Part shown: piece after piece, positions 1 to 50,035 of the stretch
Layout: each line of letters starts with the position of its first letter
How positions within the stretch are numbered: the first letter of the stretch is position 1
Origin: an uncultured delta proteobacterium
GTDB lineage: Bacteria; Myxococcota_A; UBA9160; JAFDET01
Assembly: GCA_947259215.1 (NCBI GenBank)
Contig: CAMYLJ010000011.1
Location: 1 to 50,035 of the forward strand
Reading direction: 5' to 3'
Length of the DNA: 50,035 bases
Position numbers and translations under genes: made by a program
Notes under the pieces: generated by a model
What the model was told of the DNA's origin: nothing
Seen by the model: only the letters and a program-made list of their open reading frames with translations
The model's database searches: none

Positions 1-77
1 CTCCACTCGAGGCCGCCTGGCCAACGCGGGGGCAGACGCCGGATTGCAGAATCGCAGGCGAAAAGGAGAGGTTTGTC

Positions 78-817
78 TTGCAATCCTCCCCTATGGAAAT
101 GCGATTTCGGTCAGATACGCCAAATACACCCCGCACCGGGGCGGGTCGGACCCAGCAGGGGAGGGCACAGAGCGACGCGACGGCCAGTATCTGCCCCATC
201 GAGGAACCCGCAGAGGTGGACGCGCTGGTATCGGAGTCCGCGCGGGTTGGCGGCGCCTCACACATCGTGGACCTGCTGTGCCTCGAGACCGGCCCACACC
301 TTGGGGAGGCCACCGCCCTCCGGTGGGAGGACTGCTCCTTCGGGCGTGACGCCAGCGATACCACGCGGGCGCTGCGCATCCCGGGCGAGTCTCGATCTCG
401 GGGCGTCCACCTGGGCAAGACCAAGAGCGGCCGGGAGCGGATCGTGGCCATGTCGCGCCGGCTGAGGAGCGCGCGGCTCGCGTACCAACTCGAGCAGGGC
501 AGGCCAGAAGGCGGAGACGTCGCGCTGGTGGACCACGGCAACTACCGCAAGCGCCACTTCCGGAAGCTCTGCGAGGCGGCTGAGATCGGTTGGGCGGTGA
601 AGGCCGACCAGGTAACCCGTCCGCGCTCCCCCAAGGGTCTGCGGGACACCTTCGCCTCGCAGCTCCTCACGGCCGCGGTGCAGCTCGGCGATGTGAGCCG
701 CCAACTGGGCCACGCGGACGTGAGCGTGACGGCTCGCCACTACGCCCGCTGGGCTGGGGGCGACGCCTACCGCAGCCCGCTCGAGGTCCGTGAGGACGAG
801 GTGCCCGCGGACCTTCT
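78..817 (+). pseudogene. Degenerate tyrosine recombinase (phage-type integrase), catalytic domain
   Basis: The frame from a TTG at 78 (preceded by AAAAGGAGAG) carries the C-terminal catalytic domain of a tyrosine recombinase. The landmarks are the arginine-I box TGPHLGEATALRWEDC, the beta-hairpin lysine region KTKSGRERIVAMS, the box-II motif PKGLRDTFASQLL and the terminal LGHADVSVTARHYARW. In the usual family pattern (TGxRxGEAL and PHDLRHTFAS) the first catalytic Arg and the box-II His are conserved; here they read His and Lys. The N-terminal core-binding domain is missing, because only about 45 unrecognisable residues precede the domain. A working integrase is about 300-400 aa. With two catalytic positions changed, a missing N-terminus and a foreign C-terminus, it is most likely inactive. 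It may be the relic of the element that used the tRNA-Thr site seen further right. Confidence 0.7.
101..142 (+). repeat. Direct-repeat-like element, copy A
   Basis: This copy contains CGATTTCGGTCAGAT followed 27 bp from its start by the self-complementary CCCCGCACCGGGGC. Copy B at 3778-3829 has CGATTTCGGTCAAAT and CCCCGCACTGGGGC with 38 bp between the starts. The orientation is the same. Copy B lies on the N-terminal side of the IS256-type transposase relic, so these could be remnants of insertion-sequence ends or boundaries of a 3.7 kb insertion. Confidence 0.4.
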
Positions 818-920
818 CTCCCGCCTCGCCGCCGTCCTGTTCAGCGACATCGTGGGCTACACGGGCCTGATGGCCGAGAGCGAGGCCAAGGGACTCCGCG
901 CTCGCGGGCGAGCGCGAGGT
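818..920 (+). pseudogene. Scrap of a class III adenylate/guanylate cyclase, fused in frame to the integrase relic
   Basis: Directly after the integrase domain the same frame reads RLAAVLFSDIVGYTGLMAES, which matches the start of a class III nucleotide cyclase catalytic domain. The family consensus is RRLAAVLFADVVGYSxL, with the metal-binding Asp in the F-x-D-I/V-V-G-Y motif. Similarity is lost after about 30 residues, and the frame then runs through low-complexity sequence to a stop at 1049, overlapping the end of the convergent gene on the minus strand. About 150 residues of cyclase domain are therefore missing. This is most simply a recombination junction. A designed fusion is unlikely because no complete effector remains. 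Confidence 0.5.
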
Positions 921-976
921 GACGCTGCCGTTCGTGGACATGCTGGCTACACGGATTCAGTCTCGTCTCCTGCGGC

Positions 977-2686
977 TCAGTCACACGGCGGCGGCTCGGG
1001 AATCAAGCCCGCGAACGACTTGAAGGTGTCGAAGATGTTGTTCTCGTAGCAGTTGCCGTTCGGCTGCAGGACCAGCAGCGTGAGGTCGGCGGCGAACGTC
1101 CCCAGTATGCCACCCGGCGGGTTGGTTGCGTTGTTGACGAGCGCGTTCCCTTCGACCCGGTTGTTCGTGGCGGCTTGATCCGCCAGAAATTCCGGGGTGA
1201 TGGTCGAGTCGGCCATACAGTTGAAGTCTGGACTCGTCGCGACGCCCAGGCAGTAGTCGACGATGGCGATTCCCGAGAACTCGTTGTTCTCGACCCGATT
1301 CTGCGAGATCAGCGAGTCGTCCACGCCCAGGTAGAGGATGCCGATGCCCTTCGGCACCTCGGACAGGATGGAGCCGGGCCGGGCCGTGTTTTCCTTGTTG
1401 TTGTCGTGGATGTAGTTGTCCCGGACGTCGATCCGCTTGGCGCCGGCGCGGTCGTCGAAAATGTCCGGCAGCAGCAGGTTGGCGATGCCCAGGCTGTTGT
1501 TGCGAGCCTCGTTGTGGGCGAGCAGGACATCGTCGCTGTTGGAGACTTCGAAGCCGTTCACGTTTCCCTCCACGAGATTGTGCGTCACCACGACGTTCTC
1601 GGAGGTCTCCACCCAGATCCCGCTGTCCAGATCCGAGCCGCTGGCCTTGCTGTGGGTGATGAGGCCGTTCTTGGACAGGGTCGGGAAGATCCCGTAGTTC
1701 CGGTTGTCGACGGACTCGACGTCGATGATCTTGAAGCCGTCCACGTTCTCCGTGAAGAGCCCGTTGTTGCTGAAGCCCCGGATGGTGATGCCCCGGATCT
1801 CGATGCCGTGCATCATGGGCTCACGCATCTTCAGACCCGGCGCCACACCCGGAAGCACCGGGAAGGGCGGCGCCAGGCTCGAGTGGCAGCCCATGCAGTC
1901 GGCGCGGTCCTCCGGCACGACGACGATGCCGTTTCGCTGGTTGCCGGAGTTCTCGAGGATCACGCGCTTCGAGGGGTTGCTCTGCCCGATCAGGCGGATC
2001 CCGTTCTTGGTGATGTTGAGCCCGTTGGTCGGGTCGGCCGTCTCGCGGTAGACGCCCGCCAGCACGTAGATCCGGGTGCCGGGCTTCGCCCGGTCGATGG
2101 CGGCTTGGATCGACTGCCCCGGCTTGACGACGATTGTGCGCCGCTTGAGCTGGCCGGGGGGAAGGTCCTCGTCGTCGTCGGGCGGCGGCGGGGGCGGGGG
2201 GGGCGGCGGCTCGGTCCCGTCCGGATCGAGCTTCCCGATGTCGTCCGGCGGCAGCTGGTTGGGAATCGTGCCGGTCCTGGTGAAGAGCGTGTTGAACGGC
2301 CCTTGTGTCCAGCCCGGCTGAGCGCCGACACCGATCTCGGCCACGTTGTCGACGTTGCTGCCGTCCCGGTCCGAGTTCAGCAGCTCGACGCAGAAGAAGG
2401 CCTCGTCGTTGCTGACGTTGCCATCCATGTTGAGGTCGCAGAGGGGGTCGCCTAGGGACAGGACGATGTCCCAGCCGTACGCGTTCCAGGGGCTCCCGCC
2501 GTTGGCGTTGGCGTGGCAGAGCTGGCAGTCCGCGTTGTCGCCCGACGGCGAAGTCGCCCCGTAGCGGGTCTGCCAGTCGTTGAGCCCCTTCGGGAACGCG
2601 ACCGCCGGCGTCGCGGCGGCGACCAGGAACGCGCCCAGCGCGAGGGCGAACAGAATTCGAAGGTCCACGGGTGCGATCGATTTCAC
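977..2686 (-). CDS. Secreted heme-bearing right-handed beta-helix protein with dockerin-like segment
   Basis: The start is GTG at 2686, with AAGGAGG eight bases upstream and a signal peptide of about 30 residues following; the product is 569 aa. After the signal peptide come a c-type heme motif CQLCH (54-58), a Ca-binding dockerin-like stretch DLNMDGNVSNDEA and NSDRDGSNVDN (about 84-113), a ten-proline linker (about 160-169), and a parallel beta-helix (about 183-565) with many short N-rich turns such as NGLFTENVDG and NNRVEGNALVNN. A second heme motif, CMGCH (264-268), sits inside the helix. The helix resembles NosD/pectate-lyase-like folds that bind or cleave polysaccharide. Placing covalent heme inside one is unusual. 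The C-terminus is Pro/Cys-rich with no sorting tail. The substrate and the role of the hemes are unknown. Confidence 0.8.
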   Translation of the reverse strand: MKSIAPVDLRILFALALGAFLVAAATPAVAFPKGLNDWQTRYGATSPSGDNADCQLCHANANGGSPWNAYGWDIVLSLGDPLCDLNMDGNVSNDEAFFCVELLNSDRDGSNVDNVAEIGVGAQPGWTQGPFNTLFTRTGTIPNQLPPDDIGKLDPDGTEPPPPPPPPPPDDDEDLPPGQLKRRTIVVKPGQSIQAAIDRAKPGTRIYVLAGVYRETADPTNGLNITKNGIRLIGQSNPSKRVILENSGNQRNGIVVVPEDRADCMGCHSSLAPPFPVLPGVAPGLKMREPMMHGIEIRGITIRGFSNNGLFTENVDGFKIIDVESVDNRNYGIFPTLSKNGLITHSKASGSDLDSGIWVETSENVVVTHNLVEGNVNGFEVSNSDDVLLAHNEARNNSLGIANLLLPDIFDDRAGAKRIDVRDNYIHDNNKENTARPGSILSEVPKGIGILYLGVDDSLISQNRVENNEFSGIAIVDYCLGVATSPDFNCMADSTITPEFLADQAATNNRVEGNALVNNATNPPGGILGTFAADLTLLVLQPNGNCYENNIFDTFKSFAGLIPEPPPCD

Positions 2687-2719
2687 GGCTCGAGCCTCCT
2701 TCGCGTACAGGATCGAGCC

Positions 2720-2748
2720 AGTATACGCGATCCGAGGGCCCAGCTGAA
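2720..2748 (-). promoter_or_regulatory. Sigma-70-type promoter for the beta-helix gene
   Basis: Read on the minus strand, a TATACT -10 hexamer (2725-2720) is preceded by exactly 17 bp and then TTCAGC (2748-2743) as a weak -35. The -10 lies about 34 bp before the GTG start and upstream of its AAGGAGG site. The -10 is a near-perfect match in otherwise GC-rich DNA; the -35 matches three of six positions. Confidence 0.5.
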
Positions 2749-2905
2749 GCGGAAAAGCGCCTGGACGAACGTCGGGGACGAGGATCTCAGGCCGCATTCG
2801 TTTCGGGAGCTCATGCCTGATCCGCCCCGGTTCGAATCCCGTTGGGGACCCGCGATTGCGGAAGCCGCTACGTCGAACAAGCGAGTCTCGAGGTCGGAGA
2901 ACCGA

Positions 2906-3470
2906 TCAAGTCCGATGCTTGCTGGATTTTCGTGAGGGGGACACGGCACGCTCGCCGAAGGCGTTCACCACGATCTTCATCCGGCGCCGCTCCTCGCCGA
3001 ACAGCCGCTCGAGTAGGTTCGTCGTTCGGATCACGCGGCGATGGGCGATCGGGAAGCGCAAGTGCGCGATGCACGCCTCGAAGTCGTCGAGGAAGCATTT
3101 CACGGCCGGCGGGAAGCGCTTCTCGTAGTCCGCCACGACGACGTGGCGCAGCATCCGAGCGACCTCCCGCGACGGCGCCTGGTAGGCCGCCTTCGCCTTC
3201 TCCCGGAACTCCGGTCAGTCCGCATCGGGCACCTTCGACTGAAGGTTCCGCATCCGGTGCGCCAGACAGCGACCCCGCTCGGAGCGCGGGAAACACTCCT
3301 CCACAGCACGGATCAAGCCCGGGGCGCCGTCCGTCGCCACCAGCAAGGGATCGCCCAGACCGCGCCGCCGGAGGTCCTGGAAGAACGCCCGGCAGCTCTC
3401 GGTGTCCTCCTTCGTGCCCGACGAGAGGTGCAGCTGGGCCGGCTCCGCCAGACGACGACGAGGCCCGACC
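2906..3470 (-). pseudogene. IS256/mutator-family transposase relic with in-frame nonsense codon
   Basis: One minus-strand frame gives a typical IS256-type DDE transposase core: SSGTKEDTESCRAFFQDL, then LLVATDGAPGLIRAVEECFP containing the second catalytic Asp, RCLAHRMRNLQSKVPDAD, a stop, PEFREKAKAAYQ, and RTTNLLERLFGEERRR containing the catalytic Glu. The stop (TGA, 3215-3217) falls where relatives have Trp, so a TGG to TGA change is the simplest cause; the frame is otherwise unbroken across it. Similarity ends after VVNAFGERA near 2948, and about 50 C-terminal residues are replaced by unrelated sequence. The N-terminal half, including the first catalytic Asp, is not recognisable upstream of about 3470. 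No clean terminal inverted repeats were seen. It is a dead, truncated element. Confidence 0.75.
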
Positions 3471-3777
3471 CACGTGCCGTCCGAAAGCGCCTTTCCGAGG
3501 TCGAGCGGGACAGGGACAACGCAGCGAGGCTGGCCGTCCGTGACGGGGCGGATCGAGGACGTAGCGGGGATCCTCGCTGAGCTGGCCGAGGAGCGGCAGG
3601 AACTCCAGGCCCGGCTGACCGCGCAGCCGATTGAGGTGGACTTCGAGGCACTCCGCCCGGGCGAGGCCTTGCTCCATGGCTTCCTGCGGCTTCCGTGGGC
3701 CGCCTGAGCGAGCGGGGTCTTGCGACGAGACGAGCATAGGGATTCTTGGCTGCGTTCTTGGGCAGCGTCCGGTAACA

Positions 3778-3829
3778 CGATTTCGGTCAAATCGACGTAC
3801 GCGGAGGGCGATAAGCCCCGCACTGGGGC
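3778..3829 (+). repeat. Direct-repeat-like element, copy B
   Basis: This is the partner of the element at 101-142: CGATTTCGGTCAAAT, then CCCCGCACTGGGGC. It lies between the transposase relic and the 3' end of the next minus-strand gene. See copy A for the comparison. Confidence 0.4.
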
Positions 3830-3832
3830 TCG

Positions 3833-6800
3833 TCAGGAATGGCCCGCGGGATGCCGCGGAAACCGACGGCGCGCACGTGCAGCCAGAACCGGCAGCAGCA
3901 AGACGAGCTCGAAGCCGAGGCCGCAGCCCGCGATGTCTTCCACGGTCCAGAGGAGGACGACGGAATCCACGGTGGGGCCATCGGACACGCCGACGACGAC
4001 CTGATGGGTCCCAACGCTCGCCGACCCAGCGGCGCCGCTGATGACGCCACTATTCGGATCGAGTGTGAGCCCGGATGGAAGCCCCGCGGCCCCGAAGTAG
4101 AGCGCATCACCATCGGGATCCGTCGCCGTCAGTGGCAGCGAGACCGAGCCGCCCACTTGGCTCAGCTGGGTGCCCGGATCCACGAGCGTCGGAGACTGGT
4201 TCGTGAGCGCCGGCGGCACGGCCTGGTAGAGGCGGCCCGGGGACATGACCTGCTTGGAGAAGCCGGGTCCCTCCCAGCTGACGGTCAGGGACTGGCCGCC
4301 GAACCGCTCGAAGTACGTCACGACGATGTCGTGAAAGCCGGGGGCGAGGGCAACCGTGCCGGAACCTTCCTGGTCCCCGTGGACTCCGTCGTTGTCCACC
4401 ACCAGCGCGCCATCGATGAAGAGCTGGCTGCCCTCGTTGGAGGTGGTGTAGAAGGTGTGGTCCCCCTGCTCGTCGATCTGGATGACTCCGCTGAAGCGAA
4501 ACGCGAACTCGCTGTCCCGGTTGCGAAGTGAGATGTCGAAACCGGAGGCGGACCCGACCGTCACGGGTGTCAGGCTGTCGAAGTCGGGCAGTGCGGTCGG
4601 GGCCGCGATCTCGTAGTACTCGTAGAGTACCCCGCTTGCGGGAAAGCTCGGGTCGATCCGGGTAATCCACTCGGCCATGAGATCCACTGCCGTCTGGTCC
4701 ACGAGGTTCTTCGCCAGCGGTGGCATCGCCGCAGCGCCGAGCGCCGCCATGCGGTGATAGAGGACCGACGTCAGCGGATTGCCCGGCGTGATCACCGCGG
4801 CGCCGGGGAGCTGGAGGTTGTTGGCGACGGCCCCGTATACGAGTCCCTGGTTCAGCAACGGCGTGGTGAGTCGCGCGTCGAAGACGGCGAAGGTCGGCGA
4901 CTCGGGCCGGTGGCAGTAGGAGCAATTGGCGTCCAGGTAGGACCGCGCCCGATCAGCGAGCGACGCCGCCACGTCGCCCAGCTCTCGCGAGCGCGGGAGG
5001 CCTGGAATCGCCGCCTCGACGATGGCGGGCGAGAACATCCCCAGGTTGTTCCAGGTCCGGATCTGGTCGTCGATGCGTCCGGTGCTCGGATACATCACGT
5101 CGCGGTGGATCTGGTGGGTCCGAGGCCCCAGCGCGCCCGCTACGCCGGCGTTGTGGCAGAGCGAGCACTGGGCGCGCGAGGGAAACTGCCAGGTCTGGGT
5201 CCGCGAGCCTCCCCCCGCGGTCTGGATCGTGTAGTCGCCGGTCTCGGCCTCGGTGAGAAGCCGGGCATCGCTCTGGTCGGGCAGCCAGCGGTAGGTGAGA
5301 CCATACCAGCTCCCGTCGTCCCCGTGGGCCAGGAAGCGTGTCTCGAGCCGCGTCGTGACGCTCGGATCGGTCTCGTCCACGGGCAGCTCGAAGTGCTTCA
5401 TCAGGACCGTGCCGACCGGAAAGGACCAGTCGCTGCTCTCCGACCACGTGATCTGCTCGCCAGGCGTGTCGGGAGTCCCGTCGTTGGGCAGGGCGATCCA
5501 GCGCTGCTTGGCGGCTGCGTCGGACCAGAAGGGCTGGTTCAGCCAGTAGGGGATGAACCCGTTCGCCGGGTCGAGGGTGGCGAGATCGGCGAAGGCGCCG
5601 AGCTGCGACAGCAGGGAGGGCGGATCCGCGACGGGGGACCCGATTCGCGCGAGCGTATAGAGCGAACCCGTGGAAGCGACACTCGCCAGGAAAATCTCGC
5701 CGGCGTTGTCCTGGCCCCAGGTTCCCAGAGCTCCCGGGCCGAAGTCCGTCATGAGCTCCTTCGAGGCCGTCATCGTGGTCTCGTCCAGCGTGATGGCCCA
5801 TAGGTTGCGGGTGACGTAGTCGCCGGCCAGGTAGCGTCCGTCGAGCTCCGGGAACTGGGTTCCGCGATATACGTAGCCCCCGATGAGCGCTTTGGCCTCG
5901 TCGCGGGTGAAGTCGACGACCGGGTCGGTCAGGCTGCCGAGGATCGTGGGCGGCGGCGAGTCCAAGCCCGCGATCATGCCCTCGCGGAAAGGCCAGCCAT
6001 AATTTCGGCCGATTTCGACGACGTCGATCTCCTCGCGGGACAGGGCGCCCACGTCGCCCAGCCACAGCCGTCCCGTCAGGGGATCCTTGGACATACGGTG
6101 CGGATTGCGGAGACCGATGGCGAAGTACTCCTCGAACGCCCCGCCGGCGGAATCGAGCCACGGATTGTCGTCGGGGATGCAATAGAGCTGGCCGGAGACC
6201 TCATCGCCGCTCAGGGTGCGGGGCGCGGGGTGGCTGCCGGCCGGGCAGCTCCACGTCTGGCCCGTTTTGCTGACGTCGACGGCCAGGCGCAGGACGCCGC
6301 CCCCGAGGTTGCTGACGATGTCTTGAGACCGGTGCCTGCGGAACTGCTCGCCGATCGTCAGGTAGAGGTACCCGTCGTCGCCGAACACCAGCGCCCCGCC
6401 GAGATGGGTGAAGCTTTCGAGGCGGATGTTGAGGAGAATCTCTTCGGACTGGGGCTGGGCGTGCAGGGAATCCGGCGCGTTGAAGCGCGAGAGGCGCAAA
6501 TAACCTCCCGAGAATATGCCGCCATTGAGGGGGTAGTTCGGGACGCACGCCCCGAGGTCGACGGAGTCGCCCGCCGCGTTCAGCGGGCAGTGCGATGAGT
6601 AGAAGACGTATACGTGTTTGCTGAAGGGGGAGCCCGAGATGCCGAACTGTGGATGGAAGGCCATGCCCAGGAAGCCTCCCTGAGTGACGGGCACGACCCG
6701 ATCCGAGAGGTCGAGGAAGGGCTCGGCGAGGGTCACGTTCGGGTCGTTCAGGAAGGAGACGATCACGCCAGCCTGCGAGCCCACGTAGAGCCGGTTGACC

Positions 6801-7477
6801 GACGGGTTGGCCACGATCACGAGCGTGTTGGGGAGCGCGAGGTTGGAGAAGGCGGGCACGACGTCCCAGTTCGACGTCCCGGGAGCATTCGGCGTGCGCG
6901 GAGGAAGCGCGCCGTCGAGGAACGGACCCACGGGCAGCAGATCCGTCCCCGGGGCTACCGCGCGCACGAGGTAGTGGCCCGCCGTGGCGTCCTGCAAGTC
7001 CAGGTTGGACGTAAGGCCGCTCGTCGTGGCTGCGGCCGCTCCCAGGCCACCCGCCCGATAGAACGGCCTGGTGGTGGTTCCGGCGCCGTTCCAGTCGGCG
7101 AATCCCCGCGCGAGCACGTTCCCTGTCCCGCAGAACTGCGTGCACCCGAGGAAATTCAGCAGAGTGTTGGCGGCGGTGTCGTTCGAGGGGTCGGCGGCGG
7201 CGTCCGTCGTCAGGAAGCCCGCGTTCCTGAACAGCGTCTCCACCTGCGCTTCGGTTGCGTGCACGTAGCCGTCGACCGCGACGAAGCTGGAGGCTTCTAC
7301 CTGGTTCCAGGAGTCCCCGATCGTTTCCGTGAGATCGAGCCACTCGAGGCCGGTGTCGGTGTCGATCATGCTGGTGCCGCTGTCGAACAGGGTTGCCGAC
7401 GCGGAAGAGGCCAACAGGAGCGCCAGGCTCCCCACCAGCATGACCGGCTTCAGCCGCGCGCGGGTTGCACGTGTCAC
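3833..7477 (-). CDS. Secreted multidomain diheme sugar-dehydrogenase-like protein with PA14 domain and CGLG C-terminal tail
   Basis: The start is GTG 7477, with GGAAGGAGAG just upstream; the product is 1214 aa. In order it has a signal peptide (1-28), an N-terminal domain opening with DTDTGLEWLDL as in PEP-CTERM-associated proteins (about 29-175), a six-bladed glucose/sorbosone-dehydrogenase-like beta-propeller (about 195-612; THLGGALVFGDDGYLYLTIG, IGLRNPHRMSKD, NYGWPFREG), and a c-type cytochrome region with CSLCH (about 770) and CSYCH (about 852) resembling diheme proteins fused to such propellers. These are followed by a PA14 carbohydrate-binding domain (about 972-1077), a putative-Ig He_PIG repeat (about 1096-1172) and the tail CGLGFELVLLLPVLAARARRR (from about 1185). 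The plausible role is extracellular PQQ-dependent sugar or polyol oxidation with electrons passed to the hemes. The tail suggests envelope sorting, but the enzyme activity is inferred. Confidence 0.8.
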   Translation of the reverse strand: MTRATRARLKPVMLVGSLALLLASSASATLFDSGTSMIDTDTGLEWLDLTETIGDSWNQVEASSFVAVDGYVHATEAQVETLFRNAGFLTTDAAADPSNDTAANTLLNFLGCTQFCGTGNVLARGFADWNGAGTTTRPFYRAGGLGAAAATTSGLTSNLDLQDATAGHYLVRAVAPGTDLLPVGPFLDGALPPRTPNAPGTSNWDVVPAFSNLALPNTLVIVANPSVNRLYVGSQAGVIVSFLNDPNVTLAEPFLDLSDRVVPVTQGGFLGMAFHPQFGISGSPFSKHVYVFYSSHCPLNAAGDSVDLGACVPNYPLNGGIFSGGYLRLSRFNAPDSLHAQPQSEEILLNIRLESFTHLGGALVFGDDGYLYLTIGEQFRRHRSQDIVSNLGGGVLRLAVDVSKTGQTWSCPAGSHPAPRTLSGDEVSGQLYCIPDDNPWLDSAGGAFEEYFAIGLRNPHRMSKDPLTGRLWLGDVGALSREEIDVVEIGRNYGWPFREGMIAGLDSPPPTILGSLTDPVVDFTRDEAKALIGGYVYRGTQFPELDGRYLAGDYVTRNLWAITLDETTMTASKELMTDFGPGALGTWGQDNAGEIFLASVASTGSLYTLARIGSPVADPPSLLSQLGAFADLATLDPANGFIPYWLNQPFWSDAAAKQRWIALPNDGTPDTPGEQITWSESSDWSFPVGTVLMKHFELPVDETDPSVTTRLETRFLAHGDDGSWYGLTYRWLPDQSDARLLTEAETGDYTIQTAGGGSRTQTWQFPSRAQCSLCHNAGVAGALGPRTHQIHRDVMYPSTGRIDDQIRTWNNLGMFSPAIVEAAIPGLPRSRELGDVAASLADRARSYLDANCSYCHRPESPTFAVFDARLTTPLLNQGLVYGAVANNLQLPGAAVITPGNPLTSVLYHRMAALGAAAMPPLAKNLVDQTAVDLMAEWITRIDPSFPASGVLYEYYEIAAPTALPDFDSLTPVTVGSASGFDISLRNRDSEFAFRFSGVIQIDEQGDHTFYTTSNEGSQLFIDGALVVDNDGVHGDQEGSGTVALAPGFHDIVVTYFERFGGQSLTVSWEGPGFSKQVMSPGRLYQAVPPALTNQSPTLVDPGTQLSQVGGSVSLPLTATDPDGDALYFGAAGLPSGLTLDPNSGVISGAAGSASVGTHQVVVGVSDGPTVDSVVLLWTVEDIAGCGLGFELVLLLPVLAARARRRFPRHPAGHS

Positions 7478-7509
7478 CTCAGCTCTCCTTCCCGCTACGC
7501 GCATTCCGA

Positions 7510-7781
7510 GGACGCGCCATAGCTCCAGGTTTCCAGGTGGGATTCCGGGGCAACAGGCGTGCCTGCGGAACTGCTCGTCGATCGTCAGGCAGGGGTACGT
7601 GTCGTCGTGCCACGTTGCCGTTCGACGTCCCGGGGGGATTCGGGCTGCGCGGCGGAAGCGCGCCGTCGAGCAACGGACCCGCGGGCTCGGGCGCGTCGAG
7701 CGCGTAGGGCTGAGCGGCAGCCGGCGCAGCGGTAAGGAGCGCCAGCGTCAGGCCCAAGTTGAGGGGAAGCTTGGACTGCAC
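7510..7781 (-). pseudogene. Decayed tandem copy of the downstream sugar-dehydrogenase-like gene
   Basis: The frame opens at GTG 7781 with a signal peptide and continues AGPLLDGALPPRSPNPPGTSN, nearly identical to VGPFLDGALPPRTPNAPGTSN in the full-length gene just downstream. It then jumps, with a frame change, to sequence encoding YPCLTIDEQFRRH, matching YLYLTIGEQFRRH of the intact protein. At DNA level 7559-7605 aligns with about 6334-6375 and 7610-7690 with about 6860-6925. About 500 bp of the parent is therefore deleted between the two homologous blocks, and everything after the second block is gone. It is a same-strand paralog remnant directly upstream of its intact sister and not a functional gene. 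Confidence 0.75.
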
Positions 7782-8134
7782 ACGCGCACTCTACTACCAC
7801 GTGGAGTGATGTTGAAGTGGCGACGAAGCGTCCTGCGACTCCCTGCAACGCCCTGCGACATCGCGCCCGGAACCTCACGACCCAAGAACGTACTGAAAAT
7901 GAAAAGTTTTTGGGACCGATGCAGCACGTTGAGGGATGCCGAAGAGGCGCTCGACGACCTGGTCGATCGAGTCCAGTTGCTCGAATCTGCCCCTCGGGAC
8001 CAGTCGCAGGGCGGGGCGTTCCGCCTTGAAGCCGGAAGCGTACACTCGCAGGATGCTGGAGAGCCCCGCCGACTCGCGATAGAAGGGAGTCGGGGGGCAG
8101 CGTCCTCCTGGCTGTGCATGGATGGGAAGCCAGT
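7782..8134. other. Stretch without a recognisable gene
   Basis: I see no convincing coding sequence on either strand. The frames here are interrupted or read as shadows, and the region contains AAAATGAAAAGTTTTTGG, an AT-rich island near 7897-7914. It separates the decayed gene copy on the minus strand from the amidohydrolase on the plus strand, so the promoter of the latter probably lies here. Confidence 0.4.
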
Positions 8135-8164
8135 TTGCAGGCGTTGCACGTGCGACACCTGCAA
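8135..8164. promoter_or_regulatory. 30-bp near-perfect palindrome before the amidohydrolase gene
   Basis: Outer arms TTGCAGG and CCTGCAA enclose a central GCACGTGC. Thirteen of the fifteen symmetric base pairs match. The site ends 11 bp before the ATG at 8176. Its size and symmetry fit an operator for a dimeric or tetrameric regulator of the TetR, MarR or LysR kind; an RNA hairpin in the leader is an alternative. No adjacent regulator gene is present. Confidence 0.5.
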
Positions 8165-8175
8165 TCCAGAATGTC

Positions 8176-9366
8176 ATGAGACACAGCGGTGCCGGGGCTC
8201 GAGGCGTGATCTTCGACTGCGACAACCACTACTACGAAGCTCCCGACGCGTTCACGCGGCACGTGCCCGCAGCGATGCAGCCGCGCTGCGTCCAATGGAC
8301 CGAGATCGACGGCCGCAAGCGCCACGTGATCGGCGGGACAGTCGACTACTCCGTCGGGAACCCGCTCTTCGACCCGATCGCGAAGCCGGGCGTGCTGTAC
8401 GACTACTTCCAGGGAAACCCCAGCGGGAAGCCTGCCTGGGAGCTGATGCGCGGCGACCTCGAGCCGCAGCCCGCCGCGTATCGGGATCCCGCGGCGCGGC
8501 TCGCGAAGATGGACGAGCAGGGCCTCGAGGCGATCTGGCTGTTTCCCACGCTCGGCGTGCTCTACGAGGAGCGGATCAAGCACGACATCGATGCGCTCTG
8601 CACGATGTTCACGGGCTTCAACCGCTGGCTCGACGAGGACTGGGGGCTCTCCAGCGAGCGGATCTTCGCGGCGCCCTACCTGTCGCTGGCCGACGTCGAG
8701 TGGGCGGCGGGCGAGCTCGAATGGGCGCTCTCCCGCGACGCGCGGATCGTCGTGACGCGCCCCGCGGCCGCGTGGACGGCCGAGGGACCGCGCGCCCCCG
8801 GGCACGAGTGTTTCGATCCCTTCTGGGCGCGCGCGAACGAAGCCGGCGTCACCGTGGTCATCCACACCGGCAACTCGGGATACGCGAGCAACGGCTACGA
8901 TGCCGAGGGCTTTGGCCTCGCCTCGGTCGGCATGGCACACGCCCCGTCGGTCACCGGCCTGGCACTCGAACGCTCTGCGAACGACTTCCTCCTCGACCTC
9001 TCCTACAAGAAGGTCTTCGAGCGCTTTCCCAAGCTGCGGATCGCCTCGATCGAGAACGGCTCGGCGTTCCTGCCGAACCTCCTGAAGCAGCTCGAGCACG
9101 CGAAACGCCGCAACCCGTGGCACTTCGACGAGGACCCGGTCGCGCTCTTCCGCGAGCACGTCTGGATCAATCCCTTCTGGGAGGACGACATCGAAGAGCT
9201 GGTCGCGCTGATGGGGCCCGAGCACGTGATCTTCGGATCCGACTGGCCCCACATGGAGGGGCTGCCCGAGCCCCGCGGCATTCTCGAGGAGATCGGTGGG
9301 CTCGACGAGACGGCGCAGGACCTCTTCCTGCGCGGCAACGCGCGGCGCCTGAACGAGCGCCGCTAG
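8176..9366 (+). CDS. Amidohydrolase family 2 protein (metal-dependent hydrolase/decarboxylase)
   Basis: The 396 aa product is a TIM-barrel amidohydrolase of the family 2 group (Pfam Amidohydro_2), whose members act as decarboxylases or hydrolases of aromatic and cyclic carboxylates. The N-terminal metal motif is of the D-x-D-N-H-x-x-E type (FDCDNHYYEAPDAF), followed by the conserved VVIHTGNSGY with a metal-binding His and FGSDWPHMEG with the catalytic Asp near the C-terminus. Length is normal for the family. I chose ATG 8176 because the open frame upstream covers the 30-bp palindrome and has no plausible ribosome site; GTG 8206 is an alternative. This subfamily is frequent in bacteria degrading steroids and other hydrophobic compounds, which matches the genes at 25-38 kb. 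The substrate is unknown. Confidence 0.85.
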   Translation: MRHSGAGARGVIFDCDNHYYEAPDAFTRHVPAAMQPRCVQWTEIDGRKRHVIGGTVDYSVGNPLFDPIAKPGVLYDYFQGNPSGKPAWELMRGDLEPQPAAYRDPAARLAKMDEQGLEAIWLFPTLGVLYEERIKHDIDALCTMFTGFNRWLDEDWGLSSERIFAAPYLSLADVEWAAGELEWALSRDARIVVTRPAAAWTAEGPRAPGHECFDPFWARANEAGVTVVIHTGNSGYASNGYDAEGFGLASVGMAHAPSVTGLALERSANDFLLDLSYKKVFERFPKLRIASIENGSAFLPNLLKQLEHAKRRNPWHFDEDPVALFREHVWINPFWEDDIEELVALMGPEHVIFGSDWPHMEGLPEPRGILEEIGGLDETAQDLFLRGNARRLNERR

Positions 9367-9700
9367 CAAGCTGGAGAACGGTTCGTGAGGCGGAGCTCTG
9401 CTGCGTCTCCTGACCGTCCGGACTCCAGGCGTTGCAGCGGCCCGCGTCGCCTCTACCAGTCCAGCGGAGTAGAGGTCACAGAGAGCCCGCTGCTGAAGTT
9501 GGTGAACCCGAAGTTTCCAAGGGTCGTCGTGGCGGCACTATCACCGTTGCTCACCCGGAACGTGGAGTTGCGCGCCTGGGGGCTGCTTTCGCAGGGCCTG
9601 AGGGGCATCCCCGACAACACTCAGACCCGCCTGCGCCTCGACCTGAACGCGAAGTTCTAGGCGCGCGTGCCATTCGGCCATTCCCCGAAGGGAGGCGCTC
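9367..9700. other. Stretch without a supported gene
   Basis: A short plus-strand frame (9385-9660, 91 codons) exists and ends in RLRLDLNAKF, which could be the last strand of a beta-barrel protein. The rest is not recognisable, there is no signal peptide and no ribosome site. I treat it as a possible gene-end remnant next to the tRNA fragment, not as a gene. Confidence 0.3.
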
Positions 9701-9746
9701 CTTCGTAATCAGCAGGTCAGCGGTTCGAATCCGCTCGTCGGCTCCA
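9701..9746 (+). pseudogene. 3' fragment of tRNA-Thr (CGT), likely attachment-site scar
   Basis: The sequence runs from the anticodon loop (TTCGTAA) through the 3' anticodon strand TCAGC, variable loop, a perfect T-arm (stem AGCGG/CCGCT at 9719-9723 and 9731-9735, loop TTCGAAT), the acceptor strand CGTCGGC, discriminator T and CCA. The matching 5' acceptor strand GCCGACG, D-arm and 5' anticodon strand are absent upstream, so this is not a working tRNA. Integrases commonly recombine in tRNA genes and leave exactly such a 3' segment. A second, more degenerate copy lies at 21283-21323. Confidence 0.8.
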
Positions 9747-9948
9747 GCTCTTCGCGCACTTGCGCGTCCGCGGTCTCGCAACGCGCGGCCCCGGAGACAC
9801 GGCGGAAGCAGTCGACGCCGGGACCGGGGGCTCAAGCGGACCCGCCGTGCCGTCGATCCGTCCCGCCGCGGTGAACGCTCGCGACTGCTGGGAGGAGACG
9901 GGCTCCTTGACCCTGAGCGCCGACCGCCGCAGGCTCCTCTTCGACGAC

Positions 9949-10746
9949 ATGCGCGTCGCCACGGCGCGGGTGCTGGCCGCCCTGCTGCTGGCGCTGGCGG
10001 CGGCCACCGCCGGGGCGGACTCCGGCGGCCCCTACGCGTTCGTCCCGGATCTCCGGGAAGGCGAGTACGCGCCGACCGTGGCGATCGACTCGGACTTCGA
10101 GGCGAGCCTGGCCTTCTTCGCGACCCACCTGCCCCAGCCCGTGGTGGAGGCGGGACGGTCGGAGCCTTCGCGGCTCGAATGGCGCCCCGTTCCCGACGAC
10201 GTGGAGGCCAGCACCGGACGTGTGGCCGACCTGGGGAGCCACCGGCTCTACGCCGTGCGCTTCGTCCGGAGGGAGACGCTCGAGCGGGGCTGGGATCCCG
10301 CCTTTGCGATCCTGATCGTGGCGGACCGGGCCCGGGAGCCGGGCCGCTTCCGCCCGGTCTTCTTCACGACCGGCGGCGCCACCCGGGACCACAGTGTGAG
10401 CGGGCGGCTCGAGTCCGGCGGGCTCCGCTTCGCCATCGTCCGCCGCCACTACGACGGTCAGGGCAACCACGTGGACTCCATCGCCCTGGCCGTCGATTCG
10501 GAGACGCGCCGGATCGTGCGCTACGACCTCGCCGCCGGCGGGACCTACTGGCAGGGCCTCCGGGCCGACGGCTGGAAGCCCTGGTCCCGCGGCCACGGCT
10601 TCGACGAGACCGGTCTGGCCTGGCGCCACCGGATCTACCGCGACGGCCCGAACGGCGCCCCCGAGCACGCGACCATCCGGGTGCCGGTGGAGTTCCGCGA
10701 CGGGCGCTTCCGGACGACGGGCGTCTTCTTCGACCCGTCCCGCTGA
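9949..10746 (+). CDS. Secreted protein of unknown function
   Basis: From ATG 9949 the frame encodes 265 aa with a clear signal peptide (MRVATARVLAALLLALAAA, cleavage near TAGA-DSGG). Longer in-frame starts exist but put the hydrophobic segment about 64 residues inside, so 9949 is preferred despite a weak ribosome site. The mature part is soluble, rich in Arg, Asp and Trp, with no Cys and no motif I recognise. Segments such as RLYAVRFVRRETLERGWDPA and VFFTTGGATRDHSVSG suggest a beta-rich fold. The gene is just inside the tRNA-bounded segment and converges on the hydrolase gene that ends at 10785. Confidence 0.65.
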   Translation: MRVATARVLAALLLALAAATAGADSGGPYAFVPDLREGEYAPTVAIDSDFEASLAFFATHLPQPVVEAGRSEPSRLEWRPVPDDVEASTGRVADLGSHRLYAVRFVRRETLERGWDPAFAILIVADRAREPGRFRPVFFTTGGATRDHSVSGRLESGGLRFAIVRRHYDGQGNHVDSIALAVDSETRRIVRYDLAAGGTYWQGLRADGWKPWSRGHGFDETGLAWRHRIYRDGPNGAPEHATIRVPVEFRDGRFRTTGVFFDPSR

Positions 10747-10784
10747 CGCAGCGACACCCGTCGAAGGTCGTGCGGGTGGTCCGG

Positions 10785-11999
10785 CTAGTGCCGCCGTCTC
10801 CGCCGCAGCCACAGGAACCCCGGAAGTATCACCACCAGCTCGAAGCCGAGGCCGCAGGCCGGAGCCTCGGTCACGAAGAAGAAATCGACGGGCTCCAGGA
10901 AGGCGAAGTCGGGCGTCAGATAGCGGTCGTAGCGGGAGTCGGACGCCAGGTTGCTCTGCAGGAAGGCGATCGCGTAGAGGTTCGTCACCCGGTGCGCCTC
11001 GTCGACCGGAATCAGCTCGGGTCCGCAGCCCTCGTCGGCGCTGCCCAGGATGAACTCCAGCAGGTTCGGCGGCAGGCCCGCGCCGATCAGCACGGCGAAG
11101 AAGTCGCAGATGTTCGTGAACGAGTTGTGGCCCGCATCGAGCAGATCGACGCGGTAGCGCGGCACCGACACGGGCAGCCCGAAGGCGCGGACGTTGCTGG
11201 GTTCGATGGGGACGGTGATGTCCGCCGTCCCTCCCAACACGAGCTCCGGCAGCTCGACGCTCTCCAGCTGACGGTCGCTGAGGCCCCCTACCGCCGGAGA
11301 GATCGGAACCAGAACGCGAACCCGAGGGTCAGGCGGCACATCCTGGAAGCCGGTGGCCATCGCCATCGTGGTGAAGCCGCCGAACGAGTGTCCCATCACG
11401 CCCGTGCGATCCCCATCGAGCGTCTCGAAGAAGGTATCCGCGGGATCGGCGTTCTTCTCGAGCATCCACGTGATCACCAGGGAGATGTCGAGGGGCCGAT
11501 CCCGCGTCTCGAAGGGTGGTCCGGGGGAGAGGAGGTCGAGGGCCGTATTGCCGGCGTGGTCCGGAGCGACGACCACGAAGCCATGGCTGGCGAGCGTTTC
11601 GGTGAGGAAGAACGACTGGAAGCGAATGCCGTTGTTGCCATGGGAGAACACCACGAGGGGAAACGGTCCGTCCAAAGAGACGGGCGGCCCGTCCAGCGCA
11701 ACGGCCGACGGAAGTCCGGCGAAGACGAGATCGTAGACCGAGGGCGAAGCCCCGACCGCGGCTTCGGCGTCGACGGGATACCAGGCGTCCACGGTGAGGG
11801 TCCGATCCTCGCGGCTCCCGTCGACTACGGTGAAGGTGGTGCGGCCCACGGCAAAGGGGCCGAGCTCGTCGGGCGGGTCGATGGGACCGTGGGCGGGCGG
11901 CTCCTCCATGGGAGGCTCCGCCCCGGCCGTCGTCGCCCACGTCGGGAACAGGATGGCGAGCGTCAGGAATGCAGCGATGCCGGTTCGGAGAGCGAGCAT
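10785..11999 (-). CDS. Secreted alpha/beta hydrolase (PAF-acetylhydrolase/lipase-like) with CGLG C-terminal tail
   Basis: ATG 11999 follows AAGGAAGG and opens a 404-residue protein with a signal peptide. The hydrolase core has an oxyanion strand FPLVVFSHGNNG, the nucleophile elbow GVMGHSFGGFT (G-x-S-x-G), an acid-containing strand ELVLGGTADITVP and a catalytic-His region DAGHNSFTNI. This layout resembles the platelet-activating-factor acetylhydrolase/dienelactone hydrolase branch. The protein ends ACGLGFELVVILPGFLWLRR plus further Arg/His, the same tail as the propeller protein at 3833-7477: Cys-Gly-Leu-Gly, a hydrophobic stretch and a basic end. I infer export followed by lipid- or surface-linked processing at the Cys-Gly tail. 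The substrate, probably an ester, is unknown. Confidence 0.8.
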   Translation of the reverse strand: MLALRTGIAAFLTLAILFPTWATTAGAEPPMEEPPAHGPIDPPDELGPFAVGRTTFTVVDGSREDRTLTVDAWYPVDAEAAVGASPSVYDLVFAGLPSAVALDGPPVSLDGPFPLVVFSHGNNGIRFQSFFLTETLASHGFVVVAPDHAGNTALDLLSPGPPFETRDRPLDISLVITWMLEKNADPADTFFETLDGDRTGVMGHSFGGFTTMAMATGFQDVPPDPRVRVLVPISPAVGGLSDRQLESVELPELVLGGTADITVPIEPSNVRAFGLPVSVPRYRVDLLDAGHNSFTNICDFFAVLIGAGLPPNLLEFILGSADEGCGPELIPVDEAHRVTNLYAIAFLQSNLASDSRYDRYLTPDFAFLEPVDFFFVTEAPACGLGFELVVILPGFLWLRRRRRH

Positions 12000-12242
12000 G
12001 GGGGTCCCTTCCTTCTCTCGAGCATCCAGTCTAGGGGGTGGGGCGGCCGGTAGGCCAGCCCGCACCGCCGCCGTGGACCGGCGGGCGACCCTTCTCCCCA
12101 GGAGCCGCCGCGCAGGCTGCCTCCCGATCCGGACCGGCGCCCGGCCGGCGACGTCGGGGCTGAGCGAAGATGCCGCAATTCTCGCATCCTCTAGGGGCCA
12201 CGCTCGACGGCCAGGGGGCGGGGACGGGGAGGGCCGCAGGAT

Positions 12243-12656
12243 ATGCAGTTCGAGGATGCACGAGCGAGTGAAGCGCTGAAGGACGCAGAGCAGGCGCTGG
12301 AGCGGGCGTACGCACCGTACTCCAACTTCAAGATGGGCGCGGCCGTCGTCACCGACCGCGACGCCGTCGTGCCCGGGGCGCTGGTCGAGAACGTGTCGCT
12401 CGGGCTCGCCATGTGCGCGGAGCGGGCGGCGCTGTTCGGCGTGGTGGCGCAGGGCCTGGGCCGGCCCGAGGTGCTGGCGCTGGTCGCACCGCGCACATCG
12501 CGCCAGATTACGTGGCCGTGCGGCGCGTGCCTCCAGGTAGCCCTGGAGCTCGGGGGACCGGATCTGCTCGTCGTCGCGTCGGACGGGGCGGGCGAGGTGG
12601 CCCAGGCCCGGATCGGCGAGCTGGCCAGCCGGCTTCCCTTCAAGGGCACGCGCTGA
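12243..12656 (+). CDS. cdd: Cytidine deaminase
   Basis: The 137 aa protein matches the homotetrameric cytidine deaminases (about 130-140 aa), which hydrolyse cytidine and deoxycytidine to uridine and deoxyuridine for pyrimidine salvage. The signature residues are all present: PYSNFKMGAAV for substrate binding, the zinc/catalytic motif C58-A-E60 (AMCAERAALF) and the second zinc pair in PCGAC (Cys93 and Cys96). The C-terminus carries the LPF segment typical of the family. It ends only 2 bp before the next start codon, so it is probably cotranscribed with the photolyase gene. The combination of nucleotide salvage and DNA repair is plausible but not proof of a shared function. Confidence 0.93.
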   Translation: MQFEDARASEALKDAEQALERAYAPYSNFKMGAAVVTDRDAVVPGALVENVSLGLAMCAERAALFGVVAQGLGRPEVLALVAPRTSRQITWPCGACLQVALELGGPDLLVVASDGAGEVAQARIGELASRLPFKGTR

Positions 12657-12658
12657 CC

Positions 12659-14230
12659 TTGGCCGGCGCAACCGTCAAGAAGGCTCGGCGACTGGTCCTC
12701 GTGCTGGGCGACCAGCTCGACGTCGACTCGGCCGCCTTCGACGACTTCGACGCCTCGCGCGACGCCGTCCTCATGATCGAGGCGAAGCACGAGGCCACGT
12801 ACATCCCGCAGCACAAGCATCGCCTCCTGCTCTTCTTCTCGGCCATGCGCCACTTCCGCGACGCGCTGCGCGAGCGCGGCTTCTCCGTCCATTACGCGGC
12901 GCTCGACGACCGGCACAACCGCGGAAGCTTCGGCGAGGAGGTGCCCCGCTGGCTGCACAAGACGCGGGCCGAGACCCTCGTCGTGGCGCAGCCGGGCGAC
13001 TACCGGGTGCGCGCGGAGCTCCGGGGGGCGCTGCGGGGCGAGGACTGCTCGCTCGACATCCGGCCCGATCGTCATTTCCTGTGCAGCGAGGAGCAGTTCG
13101 AGGAGTTCGCGGAGGGCCGCAAGAGCCTCCTGATGGAGACCTTCTACCGCAGCATGCGCCGCCGCCACGAGGTGCTGCTCGAGGCGGACGGGGGGCCCGT
13201 GGGCGGCCAGTGGAACTACGACGCGGACAACCGCGAGAGCTTCGGGAAGGGCGGGCCGCCGGACATCAAGGCGCCGCGCTCCTTCCGCTGGGACGACACG
13301 ACGGCCGCCGTGGCGAAGCTCGTCGAGGAGACCTTCCCGGACAGCCCGGGCACGACGCAGGGCTTCGACCTCCCCGTGACGGCGAAGCAGGCGCGCGCCG
13401 CCCTGCGCGACTTCGTCGAGCATCGGCTGGCCGACTTCGGGCGCTATCAGGACGCCATGGTGACGGGCCAACCCTACCTGTACCACTCGCGCCTCTCGAG
13501 CTCGCTCAACCTGCATCTGCTCGATCCGCGCGACGCCATCGGCGCGGCCGTGGCCGCCTGGGAGGCAGCCGAGGCGCCGCTCAACTCCGTGGAGGGATTC
13601 GTGCGCCAGGTGCTCGGCTGGCGCGAGTACGTGCGCGGAATCTACTGGCGCGAGATGCCGGACTACGCGAAGCGCAACGGCCTCGAGGCCGAGCTTCCCA
13701 TGCCGGCCTTCATGTGGACGGCCGAGACCGAGATGAACTGCGTCCGCCAGTCCGTGGGGCAGCTCGTCGAGCACGCCTACGCCCACCACATCCAGCGGCT
13801 GATGGTGCTGGGGCTCTTCTGCCTCCTGCTCGGCGTGCGGCCGGGGGACGTGAACCGCTGGCACCTCTCGATGTACATCGACGCCAGCGACTGGGTCTCG
13901 CTCCCGAACGTGCTGGGGATGAGCCAGTACGCCGACGGCGGCCTCCTCGCCACCAAGCCCTACTGCGCGTCGGGCGCCTACATCCAGCGCATGAGCGACT
14001 ATTGCCAGGGCTGCCGCTTCAATCCGAAGCAGGCGACCGGGCCGGACGCCTGTCCCTTCACGACCCTCTATTGGGACTTCCTGGCCCGGAACCGCAGCCG
14101 ACTAAAGGACAACCGGCGCATGAACTTCCAGCTCGCCAACCTGGACCGGAAGTCGCGCTCGCAGCGCCGGGAGGTCCAGCAGGAGGCCGAGCGGCTGAAG
14201 ACCACGCTCACGACGGACACGTGGCTGTGA
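12659..14230 (+). CDS. phrB: Fe-S bacterial photolyase/cryptochrome (PhrB/CryPro type, probably (6-4) photolyase)
   Basis: From TTG 12659, 2 bp after cdd, the frame gives 523 aa, close to the roughly 507 aa of Agrobacterium PhrB. The N-terminal Rossmann-like domain begins LVLVLGDQLDVDSAAFDDFD and holds MIEAKHEATYIPQHKHR, typical of the COG3046 branch. The FAD-binding helical domain contains GWREYVRGIYWREMPDY, the segment around HAYAHHIQRLMVLG, and NVLGMSQYADGG. Four cysteines (361, 449, 452, 465) have spacing 88, 3 and 13, the same as the [4Fe-4S] ligands Cys350, 438, 441 and 454 that I recall for PhrB. The family repairs (6-4) photoproducts with light, and some members also act as photosensors. 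The TTG start is the main uncertainty. Confidence 0.9.
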   Translation: MAGATVKKARRLVLVLGDQLDVDSAAFDDFDASRDAVLMIEAKHEATYIPQHKHRLLLFFSAMRHFRDALRERGFSVHYAALDDRHNRGSFGEEVPRWLHKTRAETLVVAQPGDYRVRAELRGALRGEDCSLDIRPDRHFLCSEEQFEEFAEGRKSLLMETFYRSMRRRHEVLLEADGGPVGGQWNYDADNRESFGKGGPPDIKAPRSFRWDDTTAAVAKLVEETFPDSPGTTQGFDLPVTAKQARAALRDFVEHRLADFGRYQDAMVTGQPYLYHSRLSSSLNLHLLDPRDAIGAAVAAWEAAEAPLNSVEGFVRQVLGWREYVRGIYWREMPDYAKRNGLEAELPMPAFMWTAETEMNCVRQSVGQLVEHAYAHHIQRLMVLGLFCLLLGVRPGDVNRWHLSMYIDASDWVSLPNVLGMSQYADGGLLATKPYCASGAYIQRMSDYCQGCRFNPKQATGPDACPFTTLYWDFLARNRSRLKDNRRMNFQLANLDRKSRSQRREVQQEAERLKTTLTTDTWL

Positions 14231-14245
14231 GCGTCCAGGAGACGC

Positions 14246-14683
14246 ATCATCGACGAGGAGGCCTACGAAGATGTCTCGCGGAAGGTCGCCGCGGTGACGC
14301 ACGGCTTCCTGGCGCCGGTCTTCTTCGCCTCGATCGGGATCCATCTCGAGGCGAGCGCCGTGCTCGAGACGCCGGTCTTCGTCGCCCTGCTCGTGCTGGT
14401 GGCGAGCCTCGGAAAGCTGCTGGGCGCGGGGGGCCCGGCTTTCCGGACCGGGCTCTCGCGGCGGGAGGCGCTCGCCGTCGGCGTGGGCATGAACGCGCGC
14501 GGCGCCGTCGAGCTCATCGTCGCGGACGTGGCCTTCCGGGCGGGCCTGTTCCAGGCCCCCGATCCGATCCCGCCCATCGTCTCCTCGCTCTACTCGGCTG
14601 TCGTCGTAACCGCGGTGCTGACGACCCTGGCCCCGCCCATCGGCCTGCGCTGGATCCTGCGGCCCGGCGCAGGCGACCCCTAG
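14246..14683 (+). pseudogene. C-terminal fragment of a CPA2 cation:proton antiporter
   Basis: The frame directly after the photolyase stop reads RRIIDEEAYEDVSRKVAAVT and then HGFLAPVFFASIGIHLE, a hallmark of the C-terminal half of CPA2/Kef-type Na+/H+ or K+/H+ antiporters. A further amphipathic stretch GMNARGAVELIVADVAFRAG is followed by a final hydrophobic helix. Only about 145 residues of a roughly 400-residue transporter remain, and the first eight or so helices are missing. The photolyase stop is in the same frame, so the junction lies within about 15 bp. It is a truncated gene; the intact CPA2 antiporter at 19775-20941 is a different, only distantly similar paralog. Confidence 0.75.
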
Positions 14684-14951
14684 CGGCGCGGTTTCGAGCC
14701 GCCTCGGGCCCGATAGTTGATGAAGGCGACGGCCATTCCCTGCGCGGCGGTTCCCTTCGGGTTCAACCGCATGGCACGGCGGATGGAGTCCAAGGCCGGC
14801 AGAATCCGCCCTTGGGCGGCAAGAGCGATGCCCCGCGGGGCCCCGCTCTTCGCAATCCGCAGGGCTTCCGCTGCAAACCGGGCTGCGATCTCCTCCGCTC
14901 GTGCTAGGAAGCCACGATGGGGCTCAGCGACATGGCCGAGGCCTAGGCTGA
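14684..14951 (-). other. Possible decayed minus-strand coding fragment
   Basis: No start codon with a ribosome site is present, but the minus strand has an open frame ending at about 14681 that reads FLARAEEIAARFAAEALRIA and later ALDSIRRAMRLNPKGTA. Third-position GC is high, as in real genes of this window. The ALDSIRRAMRLNP piece resembles the end of a tetratricopeptide repeat. I cannot name it; it may be the tail of a lost gene. Confidence 0.25.
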
Positions 14952-15578
14952 GTGTCGATCCAGTGGATCGCGCGGCTCGGTTCGCTCCTGGTCCTGTTCG
15001 GCCTCGTCGGCGCCTCCGCGTGGATCTTCCCCCGACGGCGCAGATACGAGAAGCTGCTCGAGAGCACGCCGCTAGCCGTTCTCGACGTCGCGCTGTTCAA
15101 CGCCTGCTGCTACGCGGCGGCCGGGATTCCCGCGGACCCCAATCTGTTCCGCAGGCCGCAGTTCCTGGAGACGGGCGCCGCCGTCTGGGGGCTGCCGGCT
15201 CTCGGGGTCCTCCTGCTCCTCCTCGGGCTCTCCCTCGTCGGTCTGACGCTGGCGCGACGCAGAGCCATCGGCGGCCAGGACACCCGAGATGGCTTGATCA
15301 CGACCGGCACGTACCGCTTCTCCAGACATCCGATCTACCTGGGAATCGTGCTGATCTCTCTCGCGATCGCGCTCAGCGCGCGCAACTTCGACGCCCTGCT
15401 GGCGTTCCCCTTCGTGGTTCTCGCGAACCTGGCTCAGTCGAAGATCGAGGAACGGTACGACGTAGGCGTGCGGTTCGAGACGGAGTATCGGGCCTACCAG
15501 AGAGTCACACCCATGTTCGGCCCGGTGTGGTTCTGGGCAGCCCTGCTGGGGATCCTGGCATGCCTATCCGTCGCCTGA
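14952..15578 (+). CDS. Membrane methyltransferase of the ICMT/PEMT family
   Basis: The 208 aa protein starts at GTG 14952 and has about five hydrophobic segments (residues near 8-25, 75-100, 130-150 and 185-205 are clearest). The conserved SAM-binding signature of phospholipid methyltransferase/isoprenylcysteine carboxyl methyltransferase-like proteins is present: GLITTGTYRFSRHPIYLGIV, with the R-x-P-x-Y core, and later YRAYQRVTPMF near the C-terminus, where E-x3-Y-x2-Y is usual. Bacterial members methylate lipids, small alcohols or unknown substrates. Its 3' end overlaps the convergent gene by 15 bp. Another family member lies at 17920-18486, so two such methyltransferases flank the fusion protein and dehydrogenase genes. 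Confidence 0.8.
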   Translation: MSIQWIARLGSLLVLFGLVGASAWIFPRRRRYEKLLESTPLAVLDVALFNACCYAAAGIPADPNLFRRPQFLETGAAVWGLPALGVLLLLLGLSLVGLTLARRRAIGGQDTRDGLITTGTYRFSRHPIYLGIVLISLAIALSARNFDALLAFPFVVLANLAQSKIEERYDVGVRFETEYRAYQRVTPMFGPVWFWAALLGILACLSVA

Positions 15579-16484
15579 CGCCAGGTGCTCGGCGAACCAG
15601 CTGGCGCTGAGCCGGGCGAGCGCGTCGAGCGCTCCGGGCTCCTCGAAAAGAGGACCCGCCTGCGGCACGAGCTCGAGGCGCAGCCCGGACCGCACCCGCG
15701 CGAGCCGCTCCCGGTGCAGCGCCAGCGTCGCCTCGTCGCGCCCGCCGACCACCAGCAGCGTGGGGGCACGAACCTGCACCAGCGCCTCCGCGGCGAGATC
15801 GAGACGTGCCCCCCGGCACACGACGGCGCGCACCACGCCCGCACGGCGCACGGCGGCGAGCAGCGCCGCGGCGCCTCCCGTGCCGGCGCCGAAGAGCCCG
15901 AGCGGAAGACCCTGGGTAGCCTCCTCGCGCCGCGCCCAGTCGGCGGCAGCCGCGACCCGCTCGGCGTCGCGCTCCACGTCGAGCACGGCCCCGCCGGCCA
16001 GGAGCTCCGCCTCCGCCTCGGCCTCCTTGCGCAAGTCGAAGAGCAGGGTGGCGAAACGTGCGCCGCGCAGGGCCCGAGCGACGCCCCGGTTGCGCGGGCT
16101 GAAGCGGCTGCTGTCGGCGCCGTGCGCGAAGACCACGAGTCCCCGCGCCCGCGCCGGCACCTGGAGCTCGCCGTCGAGCTCGAGCCCCCGGCAGTCGATC
16201 CGCACCGCCGCGGGGCTCGCGGGCTGCCCGTGGCGCGCGTCCAGCAGTCGCGCGTGGAGCTGGTCCTTCAGCAGCACGCGCCGGCGCTTCAGCTGCGCCG
16301 CCAGCGCGTCCTCGACAAGCTCGATGTCCTGCTCGATGCGATAGACGCGCCGGTCGAGCTCGTGGTAGGCGTCGAACAATTCGCGGAACTCCGGATCCTC
16401 GAGCTTGAGCCGGTGGATCTCCTCACGGAGCTCCGGGAGCTCCTTGACGAGCGGGTGGTGGTCGAGGGGCATCGCGCCATCCAC
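15564..16484 (-). CDS. DUF465 (YdcH-like) domain fused to a dienelactone-hydrolase-like domain that lacks its catalytic Ser and His
   Basis: Starting at GTG 16484 (GGAAGG upstream; ATG 16472 is an alternative) the 306 aa product has two parts. Residues 7-80 are a YdcH-like DUF465 helical hairpin: HHPLVKELPELREEIHRLKL, then DPEFRELFDAYHELDRRVYR. Residues 93-300 are an alpha/beta hydrolase of the type often seen next to phosphoribosyltransferases (GLVVFAHGADSSRFSPRNR, ATLLFDLRKEAEAEAE). The nucleophile elbow normally reads GLFGASTG, but here it is GLFGAGTGG, so Ser201 is Gly. The loop usually carrying His (ATHLFEEPG) reads AGPLFEEPG. Asp250 in GGRDE is kept. The domain is therefore probably a non-catalytic pseudoenzyme. 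No frameshift is visible and codon use is normal, so the gene looks intact. Confidence 0.75.
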   Translation of the reverse strand: MDGAMPLDHHPLVKELPELREEIHRLKLEDPEFRELFDAYHELDRRVYRIEQDIELVEDALAAQLKRRRVLLKDQLHARLLDARHGQPASPAAVRIDCRGLELDGELQVPARARGLVVFAHGADSSRFSPRNRGVARALRGARFATLLFDLRKEAEAEAELLAGGAVLDVERDAERVAAAADWARREEATQGLPLGLFGAGTGGAAALLAAVRRAGVVRAVVCRGARLDLAAEALVQVRAPTLLVVGGRDEATLALHRERLARVRSGLRLELVPQAGPLFEEPGALDALARLSASWFAEHLASGDG

Positions 16485-16633
16485 CGTAACCCTTCCTGCA
16501 CCCGCGTCGCACGTCTCTTCGGAATCGCCACACGAGGGGCCGGGCGCTGCAGGACGTGGACCGACCCAGCCACTACAATCGGCGCCTGAGCAGGCCGCCG
16601 GGTCGCGGTCGCCGAGGTGCCTGGGGGTCGCGC

Positions 16634-17842
16634 ATGGATTTCGAGCACTCCGAACGAGCCCGCCTCGTGATGGATCAGGTCGAGCGCTTCGTGCACGAGC
16701 GCGTCGTCCCGAACGAGGAGACCTACCAGGGTCAGCTCGCGCACAGCGACGACTGGCGCCAGTGGCGCATTCCGCCCATCGTCGAGGAGCTCAAGGCCGA
16801 GGCCAGGGAGCTCGGGCTCTGGAACCTCTTCCTGCCCGACGACAAGTACGGCGCGGGCCTCGACAACCGCGACTACGCCCCGATCGCCGAGATCACGGGG
16901 CGAAGCTTTCTGGCCCCCGAGGTCTTCAATTGCAGCGCGCCGGACACGGGCAACGCCGAGGTCCTCGTGAAGTACGGCTCGGAGGAGCAGCAGCAGCGCT
17001 GGCTCGCGCCGCTCCTGGCCGGGGAGATCCGTTCGGGCTTCGCCATGACCGAGCCCGGCGTCGCCTCGAGCGACGCCACCAACATGCAGGCCACCTGCAA
17101 GGTGGTGGGCGACGAGGTGGTGATCAACGGCCTCAAGTGGTGGACGAGCGGCGCGGGGGACCCGCGCTGCCGTTTCCTGATCTTCATGGGCGTGACCGAC
17201 GCGCAGGCCGCTCGCCACGAGCGCCACTCCATGGTGATCGTGCCCATGGACAGCCCGGGCCTGAAGGTCCTGCGCATGGTGCCCATCTTCGGTCACCTGG
17301 GCGAGCCCCACGGGCACGCGGAGATCCTCTTCGAGGACGTGCGGGTGCCGGCGGCGAACCTCGTCGCCGGACCGGGCCGGGGCTTCGAGATCGCCCAGGG
17401 GCGCCTGGGCCCAGGGCGGATCCACCACTGCATGCGGGCCGTCGGCGCGGCCGAGCGAGCGCTGGAGCGCCTGTGCCAGCGCGCCGTCGGCCGCATCGCC
17501 TTCGGCAAGCCGCTGGCCAACCTGGGCGGCAACCGCGACATCATCGCGGAGTGCCGCATGGCCATCGACCAGGCGCGCCTGCTCACGCTGAAGGCCGCCT
17601 GGGCGCTGGACACCGTCGGGACCTTCGGCGCCCTGGTGGACATCTCGGCCATCAAGGTCGTCGCGCCGAACGTGCTCCAGCAGGTGGTCGACGCGGCCAT
17701 CCAGATTCACGGGGGCGAGGGCATGGCCGACGCCGAGCTCAGCTTTCTGATGGGCATGGCCCGTGCGCTCCGGCTCGCCGACGGCCCCGACGAGGTGCAC
17801 CGGGGCATGGTCGCCAGGCTGGAGCTCCAGAAGTATCGCTAG
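16634..17842 (+). CDS. Acyl-CoA dehydrogenase (ACAD10/11-like)
   Basis: ATG 16634 begins a 402-residue FAD-dependent acyl-CoA dehydrogenase; upstream in-frame starts give only non-family sequence. The all-helical N-terminal domain, the beta-domain FAD/substrate motif GFAMTEPGVASSDATNMQAT with VINGLKWWTSGAGDP, and the C-terminal helical domain with GRIAFGKPLANLGGNRDIIAECRMAIDQARLL and the flavin-contacting QIHGGEGMADAELS are all present. Length and motifs match the ACAD10/11-like group that oxidises medium to long or branched acyl-CoA to the 2-enoyl-CoA. The gene is followed 77 bp downstream by a membrane methyltransferase on the same strand. The substrate is not predictable from sequence. Confidence 0.9.
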   Translation: MDFEHSERARLVMDQVERFVHERVVPNEETYQGQLAHSDDWRQWRIPPIVEELKAEARELGLWNLFLPDDKYGAGLDNRDYAPIAEITGRSFLAPEVFNCSAPDTGNAEVLVKYGSEEQQQRWLAPLLAGEIRSGFAMTEPGVASSDATNMQATCKVVGDEVVINGLKWWTSGAGDPRCRFLIFMGVTDAQAARHERHSMVIVPMDSPGLKVLRMVPIFGHLGEPHGHAEILFEDVRVPAANLVAGPGRGFEIAQGRLGPGRIHHCMRAVGAAERALERLCQRAVGRIAFGKPLANLGGNRDIIAECRMAIDQARLLTLKAAWALDTVGTFGALVDISAIKVVAPNVLQQVVDAAIQIHGGEGMADAELSFLMGMARALRLADGPDEVHRGMVARLELQKYR

Positions 17843-17919
17843 TCGCCGGGGCTGGCGAGCGCTGCGCCCGTGCGAAGGCCGCCGGGCACCGCTGCGCGGC
17901 GGGCCTCGGGAGGTCCGTT

Positions 17920-18486
17920 GTGACCCAGCTCTTCTTCCTCGTCGTGGTCGGGAGCGCCGTCGTGGCGATCGCCGGCGTGCTGCTCTCCTGGGGGAGGCCG
18001 GCCGCACGCATCTGGCCTCCGCCCCGCGGAGGCTCGTGGCAGGCCTGGCTGAGCTGGCTCTTCATCGAAGTGACCATGGCGGGGCCGCTCGTCCTCGGCG
18101 TCCTCGACTGGAACAGCGGGACGCTGCCGCCCTGGATCCGGGGCGTCGCGGGCCTGGTCCTCGTACCGGCCGGCTTCGGCGTCGGGCTCGCCGCCATGCG
18201 GCAGCTCACGGTCGCTGCGAGCTTCGGCATGCAGGGTCGCCTCGTGACGAGCGGGGTCTACCGCTACTCGCGCAACCCGCAGTGCGTCGGCTTCATCGCC
18301 GGGTACCTCGGCTTCGCGCTGCTCTGCAACTCGCTCCTGGCGCTCGTGACCGCGGTGCTGCTGAGCGTGGAGTTCGCCCTCTCGCCGTTCGCCGAGGAGC
18401 CGTGGCTGCGCGAGCGATTCGGGCAGGCGTACCACGACTACGCGACACGCGTCCCGCGCTTCCTCGGCAGGCCGGCGGCGCCCTAG
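17920..18486 (+). CDS. Isoprenylcysteine carboxylmethyltransferase-family membrane protein
   Basis: GTG 17920 is preceded by GGGAGG five or six bases upstream and opens a 188 aa integral membrane protein with about five hydrophobic segments. The signature GRLVTSGVYRYSRNPQCVGF corresponds to the R-x-P SAM-binding core of ICMT/PEMT enzymes, with Asn-Pro where His-Pro is commonest. The C-terminal E-x2-L-x-E-x-F-x2-Y-x2-Y pattern (EPWLRERFGQAYHDYATRVP) is the second conserved block. The bacterial family is functionally diverse. It is only weakly similar to the family member at 14952-15578. Confidence 0.8.
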   Translation: MTQLFFLVVVGSAVVAIAGVLLSWGRPAARIWPPPRGGSWQAWLSWLFIEVTMAGPLVLGVLDWNSGTLPPWIRGVAGLVLVPAGFGVGLAAMRQLTVAASFGMQGRLVTSGVYRYSRNPQCVGFIAGYLGFALLCNSLLALVTAVLLSVEFALSPFAEEPWLRERFGQAYHDYATRVPRFLGRPAAP

Positions 18487-18580
18487 CCGGAGCGGACGGG
18501 GCAGAACGTAGGGGCGCCGCCCGGACCGAGGTCCGAGCGGCGCCCGACTTCCCCCCGCGAGACGAAGAGAAGCCCCCGCT

Positions 18581-19582
18581 CTAGCGGGCCTCGACGCCCA
18601 GTGCCTCGAGGGTGGCGATGGTCAGGTTCCCGCTGGGCAGGCCCTTGTCGCGCTGGAAGCTGGAGACGGCGCTGACCGTCTGCGCCCCGATGCGACCGTC
18701 GACGGGGCCCGGGTCGTGACCGGCCTGCAGCAGCGCGTTCTGGATCTCCTTCACCAGACCCGGCGACACGTTGGTCTCGCACAGGATCGGGCTCCAGGCC
18801 ATCTGGCCCTCGCTGACCTCCAGGGTACGCGTGACCGTCTGGTACTCGGCCGGCACCTCGACCGTGCGGGTCTGCTCCGGCTCGGCGAGCTTGCGCACGC
18901 GCACGGTGTCGTACTCGGCCGGGATCTCGATGGTCCGCGTGGTCGGCGGGCTCACCTGGACCTGCTTGCGGATGGTCTTGTACTCGGCCGGGATCGTCTC
19001 CTCGCGGGTCGTCGCCGGCGACTTCAGCACCCGCTTGCGCACGTTCTTGTAGGTGGCCGGCACCTCGACCAGGCAGAGGATCTCGCCGGTCGCGTTGTCC
19101 ACGCGCTGGATCGGGCCGCGGCCCTTCTTCCAGACGGTGTGCGCCGGCTGGTCGAGCACGCGCTCCTCCACCCACTCGTACTCCGCCGGAACCTCGACCT
19201 GGCGCGTGGAGGCCGGCTTCACCAGCACCTGCTCCTCGCGCCACTCATACTGGGCGGGCACGATCTCGAGGCGCTGGGTGGCCTCCTTCACCAGCACCTG
19301 CTCCTCGACCGTCTCGAAGCGGGCCGGCACGATCTCGATCCGCTGCGAGGCTTCGCGCTTCAGCATCCGGACCTCGTCGGTCCGAAACTCGGCCGGGACG
19401 AAGACCCGGGCGTAGCACTCGCCCGGCTTCGCCGCGGGCGGCAGCAGGTCGGCGCCCACGAAGGCCTGGGGGGGCGGCGCTGAGCTGACGTCGGGAATCG
19501 TCTCCTCTTCGGCACCGGCGGCACCGGCGAGGGCCGTGGCCATCGCCGTCACGAGCGCCGCGGCATTGCGGTGGAAGTCCAT
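18581..19582 (-). CDS. Secreted eight-fold PA[E/x]Y-repeat protein with C-terminal peptidoglycan-binding domain
   Basis: ATG 19582 follows AGAGGAGAG and encodes 333 aa with a signal peptide (to about residue 24). Residues about 57-265 contain eight units of about 22-35 residues, each starting with V/I-P-A-E/R/Q/T-Y/F followed by x-T/W-V and a V-L-V strand, such as VPAQYEWREEQVLVKPASTR and IPAEYKTIRKQVQVSPPTTR. One unit contains an insertion ending in GEILCLVEVPATY. The last 65 residues form a PG_binding_1 domain (LVKEIQNALLQAGHDPGPVD, then AVSSFQRDKGLPSGNLTIATLEALG). The repeats are probably a beta-strand stalk or surface fibre anchored to the cell wall through the C-terminal domain. I do not recognise an established name for the repeat. 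Confidence 0.75.
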   Translation of the reverse strand: MDFHRNAAALVTAMATALAGAAGAEEETIPDVSSAPPPQAFVGADLLPPAAKPGECYARVFVPAEFRTDEVRMLKREASQRIEIVPARFETVEEQVLVKEATQRLEIVPAQYEWREEQVLVKPASTRQVEVPAEYEWVEERVLDQPAHTVWKKGRGPIQRVDNATGEILCLVEVPATYKNVRKRVLKSPATTREETIPAEYKTIRKQVQVSPPTTRTIEIPAEYDTVRVRKLAEPEQTRTVEVPAEYQTVTRTLEVSEGQMAWSPILCETNVSPGLVKEIQNALLQAGHDPGPVDGRIGAQTVSAVSSFQRDKGLPSGNLTIATLEALGVEAR

Positions 19583-19774
19583 GATCTCTCCTCTGGGTTC
19601 GGCTCCGCGCGCGCGCCAACCGCGGCGAGCTGCGCGTCGGGTCATGTGGCTTGCACCCGCGTCCAATGCGCAACGGAGGTGAACCGTCACTCGCGTGCGT
19701 CGCGAGCACCCCCTGCCCTGGGTTCGGTCTGTTTTCGTTCCGCAGAGCGCGGAAATGACCGCTCGGCGATCCGC

Positions 19775-20941
19775 TCAGGGCTGCCCGGACAGCTCCCCGG
19801 CACCGGCCAGTGCCAGCCGCGTGCAGACGGGCCCGGTGATCTCGAACAGCACCGTGCCCGCGATGACCACGCCAAGCAGACTCGGCGCGAGGTCGGGAAG
19901 CCGCTGCGCCGCCACCAGCGCCATCCCGAGCGCGACCCCCGCCTGGGGCATGAGGGCGAGGCCCATCCAGCGCCGCGAGGGCGCATCGCGCCCGGCGAGG
20001 GCCGCGCCGGCGATCCGTCCCGCGGCACGCAGGAGCACGTACGCGGCGAGCAGCGCACCGGCGTCGAAGAGGGCCGCCGGGTCCGCGGCGGCTCCCGAGC
20101 CGACGAAGAAGAGGATCAAGAAGGGCCACTCGATGTTCTCGATGGCGTGGAACGGCCGGCTGTGGTGGCGCGCGAGGTTGGCCACGACCGCCCCCATGAT
20201 CATCGCGGCCAGCAGGAACGACGTGTCGAGCCAGATCGCGATTCCCCCGCACAGGAAGACCATGCCGAGCGCCTCGACCAGCGTGGGCTCGCCCGGCCGG
20301 ACGCGCCCGCTGAGGAGCGCCATCGGCACGCCGAGCGCCGCGCCCACCAGGAGCGCTCCGCCCACCTCCCAGCCGGCGCGCGCCAGGGTCGCGGCCGCGC
20401 CGTCGCCGCCGGACAGGGACTCCACGACCGCGAAGGCCAGGGCGAACACGATCAGGCCCCAGGCGTCATCCAGCGCCACGATCCCGAGGAGCGTCTTCGC
20501 GAAGGGGCCCTCGGCGCGCGCCTCGTGGACCACCTCCAACGTCGCCGCCGGGGCGGTCGCCGTGGCAATCGCGGCCAGCAGCAGGGCCAGGGGCCACGGG
20601 GCACCGACGGCGAGCAGGCCGAAGAACACGGCTACGCCCGTTGCCAGGACGACGGCCGTCGAGATCCGAAGCACGGCTCGTCCGTGCTCTCGCAGACGCG
20701 CGACGGACAGCGTCTCGCCGAGCAGGAAGCCGATCATTACCAGGGCCATGTTGGCGCTGGTCGGAAACCAATTCGCCCCGAGATCGGGGAGCAGATCCAG
20801 CCCCCCGGGCCCGATGGCGATCCCGAACAGCACGAGCAGGCTCACGCGAGGCAGGCGCAGCCGGCGCCCGAGCGCGTCCGTGAGCAGGCCCACCAGCAGC
20901 AGGCCTCCCAGGGTGATCAGGATCCGTGCGGTCTCGACCAT
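19775..20941 (-). CDS. Cation:proton antiporter of the CPA2 family
   Basis: ATG 20941, preceded by GGAG, begins a 388 aa polytopic membrane protein with roughly 11-13 hydrophobic helices and a Na+/H+ exchanger-type fold. The early helix LPRVSLLVLFGIAIGPGGLD matches the Kef/NapA-like P-x-x-x-G-x-x-x-G-P signature, and the unwound transport-site region contains ATATAPAATLEVVHEA and VALDDAWGLIVFALA, with the double-Asp typical of electrogenic CPA2 exchangers. The N-terminus lacks a signal peptide, as expected. There is no C-terminal TrkA-N regulatory domain. It probably exchanges Na+ or K+ for H+ in pH or salt homeostasis. Confidence 0.88.
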   Translation of the reverse strand: MVETARILITLGGLLLVGLLTDALGRRLRLPRVSLLVLFGIAIGPGGLDLLPDLGANWFPTSANMALVMIGFLLGETLSVARLREHGRAVLRISTAVVLATGVAVFFGLLAVGAPWPLALLLAAIATATAPAATLEVVHEARAEGPFAKTLLGIVALDDAWGLIVFALAFAVVESLSGGDGAAATLARAGWEVGGALLVGAALGVPMALLSGRVRPGEPTLVEALGMVFLCGGIAIWLDTSFLLAAMIMGAVVANLARHHSRPFHAIENIEWPFLILFFVGSGAAADPAALFDAGALLAAYVLLRAAGRIAGAALAGRDAPSRRWMGLALMPQAGVALGMALVAAQRLPDLAPSLLGVVIAGTVLFEITGPVCTRLALAGAGELSGQP

Positions 20942-21080
20942 CACCAATCTCCGGCATCGCGATTCTAGACCTCCGCTCCCCCGAGCGGTGCCCTCCGGTT
21001 CTGGGCTACCATCCCGATGTTTGACCCCAACCAATGCGTTCACCATCGACGAGCGGCGAGCGTGGGGAGGCCCCTTGGGA
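20942..21080. other. Intergenic stretch between divergent genes
   Basis: This short stretch separates the antiporter on the minus strand from plus-strand sequence. It contains TTTGACCCCAACC near 21019, similar to GTTGACCCC at about 31051 and 40573. No gene is recognised. Confidence 0.3.
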
Positions 21081-21290
21081 GTGCCCACGCCCGAGCCGGA
21101 CGCGCGCACGGCTGACCGGAACGAGCCTCGGTCGGGACGGCGCATCATAGGCTGTCATGGCCATTCCTTTGGCGAGAGGCTCGTCTGCCGTTGCGGACGA
21201 AACTGGTGGGCGCACCAGATCACGCAACACGACTGCTCGCTCAACGCGCAGAAGCAGAACCGCCATGACGCAGGCGACGGGGCTCCGTAA
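21081..21290 (+). CDS. Possible small Cys/His-rich protein
   Basis: A 69-codon frame from GTG 21081 (GGGGAGG upstream) encodes a compact Cys/His-rich C-terminal half: GCHGHSFGERLVCRCGRNWW, then AHQITQHDCS. The C-x-H ... C-x-C-G-x-x-W-W-x-H-Q-x5-C spacing looks like a small zinc-binding knuckle. Some short uncharacterised bacterial proteins have a similar CxCGxxWxxHQ signature, but I cannot name a family. The stop codon lies inside the second tRNA-Thr fragment, so the end of the frame may be an insertion junction. Part of a longer stop-free frame, the coding assignment rests only on composition and motif. Confidence 0.35.
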   Translation: MPTPEPDARTADRNEPRSGRRIIGCHGHSFGERLVCRCGRNWWAHQITQHDCSLNAQKQNRHDAGDGAP

Positions 21291-21323
21291 CCCGCAGCGG
21301 TTTGGATCCGCTCGTCGGCTCCA
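21283..21323 (+). pseudogene. Degenerate tRNA-Thr 3' fragment, second attachment-site scar
   Basis: From 21296 to 21323 the sequence repeats the T-arm and acceptor end of the fragment at 9701-9746: stem AGCGG/CCGCT, acceptor strand CGTCGGC, then TCCA. 25 of 27 bases match from CGG through CCAG. The T-loop reads TTTGGAT and not TTCGAAT, so it has lost two invariant bases. Upstream TCCGTAA resembles the anticodon loop, but the variable loop is 3-4 nt shorter. No 5' half is present. The two fragments have the same orientation and bound an 11.6 kb segment. Confidence 0.65.
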
Positions 21324-21481
21324 GATCGGGCGCTTCCGCCATTTCTCGCGAGTGGAAGATGGCCGGCGGAGCGGTACTCTTTGCCGCCACGACGGGCTCG
21401 TGGTGGCCCTCACGAGGCAGCGATCTCGTGTGCGTCGTCGATCTCGCAACCGCAACCGCCGAGTGCCTCGGGAGAGCCGCA

Positions 21482-22912
21482 TTGAAACTCCTCCACGTCG
21501 ACGTGGGCAGCGAGCCCCTGGAGCGCTTCGCCTCGGTGCTGGAGGCCGAGGAGTACGCACGCGCGGCCGCCGAGGCCGCGGAGTTCACGAAGCGCATGGC
21601 GGGTCGCAGCATCTGGAACGTCAGCTCCACGGCCGTGGGAGGTGGCGTCGCGGAGATGCTCCAGCCGCTGGTGGGCTACGCCCGCGGTGCTGGCGTCGAC
21701 GCCCGCTGGACCGTCATCGAGGGCAACCCCGCGTTCTTCCGCATCACCAAGCGACTCCACAATGCCATCCACGGGTTCGCCGGAGACGGTTCGCCCCTGG
21801 GCGAGGAGGAGCACCGGGTCTACGAGGACGTGATGCGGGCGAACGCCGCCGAGCTGCTGGGGCTGCTGGGACCCCGCGACGTGGTGATCCTCCACGATCC
21901 GCAGACCGCCGGGCTGCTGCCCCACCTGAAAGACCGCTGTGGCGTCCTGATCTGGCGCTGCCACATCGGCTGCGATGAAGGCGGGCCCGAGGCGCAGCGC
22001 GGCTGGGCGTTTCTCGAGCGCTACCTCGACCCCGCCCAGACCTTCGTCTTCTCGCGCCGGGCCTTCGTGCCGCCATTCTGCGAGGGCGAGCGCACGGTGA
22101 TCATCCAGCCGTGCATCGACCCCTTCTCCGCCAAGAACGAGGAACTCGACCCCGCCACGGTGCGGGCGATCCTGGTCCACGTGGGCGTGATCGAGGGCTC
22201 TCCCGACCCGAACCGGGCGGTATTCCGGCGTCGCGACGGCTCGCCCGGGCGCGTGGACCGCCGGGCCGACGTGCTCCAGCACGGGAGGGCGCTGGCCTGG
22301 GAGCGACCGCTCGTGGTGCAGGTCTCGCGCTGGGACCGACTCAAGGATCCCATCGGCGTGATCCGGGGCTTCGAGTGCCTGCTCGAGGACGCCGGAGCGC
22401 CCGAGGCGTCTCTCGTGCTGGCGGGCCCGGACGTGCGCGCGGTGGCGGACGATCCCGAGGGCGCGGTGGTCCTGGACGAAGTGGAGGCGGCCTGGCGCCA
22501 GCTTCCCGACGCCGTCCGGCGCCGGGTACACCTGGTGTCGTTGCCCACCGCGGACGTGGAGGAGAACGCCGTGATCGTGAACGCCCTCCAGCGCCATGCG
22601 GCGGTGGTGGTGCAGAAGAGCCTCCACGAGGGTTTCGGGCTGACCGTCACCGAGGCCATGTGGAAGGCGCGACCGGTGGTGGCCAGCGCGGTGGGCGGCA
22701 TCCAGGACCAGATCGTCGACGGAGAGGACGGCCTGCTCCTCGCCGATCCCAGCGATCGCGAGGGCTTTGCCCACGCGCTGCGCCGCGTGTTGAGCGACCC
22801 GACCCTGGCCGAGCAGCTCGGCAAGAACGCGCGCCAACGCGCGCGCCGGAGCTTCCTGGGTCTGCGCTCGCTGGCCGACTACGCCCGCCTCATCACCTCC
22901 CTGGACACCTAG
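21482..22912 (+). CDS. treT: GT4 glycosyltransferase, trehalose synthase (TreT)-like
   Basis: TTG 21482 is chosen because GGGAGAG precedes it by five bases and the encoded N-terminus, LKLLHVDVGSEPLERFASVL, matches the family start. Upstream sequence would run back into the tRNA fragment. The 476 aa product has the GT-B architecture of retaining GT4 enzymes. The N-terminal half contains NVSSTAVGGGVAEMLQPLVG for acceptor and donor binding, HDPQTAGLLP and WRCHIGCD. The C-terminal half has VVQVSRWDRLKDPIGVIRGF for nucleotide-sugar binding and the E-x7-E motif QKSLHEGFGLTVTEAMWKA. TreT makes trehalose from NDP-glucose and glucose, mainly for osmotic or desiccation stress. A related disaccharide-phosphate transfer is possible, so specificity is inferred. 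Confidence 0.8.
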   Translation: MKLLHVDVGSEPLERFASVLEAEEYARAAAEAAEFTKRMAGRSIWNVSSTAVGGGVAEMLQPLVGYARGAGVDARWTVIEGNPAFFRITKRLHNAIHGFAGDGSPLGEEEHRVYEDVMRANAAELLGLLGPRDVVILHDPQTAGLLPHLKDRCGVLIWRCHIGCDEGGPEAQRGWAFLERYLDPAQTFVFSRRAFVPPFCEGERTVIIQPCIDPFSAKNEELDPATVRAILVHVGVIEGSPDPNRAVFRRRDGSPGRVDRRADVLQHGRALAWERPLVVQVSRWDRLKDPIGVIRGFECLLEDAGAPEASLVLAGPDVRAVADDPEGAVVLDEVEAAWRQLPDAVRRRVHLVSLPTADVEENAVIVNALQRHAAVVVQKSLHEGFGLTVTEAMWKARPVVASAVGGIQDQIVDGEDGLLLADPSDREGFAHALRRVLSDPTLAEQLGKNARQRARRSFLGLRSLADYARLITSLDT

Positions 22913-22961
22913 CCGAGAGATCCGCCGCCCGGCCCAGACCGATCCAATCTCGGAGTGAAGC

Positions 22962-24905
22962 ATGCACGTCTGCCTGGCTTCCGTTCTTCGCGAGCTGCAG
23001 AGCGTTCGATGGACTGCCTGCGTCGCTTTCGCCGCGGCCCTGATCGCGTGCGGAGATGCAGGGGAGCGCGCCGAACCGGAGCCGGCCTCTCAGGCCGCCG
23101 AGTCCGCGACCGAGCCGGCAGCCGCAACCCCCGGCGCCGTCGAAGCGGACCCGGCGACGCGGCAGGCGCTCTTCGGCGCCGTGCACGTCCACACCAGCTA
23201 CTCCTTCGACGCCTTCACGAACGGCACGGTCAGTCAGCCGGAGGACGCCTACAAGTGGGCCAAGGGCGAAGCGATCCAGGGCAACGCGAGCGGGCTGATG
23301 CTCCAGATCCGGACGCCGCTCGACTTCTACGCGGTCTCGGACCACGCGGAGATGATGGGCGTGTTCCCGCTCATGAAGGATCCGGAGAATCCGCTGAGCC
23401 GGCACCCGATGGCCGAGCGGGTGCTCTCCGACGACATCAACGTGGCCATGCAGGCCTTCGCCGAGATCCTGCGCGAGTTCAGCGCGGGCAACGTCGATCC
23501 GGCCTTCAGCGATCCGGAGATCAGCCGCGGCGTGTGGCAGGAGATCGTAGAGGCGGCCGATGCCCACTACGCGCCCGGCCGCTTCACCACCTTCCCGGCC
23601 TTCGAGTGGACCTCCAATCCCGACAAGCGCAACCTGCACCGGGTGGTGGTCTTCCGCGACAGCGACGTCGTGCCGGAGCTGGCCTACTCGAGCCTGGACT
23701 CGGAGCACCCGGAGGACCTGTGGCGCTGGATGGAAGCGCAGCGCAGCGCGGGCTCGACCCTGCTCGCCATCGGGCACAACGCCAATGCCAGCGACGGCCT
23801 CATGTTCTCGCTGCGCGACTCGCAGGGAAACCCGCTCGACGCCGCCTACGTCGAGGCCCGCAGCGGCAACGAGCCGCTGTACGAGATCTCGCAGATCAAG
23901 GGCACCTCCGAAACCCATCCGGAGCTGTCCCCGAACGACGAGTTCGCCGGGTTCGAAATCTGGGACTACACGCTGTCGGCGGACTCCGAGCGGCCGACGC
24001 ATCGCAAGGGCAGCTACGCCCGCCAGGCCCTGCTGGACGGGCTCGCCCTGGCACGCGACGGCACGGGCAATCCCTTCGAGTTCGGCTTCATCGGCGATAC
24101 CGACACCCACAACGCCGCCGCCTCCAACGAGGAGGACAACTACTCGGGCAAGTTCGGCTTCGAGACCGTGCCATCCCACCGCCTGCTCGGCATCGAGGGG
24201 CAGCCGGACGGACAGAAGCGCCAGGTGCGCGAGTTCAGCTCCGGCGGGCTGGCCGGCGTCTGGGCGGAGGAGAACACCCGCGAGTCCATCTACGACGCCA
24301 TGGGGCGCCGGGAGACCTTCGGCACCTCGGGCCCCCAGATGAGCGTCCGCTTCTTCGGCGGCTGGGACTTCTCGCCGGCGGACATCCAGAGTCCCAGCTG
24401 GGTCGCAGCCGGCTATGCGCGCGGCGTCCCGATGGGGGGCGAGCTGTCGGCCGCGCCGCAGGGCGGAAGGCCGGCCTTCCTGCTCCAGGCGCTGAAGGAC
24501 CCGGCCAGCGGCAACCTCGACCGCATCCAGGTGGTGAAGGGCTGGGTGGACCGTGATGGCGCCCAGCACGAGGCCGTGTACGACGTCGCCTGGAGCGACG
24601 GCCGGAAGCAGGACCTGGCGACGGGTGCACTGCCTCCCGTCGGCAACACCGTCGACGCGGCGACCGCGACCTACGCCAACCGCATCGGCGACGCCGAGCT
24701 CTCCGGCGTCTGGTCGGACCCCGACTTCGACGCGCAGCACCACGCCTTCTACTACGTGCGCGTGCTCGAGATCCCGACGCCGCGCTGGAGCACCCGCGAC
24801 GCGGTGGCCCTGGGCGTGCCCATCCCGGACGGCCTCCCGGTGAGCATCCAGGAACGCGCCTGGAGCTCCCCGATCTGGTACACGCCCGGGGCCGGCGGAG
24901 GCTGA
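22962..24905 (+). CDS. DUF3604 lipoprotein
   Basis: The 647 aa protein begins with a signal peptide ending in the lipobox LIAC (Cys about 30), so it should be a lipid-anchored exported protein. A short Ala/Glu/Pro linker leads into a full DUF3604 domain: QALFGAVHVHTSYSFDAFTN, PLDFYAVSDHAEMMGVFPLM, LAIGHNANASDGLMF, GFIGDTDTHNAAASNEEDNY. The His/Asp arrangement resembles PHP-type metal-dependent hydrolases, and I infer a metal centre. Length is typical of the family. The gene lies 49 bp after treT and 17 bp before the LLM gene, both on the same strand, so it may be in one operon. The biochemical activity of DUF3604 is not established. Confidence 0.85.
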   Translation: MHVCLASVLRELQSVRWTACVAFAAALIACGDAGERAEPEPASQAAESATEPAAATPGAVEADPATRQALFGAVHVHTSYSFDAFTNGTVSQPEDAYKWAKGEAIQGNASGLMLQIRTPLDFYAVSDHAEMMGVFPLMKDPENPLSRHPMAERVLSDDINVAMQAFAEILREFSAGNVDPAFSDPEISRGVWQEIVEAADAHYAPGRFTTFPAFEWTSNPDKRNLHRVVVFRDSDVVPELAYSSLDSEHPEDLWRWMEAQRSAGSTLLAIGHNANASDGLMFSLRDSQGNPLDAAYVEARSGNEPLYEISQIKGTSETHPELSPNDEFAGFEIWDYTLSADSERPTHRKGSYARQALLDGLALARDGTGNPFEFGFIGDTDTHNAAASNEEDNYSGKFGFETVPSHRLLGIEGQPDGQKRQVREFSSGGLAGVWAEENTRESIYDAMGRRETFGTSGPQMSVRFFGGWDFSPADIQSPSWVAAGYARGVPMGGELSAAPQGGRPAFLLQALKDPASGNLDRIQVVKGWVDRDGAQHEAVYDVAWSDGRKQDLATGALPPVGNTVDAATATYANRIGDAELSGVWSDPDFDAQHHAFYYVRVLEIPTPRWSTRDAVALGVPIPDGLPVSIQERAWSSPIWYTPGAGGG

Positions 24906-24922
24906 CCCCGGAGCTCCGCAAG

Positions 24923-25945
24923 ATGAAGGTCTACACGACCGCGCCGCTCGAAGACCCGCGCGACGCACGCACGATTTTCCGGCGCCTGGAGGAGATCGGG
25001 TACGACGGGGCGTTCAGCTTCGAAGCCAAGCACGACCCGTTCCTGCCGCTCGTCCTCGCTGCGGAGCACACCACGCGCCTGCGCCTGGGCACCGCCATCG
25101 CGATCGCCTTCGCGCGCAACCCCATGAACCTGGCCCACCTGGCCTACGGGATGCAATCCATCAGCGAGGGACGCTTCGTGCTGGGCCTGGGATCCCAGGT
25201 GCGCCCGCACATCGAGAAACGTTTCAGCATGCCGTGGTCGAGACCGGCCGCGCGCATGCGCGAGATCGTGCGGGCCGTCCGGGCGATCTTCGAGCGCTGG
25301 GAGGGCACGGCCGAGCTCGACTTCCGGGGCGAGTTCTACCGTCACACCCTGATGATCCCCGCCTTCGACCCCGGCCCGAACCCCTTCGGCCCGCCGCCGA
25401 TCTTCAGCGCCGGCGTCGGACCGCGCATGACCGCGGTGGCGGGCGAAGTCGCCGACGGCTTCTTCGCCCATCCCTTCACCACCCGGAAGTCGCTGCTCGA
25501 AAACACGCTGCCGGCGCTGGAGGAAGGCCTCCGGAAGTCGGGACGCAGCCGCGCGGACCTGGAGATCGTCTGCGCCACCATGGTCGTGACGGCCGACGGC
25601 GAGGAGGAGTTCGAGCGCGTCCGACTGGCGGCTCGCAAGCACCTGGCGTTCTACGGCTCGACCCCGGCGTACCGCCCCACCCTGGACTGCCACGGCTGGG
25701 GAGACCTGCACGCCGAGCTCAACCGCATGTCCAAGCAGGGGCGCTGGGACGAGATGACCGCCCTCATCGACGACGAGATCCTCGAGGCCATCGCGGTCGT
25801 GGGCCCGCGCCGCGAGATCGCCGGCAAGCTCCGGGCCCGTCTCGACGGAATCGCGGACGGCGTGGGCCTGACCCACAATCGCGCGCCCGACCCGGAGCAC
25901 TGGGCCGACGTGGTCGCCGATCTCCGGCAGCCCACAGCGGTCTAG
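24923..25945 (+). CDS. LLM-class F420-dependent oxidoreductase (TIGR03617-like)
   Basis: The 340 aa protein has the bacterial luciferase-like TIM-barrel. Landmarks are RLRLGTAIAIAFARNPMNLA, RFVLGLGSQVRPHIEKRFSM with the PW motif typical of this group, IFSAGVGPRMTAVAGEVADG and LARNPMNLAHL-type helix contacts. The F420-dependent assignment follows the subfamily and not a direct cofactor motif. Members oxidise or reduce hydrophobic substrates, often near acyl-CoA and steroid catabolic genes, as here. It is paralogous to the gene at 33076-34101, sharing the MKVYxxxxD start, R-x-G-T/x-A-I/V-A-F-A-R and GVGPRMT/AVGPRMT. It follows the DUF3604 gene closely and ends 4 bp before the convergent reductase gene. 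Confidence 0.88.
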   Translation: MKVYTTAPLEDPRDARTIFRRLEEIGYDGAFSFEAKHDPFLPLVLAAEHTTRLRLGTAIAIAFARNPMNLAHLAYGMQSISEGRFVLGLGSQVRPHIEKRFSMPWSRPAARMREIVRAVRAIFERWEGTAELDFRGEFYRHTLMIPAFDPGPNPFGPPPIFSAGVGPRMTAVAGEVADGFFAHPFTTRKSLLENTLPALEEGLRKSGRSRADLEIVCATMVVTADGEEEFERVRLAARKHLAFYGSTPAYRPTLDCHGWGDLHAELNRMSKQGRWDEMTALIDDEILEAIAVVGPRREIAGKLRARLDGIADGVGLTHNRAPDPEHWADVVADLRQPTAV

Positions 25946-25949
25946 AGCT

Positions 25950-27017
25950 TTACTTCGACTCCCGGGCCAGCTTCGGCGCCGCGCGACCGGCCACCAGCGG
26001 CAGATCCAGGTAGGTGCGGATCCCAGGCTCGGCGCGGCAGACATAGGGGATGGCGCTCACGCCGTGGATGGCGGTCGCCACGATGCCCGGGTTGCGCGCC
26101 AGCCCGGCCTCGACGGACTCCGGATGCCAGCCGTGGAAGGTCAGGTGGGCCGGCGGATCGCCGGTCACCTGCACCTCGAAGCGCTCGCCCTCCGGGCCGA
26201 AGCTCCAGGCCGGATCCAGGTGCTCCTGGCCCATGAACCAGTGGGTGCGCACGCTGATGACCGGCTCGCCCCGCACCGTACCTTCCCAGGTGAACTGCTG
26301 CGCCGCGACCCGGCCCGGTGCGATCGGACCGATGGGCGAATCGATCGGCGCCGTCGCCACGGCCAGCTGATGGTCCGTGCGCTTCTCGGGATCGAGGTCG
26401 AAACCGAGCGCGTCCGCCAGCATGTCGATCGACTGCTCGAAGCCCGCGCCGAGCAGCTTCAGCATGGGGCTCGCCGCCGCCTGTTCCGGGGTCTTGCCGA
26501 AGAGCATGACCTCGCCCACCACGAAGGGCGCCCCGTAGCTGCGGATGTCCGAGAACTCCTCGGCGCGCACGTGGGTGATCTCGCGCGAGAGCGCGGAGAC
26601 CATCAGCGGGAAGCGCTCCGTGATGCCGCCCGGGTGGATGCCGGTGCCGTGGAGCGTCACGCCGCCCTTCCGGCAGGCGGCCTCCAGGTCCGCGACGTCG
26701 CGCTTGCCCGGGTAGAACCAGCCGAGCGGGGTGACCACGTTCTTGCCCGACTCGAGCAGCCGGATCAGCGTCGGCTCGTCCGCCAGGATCGGCGCGTAGA
26801 GCACGCAGTCCGCGTCGAGGGCGAGCAGCGCGTCCGCGTCGTTCGTCGCGGTGACGCCGATCGCCCCGAGGCCGCAGATCTCGCCGGCGTCGCGGCCGGC
26901 CTTCTCGGCGCCGTGCACCCAGACACCCACCAGCTCCAGCTCCGGATGCGAGCGGATGCCTTCGATGGCGGCGCGGCCGACGCCGCCGGTCGCCCACTGG
27001 ATCACGCGGTAGCTCAC
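25950..27017 (-). CDS. Dihydrodipicolinate-reductase-like NAD(P)-dependent oxidoreductase
   Basis: GTG 27017 overlaps the TGA of the upstream dehydrogenase by four bases (GTGA), so translation is probably coupled; GGAG lies seven bases upstream. The 355 aa protein opens YRVIQWATGGVGRAAIEGIR, a Rossmann NAD(P)-binding fingerprint seen in proteins annotated as dihydrodipicolinate reductase-like or DapB-like in actinobacterial and related steroid/hydrocarbon clusters. Conserved later features include DADCVLYAPILADEPTLIRL, KNVVTPLGWFYPGK and GTGIHPGGITERFPLMVSAL. It is longer than true DapB (about 270 aa) and lacks the lysine-pathway context. A role in reduction of an acyl-CoA or ketone intermediate is inferred from neighbours. 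Confidence 0.85.
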   Translation of the reverse strand: MSYRVIQWATGGVGRAAIEGIRSHPELELVGVWVHGAEKAGRDAGEICGLGAIGVTATNDADALLALDADCVLYAPILADEPTLIRLLESGKNVVTPLGWFYPGKRDVADLEAACRKGGVTLHGTGIHPGGITERFPLMVSALSREITHVRAEEFSDIRSYGAPFVVGEVMLFGKTPEQAAASPMLKLLGAGFEQSIDMLADALGFDLDPEKRTDHQLAVATAPIDSPIGPIAPGRVAAQQFTWEGTVRGEPVISVRTHWFMGQEHLDPAWSFGPEGERFEVQVTGDPPAHLTFHGWHPESVEAGLARNPGIVATAIHGVSAIPYVCRAEPGIRTYLDLPLVAGRAAPKLARESK

Positions 27018-28159
27018 GAGGGGTCTCCCGCGTCCGCAGCCGCGGCCATCCGGTCGCGGGCGTAGTCGAGGGTGGAGGCCGGGCTCGCGAAGAAGTGCTG
27101 GCTCCCGGCGTGGATGTCGCGAAAGCAGCGCTGGAGCGGACCGTCGCGCAAGGCCGTCGTCCCCGCCAGCAGGTAGGCCTGACGGATGATGTCGGCAGCT
27201 TCCTGGGTGACGTGGACGGTGGCCTGGCGCACGGCGTTGTTCTGCACCAGGTCCAGGCGACCGGTTTCCAGCGCCGTCCGCTCGAGCGCCCCGAAGGTCT
27301 CCCGCACCCAGGCGCAGGCCGAGTGGTAACGGGACTCGAGGGTCCCGAGCGCGTGGAGGAAGCGCTCGTCGTCCTTCAGGAAGGAGAAGGCGCCCATGCG
27401 GACCTTGGTCTGCGCGATCGCCGTCAGCTCGTCGAGCGCGCGCCGGGTGACGCCCATGGCGAAGCCCGCGTGGCCTGCCGCGGTCTGCGCGATCACGCCC
27501 AGCTCGTAGACCGGCCCGCCGCGGCGGCGCGTGGGCGCCGCGAACAGGAAGGTCGCGCCCTCGGGCACGAACGCGTCCTGGATCGCGTAGTCCCAGCTCG
27601 CCGTGGCGCCCAGGCCGAGCACGTCCCAGTTCCCGCGCAGCTCGACCTCGCTCTTCGGTACGACGCCGAAGAGGTAGCGGGCGGGAGCGTCCGAGCCTTC
27701 GGGCGGGTGCACCAGGAAGCCGGCACCCACCCAGTCCGCATAGTGGATGCCGCTCCCGAACTGGTAGCTGCCGGTGATGCGGTAGCCGCCGTCTTCGGCG
27801 ACGCCGGTGCCGTTGGGCGCGAACTGCCCGGCCACGAGCGGCATCCCGCCCGCGAAGAGCTTCTCGACGAACTCGGCCTCGCAGTAGGCGCCGAAGTAGG
27901 CCGCCCCCGAGGCGGTGGCCATGAGGCACCAGCCCGCCGACCCGTCCGCACGGGCCACCTCGGCAAAGACGTCGATGGAGTCGAGGATCGGCAGCTCGGC
28001 GCCGCCCAGCTCGCGCGGCGTCATCGCGCCGAAGAGCCCCGCCTGCCGCAGCGCGTCCAGCGTCCCGGGCGGGACCGGCGCCCCCGCGGCCTTGACGGCG
28101 TTGGCGTCGATCGTGGCGTACAGCCCGCGCGCGGCGGCGAGCAGGTCCGGTGCAGTCAC
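27014..28159 (-). CDS. HsaA/DszC-type flavin monooxygenase or acyl-CoA dehydrogenase-like protein
   Basis: I chose GTG 28159 because GAGGAG lies just upstream, overlapping the tetR stop codon. ATG 28192 would overlap tetR by 29 bp. The 381 aa protein has the acyl-CoA-dehydrogenase fold of the class D group: LRQAGLFGAMTPRELGGAEL, ARADGSAGWCLMATASGAAY, GGYRITGSYQFGSGIHYADW, RGNWDVLGLGATASWDYAIQ and the C-terminal QRCFRDIHAGSQH. This group includes two-component flavin hydroxylases such as HsaA. The catalytic Glu of classical dehydrogenases is not obvious, which favours the monooxygenase reading. It is a paralog of the divergent gene at 28881-30032. Confidence 0.82.
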   Translation of the reverse strand: MTAPDLLAAARGLYATIDANAVKAAGAPVPPGTLDALRQAGLFGAMTPRELGGAELPILDSIDVFAEVARADGSAGWCLMATASGAAYFGAYCEAEFVEKLFAGGMPLVAGQFAPNGTGVAEDGGYRITGSYQFGSGIHYADWVGAGFLVHPPEGSDAPARYLFGVVPKSEVELRGNWDVLGLGATASWDYAIQDAFVPEGATFLFAAPTRRRGGPVYELGVIAQTAAGHAGFAMGVTRRALDELTAIAQTKVRMGAFSFLKDDERFLHALGTLESRYHSACAWVRETFGALERTALETGRLDLVQNNAVRQATVHVTQEAADIIRQAYLLAGTTALRDGPLQRCFRDIHAGSQHFFASPASTLDYARDRMAAAADAGDPS

Positions 28160-28163
28160 GCTG

Positions 28164-28778
28164 TCATCTCCTCGGGGATTCGCGTCCGGCATCGAGCTTC
28201 TCCTGGATCATCGGTACCAGCCAGTGGCTGAGGAACGCGCGCAGCTCCGCTTCGCTTCGGGCCTCACCGGGATCGGAGAGGAACGAGTGGAGCAGCCGCA
28301 GCAGGATCTCCGAGAGCTCGTCGCGCTCGCGGTCGCCTAGGCCGAGGTCTCCATCCGCCAGCGCCAGCATCTCCTCCTGCACGAAGGAGAGCCGGAGCAC
28401 GGACGACACGGTGACCTGATCTCCCGACTTGGCGAGGGCGCTGAGATTCGGATCCCGCGGAATCTCGTGGATGGCGATCACCAGGGTCTCGACCATCCGC
28501 TCGGCCACGCCCTCGCACGCCAGCACCCGGCGACGCAGGCGCTCGTGGAAGCCGCCACTCGCGAGCACGGCGGCGGCCTGGAGCAGGTCGTCGGCGTCCT
28601 CGAAGTAGCGGTAGACGGTCTGGCGGGTCACGCCGGCCGTCTCCGCCACGTCCGACAGGCTGGCCTTCGACAGGCCGTAACGCTCCACGCAATCCCGGGC
28701 CGCGTCGAGCAGGAATCGCCGCGCCTCGGCGGGGCTCGTAGGGTGCCTGCCGTTCCAGGCCTTGCGTCGCTGCATCAT
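28164..28778 (-). CDS. TetR-family transcriptional regulator
   Basis: I prefer ATG 28778 because the inverted repeat at 28797-28828 covers the longer start at 28799. The 204 aa product has the N-terminal TetR helix-turn-helix (RRFLLDAARDCVERYGLSKA, LSDVAETAGVTRQTVYRYFE) and a helical ligand-binding domain with no obvious homology to a specific inducer class. It is the first gene of a minus-strand operon with the flavoprotein and the reductase, and it is divergent from the second flavoprotein gene. It probably represses both directions from the shared intergenic site and responds to a pathway metabolite or acyl-CoA. Confidence 0.85.
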   Translation of the reverse strand: MMQRRKAWNGRHPTSPAEARRFLLDAARDCVERYGLSKASLSDVAETAGVTRQTVYRYFEDADDLLQAAAVLASGGFHERLRRRVLACEGVAERMVETLVIAIHEIPRDPNLSALAKSGDQVTVSSVLRLSFVQEEMLALADGDLGLGDRERDELSEILLRLLHSFLSDPGEARSEAELRAFLSHWLVPMIQEKLDAGRESPRR

Positions 28779-28796
28779 TTGGATCTCGCCAGAGAG

Positions 28797-28828
28797 CATA
28801 CATCATACAATATCCGTATGAATGTATG
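28797..28828. promoter_or_regulatory. Inverted repeat in the divergent tetR/flavoprotein promoter region
   Basis: Outer arms CATACAT and ATGTATG enclose inner arms CATAC and GTATG, within one of the few AT-rich stretches of the window. A second reading, ATCATAC and GTATGAT, overlaps it (28802-28830). TATGAT at 28825-28830 could serve as a -10 for the plus-strand gene. The position between divergent genes next to tetR makes a TetR operator the likely function. Confidence 0.6.
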
Positions 28829-28880
28829 ATAGAGTTCCTCGCCAGGGACCGACCCGTTCCCGAGCAAAGGAGAGCCCCCC

Positions 28881-30032
28881 GTGACTGCCAGCGCCCTGTT
28901 GCCCCGCGCCCGCGGCCTGCGCGAGCGGATCGAAGCGGAGGCGGACCAGGTGGAGGCGAGCCTGGGCATGACGCCGCCCGTCGTGGACGCCCTGGTGGAG
29001 TCCGGGCTCTTCCGCCTGCTCGTGCCGGAGTCGTTGGGGGGCTTCGAAGCCGACCCGAGCACGATCCTCGACGTGTGCGAGGAGCTGTCCTACGCCGACG
29101 GCTCCGTCGGCTGGGCCTTCGCGCAGAACACGACGGTGCTGGCCTACTCCGCCTACCTCGATCCCGAGCTGGCGCTGCCCCTCGCCCGCTCGCGCGCGGG
29201 CGCGGGCCAGTTCGCCCCGCTCGGGGTCGTCCACAAGGAGCGAGACGGCTTCCGGGTCTCGGGCCGCTTCCAGTTCGGCAGCGGCTGCGGCCACGCGGAT
29301 TTCATGGGCGGCGCCGGCATGGAGATGCACGACGGCGAGATGCCCGGCTTCGTCGACGGCCTGCCCCTGATCCGGGCGTTCATCGTCCCGGCCGACCGCG
29401 TGGCGTTCAAGGGCAACTGGGACGTGATGGGGCTCTCGGGAACGGGCAGCTTCGACTACGAGGTCCCGGAGCAGACCGTCCCCGCCGGCATGACCTTCTC
29501 GATCTTCGAGATGCAGCCCCGCTCGGGCGGCGCCCTCTACGGGCTCGGGCCGGTTCCGCTGGGAACGATCAGCTCCGTCGCCTGGGCGCTGGGCGTGGCC
29601 GAACGCGCGCTGTCGGAGATCGTGGAGATCGTGAAGGCGGGGCGCACGCGCATGGGATCGGCCGCCTTGCGCGATCAGCAGGTCTTCCAGCGCGACTTCG
29701 GCGCCCACCAGATGGCACTCAAGGCCGCGCGCCTGGTCGCCCACGAGTCCTACGGCAGCACCGTCGACGCCATCGCGCGCGGGGAAGCCAAGCAGGCGTG
29801 CATGGAGCGCGTCCGGGAGACCCGCGCGGCCGCGAGCCACGTGACCCGGGTGGCGAAGGCCGCCGTCACCTTCGCCTACGAAGCCTCGGGCAGCCACGGA
29901 CTGCGCAACCCGAGCCTGCTCCAGCGCTGCTTCCGGGACATGTACGTCGGCGCGTCCCACCTGGTCTTCGACGAACGCAACTACGTGGAGACCGTGAAGA
30001 CGCGGCTCGGCCTCGAGCCGCTGCCCTTCTAG
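28881..30032 (+). CDS. HsaA/DszC-type flavin monooxygenase or acyl-CoA dehydrogenase-like protein (paralog)
   Basis: GTG 28881 has AAGGAGAG six bases upstream. The 383 aa protein shares the order and spacing of motifs with the divergent gene at 27014-28159: LVESGLFRLLVPESLGGFEA, ADGSVGWAFAQNTTVLAYSA, GFRVSGRFQFGSGCGHADFM, FKGNWDVMGLSGTGSFDYEV and QRCFRDMYVGASHLVFDER. The same class D group, with the same HsaA-like assignment, applies. Two such paralogs facing away from one TetR gene suggest successive or alternative steps on related hydrophobic substrates. It is followed 15 bp later by a membrane protein gene on the same strand. Confidence 0.82.
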   Translation: MTASALLPRARGLRERIEAEADQVEASLGMTPPVVDALVESGLFRLLVPESLGGFEADPSTILDVCEELSYADGSVGWAFAQNTTVLAYSAYLDPELALPLARSRAGAGQFAPLGVVHKERDGFRVSGRFQFGSGCGHADFMGGAGMEMHDGEMPGFVDGLPLIRAFIVPADRVAFKGNWDVMGLSGTGSFDYEVPEQTVPAGMTFSIFEMQPRSGGALYGLGPVPLGTISSVAWALGVAERALSEIVEIVKAGRTRMGSAALRDQQVFQRDFGAHQMALKAARLVAHESYGSTVDAIARGEAKQACMERVRETRAAASHVTRVAKAAVTFAYEASGSHGLRNPSLLQRCFRDMYVGASHLVFDERNYVETVKTRLGLEPLPF

Positions 30033-30047
30033 GGGAGGTCCCGCGCG

Positions 30048-31046
30048 ATGGAAGACCCCATCTCCTACGCGATGCGCAACACGGAGGCCCTGGAGTCCTT
30101 CATCGTTTTCAACGCGCCGGGCGCGCTGAAGGATTGGAGCTTCCTGGCGATCGAGGCGATCCTCGTGATCGGCACGGTCTGCGCGCTGGCCCATGCCCTG
30201 CGGCACCGCAGGCAGACCGGGACGCCGTCTGCGCTCTTGACCCTGCTCGGCTGCTTCAGCTATGGGCTGCTGATCGACATCGCGTCGTACTACACGGTGG
30301 AGAACTTCTGGCACGGGGAGTTCTCCGTGATGTTCCTGTACAACCGGCTGCCGCTCTACATCGCGCTCTTCTATCCCGCCTTCATCTACCACGCCTGCAT
30401 GACGATCCGGCGCTACGGGTTCTCGCCCATGATCGAGGCGATCAGCGTCGGCTTCTACGCCGGGCTGACGTACCTGATCTTCGACAACCTGGGGCCCATG
30501 TTGAACTGGTGGATCTGGGACCGCTCGGACCCCACCACCTGGCCCTACCTGAACGCCGTCCCGCTCACCAGCTACTTCTGGTTCTTCGCCTTCACCGGAA
30601 GCTTCGCATTGGTGAGCCGGATCATCTGCTGGGACTGGGTCGCGCAGGGTAGGAGCGCGAAGTGGATCGGCGCGGGCGTCGCGGCGATTCCGGTGCTGGT
30701 CTGCCTGATCGGGATGGCGCTCTTCGTCCCCTACAACCTGTTCGCGCGCAACGGCATGATTCCCCAGGCCGCGACCCTGTACGCGGTCCTGTTCGCCCTG
30801 GCCGGACTGACCTTCGTCTTCCACTTCCGGAAGCCGCGGGTCACGCGCGATCGGCTGCTGATGGTCTTCCCACTCGTCTACGTCGTGGGTCACCTCTACA
30901 TCTACATCGCCAAGTTCGAGATCTACTTCGCCGTGAACGCTGCCGGCCTCTCCCAGGAAGGCCTGGCGGTGGGGAACCTGATGGCCGTGATGATGGCGAT
31001 GGTCGGCAGCCTGACGATCACCTTCCTCTCCCATCCCACGGAGTGA
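30048..31046 (+). CDS. Polytopic membrane protein of unknown function
   Basis: ATG 30048, with GGGGAGG upstream, begins 332 aa with about eight hydrophobic helices, near residues 28-48, 63-82, 95-118, 130-150, 170-195, 205-225, 240-258 and 275-325. It contains many aromatic residues and conserved-looking polar spots inside the membrane (SYYTVENFWHGEFSVMFLY, FYPAFIYHACMTIRRYGFSP, HLYIYIAKFEIYF). I do not recognise a transporter or enzyme family. It is 15 bp after the flavoprotein gene and probably cotranscribed with it, so it could handle a substrate or product of that enzyme. That is inference from position only. Confidence 0.75.
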   Translation: MEDPISYAMRNTEALESFIVFNAPGALKDWSFLAIEAILVIGTVCALAHALRHRRQTGTPSALLTLLGCFSYGLLIDIASYYTVENFWHGEFSVMFLYNRLPLYIALFYPAFIYHACMTIRRYGFSPMIEAISVGFYAGLTYLIFDNLGPMLNWWIWDRSDPTTWPYLNAVPLTSYFWFFAFTGSFALVSRIICWDWVAQGRSAKWIGAGVAAIPVLVCLIGMALFVPYNLFARNGMIPQAATLYAVLFALAGLTFVFHFRKPRVTRDRLLMVFPLVYVVGHLYIYIAKFEIYFAVNAAGLSQEGLAVGNLMAVMMAMVGSLTITFLSHPTE

Positions 31047-31179
31047 GGCCGTTGACCCCAGTCGCGGGCTCCGTGGGGCAAAGCGCCTCGAATGATGAGG
31101 CGGAACCGATCCGCGCACGCGGGCGCGTGAGCACAGGACTTGCAGGAAGATGCCGCAACCGGCGCGGCGGAGGATGACG

Positions 31180-31656
31180 ATGGATCTGACGGCGAGAGAC
31201 GTGATGACGCGCGAGATCTTCACCGTGGGCCCGGAGCTCACGCTGATCGACCTGGAACGGGACCTCGATTCGCAGCGCGTGACGGGTGCGCCCGTGGTCG
31301 AGCACGGAAAGCTCGTGGGCATCGTGTCGCGCTCCGACATCGACCGAAGGCTGCACCGCGAGCGGAGCCGCTCGGCCGGGATGGCGGCGTTCTATCTCGC
31401 CCTCGATCCCGGCGAGGAGCGCGCGGCCTCGCCGGACCCGATCGAATCCGCCCTGGAAGGCCTGCGAAGCCTGCGCGTGCGCGACATCATGACGACGGAG
31501 GTCATCTCCGTCACGCCGGACGCAGGCGTCCGGGAGGTGGCGCAGGTGATGGACGAGCGCCGCATCCACCGCGTGCTCGTGCTCGACAATGGCCAGCTCC
31601 AAGGCCTGATCAGCACTCTCGACCTGGTGCGCGTGCTGGCGCGCCACGGCGCGTAG
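31180..31656 (+). CDS. Tandem CBS-domain protein
   Basis: The start at ATG 31180 is favoured by GGAGG six bases upstream; ATG 31150 is an alternative. The 158 aa protein consists of two CBS motifs forming one Bateman module: DLTARDVMTREIFTVGPELT with TGAPVVEHGKLVGIVSRSDI, and SLRVRDIMTTEVISVTPDAG with IHRVLVLDNGQLQGLISTLD. CBS pairs bind adenosine nucleotides or SAM and regulate partner proteins. No fused effector domain is present, so its partner is unknown. It lies 9 bp before the WS/DGAT gene, which suggests joint transcription with it. Confidence 0.88.
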   Translation: MDLTARDVMTREIFTVGPELTLIDLERDLDSQRVTGAPVVEHGKLVGIVSRSDIDRRLHRERSRSAGMAAFYLALDPGEERAASPDPIESALEGLRSLRVRDIMTTEVISVTPDAGVREVAQVMDERRIHRVLVLDNGQLQGLISTLDLVRVLARHGA

Positions 31657-31665
31657 GCCGACGCC

Positions 31666-33069
31666 GTGTCGCACTACGAACGCCTCTCCGCGCTGGACGC
31701 CTCCTTCCTCGGCCTGGAGGAGGCGAACGCGCGCTGGCACGAGGGCGCGGTCATGCTCTTCGACCGCGGGCCCCTGACGACTCCCGATGGAGCCGTCGAC
31801 GTCCCGAAGATCGCCCGCGTCTACGCCTCGGCGCTCGACCGCGTGGAACGCTACCGGCAACGGCTCGCCACGATCCCGTGGCTCGACCATCCGGTCTGGG
31901 TGGACGACCCGAGCTTCGACCTGCGCTTCCACATCCGGCACGTCGCCCTGCCGCGTCCGGGCAGCGAACGTCAGCTCAAGCGCGTGTGCGGATACCTGCT
32001 CTCGCAGCCGCTCGACATGACCCGACCGCTGTGGGAGGTCTGGGTCGTGGAGGGCCTGGAGGACGGCCGCTTCGCCCTGGTGACGAAGACCCACCACTGC
32101 ATGGTGGACGGCGCGTCGGGCATGAGCATCCTGGCAGCCCTGCTGCGCGCCGAGCCGGACGCGAGCTGCGACGATCCCCAGCCGTGGTCGCCGCGCCCGG
32201 CGCCCTCGGGCGCCGAGCTGGTCGGCAACGAGCTCGCCCGACGGCTCACGGCGCCGCTCGCGCTCGCCCGGCCGCTGCGCCACCCGCTCCAGGCACTGCA
32301 ATCGGCGCGCGACGTGGCGACGGGCATCCTGGAAGCCGCGCGGCTCGGCTGGAGCGGCGCCTCGGACACCCTCTTCAATCCCGAGCAGATCGGCCCGCAT
32401 CGGCGCTTCGACTGGGCCGAGATGTCGCTCGCCGACGTGAAGGAGGTCAAGAATCGCCTGGGCGGCACCGTGAACGACGTAGTGCTCGCCACGGCGGCCG
32501 GCGCCATCGGGGAGTTCCTGCGCCAGCACCGCACGTCCACCCGCGAGCTCGACTTCCGAGCCCTGGTCCCGGTGAGCATCCGCTCGGAGAAGGAGACGCG
32601 CACCCTCGGCAACCGGGTCGCCATGATGATGGCGGAGCTTCCGGTCGGCGAGCGCGATCCGCGCGAGCGCCTGCGCCGGGTCGCGGAGACCACGGGACGT
32701 CTCAAGAGCTCGAAACAGGCCCTCGGCGTCGGCTGGCTCGAGGACTTCGCCGACCGCATCGGAGGCCGCTTCTTCCTGGAGCTGAGCCGGTCGGCGACCC
32801 GCAGCCGGCCCTTCAACGTGGCCGTGACCAACGTCCCGGGGCCGCCCATGCCCCTCTACCTGATGGGGGCCCGCCTGCGCGCGATCTACCCGATGATGCC
32901 GCTCTTCTCGAACCAGGCTCTCGGGGTCGCGGTGATCAGCTACGCGGGGCAGGTATTCTGGGGCTTCAACTCGGACTGGGACACCCTGCCGGACCTCCAC
33001 GACCTGGTGGTGGGCGTCGGCAGCGACTTCGAGCAGCTGCGCAAGGCCGCCAGCCAGCCGGCGGCGTAG
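31666..33069 (+). CDS. Wax ester synthase/diacylglycerol acyltransferase (WS/DGAT), copy 1
   Basis: The 467 aa protein from GTG 31666 has the family motif HHCMVDG (143-149; HHxxxDG) which transfers acyl groups from acyl-CoA to a fatty alcohol or diacylglycerol. It also shows PLWEVWVVEGLEDGRFALVT, the segment NDVVLATAAGAIGEFLRQH with the second conserved N-D-V motif, and the C-terminal FNVAVTNVPGPPMPLYLMGA and NQALGVAVISYAGQVFWGFN. Length (about 450-480 aa) is normal for bacterial WS/DGATs. It probably makes wax ester or triacylglycerol storage lipid at the cytoplasmic membrane. A second copy lies at 35917-37320. Confidence 0.9.
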   Translation: MSHYERLSALDASFLGLEEANARWHEGAVMLFDRGPLTTPDGAVDVPKIARVYASALDRVERYRQRLATIPWLDHPVWVDDPSFDLRFHIRHVALPRPGSERQLKRVCGYLLSQPLDMTRPLWEVWVVEGLEDGRFALVTKTHHCMVDGASGMSILAALLRAEPDASCDDPQPWSPRPAPSGAELVGNELARRLTAPLALARPLRHPLQALQSARDVATGILEAARLGWSGASDTLFNPEQIGPHRRFDWAEMSLADVKEVKNRLGGTVNDVVLATAAGAIGEFLRQHRTSTRELDFRALVPVSIRSEKETRTLGNRVAMMMAELPVGERDPRERLRRVAETTGRLKSSKQALGVGWLEDFADRIGGRFFLELSRSATRSRPFNVAVTNVPGPPMPLYLMGARLRAIYPMMPLFSNQALGVAVISYAGQVFWGFNSDWDTLPDLHDLVVGVGSDFEQLRKAASQPAA

Positions 33070-33075
33070 CGCACC

Positions 33076-34101
33076 TCAGGCCGCCTGAAGCCGCTCGACG
33101 ACCTTGGCGAACGCCAGGTCGTGGGAGGGGTCCTTCGGCATGCGCAGGCTGATCCCCTGGGCGACGCCGGCGTAGCGCTCGAGCAGGACGTCGGCCACGG
33201 CCTCGAAGGGGGCGCTCGGCACCAGCACGTCGAGCATCTCGTCCGTCAGGAGCTCAGCCATCTCACCCCAGCGGCCCTCTCGGGTGCAGCGCAGGAGTCC
33301 TTCGTGCACGTGGCCCCATCCGTGGTGGTCGAGGCTCGCCCGGTAGGCCGGCGTGGAGTAGGTGAACGTCAGCACCTCGTGGGCGGCCTTGCGTTCGGCC
33401 GCCACCCCGCCCGCGTCCGGTCCGGTAGCGGTCATGGGATTGGCGATCAGGCGGATCCCGGCCGGGTCGCGACCCGCGCTCTCCGCGCCCTCCGCCAGCT
33501 TCGGGTGCATGACCTCGCGGAGGTAGGCCGCGGAGGAGTTGGTGGGATGCGCGATCACCACGTCCGCCACCTCGCCGGCCACCTTCGTCATGCGCGGCCC
33601 GACGGCGCCGAGCGCGATCGGGATCCGAGGGTGGTCGATCGGACCCGGGCTGAAGAACGGCTGCATGCGATCGATGCTGTAGGACTCGCTGTGGTAGTCG
33701 AGCTTGCCGCCCGTCTGCCAGCACTCGAAGATGGCGCGCAGGGCGCCCACGTAGTCGCGCATGCGCGGCGCCGGCGCCGACCAGGGCATGCCGAACCGCC
33801 GCACCACGTTGCCCTTCACCTGCGGGCCCAGGCCCAGCTCGAAGCGCCCGCCCGACAGGGCCTGGAGGCCCCAGGCGTCCTGGGCCAACAGCATGGGGCT
33901 GCGGGCGAAGGCGACGACCACGCCCGTCGTGACGCGGATGCGCTCCGTGTGCTCGAGCGCCAGCAGCGCGTACAGGATGCCATCGTGAACGGCCTCGGGC
34001 ACGATCAGTCCGTCGTAACCCAGCGCCTCGGCGCGGCGCGCGTGGGCCGGGATCGCCGCCAGCGGCAGCTGGATGTCGTCGATGGAGGCGTAGACCTTCA
34101 T
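33076..34101 (-). CDS. LLM-class F420-dependent oxidoreductase (TIGR03617-like), paralog
   Basis: The 341 aa protein begins MKVYASIDDIQLPLAAIPAH and shows the same landmarks as the gene at 24923-25945: RIRVTTGVVVAFARSPMLLA, RFELGLGPQVKGNVVRRFGM and IALGAVGPRMTKVAGEVADV. It stands on the opposite strand from its neighbours, ending 7 bp from the WS/DGAT stop and diverging from the carboxyltransferase gene at 34189. It probably works on a hydrophobic or CoA-linked substrate, with F420 as the likely cofactor on family grounds. Confidence 0.87.
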   Translation of the reverse strand: MKVYASIDDIQLPLAAIPAHARRAEALGYDGLIVPEAVHDGILYALLALEHTERIRVTTGVVVAFARSPMLLAQDAWGLQALSGGRFELGLGPQVKGNVVRRFGMPWSAPAPRMRDYVGALRAIFECWQTGGKLDYHSESYSIDRMQPFFSPGPIDHPRIPIALGAVGPRMTKVAGEVADVVIAHPTNSSAAYLREVMHPKLAEGAESAGRDPAGIRLIANPMTATGPDAGGVAAERKAAHEVLTFTYSTPAYRASLDHHGWGHVHEGLLRCTREGRWGEMAELLTDEMLDVLVPSAPFEAVADVLLERYAGVAQGISLRMPKDPSHDLAFAKVVERLQAA

Positions 34102-34188
34102 GGAGACGTCGCGCGGAGTCTAGCCGACGCGGGCGGCCAGCCGAGGCGCGCGGGGATGTACACTGTGCGCTTCCGGGAGGACGCTCGG

Positions 34189-35676
34189 GTGGCAGGGAAG
34201 AAGGGGCGCGAGGAGAACCGCAAGGCGTGGGAAGCGTGGCTCCAGCAGCTCGCGCAGCATCGCAGCCGCGCCCTCGAGATGGGCGGCCCCGAGCGCGTGA
34301 CGCGGCTCATGCACGAACGCGGCAAGCTCGACGCGCGCCAACGCATCGAGAGGCTCTTCGACCCCGGGACGTTCGTCGAGCTGGGCCAGCTGGTCGGCAC
34401 CCTCGACGACATCCCGGGCGACGCCTACGTGTGCGGGCTCGGGCGGATCCACGGCCGGCCCGCCCTGGCGGGCGCCGAGGACTTCTCGCTGCTGGGTGGC
34501 TCCATCGGAGTCGGAGGCACCTCCAAGCGCCACCGCATCGCGGAGCTGGCACTCCAGGAGCGCGTGCCGCTGGTCACGATGCTCGAGGGCGCGGGCCACC
34601 GGCTCACCAACACCGGCCACGCACGCGCGCCCCACGACCTGCTGGCCCTGGCCGATCTCTCCGGGCACGTGCCCATGGTGTGCCTGGTGCTGGGTGCCGC
34701 GGCCGGTCACAGCGCGCTGGCCGCGCCGCTCTCGGACTTCGTGATCATGTCCGAGGCCGGCTGCATGTTCTCCGGCGGACCGCCGCTGGTGAAGGCCGCC
34801 ACCGGCGAGGAGGTCACGAAGGAGGAGCTTGGCGGACCCCGGGTCTGCGCCGAGATCGCCGGCACCGCCCACAACGTCGCCCCCGACGACGGCGCCGCCA
34901 TCGAGATGGCGCGCGAGTACCTCGCCTACTTCCCCCTGAACAGCGGGCACTCCCCTCCGCGGCGCGAGAACCCCGACATGGAGCCGCGGCTCGTGGAGGA
35001 GATGCTCGAGATCGTGCCGCCCAACGACCGCAAGCCCTACGACGTGCACGAGGTGATCGCCTGCATCGCCGACGAGGGGCGCTTCTTCGAGGTGCAGCCC
35101 CGCTACGGGCGCTCCCTCGTCACGGGGCTCGCCCACGTGGGCGGGCGCGCGGTCGGGTTCGTCGCCAACAACCCGGCGCAGCTGGCGGGGGCCATCGACT
35201 CCGCGGCGGCCATCAAGGCCACGGACTTCCTCGAGGTGGTGGATGCCTTCGGACACCCGGTGGTGTTCCTCACCGACAACCCGGGCGTGCTGGCGGGCTC
35301 GCGCGCCGAGCGCGAGGGCATCCTCAAGTGGGGCGGCAAGATGTTCCAGGCGGAGCGGCGGTTGCGGGCCCCGAAGATCAACGTCCTGATGCGCAAGGGC
35401 TTCGGCTTCGGCCTGGTCAACATGGCGGCCACGCCCTTCGACCGGCAGACCTTCACCTACGCGCTTCCCAGCGTGAACCTGGCCGCCATGCCGGCCCGCA
35501 GCGGCGGCGAGTCGGCGGGCCTCGACGAGTCCAGCCAGCGGCAGGTCGAGGAAGCCCAGCGCGCCGGCCCCTACCCGCTGGCGAACCGCCTGGGCGTGGA
35601 CGCCATCATCGACCCCCGCGAGATCCGCAATGCCGTGCTGAGCGCGCTGGTGCTCGCCGAGGGGCGCGACCGCTAG
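34189..35676 (+). CDS. Acyl-CoA carboxylase carboxyltransferase subunit (propionyl/methylmalonyl-CoA type)
   Basis: GTG 34189, with GGGAGG eight bases upstream, gives 495 aa; ATG 34156 is an alternative. The sequence shows the acyl-CoA carboxyltransferase fold: RVTRLMHERGKLDARQRIER, EDFSLLGGSIGVGGTSKRHR, MLEGAGHRLTNTGHARAPHD, GGPPLVKAATGEEVTKEELG, ALAHVGGRAVGFVANNPAQL-type and GAIDSAAAIKATDFLEVVDA. It transfers carboxyl from carboxybiotin to an acyl-CoA. No biotin carboxylase or carrier gene is adjacent, so the partner subunits must be elsewhere. Members near WS/DGAT and acyl-CoA genes often carboxylate propionyl-CoA or acetyl-CoA, but specificity cannot be told. Confidence 0.88.
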   Translation: MAGKKGREENRKAWEAWLQQLAQHRSRALEMGGPERVTRLMHERGKLDARQRIERLFDPGTFVELGQLVGTLDDIPGDAYVCGLGRIHGRPALAGAEDFSLLGGSIGVGGTSKRHRIAELALQERVPLVTMLEGAGHRLTNTGHARAPHDLLALADLSGHVPMVCLVLGAAAGHSALAAPLSDFVIMSEAGCMFSGGPPLVKAATGEEVTKEELGGPRVCAEIAGTAHNVAPDDGAAIEMAREYLAYFPLNSGHSPPRRENPDMEPRLVEEMLEIVPPNDRKPYDVHEVIACIADEGRFFEVQPRYGRSLVTGLAHVGGRAVGFVANNPAQLAGAIDSAAAIKATDFLEVVDAFGHPVVFLTDNPGVLAGSRAEREGILKWGGKMFQAERRLRAPKINVLMRKGFGFGLVNMAATPFDRQTFTYALPSVNLAAMPARSGGESAGLDESSQRQVEEAQRAGPYPLANRLGVDAIIDPREIRNAVLSALVLAEGRDR

Positions 35677-35689
35677 AAGCCGGCGAAGA

Positions 35690-35800
35690 GGAAGACCACC
35701 TGGAGGGCGCCGATCACGCCGCCCGCCACGACCTCTCCGACGCTGCCTGGGCGACGCTGCGCGAGCGCTACGAGGACGCGCAGCTCCTGGAGATTCACGA
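35690..35800 (+). pseudogene. Fragment of a carboxymuconolactone decarboxylase-family protein
   Basis: Between the carboxyltransferase stop and the WS/DGAT ribosome site, one plus frame reads HDLSDAAWATLRERYEDAQLLEI. This is characteristic of the C-terminal helix pair of carboxymuconolactone decarboxylase (AhpD-like) proteins, usually L-S-x-E-x-W-x-x-L-x-x-x-F/Y-x-D-A-Q-L-x-E-L. No Cys-containing active site, start or full domain is present, so it is a remnant of about 35 residues. The other strand has an 81-codon frame ending in a hydrophobic tail, which I consider a shadow. Confidence 0.45.
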
Positions 35801-35916
35801 GCGCAGGCGGGCTGTACAGACGAGGCGCCCCCGGGGACCGGGACGACAGGTTTCGGAGCCCGTTTCTTCCGTGGAGTCGCATAATGGCCCTCTCCTCGCA
35901 GAGCAGGAGGACGCCC

Positions 35917-37320
35917 ATGCGACGCCTGAACGGGGTCGATGCCTACTTCCTCTACAGCGAGACGCCGGCCGCACCCAACCACACCCTGAAGATCGGGATC
36001 TACGAGCCCACGCAGCGGCCGGACGGCTACTCCTTCGAGTCGACGAAGGAGCTGATGGCCGCGCGTCTGCACTGCCTGCCGCCCTTCCGCTGGCGCGTCG
36101 TGCCGACGCCGTTCGGGCTCCACCACCCGCTGTTCGTCGAGGACCCGGACTTCGACCTCGAGCGGCACGTGTTCCGGATCGGGGTGCCCGCCCCGGGGAC
36201 GCTCCGGGAGATGTGCGAGATGGTCTCCCAGATCGCGAGCGTCCCGCTCGACCGCAGCCGGCCGCTGTGGGAGGTATGGGTCCTGGAGGGTCTCGAAGGC
36301 GACCGGGTCGGCTTCGTCGCGAAGGTGCACCACGCCCTCGCGGACGGCATGGCCAGCGCGGAGCTGCTGGGCCACTTCTTCGGCACGGAGCCCGGCGGCG
36401 AGGTGGCCCCCGACGACCCGCCCTGGCGACCCGAGGCGATCCCCGCCGCCTGGAAGCGGCTGGCCCTGGCGCTCCTCGACCTGCCGCGAACCGCGTTCGT
36501 CGAGCTGCCCGCGACCTACGGGGCGTACCGGACGGCGCGGCGAAAGACGGCGGAGCGGGCGCGGGCCGGCGAGCCGCGTCCCCCGGCGGTCTCGCGGATG
36601 CCGAGGGTGCCGTTCAACCACCTCCTGACCGCGCACCGCGCCTTCGCCTGTCGCAGCTTCGGGCTCGCCGACGTGAAGACCGTGGGGCGCGCCTTCGGCG
36701 TCACGATCAACGATGTGGTGCTCGCCGCCACGTCCGGCGCGCTGCGCCAGTACCTCGAGGAGCGCGGGGCGCTGCCCGACGCGCCGCTCGTGGGCTCCAT
36801 GCCCTTCTCCATCCGGACCGAGGCAGAGCGCGGCACCTACGGAAATCGCGTGACGACGAACTACGTCGCGCTCCGCAGCGACCTGGAGGATCCGGTCGAG
36901 CGCCTCCGGGCGTGTCACGACGCCGCATCCGTCACCAAGGCCCACTTCCAGGCGACCCGGGGCGCGCAGATCGCCGACTGGCTCGAGTTCTCCCCGCCCC
37001 TGGCGGCCCGCACCATGGGCTTGCTCATCAAGCTCCGCAAGGGACGAGGCTCGCTCGCGGCGAACCTGGTCGTCTCCAACGTCCCGGGGCCCCGGGAGCC
37101 CCTCTACTTCGACCTCGATCGACTGGGCGCGTTCTACTCGATCGGTCCGATCATGGAGGGAACCGGCCTGAACATGACCGTGTGGAGCTACACGGACCAG
37201 CTGAACCTGAGCGTGCTCGCCTGCCGCGAGCTCGTGCCCGACGTCTGGAAGCTGGTCGACGGCTTCGAGGCTTCGCTCCACGAGCTGCGCGAGGCCGCAC
37301 GCCACCACGCCGCGGCCTAG
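35917..37320 (+). CDS. Wax ester synthase/diacylglycerol acyltransferase (WS/DGAT), copy 2
   Basis: ATG 35917 is preceded by AGGAGG about seven bases upstream. The 467 aa protein has HHALADG (138-144) as the HHxxxDG catalytic motif, the neighbouring RPLWEVWVLEGLEGDRVGFV, the second block FGVTINDVVLAATSGALRQY and the C-terminal ANLVVSNVPGPREPLYF and GLNMTVWSYTDQLNLSVL. It shares family features with copy 1 but little sequence beyond the motifs, so the two probably differ in acceptor or chain length. The following gene, an enoyl-CoA hydratase, is 57 bp away on the same strand. Confidence 0.9.
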   Translation: MRRLNGVDAYFLYSETPAAPNHTLKIGIYEPTQRPDGYSFESTKELMAARLHCLPPFRWRVVPTPFGLHHPLFVEDPDFDLERHVFRIGVPAPGTLREMCEMVSQIASVPLDRSRPLWEVWVLEGLEGDRVGFVAKVHHALADGMASAELLGHFFGTEPGGEVAPDDPPWRPEAIPAAWKRLALALLDLPRTAFVELPATYGAYRTARRKTAERARAGEPRPPAVSRMPRVPFNHLLTAHRAFACRSFGLADVKTVGRAFGVTINDVVLAATSGALRQYLEERGALPDAPLVGSMPFSIRTEAERGTYGNRVTTNYVALRSDLEDPVERLRACHDAASVTKAHFQATRGAQIADWLEFSPPLAARTMGLLIKLRKGRGSLAANLVVSNVPGPREPLYFDLDRLGAFYSIGPIMEGTGLNMTVWSYTDQLNLSVLACRELVPDVWKLVDGFEASLHELREAARHHAAA

Positions 37321-37377
37321 CGTCACCGAAAGCCGCAACGGCTCGAATCCAACGAAAGAGATCGAGGATTTCGCATC

Positions 37378-38217
37378 ATGGATGCAATCGAACTGGGCCA
37401 GGGACGGATCCGGCTGGAACGGGACGGCGGCCTGGCCCACGTCGTACTGAACCGGCCGGAAAAGAAGAACGCCTTGGACCAGGGGATGTTCGAGGGCCTG
37501 CGGGAGGCGGCGCAGCAGCTGGGACGAGACCGTGGGGTGCGCGCCGTCGTCCTCTCGGGCGCCGGTGACTGCTTCTGCTCCGGGCTCGACTTCTCGACGT
37601 TCGGCGCCATGGCGAACGACGGCCTGGACGCCGAGAGCGAGGCGGTGGCCGCCGCCGCGCGCGACCTCTCCCCCGACGGCGCCAACGCCGCCCAGCAGAT
37701 CGCCTGGCTGTGGCAGGAGCTGCCGGTGCCGGTGGTCGCCGCGGTACAGGGCGCCGCCTACGGAGGTGGCTTCCACATCGCGCTGGGTGCGGACGTGCGC
37801 CTCATCGCCCCCGACGCGCGCATCGCCTTCGTGGAGATCACCTGGGGGCTGGTGCCCGACCTCTCCGGCACCCAGGCGCTGCGGCGGCTGGTCCCGCTGG
37901 ACGTGGCGAAGAAGCTCGTCTTCAGCGGCGAACCCATCACCGGCGAGCAGGCGGTGGCCATGAACCTGGGTACGGAGCTCTCGGAGCAGCCGCTGGAGGA
38001 CGCCTTCGCCCTGGCCCGGGTGATCGCCTCGCGCAGCCCGGACGCGATCCGCGCCGCCAAGCGCCTGCTGAACGCCTCGGGCCTGGTCTCCCTCGCAGAG
38101 GGACTCGCCAACGAGTTCCGCGCCTCGGCCGGTCTCATGGGCGGCGCCAACCAGATGGAGGCGGTGGTGGCGCGGCTCCAGAAGCGCGAGCCGAAGTTCG
38201 TGGATCCCAAGAGTTGA
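37378..38217 (+). CDS. Enoyl-CoA hydratase/crotonase-family protein
   Basis: The 279 aa protein is a crotonase-fold enzyme. The first oxyanion segment is GDCFCSGLDFSTFG and the second is GAAYGGGFHIALGADVRLIA, both backbone hydrogen-bonding sites for the CoA thioester. The catalytic segment FVEITWGLVPDLSGTQALRR has Glu at the position of the crotonase catalytic residue. The C-terminal tail with ANEFRASAGLMGGANQMEAV matches proteins annotated as enoyl-CoA hydratase/isomerase (crotonase). It fits beta-oxidation of the substrates handled by neighbouring dehydrogenases. The exact reaction (hydration or isomerisation) cannot be assigned. Confidence 0.87.
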   Translation: MDAIELGQGRIRLERDGGLAHVVLNRPEKKNALDQGMFEGLREAAQQLGRDRGVRAVVLSGAGDCFCSGLDFSTFGAMANDGLDAESEAVAAAARDLSPDGANAAQQIAWLWQELPVPVVAAVQGAAYGGGFHIALGADVRLIAPDARIAFVEITWGLVPDLSGTQALRRLVPLDVAKKLVFSGEPITGEQAVAMNLGTELSEQPLEDAFALARVIASRSPDAIRAAKRLLNASGLVSLAEGLANEFRASAGLMGGANQMEAVVARLQKREPKFVDPKS

Positions 38218-38426
38218 CGAGGTCTGCCCAACGATCCCCGCGGGGCAGCTCGTCGGGTCCGTCTCTCGAGCAGTCGTGGCCTTGGGGCGCTTGCGCAAGC
38301 CCTTGTGGCGAATCCGCGGGGAATCTGGGCTTGGCGGGGCCACACCAGAGGAAAATCCGGCGCGAAAAGCCCACGGCGTATAACATGGGCGGAACACACG
38401 GGAATCTCTGACGGAGGGCGCAGAGC

Positions 38427-38996
38427 ATGAGTTTCGAGCGAGCGAGGCGGGGCGTCGCGTGGATGGCGGTGGCACTCCTGGTCGGCACCGGAGCCGCAGA
38501 AGCCAAGAGGAAGAACGCGGTGCCGCCCCCGCCCTTCTGGGCAGAGGCCGTCGGCGAGCTGGCCATCTACCTCGTGCCGGGCATCTCGAACGACGCCACC
38601 GGCTTGGATGCGCTCGGGGTCGTGTTCACCTGCATCAACCTGTCGACCACGGAGACGGTGAGCGTGCGCGTGGAGCTCTGGGATGAACAGCCCCTGAACG
38701 ACACGGGTCCGTTCTCCGACAAGACCCTGGACCTCGAGCCGGGAGAGACCCAGATGTGGGAGACCCAGCCCATTCCCAGCATCCAGGCGACCAACATGAA
38801 CGCGGGCAGCTTCGGCAGAGGGGTGGCGCGGATCGTGCAGATCGGCCCCAGCACCATCCCCGTCCTCTGCAGCGCCGAGCGCTGGCTGGTTCCGGGGGCG
38901 ACCAACCTCAGCGAGGCCGCCGTCGGCGAGATGCGGATCATCCCACTCGTGCAGGAGATCACGATCTCAGGCAAGAGGAAGAGGAAGAAGAGGTAG
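38427..38996 (+). CDS. Secreted protein of unknown function with basic C-terminus
   Basis: ATG 38427 has GGAGG upstream and encodes 189 aa with a signal peptide ending near AAEA (about residue 26). The mature protein begins with a Lys/Arg and Pro-rich stretch (KRKNAVPPPPFW), continues as a probable beta-sandwich (GVVFTCINLSTTETVSVRVE) and finishes with a lysine/arginine cluster (KRKRKKR). The two Cys residues might form a disulfide. I recognise no family. It begins a run of exported proteins that continues to the end of the window. Confidence 0.65.
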   Translation: MSFERARRGVAWMAVALLVGTGAAEAKRKNAVPPPPFWAEAVGELAIYLVPGISNDATGLDALGVVFTCINLSTTETVSVRVELWDEQPLNDTGPFSDKTLDLEPGETQMWETQPIPSIQATNMNAGSFGRGVARIVQIGPSTIPVLCSAERWLVPGATNLSEAAVGEMRIIPLVQEITISGKRKRKKR

Positions 38997-39113
38997 TGGG
39001 CGAGCGCGTCCCGCGCTGACTTCGCGGCCCCTGGCAGGCCGTTGACACGCCTCGCTCCGTCGTGGTTCACTCGACCAAGGCGGGATCGCTCGCTCGGGGG
39101 CGAGAGCACGTTT

Positions 39114-40517
39114 ATGATGAACGCCGCGCCGCGCGGGCCGGACTTAGCCCGGGCGTCCCGGAGCGGCTCCCTCTGGGGACTAATCGCCTTCAGTGTGGCC
39201 ATCGCGCTCGCAACCTGGCCTTCGGGGGCGTGGTCCGCCCGGGTGGTCGCGGTTTCCGACCAGGGCCAGCGGACCGTCTCACCGGGGAACCCCGTCGCGA
39301 TCGCGCTCTTTCTCGAACTCGGGCCTGGTGAATCGGTAACCCGGGTCCGCCTCGAGATCGGCATCACCAACCTCGAGGAGCTGACGTACACCCAGGTGCC
39401 CGACCTGGTATTCGGTGCAATTCCCCACGCCCCCTGGTTCGAGGTCTCGTTCATCGACGACGCGAAGGACTCCTTGCCGGGCGGCGGCGACATCACCGCC
39501 ATGCACCTCTCCCTCGCGAAACCCGTCACCGCAGATGTCGTGTCGGCGCTGCACGAGATCGGGATGGCGGGCGGTCCGGGCCAGGTGCCACTCGGGGGAA
39601 TTCACGGCGTGGCGACGGGAACGGGCGAGATCGCGATCCGCTTCAAGAACTCGGCGCGGAAGAATCGCTGCGAGGGGGTGGCGGGTGCGTGCCGGCTGGA
39701 ACTCCCATCGGACCGGATACTGACCACGGGCGTGAAGGTCGGCGGTGCCAAGACGACCCGCGTGGCGCGTGCTGGCTCGAGCCAGCCATCGGTGAGCGCG
39801 GGGCCGTCCACAAAAAGGCCGAAGGCCAAGCCGAAGCAGACCGCCCAGCTGAGAAAGGCGACCGCGCCGCGCAAGAAGAAGGCGCCAGCCAGGACGCCCC
39901 CGGTCTCCGCCGGTCCCGGCCAGTGCCGCGTGGACCTCGAGCAGGCCCAGGTCGATCTGGCCAAGGCCCAGGTCGAGGTCAAGCAGACGCAGCTCGACCT
40001 GGCGCAGATGAAGCTCGGGCTGGAGCAGACCCAGCTCGAGCTCGCGCGAGGGCGGCAAAGTCGAGAGAAGACCCAGGAAGACCTCGCGCAGCTGAAACGC
40101 GACCTCGAAGAGACCCGAGGCGAGCTGCGAAAGTCGGAGGCCGCTCGCGAGAAGGCGCGCGCGGAGCTGACCCCAGCGGCGGAGCGGATCGAGGACCTGG
40201 AAGAGAAGGTCGGCGGACTGCTCGCGCGCCTCGCCGATGCGGACGGGGACGGCGTCTTCGACGCGGCAGACCTCTGCTCGGACACGACGCGGGGCGCCAG
40301 CGCCGACGCGAGCGGGTGCTCCCTGAACCAGTTCTGCAGAGTGCAGGATGTGCGCTCGGACCTCGGCCGTGCTTCGTGTTGGAACGCGGACTTCCTCAAC
40401 GACGAGCCGCTCGGCAACCCCCAGGACTGCAAGGTCGATGGATCGACCTGCCTCGCGTCAAAGCCCAGCGAGAAGCGGACCGGACTCCGCCTTCCCTTCT
40501 TCAGCGACCGCCCCTGA
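39114..40517 (+). CDS. Exported coiled-coil protein with calcium-binding thrombospondin type 3-like segment
   Basis: The likely start is ATG 39114 or 39117; the product is 467 aa. After a hydrophobic signal segment (about residues 15-40) comes a beta-rich domain with EIGITNLEELTYTQVPDLVF, a Lys/Pro/Ala-rich linker with SAGPSTKRPKAKPKQ, and a long heptad-repeat coiled coil (about 275-375: VDLEQAQVDLAKAQVEVKQT, LAQLKRDLEETRGELRKSEA). This is followed by DADGDGVFDAADLCSDTTRG, a calcium-binding thrombospondin type 3-like motif, and a Cys-containing tail. It looks like an extracellular or periplasmic structural protein. I cannot assign a specific family or partner. Confidence 0.65.
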   Translation: MMNAAPRGPDLARASRSGSLWGLIAFSVAIALATWPSGAWSARVVAVSDQGQRTVSPGNPVAIALFLELGPGESVTRVRLEIGITNLEELTYTQVPDLVFGAIPHAPWFEVSFIDDAKDSLPGGGDITAMHLSLAKPVTADVVSALHEIGMAGGPGQVPLGGIHGVATGTGEIAIRFKNSARKNRCEGVAGACRLELPSDRILTTGVKVGGAKTTRVARAGSSQPSVSAGPSTKRPKAKPKQTAQLRKATAPRKKKAPARTPPVSAGPGQCRVDLEQAQVDLAKAQVEVKQTQLDLAQMKLGLEQTQLELARGRQSREKTQEDLAQLKRDLEETRGELRKSEAAREKARAELTPAAERIEDLEEKVGGLLARLADADGDGVFDAADLCSDTTRGASADASGCSLNQFCRVQDVRSDLGRASCWNADFLNDEPLGNPQDCKVDGSTCLASKPSEKRTGLRLPFFSDRP

Positions 40518-40553
40518 ATCAGTGCTGCGTGATCCCGCCCTGGCGAGTCAGGT

Positions 40554-40570
40554 GTTCGGGAAACCGAACA
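40554..40570. repeat. Hairpin containing the motif CGGGAAACCGAACA
   Basis: The sequence GTTCGG, GAAA, CCGAAC forms a six-base-pair stem with a GNRA-type tetraloop 37 bp after the stop of the coiled-coil gene. The 14-mer CGGGAAACCGAACA also occurs at 47882-47895, with a near copy (CGGGAAACCTGAAC) at 47980-47993, both in the promoter region of the amyloid operon. It may be a terminator stem lacking a T-run or a regulator site. Confidence 0.4.
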
Positions 40571-40798
40571 GCGTTGACCCCCTGGGGCAGAACGCCGTTC
40601 AGCTGCGTTTCTCGCAGGGCTCCCGCGCATGCCCACCGACGGTCGCGCTGCGAGCGCTGCCTCGAACCCGCGGATTGGCTAGATTGGCGGCGGTAGGGGA
40701 CGGCGCCGCAGCGGGCGGAAGGCTCGCGAGACGAGGGGTCGCAGCGACCCAACGCCGTCGGTGTTGAGCACTGCGAAGCCAGGGAGGGGTTTCGGACG

Positions 40799-41059
40799 AT
40801 GATTCCCAAGATGCTCGGGTTGGCCTCGGCACTTCTGATGCTGCTCGGAATCGGATGCATCACGGACCAGGCCTGGAGGGCGGACGGCACCCAGTGGGAC
40901 CGCGCCGATACCACGTTCGATGAGTTCGAAGGCGACAGGACGGAGTGTCAGGCGCAGACGGAAGTCAGCCTCTCCGAGTGCCTCTCGCTGCGCGGCTACG
41001 ACCGCTTTGGCGGACAAGACGCCTACCAGAGGGCGCGCGACACGTTTCCGCGCGAGTGA
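40799..41059 (+). CDS. Small lipoprotein of unknown function
   Basis: ATG 40799 follows GGGAGGGG at a suitable distance. The 86 aa protein has a short signal peptide ending in the lipobox LLGIGC (Cys about 20), so it is lipid-modified. The mature part contains two more Cys and an acidic/aromatic pattern, TTFDEFEGDRTECQAQTEVS, followed by LRGYDRFGG. Similar small lipoproteins with a C-x-n-GY-x-R sequence are frequent in proteobacteria, but I cannot name the family. It lies on the same strand as the next secreted protein. Confidence 0.65.
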   Translation: MIPKMLGLASALLMLLGIGCITDQAWRADGTQWDRADTTFDEFEGDRTECQAQTEVSLSECLSLRGYDRFGGQDAYQRARDTFPRE

Positions 41060-41106
41060 CAGGGCCAGCGTTCCGGCGACCGCGTGACGCTGGGGAGGGT
41101 GTGACG

Positions 41107-41898
41107 ATGAAGCGGGTTCGCACGCTGTGCAGTCTGGGAGTCGCTGGACTCCTCGGGCTGGCGATCGCCGGGCTGGCGCCCAGGGCGGCTCTGGCGGATC
41201 TCGTGCTGTTCCGCCTGGAGACGCCGTCGCTGGTGAACCCGGCCCCGAACGGCGGGATCCGGGTCACGGCAGTGCGGTTCTTCAGCGCGGGCGTGCCGGT
41301 GGCTGAGATCAACCGGCGCCTCACCCAGATCGGGGGAGGCAACCGGATCTCTCTTGCCCTCCCCGTCAGCGCGCCGCCGGACGAGGTGGAGGTCGACTAC
41401 GCGGTTCCCGTCGATGGCATTCCTACGACGTATTCGGTGCCGCCCGGAGCGTTCTTCTTCGACACGCGCTACCTGCTGCCCGCGAGTCCCGGGGGCGTAA
41501 TCCTCGGCCCCCAGCCCGGCGACCCGACCACGGACGCCGCCTTCGAAGTCTCGCTGGTGTCCAGCGCGGTGGACCCGACCCAGGACCCGGAGGCCCCTAC
41601 CTGCGACGTCAGCAGCCCCGCACCCGGCGTCATCGAGGCCACCGTTCAGGACGCCGAGAGCGGGCTCGCGAGCATCGAGGAGCGCTCCAGCAACCTCGTG
41701 GTCGTGGTTCCCGACTTCACGCCCGGAACCACGAACCCCGTGGTCGTGACTGGCACCGTGGTCAATCCGACCCGAAGCGCACGGCTGAGCCTCCGCGTGA
41801 CCGACGCCGACGACAACTTCACGTATTGCAAGGAGGTGCTCCGGCGCGAGCGCAAGACGCGCCAGCGCCGGACCATCATCCGTCGGATCGTGCGCTAG
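41107..41898 (+). CDS. Secreted protein of unknown function
   Basis: ATG 41107, with GGGAGGG upstream, encodes 263 aa starting with a signal peptide (to about residue 31, ending ALA-D). The mature part is beta-rich (RFFSAGVPVAEINRRLTQIG), has a region with TQDPEAPTCDVSSPAPGVIE resembling an Ig-like or Big/HYR repeat, and ends in a very basic stretch (RRERKTRQRRTIIRRIVR) like the gene at 38427. The two Cys residues may be a disulfide. The stop codon overlaps the stop of the convergent thrombospondin-domain gene by 4 bp (41895-41898). Confidence 0.65.
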   Translation: MKRVRTLCSLGVAGLLGLAIAGLAPRAALADLVLFRLETPSLVNPAPNGGIRVTAVRFFSAGVPVAEINRRLTQIGGGNRISLALPVSAPPDEVEVDYAVPVDGIPTTYSVPPGAFFFDTRYLLPASPGGVILGPQPGDPTTDAAFEVSLVSSAVDPTQDPEAPTCDVSSPAPGVIEATVQDAESGLASIEERSSNLVVVVPDFTPGTTNPVVVTGTVVNPTRSARLSLRVTDADDNFTYCKEVLRRERKTRQRRTIIRRIVR

Positions 41899-43007
41899 CG
41901 CAGCGCCGATGCCCGCGAGCGGGGCGACTCACCCGCGGCGTTGAACGTCGAGACCTTGAAGCGCGCCGGTGGCCCGGGGCGCTCGAACTCGATCGTCAAG
42001 GTCACGTCGTTGCCGGTGGCTCCTCGCGAGATCGACGCGGTGCTCGGCGAGCCGACCACCCTCCCCGTGTCCAGGTCCACCGGGGCGTATTGGATGACCT
42101 CCCCCCTCCGGGTCCGCTGCGGGGGCCAGAGGAAGATGCGCTGCACGCGGCGCCAGGCGAAGCCACCCTCGTCCAACCGCCAGACATTCACGCCAGCGAC
42201 GGCGCTGGGGACATAGTCCGGGATCCGCAGCGTGAGCATCACGGTTTCCACGGGCGGACCACAAGCCGGCGTCGTCGCGCTCCTCGCGCCGTTCTTCGGC
42301 GAGCGGTTGCCGGCGCCGTCGAAGGCGGCAACCTGGTAGGAATGCGTCGTCGAATCGGGGAGGTTGCCATCCGAGAGCGAGCGCAGCGGGGCCATGACCT
42401 TCGTGTAGAAGTTGCCGTCCCGGTACACGTCGTAGCCCTCGAGGCCGGAGCCGCCGCTGTCCGTTGCGGCGTCCCACGAGACGTCGATCTCCGAGCAGCT
42501 CGCTGCCGTCGCCGTCAGGCCCCTGGGCGTCGAGGGCGGTTGTCTGTCCCCCGCAGAGCAGATCTGCGTGTTGCACGAACGCGTCGTCGGGGGCTTGGAC
42601 GCGGAGCAGAAGCCGGTGCTCACCGAGAGTCCGTCGTTTCGCCTGCACGAAACGCTTCGGGTCTGCGTTCCGCCGCCGCAGGTCTTCGAGCAGGTCCCAT
42701 ACGAGCTCGTTGCCCAGCGATACGAGTAGCTGGGGGTCGAAGGCGGATCCGAAGCGGACGTGCCTTCGTTCCGCAGCCTGTCCGCCTCGGCGCGCGTGGC
42801 GTCGGCCTGGGCCTGGGCCTCGGCCCGCCTGGCCGCGGCGTCGGCCTCGGCCTCGGCACGCAGCGCGTCGGTCCTGGCGTGGGCGTCTGCACGGATCTGA
42901 TCGGCCTTCGCCCGGGCGTCGTCGACGGCGTCTGCCGCCGCCGGGGCGGCGGGGGCCGCCAGAAGAGGGAGAGCGATAGCGAGGCAGGCAGCGCGAGAAA
43001 GAAGCAT
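41895..43007 (-). CDS. Secreted coiled-coil/TSP1/fibronectin III protein, paralog A
   Basis: ATG 43007 begins 370 aa. The signal peptide (to about residue 25) is followed by an Ala/Arg/Glu coiled coil with ADQIRADAHARTDALRAEAE (26-82), then a thrombospondin type 1 domain (93-150: YRWATSSYGTCSKTCGGGTQ, with six Cys including CSKTC, SVSC, FC, SC and IC) and a fibronectin type III domain (157-247: GYDVYRDGNFYTKVMAPLRS, THSYQVAAFDGAGNRSP). The C-terminal 120 residues form a separate beta-rich domain. TSP1 domains are chiefly animal and protist, so a bacterial one is notable. A near-identical relative without the last domain visible lies at 49253. It probably mediates adhesion or binding at the cell surface; the partner is unknown. 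Confidence 0.78.
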   Translation of the reverse strand: MLLSRAACLAIALPLLAAPAAPAAADAVDDARAKADQIRADAHARTDALRAEAEADAAARRAEAQAQADATRAEADRLRNEGTSASDPPSTPSYSYRWATSSYGTCSKTCGGGTQTRSVSCRRNDGLSVSTGFCSASKPPTTRSCNTQICSAGDRQPPSTPRGLTATAASCSEIDVSWDAATDSGGSGLEGYDVYRDGNFYTKVMAPLRSLSDGNLPDSTTHSYQVAAFDGAGNRSPKNGARSATTPACGPPVETVMLTLRIPDYVPSAVAGVNVWRLDEGGFAWRRVQRIFLWPPQRTRRGEVIQYAPVDLDTGRVVGSPSTASISRGATGNDVTLTIEFERPGPPARFKVSTFNAAGESPRSRASALR

Positions 43008-43118
43008 CGGCCGTATGTAGCGGCCGCATCCGGACCGCACGGTGACGCCCGTCACGATCGGCTCGAACTCTTTTTTTTGGGGAGGGACGCGACGTCGTCC
43101 CGGGGCCGGGATCGGCCG

Positions 43119-43466
43119 CTACTGGCCGACGACCGCGCGACCCTCGACGCGAATACAGCTGCGGTTGTAGAGACCCGTCACGAGCAGGTCGCGGTGGATG
43201 GCCACGTCCGCGAGCGCGGTGGCCCCCGAAGCCCGGGAGAGCGCCTGGGCGATGGCGCGGCGCAGGGTCGGCGGCGCGGTGCGCAGGCCGAAGAACAGAA
43301 TCGTCTGATGGCAGTCGCGCCCGCTGACCTGCTCCTGCACGGTGACGAAGGACCGGGTGTCGATCTCGGTCGAGGCCACCGAGAGGGGGCCGTGGCGGGT
43401 GGTACACCCCCCCAGCGCCACACCGGCCAGGACCAACGCGCCCGCGAGGATGGTCGGGGCCCTCAC
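43119..43466 (-). CDS. Small lipoprotein, tandem copy 2
   Basis: GTG 43466 overlaps the stop of the upstream copy by four bases (GTGA), so the two are probably translated together. The product is 115 aa with a lipobox VALGGC, so it is lipid-modified. It aligns with the upstream gene over its length: V-S-G-R-D-C-H-x4-F-F-G-L, P-P-T-L-R-R-A-I-A-Q-A-L, A-L-A-D-V and L-V-T-G-L-Y-N-R-S-C-I-R-V-E-G. The two internal Cys are conserved in both and may be a disulfide. It follows the Fap-like cluster but belongs to a separate transcription unit. No family name is recognised. Confidence 0.68.
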   Translation of the reverse strand: MRAPTILAGALVLAGVALGGCTTRHGPLSVASTEIDTRSFVTVQEQVSGRDCHQTILFFGLRTAPPTLRRAIAQALSRASGATALADVAIHRDLLVTGLYNRSCIRVEGRAVVGQ

Positions 43467-43822
43467 GGCGTCACCCACACGGACCCGGTCACCTCGAGGC
43501 AGGTGCGGCCGAAGAGGATCGCCGTCCAGCCGCGAGTCTTGACCTGGACCTCGGTCAGGAGGCTTGCGGATGGGACCTCGGCCAGAGCGTTGGCCACAGC
43601 GATCTCGTAGCTCGGCGTGGAGCGCCCGAGGGGGACCAGGAGCAGGGTGTGGTGGATGCAGTCACGGCCGGTGGCCTTCTTGTCCAGGGACGCGGCCTTG
43701 ACTCCCGAGGGCTTCGTGGAGACCAGCTGAAGCCGGCCCGCGGAGACCGAGCAGCCGAGACCCGCAGCGAGGGACAGGCCGACCACCAGGCCGAGCGCTG
43801 CGGCCCCACACTTCGTCAACAT
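43463..43822 (-). CDS. Small lipoprotein, tandem copy 1 (probably leaderless mRNA)
   Basis: ATG 43822 begins 119 aa with a signal peptide ending in the lipobox AGLGC. The mature protein contains ATGRDCIHHTLLLVPLGRST, EIAVANALAEVPSASLLTEV and ILFGRTCLEVTGSVWVTP. It is paralogous to the next gene downstream, with the GRDC Cys and the R-x-C near the end conserved. No ribosome site precedes the ATG. A TATATT box six bases upstream would put the transcription start at or near the A of the ATG. Confidence 0.68.
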   Translation of the reverse strand: MLTKCGAAALGLVVGLSLAAGLGCSVSAGRLQLVSTKPSGVKAASLDKKATGRDCIHHTLLLVPLGRSTPSYEIAVANALAEVPSASLLTEVQVKTRGWTAILFGRTCLEVTGSVWVTP

Positions 43823-43828
43823 GGGTCA

Positions 43829-43834
43829 AATATA
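43829..43834 (-). promoter_or_regulatory. -10 box for a leaderless transcript of the tandem lipoprotein genes
   Basis: On the minus strand TATATT is followed by six bases and the ATG at 43822. A start site 6-7 bases after the -10 would be the initiator codon itself. The surrounding sequence is GC-rich, so the AT-rich box stands out. No clear -35 is visible. Confidence 0.45.
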
Positions 43835-43888
43835 CCACACTTTGTGCATCGCCCTGATCCGGCTCTGCGCCCCGATCGGATCCCCCCG

Positions 43889-45211
43889 TCAGTCTCGCTC
43901 GACGAGGGCGACGCGCGTGGACTTGTTCCCCGACCGGGCGAAGAGCGGCCAGGACGGGAGCTTCAGGCTGGGCAGGCGGTAGGGCAGCCGGAAGGGCAGC
44001 CGGACCTCGATGCTGAGATCCGGGGCGTCATCGGTGACGCCGACACCCACGTTGAAGCTGAGGCTCGTGAGGCGATTCAGGCGGTAGCTCGTTCCGACGA
44101 ACAGGGTCGCGACGTTGAGGTCGGTCCGCTCGACCCTCACGCCGTCCAACGAGGATCGGTTCGTGAACCGCTGCTGCCAGGAGAAGCTGAGGGCGAGGCG
44201 CTCGTTCAGCGAGAAGGCGAGGCCGAGGCTGTACTCGACGGCGTTGCCGGGATCGATATTGCCGAAGATGCCCTTGTCGTCCTCGAGGTTCCACCAGTAG
44301 TTGGCCGATGCGAAGACCACCGCCGGGTCGAGGGCCCGCACCATGGTGCCGCCGACCGACAAGCCCCAGAATCCCGTACCGATGGCCGTGTTGTTGCCCG
44401 TGTCGCCGATGAAGAAGTCCTCCCCCGTCGGCGCCACCCCGCGGAAGTTCAACACCAGATCCGGCCAGTACTGCGCTTCCTCGAGCACCTGGGCGAAGAG
44501 CCCGAATTGGAGGTCGCCGAGTCCGCTGCCGCTGTCCTTGTCGACCATCTGGTTGTCGCCCGTGCCGAGGACGAACTTGTCATCCCGCCACCGGTAGGGG
44601 ATGTTCACCTGGGCCTCGAGCCAGTCGGTGAGGCCGTAGCGGAAGTCGACGAAAGCCGACAGGATGTCGCGGTCGACCTCCGTGGTGTCGATGCGGCCGA
44701 CGATGATGGCCGGCAGGAGCTGGAAGCCGCTGATGTCCACGCGGCTGCGCTGGAAGTGGTTGTACTGGAAGCCCGGCTCGATGACGAGCTGCCCCGCCGG
44801 CAGCAGCACGCCGCCCCGCCGCTCCAGGATCTGGCGCTCCGCCTGGTAGCGCCGCAGCCGCTCCTTCACCGTGCCGACCTTCTGGGGCTCCTTGTCCAGG
44901 TCGGTGGGGACGGCGGACGGTCGCTCCTTGCGGAGGGCGGCGACGGCCTCGCGGAGCTCCTCCATCTCCGCATCCCGGGCCTGCCGGCCCTGCTCGAGCT
45001 CGCCCACGGTCGTGCGCAGGCTCTGGACCTGGCCCTCGAGCTCGGCGCGGGCCGCGCGCTCGGCCTCGAGCTGCGTTTCGAGCGACGACCCCGCAGTGTC
45101 CGGCTCAACCGCGCGCAGAGGCGTGGGGGCGACCAGGAGCGCCAAGGTCGCGAAGCCGAGCGCTCCGGCGCGTGAGCGCCTCACTCTAGAGGCGGGTGTT
45201 TCAAACCCCAT
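43889..45211 (-). CDS. fapF: FapF-like outer-membrane protein: coiled coil plus beta-barrel
   Basis: ATG 45211 is preferred to the upstream start at 45283 because it places a hydrophobic signal (about residues 15-34) correctly. The 440 aa protein has an N-terminal heptad-rich coiled coil (about 43-100: LETQLEAERAARAELEGQVQ, then GRQARDAEMEELREAVAALR) and a beta-barrel from about residue 135 in the Phenol_MetA_deg/transporter style (LPAGQLVIEPGFQYNHFQRS, RYGLTDWLEAQVNIPYRWRD, GDLQFGLFAQVLEEAQYWPD, ending in alternating hydrophobic strands). This is the FapF architecture: the Pseudomonas amyloid secretion pore has a coiled-coil periplasmic domain and a trimeric barrel. It is the last gene of the Fap-like unit and follows the fapE-like gene. 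Confidence 0.72.
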   Translation of the reverse strand: MGFETPASRVRRSRAGALGFATLALLVAPTPLRAVEPDTAGSSLETQLEAERAARAELEGQVQSLRTTVGELEQGRQARDAEMEELREAVAALRKERPSAVPTDLDKEPQKVGTVKERLRRYQAERQILERRGGVLLPAGQLVIEPGFQYNHFQRSRVDISGFQLLPAIIVGRIDTTEVDRDILSAFVDFRYGLTDWLEAQVNIPYRWRDDKFVLGTGDNQMVDKDSGSGLGDLQFGLFAQVLEEAQYWPDLVLNFRGVAPTGEDFFIGDTGNNTAIGTGFWGLSVGGTMVRALDPAVVFASANYWWNLEDDKGIFGNIDPGNAVEYSLGLAFSLNERLALSFSWQQRFTNRSSLDGVRVERTDLNVATLFVGTSYRLNRLTSLSFNVGVGVTDDAPDLSIEVRLPFRLPYRLPSLKLPSWPLFARSGNKSTRVALVERD

Positions 45212-45300
45212 GACGCCCCCCCGACGGCAGTCGCTACCAGAACCCGCGGCCTGCTTTAGCAGAAGAGGGGCCCAATTGTCCATCTTCCCGCCGGAGCGGC

Positions 45301-45900
45301 TCAGAAGCCGAACAAGGGTGCGATCGCGCTCGCCGCCGCGGGGCCGCCGCCCGGCGGCGCGTTGATCACCGTCAGCAAGATCGTCATCCCGTTGGCGACC
45401 ACGTTCTGGTTGCCGGGGACCTGGTTCACCTGAGCGATGATGTTGCCGCCCGAGAAGGCGCTGTTGGCGATAGTGGCCGAGACGTTGATCTGCTCGCCGC
45501 CCGGGCCCGAGACGACGGCCGTACCCGCCGGGCCCACCGAGCCGGTCACGGTGCCGCCCGTACCCGGGCCCGTCAGGCTGAAGCCCCCGTTCTGATTGCC
45601 CAGCCCGGCGTTCACGTTCAGGTTGGCCTGGGTGGCGCCGTCGAGGCCCACGAAGCCCTCGAAGTGCACCGAGAAGAAGAAGCCCAGGAAGCGACCCCGC
45701 AGGTCATCGAGCTCCGTGTCGTCGAGCGCGGCCACCGCGTCCCGAGGGATCCCGGTGTACTCCTCGAAGTCCTGCCCCAGCAAATCGAAGTCCCGCCCCA
45801 GCGGATCGTCGCCGAGAGCGGGGGTCGGGCTGAGGAGCATGAGCGCCCCCAGCAGGGGCCCCGCCCCTCTCCGAATCAACCGCTCGTTGCCAGCCTGCAT
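45301..45900 (-). CDS. FapE-like small secreted protein
   Basis: ATG 45900, with AAGGAGAG six bases upstream, encodes 199 aa with a signal peptide (to about residue 30). An acidic N-terminal segment (GRDFDLLGQDFEEYTGIPRD) leads to a Gly/Asn-rich second half with NLNVNAGLGNQNGGFSL, TGPGTGGTVTGSVGPAGTAV and NVVANGMTILLTVINAPPGG. It contains an N-Q-V-P-G-N-Q-N stretch reminiscent of the amyloid repeats and ends with PLFGF. Position directly between the C39 peptidase and the FapF-like pore equals that of fapE in Pseudomonas. Sequence similarity to FapE itself is not something I can confirm, so the assignment is mainly positional. Confidence 0.55.
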   Translation of the reverse strand: MQAGNERLIRRGAGPLLGALMLLSPTPALGDDPLGRDFDLLGQDFEEYTGIPRDAVAALDDTELDDLRGRFLGFFFSVHFEGFVGLDGATQANLNVNAGLGNQNGGFSLTGPGTGGTVTGSVGPAGTAVVSGPGGEQINVSATIANSAFSGGNIIAQVNQVPGNQNVVANGMTILLTVINAPPGGGPAAASAIAPLFGF

Positions 45901-45919
45901 GGCTCTCTCCTTGCCCATC

Positions 45920-46654
45920 TCAGCGGACCCGGAACTCGGCCGGGCTGAAGACCATATTTCGCAGCCCCTGGAATTCCAGGCGGCGCACTTCGTCTCGCGG
46001 CGAATCCATCTTCGCCTCCAGCAGCTCCAGGGACGAGGGCCCTGCGCTGGGATCCCGCTTGCCCGCCACGAAGAAGATCGCACCGGACCACTCCCCCAGG
46101 AACTCGCTACGGCGCATGGCGCGGTTCCCGAGGGCCGGATCGGCGAGGAAGACCTCTCCATCGCGCGAGCCCTTGAGCACCACGAAGTGGCTGTAGCCGC
46201 TCGTGTTGATGAGGGTGATGGCCGGGATGGCCAGCCGGTCCAGCACGTCCGCGCGGATCGCGAAGCCCTTCGTCTGGTAGCCGAGGCTCTCCGCGTAGCG
46301 CTTCATGTCCAGGAGGGAGAAGCCCTCCCGGCGGATCTTTTCCTGATCGCCGCCCTCCAGCATGGCCAGCGTGACCGACTGCTCATCGACGGGCTCGGCG
46401 TAGTAGTGGTGGAGGAGCGTGGCCAGCGCGGCGGCGCCGCAGCTGTAGTCGAGGTCCTGGGGAACCATGCCCCGGAAGCGCTGGTCGCGGAAGCTCTCGA
46501 CGGACTTGCTGATCCAGCCGCCGCCGGCGCCGATGCCGCCGAGGTGGAAGTTCGTCACCTCGTCGGGGGGGATGGCCATGCATCCCAGCGATCCCATCGC
46601 GGCCGCCAGGAGCGCGCTTCCGATCCAGACCGAGACGGTTGTGCGAGCGACCAT
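45920..46654 (-). CDS. fapD: FapD-like C39-family cysteine peptidase lipoprotein
   Basis: ATG 46654 begins a 244 aa protein with a signal peptide that ends in a plausible lipobox (SLGC, Cys25). The C39 double-glycine-peptidase fold is evident: Gln66 and Cys72 in QDLDYSCGAAALATLLHHYY, His156 in SGYSHFVVLKG and Asp172 in LADPALGNR. Unlike ABC-linked C39 peptidases, it stands alone, as does Pseudomonas FapD. It sits 114 bp after the amyloid gene and 20 bp before the FapE-like gene, in the same order as fapC-fapD-fapE. It is probably required for secretion or processing of the amyloid subunit. Confidence 0.8.
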   Translation of the reverse strand: MVARTTVSVWIGSALLAAAMGSLGCMAIPPDEVTNFHLGGIGAGGGWISKSVESFRDQRFRGMVPQDLDYSCGAAALATLLHHYYAEPVDEQSVTLAMLEGGDQEKIRREGFSLLDMKRYAESLGYQTKGFAIRADVLDRLAIPAITLINTSGYSHFVVLKGSRDGEVFLADPALGNRAMRRSEFLGEWSGAIFFVAGKRDPSAGPSSLELLEAKMDSPRDEVRRLEFQGLRNMVFSPAEFRVR

Positions 46655-46692
46655 CGGGGGGCCTCGTCGTCGCGCTTGCGTTGCCAGGCGTT

Positions 46693-46751
46693 GGCCGGGG
46701 GCGCGCTGCTTGCGCGCCCCCGGCCCGGATCCAAACCAGGCTTCAGCCTGG
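46693..46751 (-). promoter_or_regulatory. Two strong hairpins between the amyloid gene and fapD
   Basis: After the amyloid stop codon the transcript meets CCAGGCT/AGCCTGG (46751-46736, two-base loop) and then a 14-bp perfect stem GGCCGGGGGCGCGC with its complement (46725-46693, five-base loop). Neither has a T-run, so they are not classical rho-independent terminators. They could stabilise the upstream amyloid mRNA or partly stop transcription, giving more subunit than machinery, as seen for other major fibre subunits. Confidence 0.55.
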
Positions 46752-46767
46752 CCCCGTACTGCGGCCC

Positions 46768-47679
46768 CTAGAACGGGCTCGCGGGCGCGGGCAGTGCGCC
46801 AATGCTGGCGCCGATGTCGATCTTGTTCGCCTGGTTGTTGATCGCACCAGCGGACTGGTTGACCATCACGATGCCGTCGAACCCGTTGAACGAGTTCGTG
46901 ATCGTGTCCGTCCGAACCGTGTCGATCACGTCGACCAGGTTCCACGTGTTGAACTGACCGAGGTCGATCTCACCCAGCGCGAACGTGGCGAAGTCGGCGA
47001 GGGCGATCGCGGTCGAGTTCTTCTGGTTGTTCAGGCTACCGGCCGACTGGTTGATCCCGACGATGCCACTGCCATCGTTGAACGAGTCCGTGACGTCATC
47101 CGACGTCACGTTCCCGAACACCGTGATGTACTGGTTCACGTAGTCCGGGAACAAGTCCCCGTCGCGGTCCGGCGGCGCCGTGTCGTTCAGGGTGACGGTC
47201 GGCGGGTCGGTGCCCGTGTCGACCGTCGCGGTCGGAGGATTCCAGCCGTTGATCTGCTCCACCGCGTCCTGGGCGTGCACGAAGGCGCCGTCGGCCGGCG
47301 ACTCCACGATCGTCACCGAGACTTCGTTGGCCTGGTTGTTGCTGTAACCCGGTGCCTGGTTGATCAGGAAGATGCCGTTTCCGTTGTCACCGGTGGCGCC
47401 GTCGATCGACGCGGTCGAGAGACCGTTCTCGTCCTCGACGAAGTTCCACTGGTTCCGCTGGTTGTTGACGACTTCCTGCTCGGCCGCCGCATCGACGTCG
47501 ATCTGCTCATCGATGGTCAGATTGATGGTCTTGGTGATGTCGATGTCTTCGGTGACCGTCTTCGTCTTGAACTTTGCGAACTGTGCGTACACGTTCGCAT
47601 CCGCCTTCGCCTGCGTCGCGCCGAGGGTAAACGCCCCAGCAACGGCGACGGCGAGGAGGATCTGGAATGCAGCTTTCAT
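46768..47679 (-). CDS. fapC: Fap-type functional amyloid subunit (FapC/FapB-like)
   Basis: ATG 47679, with AAAGGAAC upstream, encodes 303 aa with a signal peptide (1-26). The mature protein is Asn/Gln/Asp/Thr-rich, without Cys, and has three repeats with consensus G-I-x3-N-Q-x-A/P-G-x2-N-N-Q-x-N: GIFLINQAPGYSNNQAN (102-118), GIVGINQSAGSLNNQKN (205-221) and GIVMVNQSAGAINNQAN (269-285). This is the repeat type of Pseudomonas FapB and FapC. Linkers between repeats are about 86 and 47 residues, and a Ca-binding-like DRDGDLFPDYVN sits in the first linker. Unlike Pseudomonas subunits it appears as a single gene with no second amyloid paralog and lacks the C-terminal Cys pair. It probably forms extracellular amyloid fibres. 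Confidence 0.8.
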   Translation of the reverse strand: MKAAFQILLAVAVAGAFTLGATQAKADANVYAQFAKFKTKTVTEDIDITKTINLTIDEQIDVDAAAEQEVVNNQRNQWNFVEDENGLSTASIDGATGDNGNGIFLINQAPGYSNNQANEVSVTIVESPADGAFVHAQDAVEQINGWNPPTATVDTGTDPPTVTLNDTAPPDRDGDLFPDYVNQYITVFGNVTSDDVTDSFNDGSGIVGINQSAGSLNNQKNSTAIALADFATFALGEIDLGQFNTWNLVDVIDTVRTDTITNSFNGFDGIVMVNQSAGAINNQANKIDIGASIGALPAPASPF

Positions 47680-47801
47680 CGGACCGTTCCTTTCTCCGTG
47701 CTTCCCAAGGGCGCTGGGGAACTTTCCCTGCCCCGAGGGGTCGTTGCAGCTTCCACGGCGCCGGCCCCCGGAAGGCGACAGGCCCGCTTGACTGCCATCT
47801 A

Positions 47802-47817
47802 AGCAAGGGCCGTGCCG
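47802..47817 (-). promoter_or_regulatory. Sigma-54-type -24/-12 promoter for the Fap-like operon
   Basis: Read on the minus strand, CGGCACGGCCCTTGCT has GG and GC separated by exactly 10 bases and matches the consensus TGGCACGRNNNTTGCW except at the first T. The predicted transcription start is about 12 bases downstream, which leaves a leader of about 110 nt before the ATG at 47679. Sigma-54 promoters need an enhancer-binding activator; candidate upstream sites are described next. Confidence 0.6.
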
Positions 47818-47866
47818 CAGGGAAAACCCCTTGAAGGCCACCGAGAAGGCTCCAGAACCGCCTCGC

Positions 47867-47882
47867 GGACGGCACGCCGTCC
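47867..47882. promoter_or_regulatory. 16-bp palindrome upstream of the sigma-54 promoter
   Basis: GGACGGC, two bases, GCCGTCC: a perfect 7-bp inverted repeat about 50-65 bp upstream of the -24 element. It directly adjoins a CGGGAAACCGAACA motif (47882-47895). Possible activator or architectural protein site. Confidence 0.4.
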
Positions 47883-47964
47883 GGGAAACCGAACACCGGT
47901 TTGGACCCGGAACCTGCGAAAAGTGATCTTTCCCAGCAGCGACGACTACTTCGAGATGCGGGGA

Positions 47965-47986
47965 TTTCCCGACTACTGTCGGGAAA
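47965..47986. promoter_or_regulatory. 22-bp inverted repeat, candidate enhancer site
   Basis: TTTCCCGAC, TACT, GTCGGGAAA: a perfect 9-bp inverted repeat about 150 bp upstream of the -24 element, which is the usual distance for an enhancer-binding protein site. The right arm overlaps a CGGGAAACCTGAAC copy at 47980-47993. Confidence 0.5.
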
Positions 47987-48154
47987 CCTGAACTCCGAAT
48001 GTGATAGAGCGCACGGAAGCCGCTTGCGATCCCGACGAGGCCACCGGGAAAGTTGCCCCCGCCGCCGCGGGGCGCGATCCTGCGTCCTCCCGCGGGGATC
48101 CGTCCGTCCAGGGCTGGGCGGTCCGCCACCTGCCGATGGGAGGCCCACAGAGCC

Positions 48155-48835
48155 ATGCGAAGCACCTGCGCCCCGATCCTGATGCTGTTGGTCGCCTGCA
48201 GCGGCGCGGCTGGCCCGGGCCCCGGCCAGGAGGAGCACTACTTCCCGCCCGCCGTGCGCATGACCATGCTGGTGTTCCGCGACGTCACCCCCGGCGTGGA
48301 CCCGGCCTCCTTCGAGGCCCAGCCCCGCACCCTGTACCGGCTGGGGGAACGCTTCGGACGCATGGAGTATCCGGTGAACGGCGAGCAGGGAGTGCACCTG
48401 CTCGCGATCGTGAACGAGCCCCACATCTTCGCGATCAACCAGCTCGACGGCACGGGCCGCCACACGATCGACCCGGGGCCGACCTACGTCTTCCGCGCCC
48501 CGATGTTCAAGAAGGAGGACGTCCCCCCGCCGCTCGGAGAGCTCGAGTACGGCCGGGAGATCGAGTTCCTGAAGGCTCACCAGGCGACCGCGAGCCAGGT
48601 CGTCGGCGAGGACGGCCGGCCCCGCAAGCAGCACGAGGCCACGTTCGGCGAGGTCAGGGTGGTCGCGATCGGCCCCGCGGGTAGCACCGCTGTCGAGACC
48701 CTACAGGTCTACCAGGCCGATGAGCTCGTCCACTCCGTCCAATACGACGCCTACCGCACCGACCTACCCCCCCGCGCCGAGCTGTTCAGACCCCCGGAAG
48801 GTGTCCGGATCTTCCAACAGCAGAAGGGCGAGTAA
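48155..48835 (+). CDS. Lipoprotein of unknown function
   Basis: ATG 48155 (GGGAGG upstream) encodes 226 aa with a short signal peptide and lipobox LLVACS (Cys about 15), hence lipid-anchored. The mature part is mostly soluble, with conserved-looking stretches FRDVTPGVDPASFEAQPRTL, YRLGERFGRMEYPVNGEQGV and HLLAIVNEPHIFAINQLDGT. No family is recognised. It is divergent from the amyloid gene and shares its regulatory region, so it may be coregulated. Confidence 0.65.
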   Translation: MRSTCAPILMLLVACSGAAGPGPGQEEHYFPPAVRMTMLVFRDVTPGVDPASFEAQPRTLYRLGERFGRMEYPVNGEQGVHLLAIVNEPHIFAINQLDGTGRHTIDPGPTYVFRAPMFKKEDVPPPLGELEYGREIEFLKAHQATASQVVGEDGRPRKQHEATFGEVRVVAIGPAGSTAVETLQVYQADELVHSVQYDAYRTDLPPRAELFRPPEGVRIFQQQKGE

Positions 48836-49252
48836 GCGCCCCGCGCCTCCGCACGAATCCCCTCCGCCGCCAGCAGACTCCCCATGGCGCGCCGCCAGAG
48901 AGTCCGTTCTTCAGGCCGCCGCCGAGCCCATGGCAGAGCAGAGCAGCGGGCTCGCCGACCTCTCCGCCGGGCGCAGCCCCGGCGCAACGGGTACCACGCG
49001 CTGCCCATGGTTCCTGGGCGTTTCCGACCGCGATCCAACCATCGGCTCCCGACCGCGCGAGATGCGCGCGGAGTGAGCTCCACCCGCCTTGCCATCCGGG
49101 GCTGATCCAGGCCGCGCTTCCGCGTAAGCAACCGCCGTTCTGTCGTTTTTTGTGGGGCCTATCACTTTTTCTTTGCCCCGTATCCGCGATCCATATGCCT
49201 GCACGGGGCGGCTGCGCCCCGACCCGGACGGGACGCGTATGGGGGGACCACA
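48836..49252. other. Stretch without a recognisable gene
   Basis: I see no supported coding sequence in these 417 bp. Frames on both strands lack ribosome sites or recognisable domains. A 7-bp hairpin, CGGGGCG/CGCCCCG with loop GCTG, lies at 49204-49221 in the presumed leader of the next gene, and two T-rich runs occur near 49145-49175. Confidence 0.4.
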
Positions 49253-50035
49253 ATGTTCTCGAAGGCGACGACTCGCTACTTCTTCCTCGCTATTGCCTTC
49301 GCGCTCTCGGTGGCGCTTCCGGCCCAGCTGGCCGGGGCCGACGCCATTGACGACGCCCGGGCGAAGGCGGCGCAGATGCGCGCTGACGCCCAGGCCAGGG
49401 CCGATGCCATGCGCACAAAGGCCCGGGCCGACGCCGACGCCAGGCGTGCCGCGGCCCAGGCCAAGGCCGACCAGATCCGCTGCCAGAAGCTCGGCCAGTG
49501 CGGCGGCTCGACCGGCGGCGGGGGGACCGGCGGAGGCGGGACTACGTTCACGTACGCCTGGAGCGCGGGCTCCTGGGGCATCTGCTCCAAGACCTGCGGC
49601 GGCGGAACCCAGACCCGACCTCTCTCGTGCAGACGAAGCGACGGCCGTACGGTCGGCGCCAACTTCTGTACGGCCACCAAGCCGCAGACATCTCGTGCGT
49701 GCAACACCCAGATCTGCACGGTGAAGGACACGCAACCTCCGTCGACGCCTACGGGTCTCGCGGCCAAGGCAGCGAACTGCTCGCAGATCGACCTGTCGTG
49801 GAACGCCGCATCGGACAGCGGCGGCTCCGGCCTCAAGGGCTACGACGTGTACCGGGACGGCAACTTCTACAGCCGTGTGAATGCACCGCTGCGCTCGCTC
49901 GCGGACGGCAACCTCCCCGAGTCGACGACGCACTCCTACCAGGTCGCCGCCTTCGACGGCGCGGGCAACCGCTCGCCGAAGAATGGCGCGAAGAGCGCGA
50001 CGACGCCAAGGTGCGGCGTTTCGTCTGGTCCGGTC
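49253..50035 (+). CDS. Secreted coiled-coil/TSP1/fibronectin III protein, paralog B (cut by window end)
   Basis: From ATG 49253 the frame stays open for 261 codons to the window end. It has a signal peptide (to about residue 29), an Ala/Arg/Asp coiled coil (DDARAKAAQMRADAQARADA), a Gly/Thr linker, a thrombospondin type 1 domain (WSAGSWGICSKTCGGGTQTR, then six Cys in all) and a fibronectin type III domain with GYDVYRDGNFYSRVNAPLRS and THSYQVAAFDGAGNRSPKNG. It matches paralog A (41895-43007) in the same domain order, with near-identical fibronectin sequence, but on the opposite strand. The two copies flank the Fap-like cluster as an inverted repeat. The C-terminal domain is outside the window. 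Confidence 0.78.
   Translation, partial: MFSKATTRYFFLAIAFALSVALPAQLAGADAIDDARAKAAQMRADAQARADAMRTKARADADARRAAAQAKADQIRCQKLGQCGGSTGGGGTGGGGTTFTYAWSAGSWGICSKTCGGGTQTRPLSCRRSDGRTVGANFCTATKPQTSRACNTQICTVKDTQPPSTPTGLAAKAANCSQIDLSWNAASDSGGSGLKGYDVYRDGNFYSRVNAPLRSLADGNLPESTTHSYQVAAFDGAGNRSPKNGAKSATTPRCGVSSGPV

Follow-up and report, generated by a model that had tools for sequence, protein, structure and literature searches.

A window of 50,035 nucleotides (the whole stretch of DNA analysed) from an uncultured member of the Myxococcota encodes two proteins whose C-termini follow the same short pattern, which raises the question of whether this tail is a protein-sorting signal and, if so, to which system it belongs. 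Both genes are minus-strand open reading frames whose predicted coordinates are right, and the features considered are as follows.

3833-7477, minus strand: gene 1, exported GSDH / diheme-cytochrome-like / PA14 / He_PIG protein with CGLG tail
7394-7477, minus strand: plausible Sec signal peptide of gene 1 (hydropathy rule; peptide end by eye)
3836-3925, minus strand: CGLG tail of gene 1
3906-3925, minus strand: CGLGFEL signature of gene 1, Cys codon 3923-3925
about 3878-3913, minus strand: hydrophobic stretch of the gene 1 tail
about 3863-3877, minus strand: Arg cluster of the gene 1 tail
10785-11999, minus strand: gene 2, exported alpha/beta hydrolase (PETase/PAF-AH-like) with CGLG tail
11919-11999, minus strand: plausible Sec signal peptide of gene 2 (hydropathy rule; peptide end by eye)
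10788-10856, minus strand: CGLG tail of gene 2
10837-10856, minus strand: CGLGFEL signature of gene 2, Cys codon 10854-10856
about 10806-10844, minus strand: hydrophobic stretch of the gene 2 tail
about 10791-10805, minus strand: Arg cluster of the gene 2 tail

Gene 1 starts with GTG at 7477 (an alternative ATG at 7504 is possible), ends at 3833 and combines a glucose/sorbosone dehydrogenase (GSDH) domain with a diheme-cytochrome-like region, PA14 and He_PIG; gene 2 starts with ATG at 11999 and ends at 10785. Their C-termini read CGLGFELVLLLPVLAARARRR (longer form ...IAGCGLGFELVLLLPVLAARARRRFPRHPAGHS) and CGLGFELVVILPGFLWLRRRRR (longer form ...APACGLGFELVVILPGFLWLRRRRRH), respectively, and in both the CGLGFEL signature is followed by a hydrophobic stretch with Leu-Pro, judged as a transmembrane stretch by eye and Kyte-Doolittle hydropathy only, and then by the Arg cluster. 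Reading frames and domain matches thus confirm the original prediction that two proteins with unrelated domains share one C-terminal pattern. A neighbour of gene 1, a NosD-like right-handed beta-helix protein (977-2797 of the window, minus strand), carries no tail.

The tail is not confined to the window. Over the 5.7 Mb genome, a degenerate DNA pattern for CGLGFEL has six occurrences against none for its reversed counterpart, and all six sit at the ends of open frames, which indicates more than chance. A profile built from the first seven tails matched 12 places of the genome well (E < 0.03), all of them C-terminal, and a later profile found 14 tails, of which 12 were read. The search for further copies that had been proposed for this genome therefore yields at least 12 tails, on differing domains: besides the two window proteins, the carriers are tannase, CAP, PQQ propeller, DUF3604, BNR, CARDB, sulfatase and subtilase proteins and two short frames without a Pfam match. 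For nine of the 12, the hydropathy rule indicates a plausible signal peptide for export. The other three tails lie on short open frames (L345:4066-4449, L352:4245-4562 and L353:1358-2389) in which neither a clear start nor a signal peptide was recognised, and which are perhaps assembly frameshifts or remnants.

A wider exact-pattern scan of genome contigs from 84,980 species returned 14 stretches, every one from a record whose title names Myxococcota, Myxococcales or Deltaproteobacteria (delta proteobacterium). Searching 282 genomes of the phylum with the profile gave 42 positives, 35 of them among the 52 genomes of the window's order, and the seven matches among the 230 genomes outside the order were all marginal (E 0.003-0.01). 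A deeper search of the 59 genomes of the window's class again found the tail in 35 of 52 genomes within the order and in one of seven outside it (E 0.02), leaving 17 order genomes without a tail in this search, and one genus of the order (g17) had none among the six genomes covered. Positive order genomes carry from 1 to 24 tails, 218 matches in total. Close relatives, the second place in which copies had been sought, thus share the tail across much of one order, and its recurrence on differing domains in this genome and in relatives supports the reading of its three parts as the anatomy of a sorting signal.

The 46 tails collected share the consensus C-G-[LIVMF]-G-[FAP]-E with Pro at +11. Cys, Gly+1 and Gly+3 are present in all 46, Glu+5 and Pro+11 in 44 each, and Leu or Phe at +13 in 41, and the distance from Cys to the first basic residue is 15-20 residues (mode 17). 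CGLG served as the search seed, and 42 of the tails came through a filter that required the Cys; this filter admitted Gly, Ser or Ala at +1 and Gly or Ala at +3, so the invariance of the two glycines is not wholly imposed. Immediately N-terminal of the tail, 17 of 42 tail proteins have a DGxDNDxDG-type repeat rich in Asp (CxDGxDNDxDGxxDxxxDPxC; L009, L013, L020, L043, L050, L053, L058, L059, L060, L075, L076, L080, L082, L084, L087, L089 and L092), perhaps a calcium-binding stalk. One alternative account of the tail would be a plain C-terminal membrane anchor that stays unprocessed, its likeness among proteins arising from descent by gene-end shuffling, and the failure to find a cognate enzyme (see below) fits such an account. 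However, a plain anchor would need no invariant Cys-Gly-x-Gly-x-Glu and Pro+11 across many families, and the hydrophobic stretch of the tails is short, about 11 residues (+6 to +16), and interrupted by Pro, such that we consider this account improbable.

We compared the tails with the described CTERM families. The window tails score below the cut-off of every NCBIfam CTERM model, Pfam offers nothing relevant for the 46 tails, and the CGLGFEL string was not found in the literature searched. Against the MYXO-CTERM model TIGR03382 the window tails reach at best 12.1-12.9 bits (cut-off 15.85). With E up to 1, four of the 46 tails match TIGR03382 and two match TIGR03901, and when ten tails were scored singly two passed TIGR03382 in alignments that cover the Cys, so that a few of the relatives' tails may already be named MYXO-CTERM by NCBI. 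The original prediction that the motif differs from known CTERMs consequently stands for the window tails, with the limit that a small minority of relatives' tails pass the loose model TIGR03382, so that the kind of tail is known even though its motif is not. No place above the TIGR03382 cut-off in the window's own genome is a CGxG tail; L015, L017 and L019 were read as PEP-CTERM-type and L016 as non-C-terminal.

The resemblance to the MYXO-CTERM/MrtX system (TIGR03901, TIGR03382, NF040914) extends to a short motif with an invariant Cys, a hydrophobic stretch, an Arg cluster, N-terminal signal peptides, many targets per genome and the same phylum. It is thus possible, though in our view somewhat unlikely, that the tail is a MYXO-CTERM signal which has drifted in this lineage and is still cut by a divergent CPBP enzyme, as the common phylum, the three-part build, the invariant Cys and the two of ten tails passing TIGR03382 with the Cys aligned would suggest. 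Against such drift, the window tails remain under the cut-off and the motifs differ, MYXO-CTERM having a GCGC-like motif and a polar linker whereas the tails of the window's order have CGxGxE...P and no such linker. Cys and the Arg pair are 20-26 residues apart in 30 high-scoring MYXO-CTERM tails of the phylum, compared with the 15-20 residues from Cys to the first basic residue given above. An hhalign comparison of the CGxGxE profile with a MYXO-CTERM profile (22 of the 30 tails included in its alignment) joined the two over the hydrophobic and Arg part only, and the window's class is without the myxosortase core.

This last point emerged from a survey of the same 282 genomes. The cut-off of the myxosortase core model NF040914 is exceeded in 209 of them. 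All of these belong to the 223 genomes that lie outside the window's class; none of the 59 within it passes, and five genomes of the order have only weak matches (E 1e-9 to 1e-11). Matches to TIGR03901 are weak in the order: by a reading of the table, two of its 52 genomes have a best E of 1e-4 or lower, and of the 223 genomes outside the class only about 19 fail to reach that value. Myxosortases had reportedly been predicted by an in silico study. The accessible part of PMC11980579 describes MYXO-CTERM as universal in Myxococcota, mrtX orthologs as present in all known genera, and MrtX as cleaving MYXO-CTERM in a Cys-dependent manner in M. xanthus, with cleavage also in E. coli. As worded in that part, the statement on mrtX in all genera does not hold for the window's uncultured class at the curated cut-off.

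Synerg-CTERM (TIGR04564), another Cys-type tail, is matched weakly by four of the 46 tails with E up to 1 (best E 0.0013). One tail scored singly reached 12.9 bits, where the cut-off is 22.5, and the window's own genome has no MrtS above cut-off. CGP-CTERM of Thermococcales, as described in the accessible part of PMC4870337, likewise starts with Cys-Gly followed by a C-terminal transmembrane segment, but it is archaeal and reads Cys-Gly-Pro, and no match to its model was listed for the 46 tails. PEP-CTERM, the exosortase substrate, has a comparable order of motif, hydrophobic stretch and basic end, while the tails studied here have an invariant Cys and the Pro-Glu-Pro motif was not found in any of the 46. 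To the extent of the literature and models searched, the CGxGxE motif, its order-wide use and a class without the myxosortase core are undescribed, whereas Cys-containing CTERM tails as a kind are already known.

PEP-CTERM-type tails (VPEP or similar, a hydrophobic stretch and Arg) do occur in the same genome (L015, L017, L019 and L023), and an exosortase system is therefore probably present beside the Cys tails. This opens the way to an exosortase or a rhombosortase, rather than a CPBP protease, as the processing enzyme, and a single tail of the 46 was listed for GlyGly-CTERM (TIGR03501) at 13.1 bits, under the cut-off of 15.5. We give such processing little credence, given the absence of Pro-Glu-Pro and an invariant Cys that typifies CPBP-linked signals; a crude motif scan of 27 fetched stretches (301,626 bases) also found no rhomboid gene, nor any Lgt gene.

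Among CPBP proteases, none was found that cleanly co-evolves with the tail. The window's own genome encodes seven, all below the myxosortase cut-off, and in 14 fetched stretches no CPBP gene lies near a tail, as judged by similarity to these seven and by motif. A tree was made of 94 of 98 CPBP sequences from 24 genomes (four rows left out). Of the CPBP groups, group B (own gene L025) was retained as no more than a partial lead. It has 16 clear members (>100 bits) among the 282 genomes, all in the window's order, the next best score outside the order being 88.7 bits, and it retains the catalytic Glu-Glu, His and His/Asn residues. Within the order, group B is found in 14 of the 35 genomes with tails and is absent from the other 21, compared with its presence in two of the 17 genomes without tails (Fisher p 0.055, not corrected for phylogeny). 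Group C (own gene L028; 16 of 18 sequences aligned) was rejected as a specific enzyme, being present in 178 of the 282 genomes, 134 of them outside the order; inside the order it occurs in 29 of the 35 genomes with tails and in 15 of the 17 without. Group A, to which own gene L026 belongs, was rejected as not specific on its occurrence in 11 of 12 tail-bearing and seven of nine tail-free order genomes, as read from the tree. Group A genes (L026:166-1317 and L167:1855-2730 among the loci) have a related, conserved downstream neighbour in 17 of 18 loci, and the two neighbours scanned against Pfam are PilZ proteins, which suggests a link of this group to c-di-GMP signalling. Group E, a CPBP subfamily of the order (L203, L231, L233, L246 and L254), keeps EExxxR, but several members lack the catalytic His of the later motifs, and these look like inactive relatives that are unlikely to be the enzyme; one member is close to a tail gene (G005, contig 540). 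The own gene resembling pepcterm_CAAX (L029; TIGR03008 80.7 bits, cut-off 81.05) was likewise set aside as more likely tied to PEP-CTERM.

Taken together, the tail is in our view likely to belong to the Cys-containing CTERM type of C-terminal sorting signals for proteins, and to serve in this role across a single uncultured order of the Myxococcota. What the sequences themselves show is the modular sharing of the tail, its strict motif, its position at protein ends, its restriction to the order and a class without a canonical myxosortase; the reading is weakened by the lack of an enzyme that follows the tail, by the 17 of 52 order genomes that are tail-free and by a hydrophobic stretch that contains a Glu and is short for a membrane span. 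By analogy with known systems, tail proteins would be exported by Sec via their N-terminal signal peptides until the hydrophobic stretch stops in the inner membrane, leaving the Arg cluster in the cytoplasm and thereby placing Cys-Gly-x-Gly-x-Glu at the periplasmic face. There the Cys would probably be lipidated, and a protease acting within the membrane, which as in the MYXO-CTERM case would most likely be of the CPBP/Rce1 type, may cleave after the Cys and remove the hydrophobic part and Arg cluster, leaving the protein anchored and ready for putative delivery to the surface. A CPBP-type enzyme is proposed because MrtX, according to the accessible part of PMC11980579, cuts MYXO-CTERM in a Cys-dependent manner. 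A more speculative scheme, which we regard as rather unlikely, is that the window's class has swapped myxosortase and MYXO-CTERM for a separate Cys-based system, in which Lgt would lipidate the Cys directly at the membrane edge and the tail would later be removed by an enzyme other than myxosortase. Direct lipidation by Lgt is conceivable since the Cys with its membrane-side invariant Gly mirrors the bacterial lipobox, where Gly is followed by Cys, a parallel that is our own.

If the tail is indeed a sorting signal, a whole class without the myxosortase core, in which one order carries a stricter and different Cys tail on many surface-type enzymes, would offer a natural test of whether it is the Cys that the pathway reads, and not the remainder of the signature. 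It also delimits the genomes where a second Cys-tail protease or a lipidating enzyme could be sought. For annotation, the 218 tail matches in the 35 positive genomes of the order mean that many proteins could now be named as probably surface-anchored.

Follow-up and report, generated by a model that had tools for sequence, protein, structure and literature searches.

A probable deep-branching, reduced four-gene Fap operon with a single FapB/C-type subunit in an uncultured delta proteobacterium

We analyzed a stretch of 50,035 nucleotides from an uncultured delta proteobacterium (called the window below), and found at positions 43889-47679 a locus that is very likely a deep-branching, reduced four-gene Fap operon, which would secrete one FapB/C-type protein to form surface amyloid. 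The genes for the subunit, FapD, the FapE-like protein and FapF lie head to tail on the minus strand (Table 1), and the claim of a preliminary description that four consecutive minus-strand genes follow the fap order was borne out in both positions and strands. The gap between fapD and the fapE-like gene is nearly zero and the other two intergenic stretches measure about 113 and 90 bases, a spacing as in one operon. All four reading frames are intact, and all four products carry Sec-like signals at the N-terminus, as judged by eye.

Table 1. Position of the operon genes and associated elements in the window.
Feature	Length	Position	Strand	Basis or remark
FapF, periplasmic coiled coil and outer-membrane beta-barrel secretion channel	440 aa	43889..45211	-	NCBIfam, PDB match
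FapE-like secreted protein	205 aa	45301..45918	-	place between fapD and fapF, two short motifs
Leader-like motif LDDTELDDLRGRF	FapE-like residues 65-77	45688..45726	-	motif scan; candidate FapD recognition/cleavage site
FapD, exported C39 cysteine peptidase, probably lipid-anchored	244 aa	45920..46654	-	NCBIfam, Pfam, catalytic residues
Sole FapB/C-type amyloid subunit	303 aa	46768..47679	-	NCBIfam, repeats, alignment, genome-wide search
Predicted sigma54 (-24/-12) promoter CGGCACGGCCCTTGCT		47802..47817	-	some 140 bp upstream of the subunit gene
Divergent lipoprotein-like gene		48155..48835	+	lipobox-like LLVAC; candidate accessory gene of this Fap lineage

The NCBIfam search, a profile test of the kind that the preliminary description had named as support, gave significant matches to FapB/C, FapD and FapF in the fap order, although all of them fell under the curated cut-offs for Pseudomonas-type equivalogs. 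The subunit matched FapC (6.5e-21) and FapB (2.2e-15). The second protein, described earlier as a stand-alone C39 peptidase with Gln/Cys/His/Asp catalytic residues, matched FapD (5.4e-49) and Pfam Peptidase_C39 (1.5e-23), and Gln66, Cys72, His156 and Asp172 were all present. It also matched C39 domain structures, the top rows of that structure search being chance matches to repeat proteins. The fourth protein, taken before as a coiled coil plus barrel of the FapF/Phenol_MetA_deg type, proved to be just that, with matches to FapF (1.2e-40), to Phenol_MetA_deg (5.9e-10) and to the solved Pseudomonas FapF structure (PDB 5o67; 1.2e-30 over residues 139-407), and with a PTG motif. The Fap reading therefore stood for the homology of subunit, FapD and FapF and for their order, but the label "FapC" was too specific and FapE was assigned by synteny and motifs.

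Cys25, just after the FapD signal, was invariant in all three relatives. This conserved cysteine at the signal end makes FapD of the window lineage a probable lipoprotein, in contrast to what has been described for Pseudomonas FapD.

The secreted protein had been described as carrying three repeats of the G-I-x3-N-Q type. The pattern G[IV]x3NQx[AP]Gx2NNQxN was found exactly three times in the subunit, at residues 102, 205 and 269, and in none of 20,000 shuffles of the protein. Besides these imperfect repeats the subunit has a signal peptide and no cysteine, and each of its repeats could be aligned with those of Lysobacteraceae FapB and FapC. Its naming as FapC was justified only in part: both profiles matched, but the subunit has FapB-type repeat residues and lacks the C-terminal CxxC that was present in seven of the nine FapC examined, so it cannot be called FapC. 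All FapC repeats extracted from canonical operons have N[VI] and most FapB repeats have [NS]Q, while NQ was found in 3/3 repeats of both the window subunit and its ortholog in G009, a relative from another family. Likewise, where FapC has GN[IV], all three window repeats show G[IV] with no N. A repeat HMM gave FapB a slight edge for the window subunit (29 vs 23 bits) but scored FapC higher for the ortholog in G009; as this was not decisive, we named the subunit FapB/C-type. AlphaFold2 run on the subunit sequence by itself gave an uninformative model (pLDDT about 31). In G002, a relative from the same family, the subunit ortholog (L014:7870-8754, minus strand) has N-rich IQNNGxNNNN repeats and gave no match to the FapC model. 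Repeats thus change fast within one family.

The preliminary description noted that FapA and another amyloid paralog are missing from the neighborhood, and this was true of the whole genome (95.7% complete). The partial 16S of this genome was at most 81% identical to the plasmid-borne 16S records listed, one further plasmid record in the 95-99% band lying outside that listing, and 76-80% identical to the 16S of named proteobacteria. No FapA was found in it, the best match elsewhere having an E-value of only 0.4, and the whole-genome search returned no second FapB/C paralog and no other FapF. The same four genes were kept in G002 and G009. Of 379 genomes sampled from the phylum, three had the subunit family, and these belong to a single order; the model used was built from the same three and could miss distant forms. 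For FapD-type loci in genome contigs, an alignment-based scan was effective, whereas a single-protein FapD query gave nothing.

To place the locus, we used quick maximum-likelihood trees of FapD and FapF, which are unrooted and have many weak inner branches. The window and the two relatives were grouped with SH-aLRT of 68% in the FapD tree and 97% in the FapF tree, and canonical Fap (98% and 100%, respectively) stood apart from this clade. The clade was also separate from a large set of other FapD/FapF loci, including the RGGF group described below, in both trees. A 95% branch of the FapF tree placed the window clade, canonical Fap and two long-branched relatives from the order on one side, away from other FapD/FapF systems. 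The window clade stands beside canonical Fap, not inside it, and the operon is, as proposed earlier, a reduced or divergent version.

Occurrence of Fap outside Pseudomonas, pointed out in the preliminary description, is real for this operon but not new, since surveys have already found Fap in several phyla, often with loss of fapA (PMC3792158, PMC6173800, PMC12822426). A survey of GTDB v226 found 1602 Fap clusters, of which more than 90% were ABCDEF or BCDEF, and the two paralogous subunits FapB and FapC occurred together in more than 90% of clusters (PMC12822426). Single-subunit forms may be among the remaining less than 10%. The window operon has in common with Pseudomonas fapABCDEF or fapBCDEF the subunit repeats, FapD, FapF, the C-D-E-F order, a sigma54 promoter and, in FapE, a G[K/R][F/Y]-type leader-like motif. 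It differs by its FapB-type repeat residues, its putative FapD lipoprotein, an extra divergent gene and its own clade in the trees, as well as by lacking FapA, a second subunit and CxxC. An operon with one subunit puts to the test whether Fap requires any separate nucleator.

The predicted sigma54 site upstream of the subunit gene had 11/12 consensus positions, the highest score of any site across the 50 kb. Sites were also present upstream in G009 (11/12) and G002 (10/12), while a site of 10/12 or better occurred in 2.6% of random 450-bp stretches. Each of the canonical fap operons examined had a 10-11/12 site in the scanned 1.0-1.6 kb upstream, and rpoN was present in all three genomes, those of the window, G002 and G009. 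Conservation of the site in both relatives matches the published RpoN control of Pseudomonas fap, for which an RpoN-dependent promoter was shown by 5'-RACE in P. fluorescens (PMC9207406).

The third protein, earlier described as a small secreted protein ending in PLFGF, has the C-terminus APLFGF. Its identification as FapE is tentative: the position is right and two short motifs are shared, but the curated FapE model did not match the window protein (P0003) and no whole-length homology was found. Because the curated model misses this protein, it was assigned to FapE by synteny and the two motifs. The sequence LDDTELDDLRGRF resembles LKDQELAQLRGKY of Pseudomonas-type FapE. A degenerate repeat of the protein aligned to FapE (hhalign probability 87), and this repeat also matched the FapB model weakly (E 0.1). 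The FapE model weakly matched the G002 ortholog at the motif (0.024) and two RGGF proteins within profile positions 8-52, a range that includes the motif (E 0.004 and 0.011).

Double-glycine leaders are the usual cleavage sites of C39 peptidases. The leader-like motif belongs to a class [D/E]xxLxxxRG[G/K/R][F/Y]. Exported proteins with a [D/E]xxLxxxRGG[F/Y]-like motif, typically located some 25-45 residues past the start of the hydrophobic stretch of the signal, were found beside 54 of 80 FapD-type peptidases and in 14 of 1145 control ORFs, and a stricter pattern gave 61/88 and, for distant control ORFs, 7/2121; the counts beside peptidases are not independent because the loci are related. The window protein has the FapE-type G[K/R][F/Y], whereas systems that lack FapB/C repeats had GGF. 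In the four Lysobacteraceae loci where FapB and FapC repeats are clear, the motif was likewise G[K/R][F/Y], not RGGF. One genome of the Aestuariicella order sample contained two tandem fap clusters (L113:3970-12703, minus strand), together with additional small exported proteins that have RGRF or VGRY motifs.

Comparison with the relatives points to the motif as the spot where FapD may cut. Earlier papers give the FapD substrate as undetermined (PMC5557850, PMC6173800) and treat the processing of FapE as a supposition (PMC12822426). In mass spectrometry, the first ~70 residues of FapE yielded no peptides (PMC5557850); the motif of Pseudomonas-type FapE is nearer the start than residue 70, thus a cut exactly there would not explain all missing peptides. 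We tentatively propose, at slightly less than an even chance, that FapD-type peptidases of Fap and of the larger FapD/FapF family recognize a bacteriocin-like leader behind a Sec signal, that FapE is the FapD substrate and is cut at the motif, and that the window lineage uses one homomeric subunit with its own lipoprotein helper. We found no description of the FapE motif in the literature searched, which covered few subscription journals. The conserved motif offers one target for mutation at the level of residues, whether in a laboratory Pseudomonas or with the E. coli secretion assay that has been published.

We infer that the operon product forms amyloid fibers, by steps whose order is carried over from Pseudomonas. 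RpoN would switch on the operon, and the subunit would stay unfolded in the periplasm, where the C39 peptidase FapD would have to cut FapE to license export, most likely adjoining the LDDTELDDLRG-RF motif. Export would run through FapF, whose barrel sits in the outer membrane and whose coiled coil is periplasmic, and the subunit would assemble into amyloid on the cell surface, with FapE ending up with the fiber. One subunit would both nucleate and build the fiber.

The locus could instead belong to a wider FapD/FapF family, of the RGGF type or like Acinetobacter Fil, that exports non-amyloid surface proteins, and the repeat protein would then be a cargo merely resembling FapC. Among the nearest relatives found, FapD/FapF pairs without FapB/C repeats outnumbered Fap by far, and four loci from the same order are such pairs. 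Like the window operon, the RGGF loci, found in many Pseudomonadota and in Geotalea, combine a C39 peptidase with a nearby FapF-type barrel and with a Sec-exported protein that bears a double-glycine-like motif. They differ, however, in having RGGF, and no FapB/C repeat protein was found in them, except in the four canonical-Fap Lysobacteraceae loci and, partially, in L079, where one ORF has two FapB/C repeats. The FilB and FilC models of Acinetobacter fil, a C39 peptidase and a FapF-like protein of what NCBIfam describes as a putative pilus system, also matched the window proteins, but the Fap models outscored them (166 vs 127 bits for FapD and 140 vs 61 bits for FapF). With the three aligned subunit repeats, the FapE-type motif and the separation of the RGGF group in both trees, we consider this explanation improbable. 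As for the missing FapA and second subunit, they could also mean a decaying, non-functional operon left after loss of both genes. The four frames are intact with catalytic residues kept, a different family has kept the same four-gene form and its sigma54 site, and loss of fapA is common, FapA being reported as not vital to fiber formation (PMC6173800); decay is thus very improbable, and a reduced Fap operon is the reading we prefer.

The four loci of the same order (L015, L016, L017 and L018) had other small exported proteins with RGG, AGA or GKG leader-like motifs.

The divergent gene was present in exactly three of the 61 genomes of the order, the same three as the subunit, and adjacent to the operon every time, suggesting that it is a candidate accessory part of this Fap lineage; owing to wider synteny with G009, the linkage could partly be inherited neighborhood. 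Its product had no match in Pfam or NCBIfam, and its AlphaFold2 model without alignment was uninformative (pLDDT 32.2). A LolA-like C-terminus of its family was suspected by eye, but Pfam returned nothing.

Downstream of fapF, two small lipoprotein-like genes (43119-43478 and 43463-43822, both minus strand), one of them weakly TRL-like (E 0.09), were not found beside the operon in the two relatives. Two secreted paralogs bracket the operon, at 41895-43007 on the minus strand and from 49253 on the plus strand, running past the window end. Both combine an ADAMTS-type thrombospondin type-1 domain with a helix and an fn3-like domain, and such thrombospondin domains occurred only in these two proteins in the genome plus 20 relatives searched.
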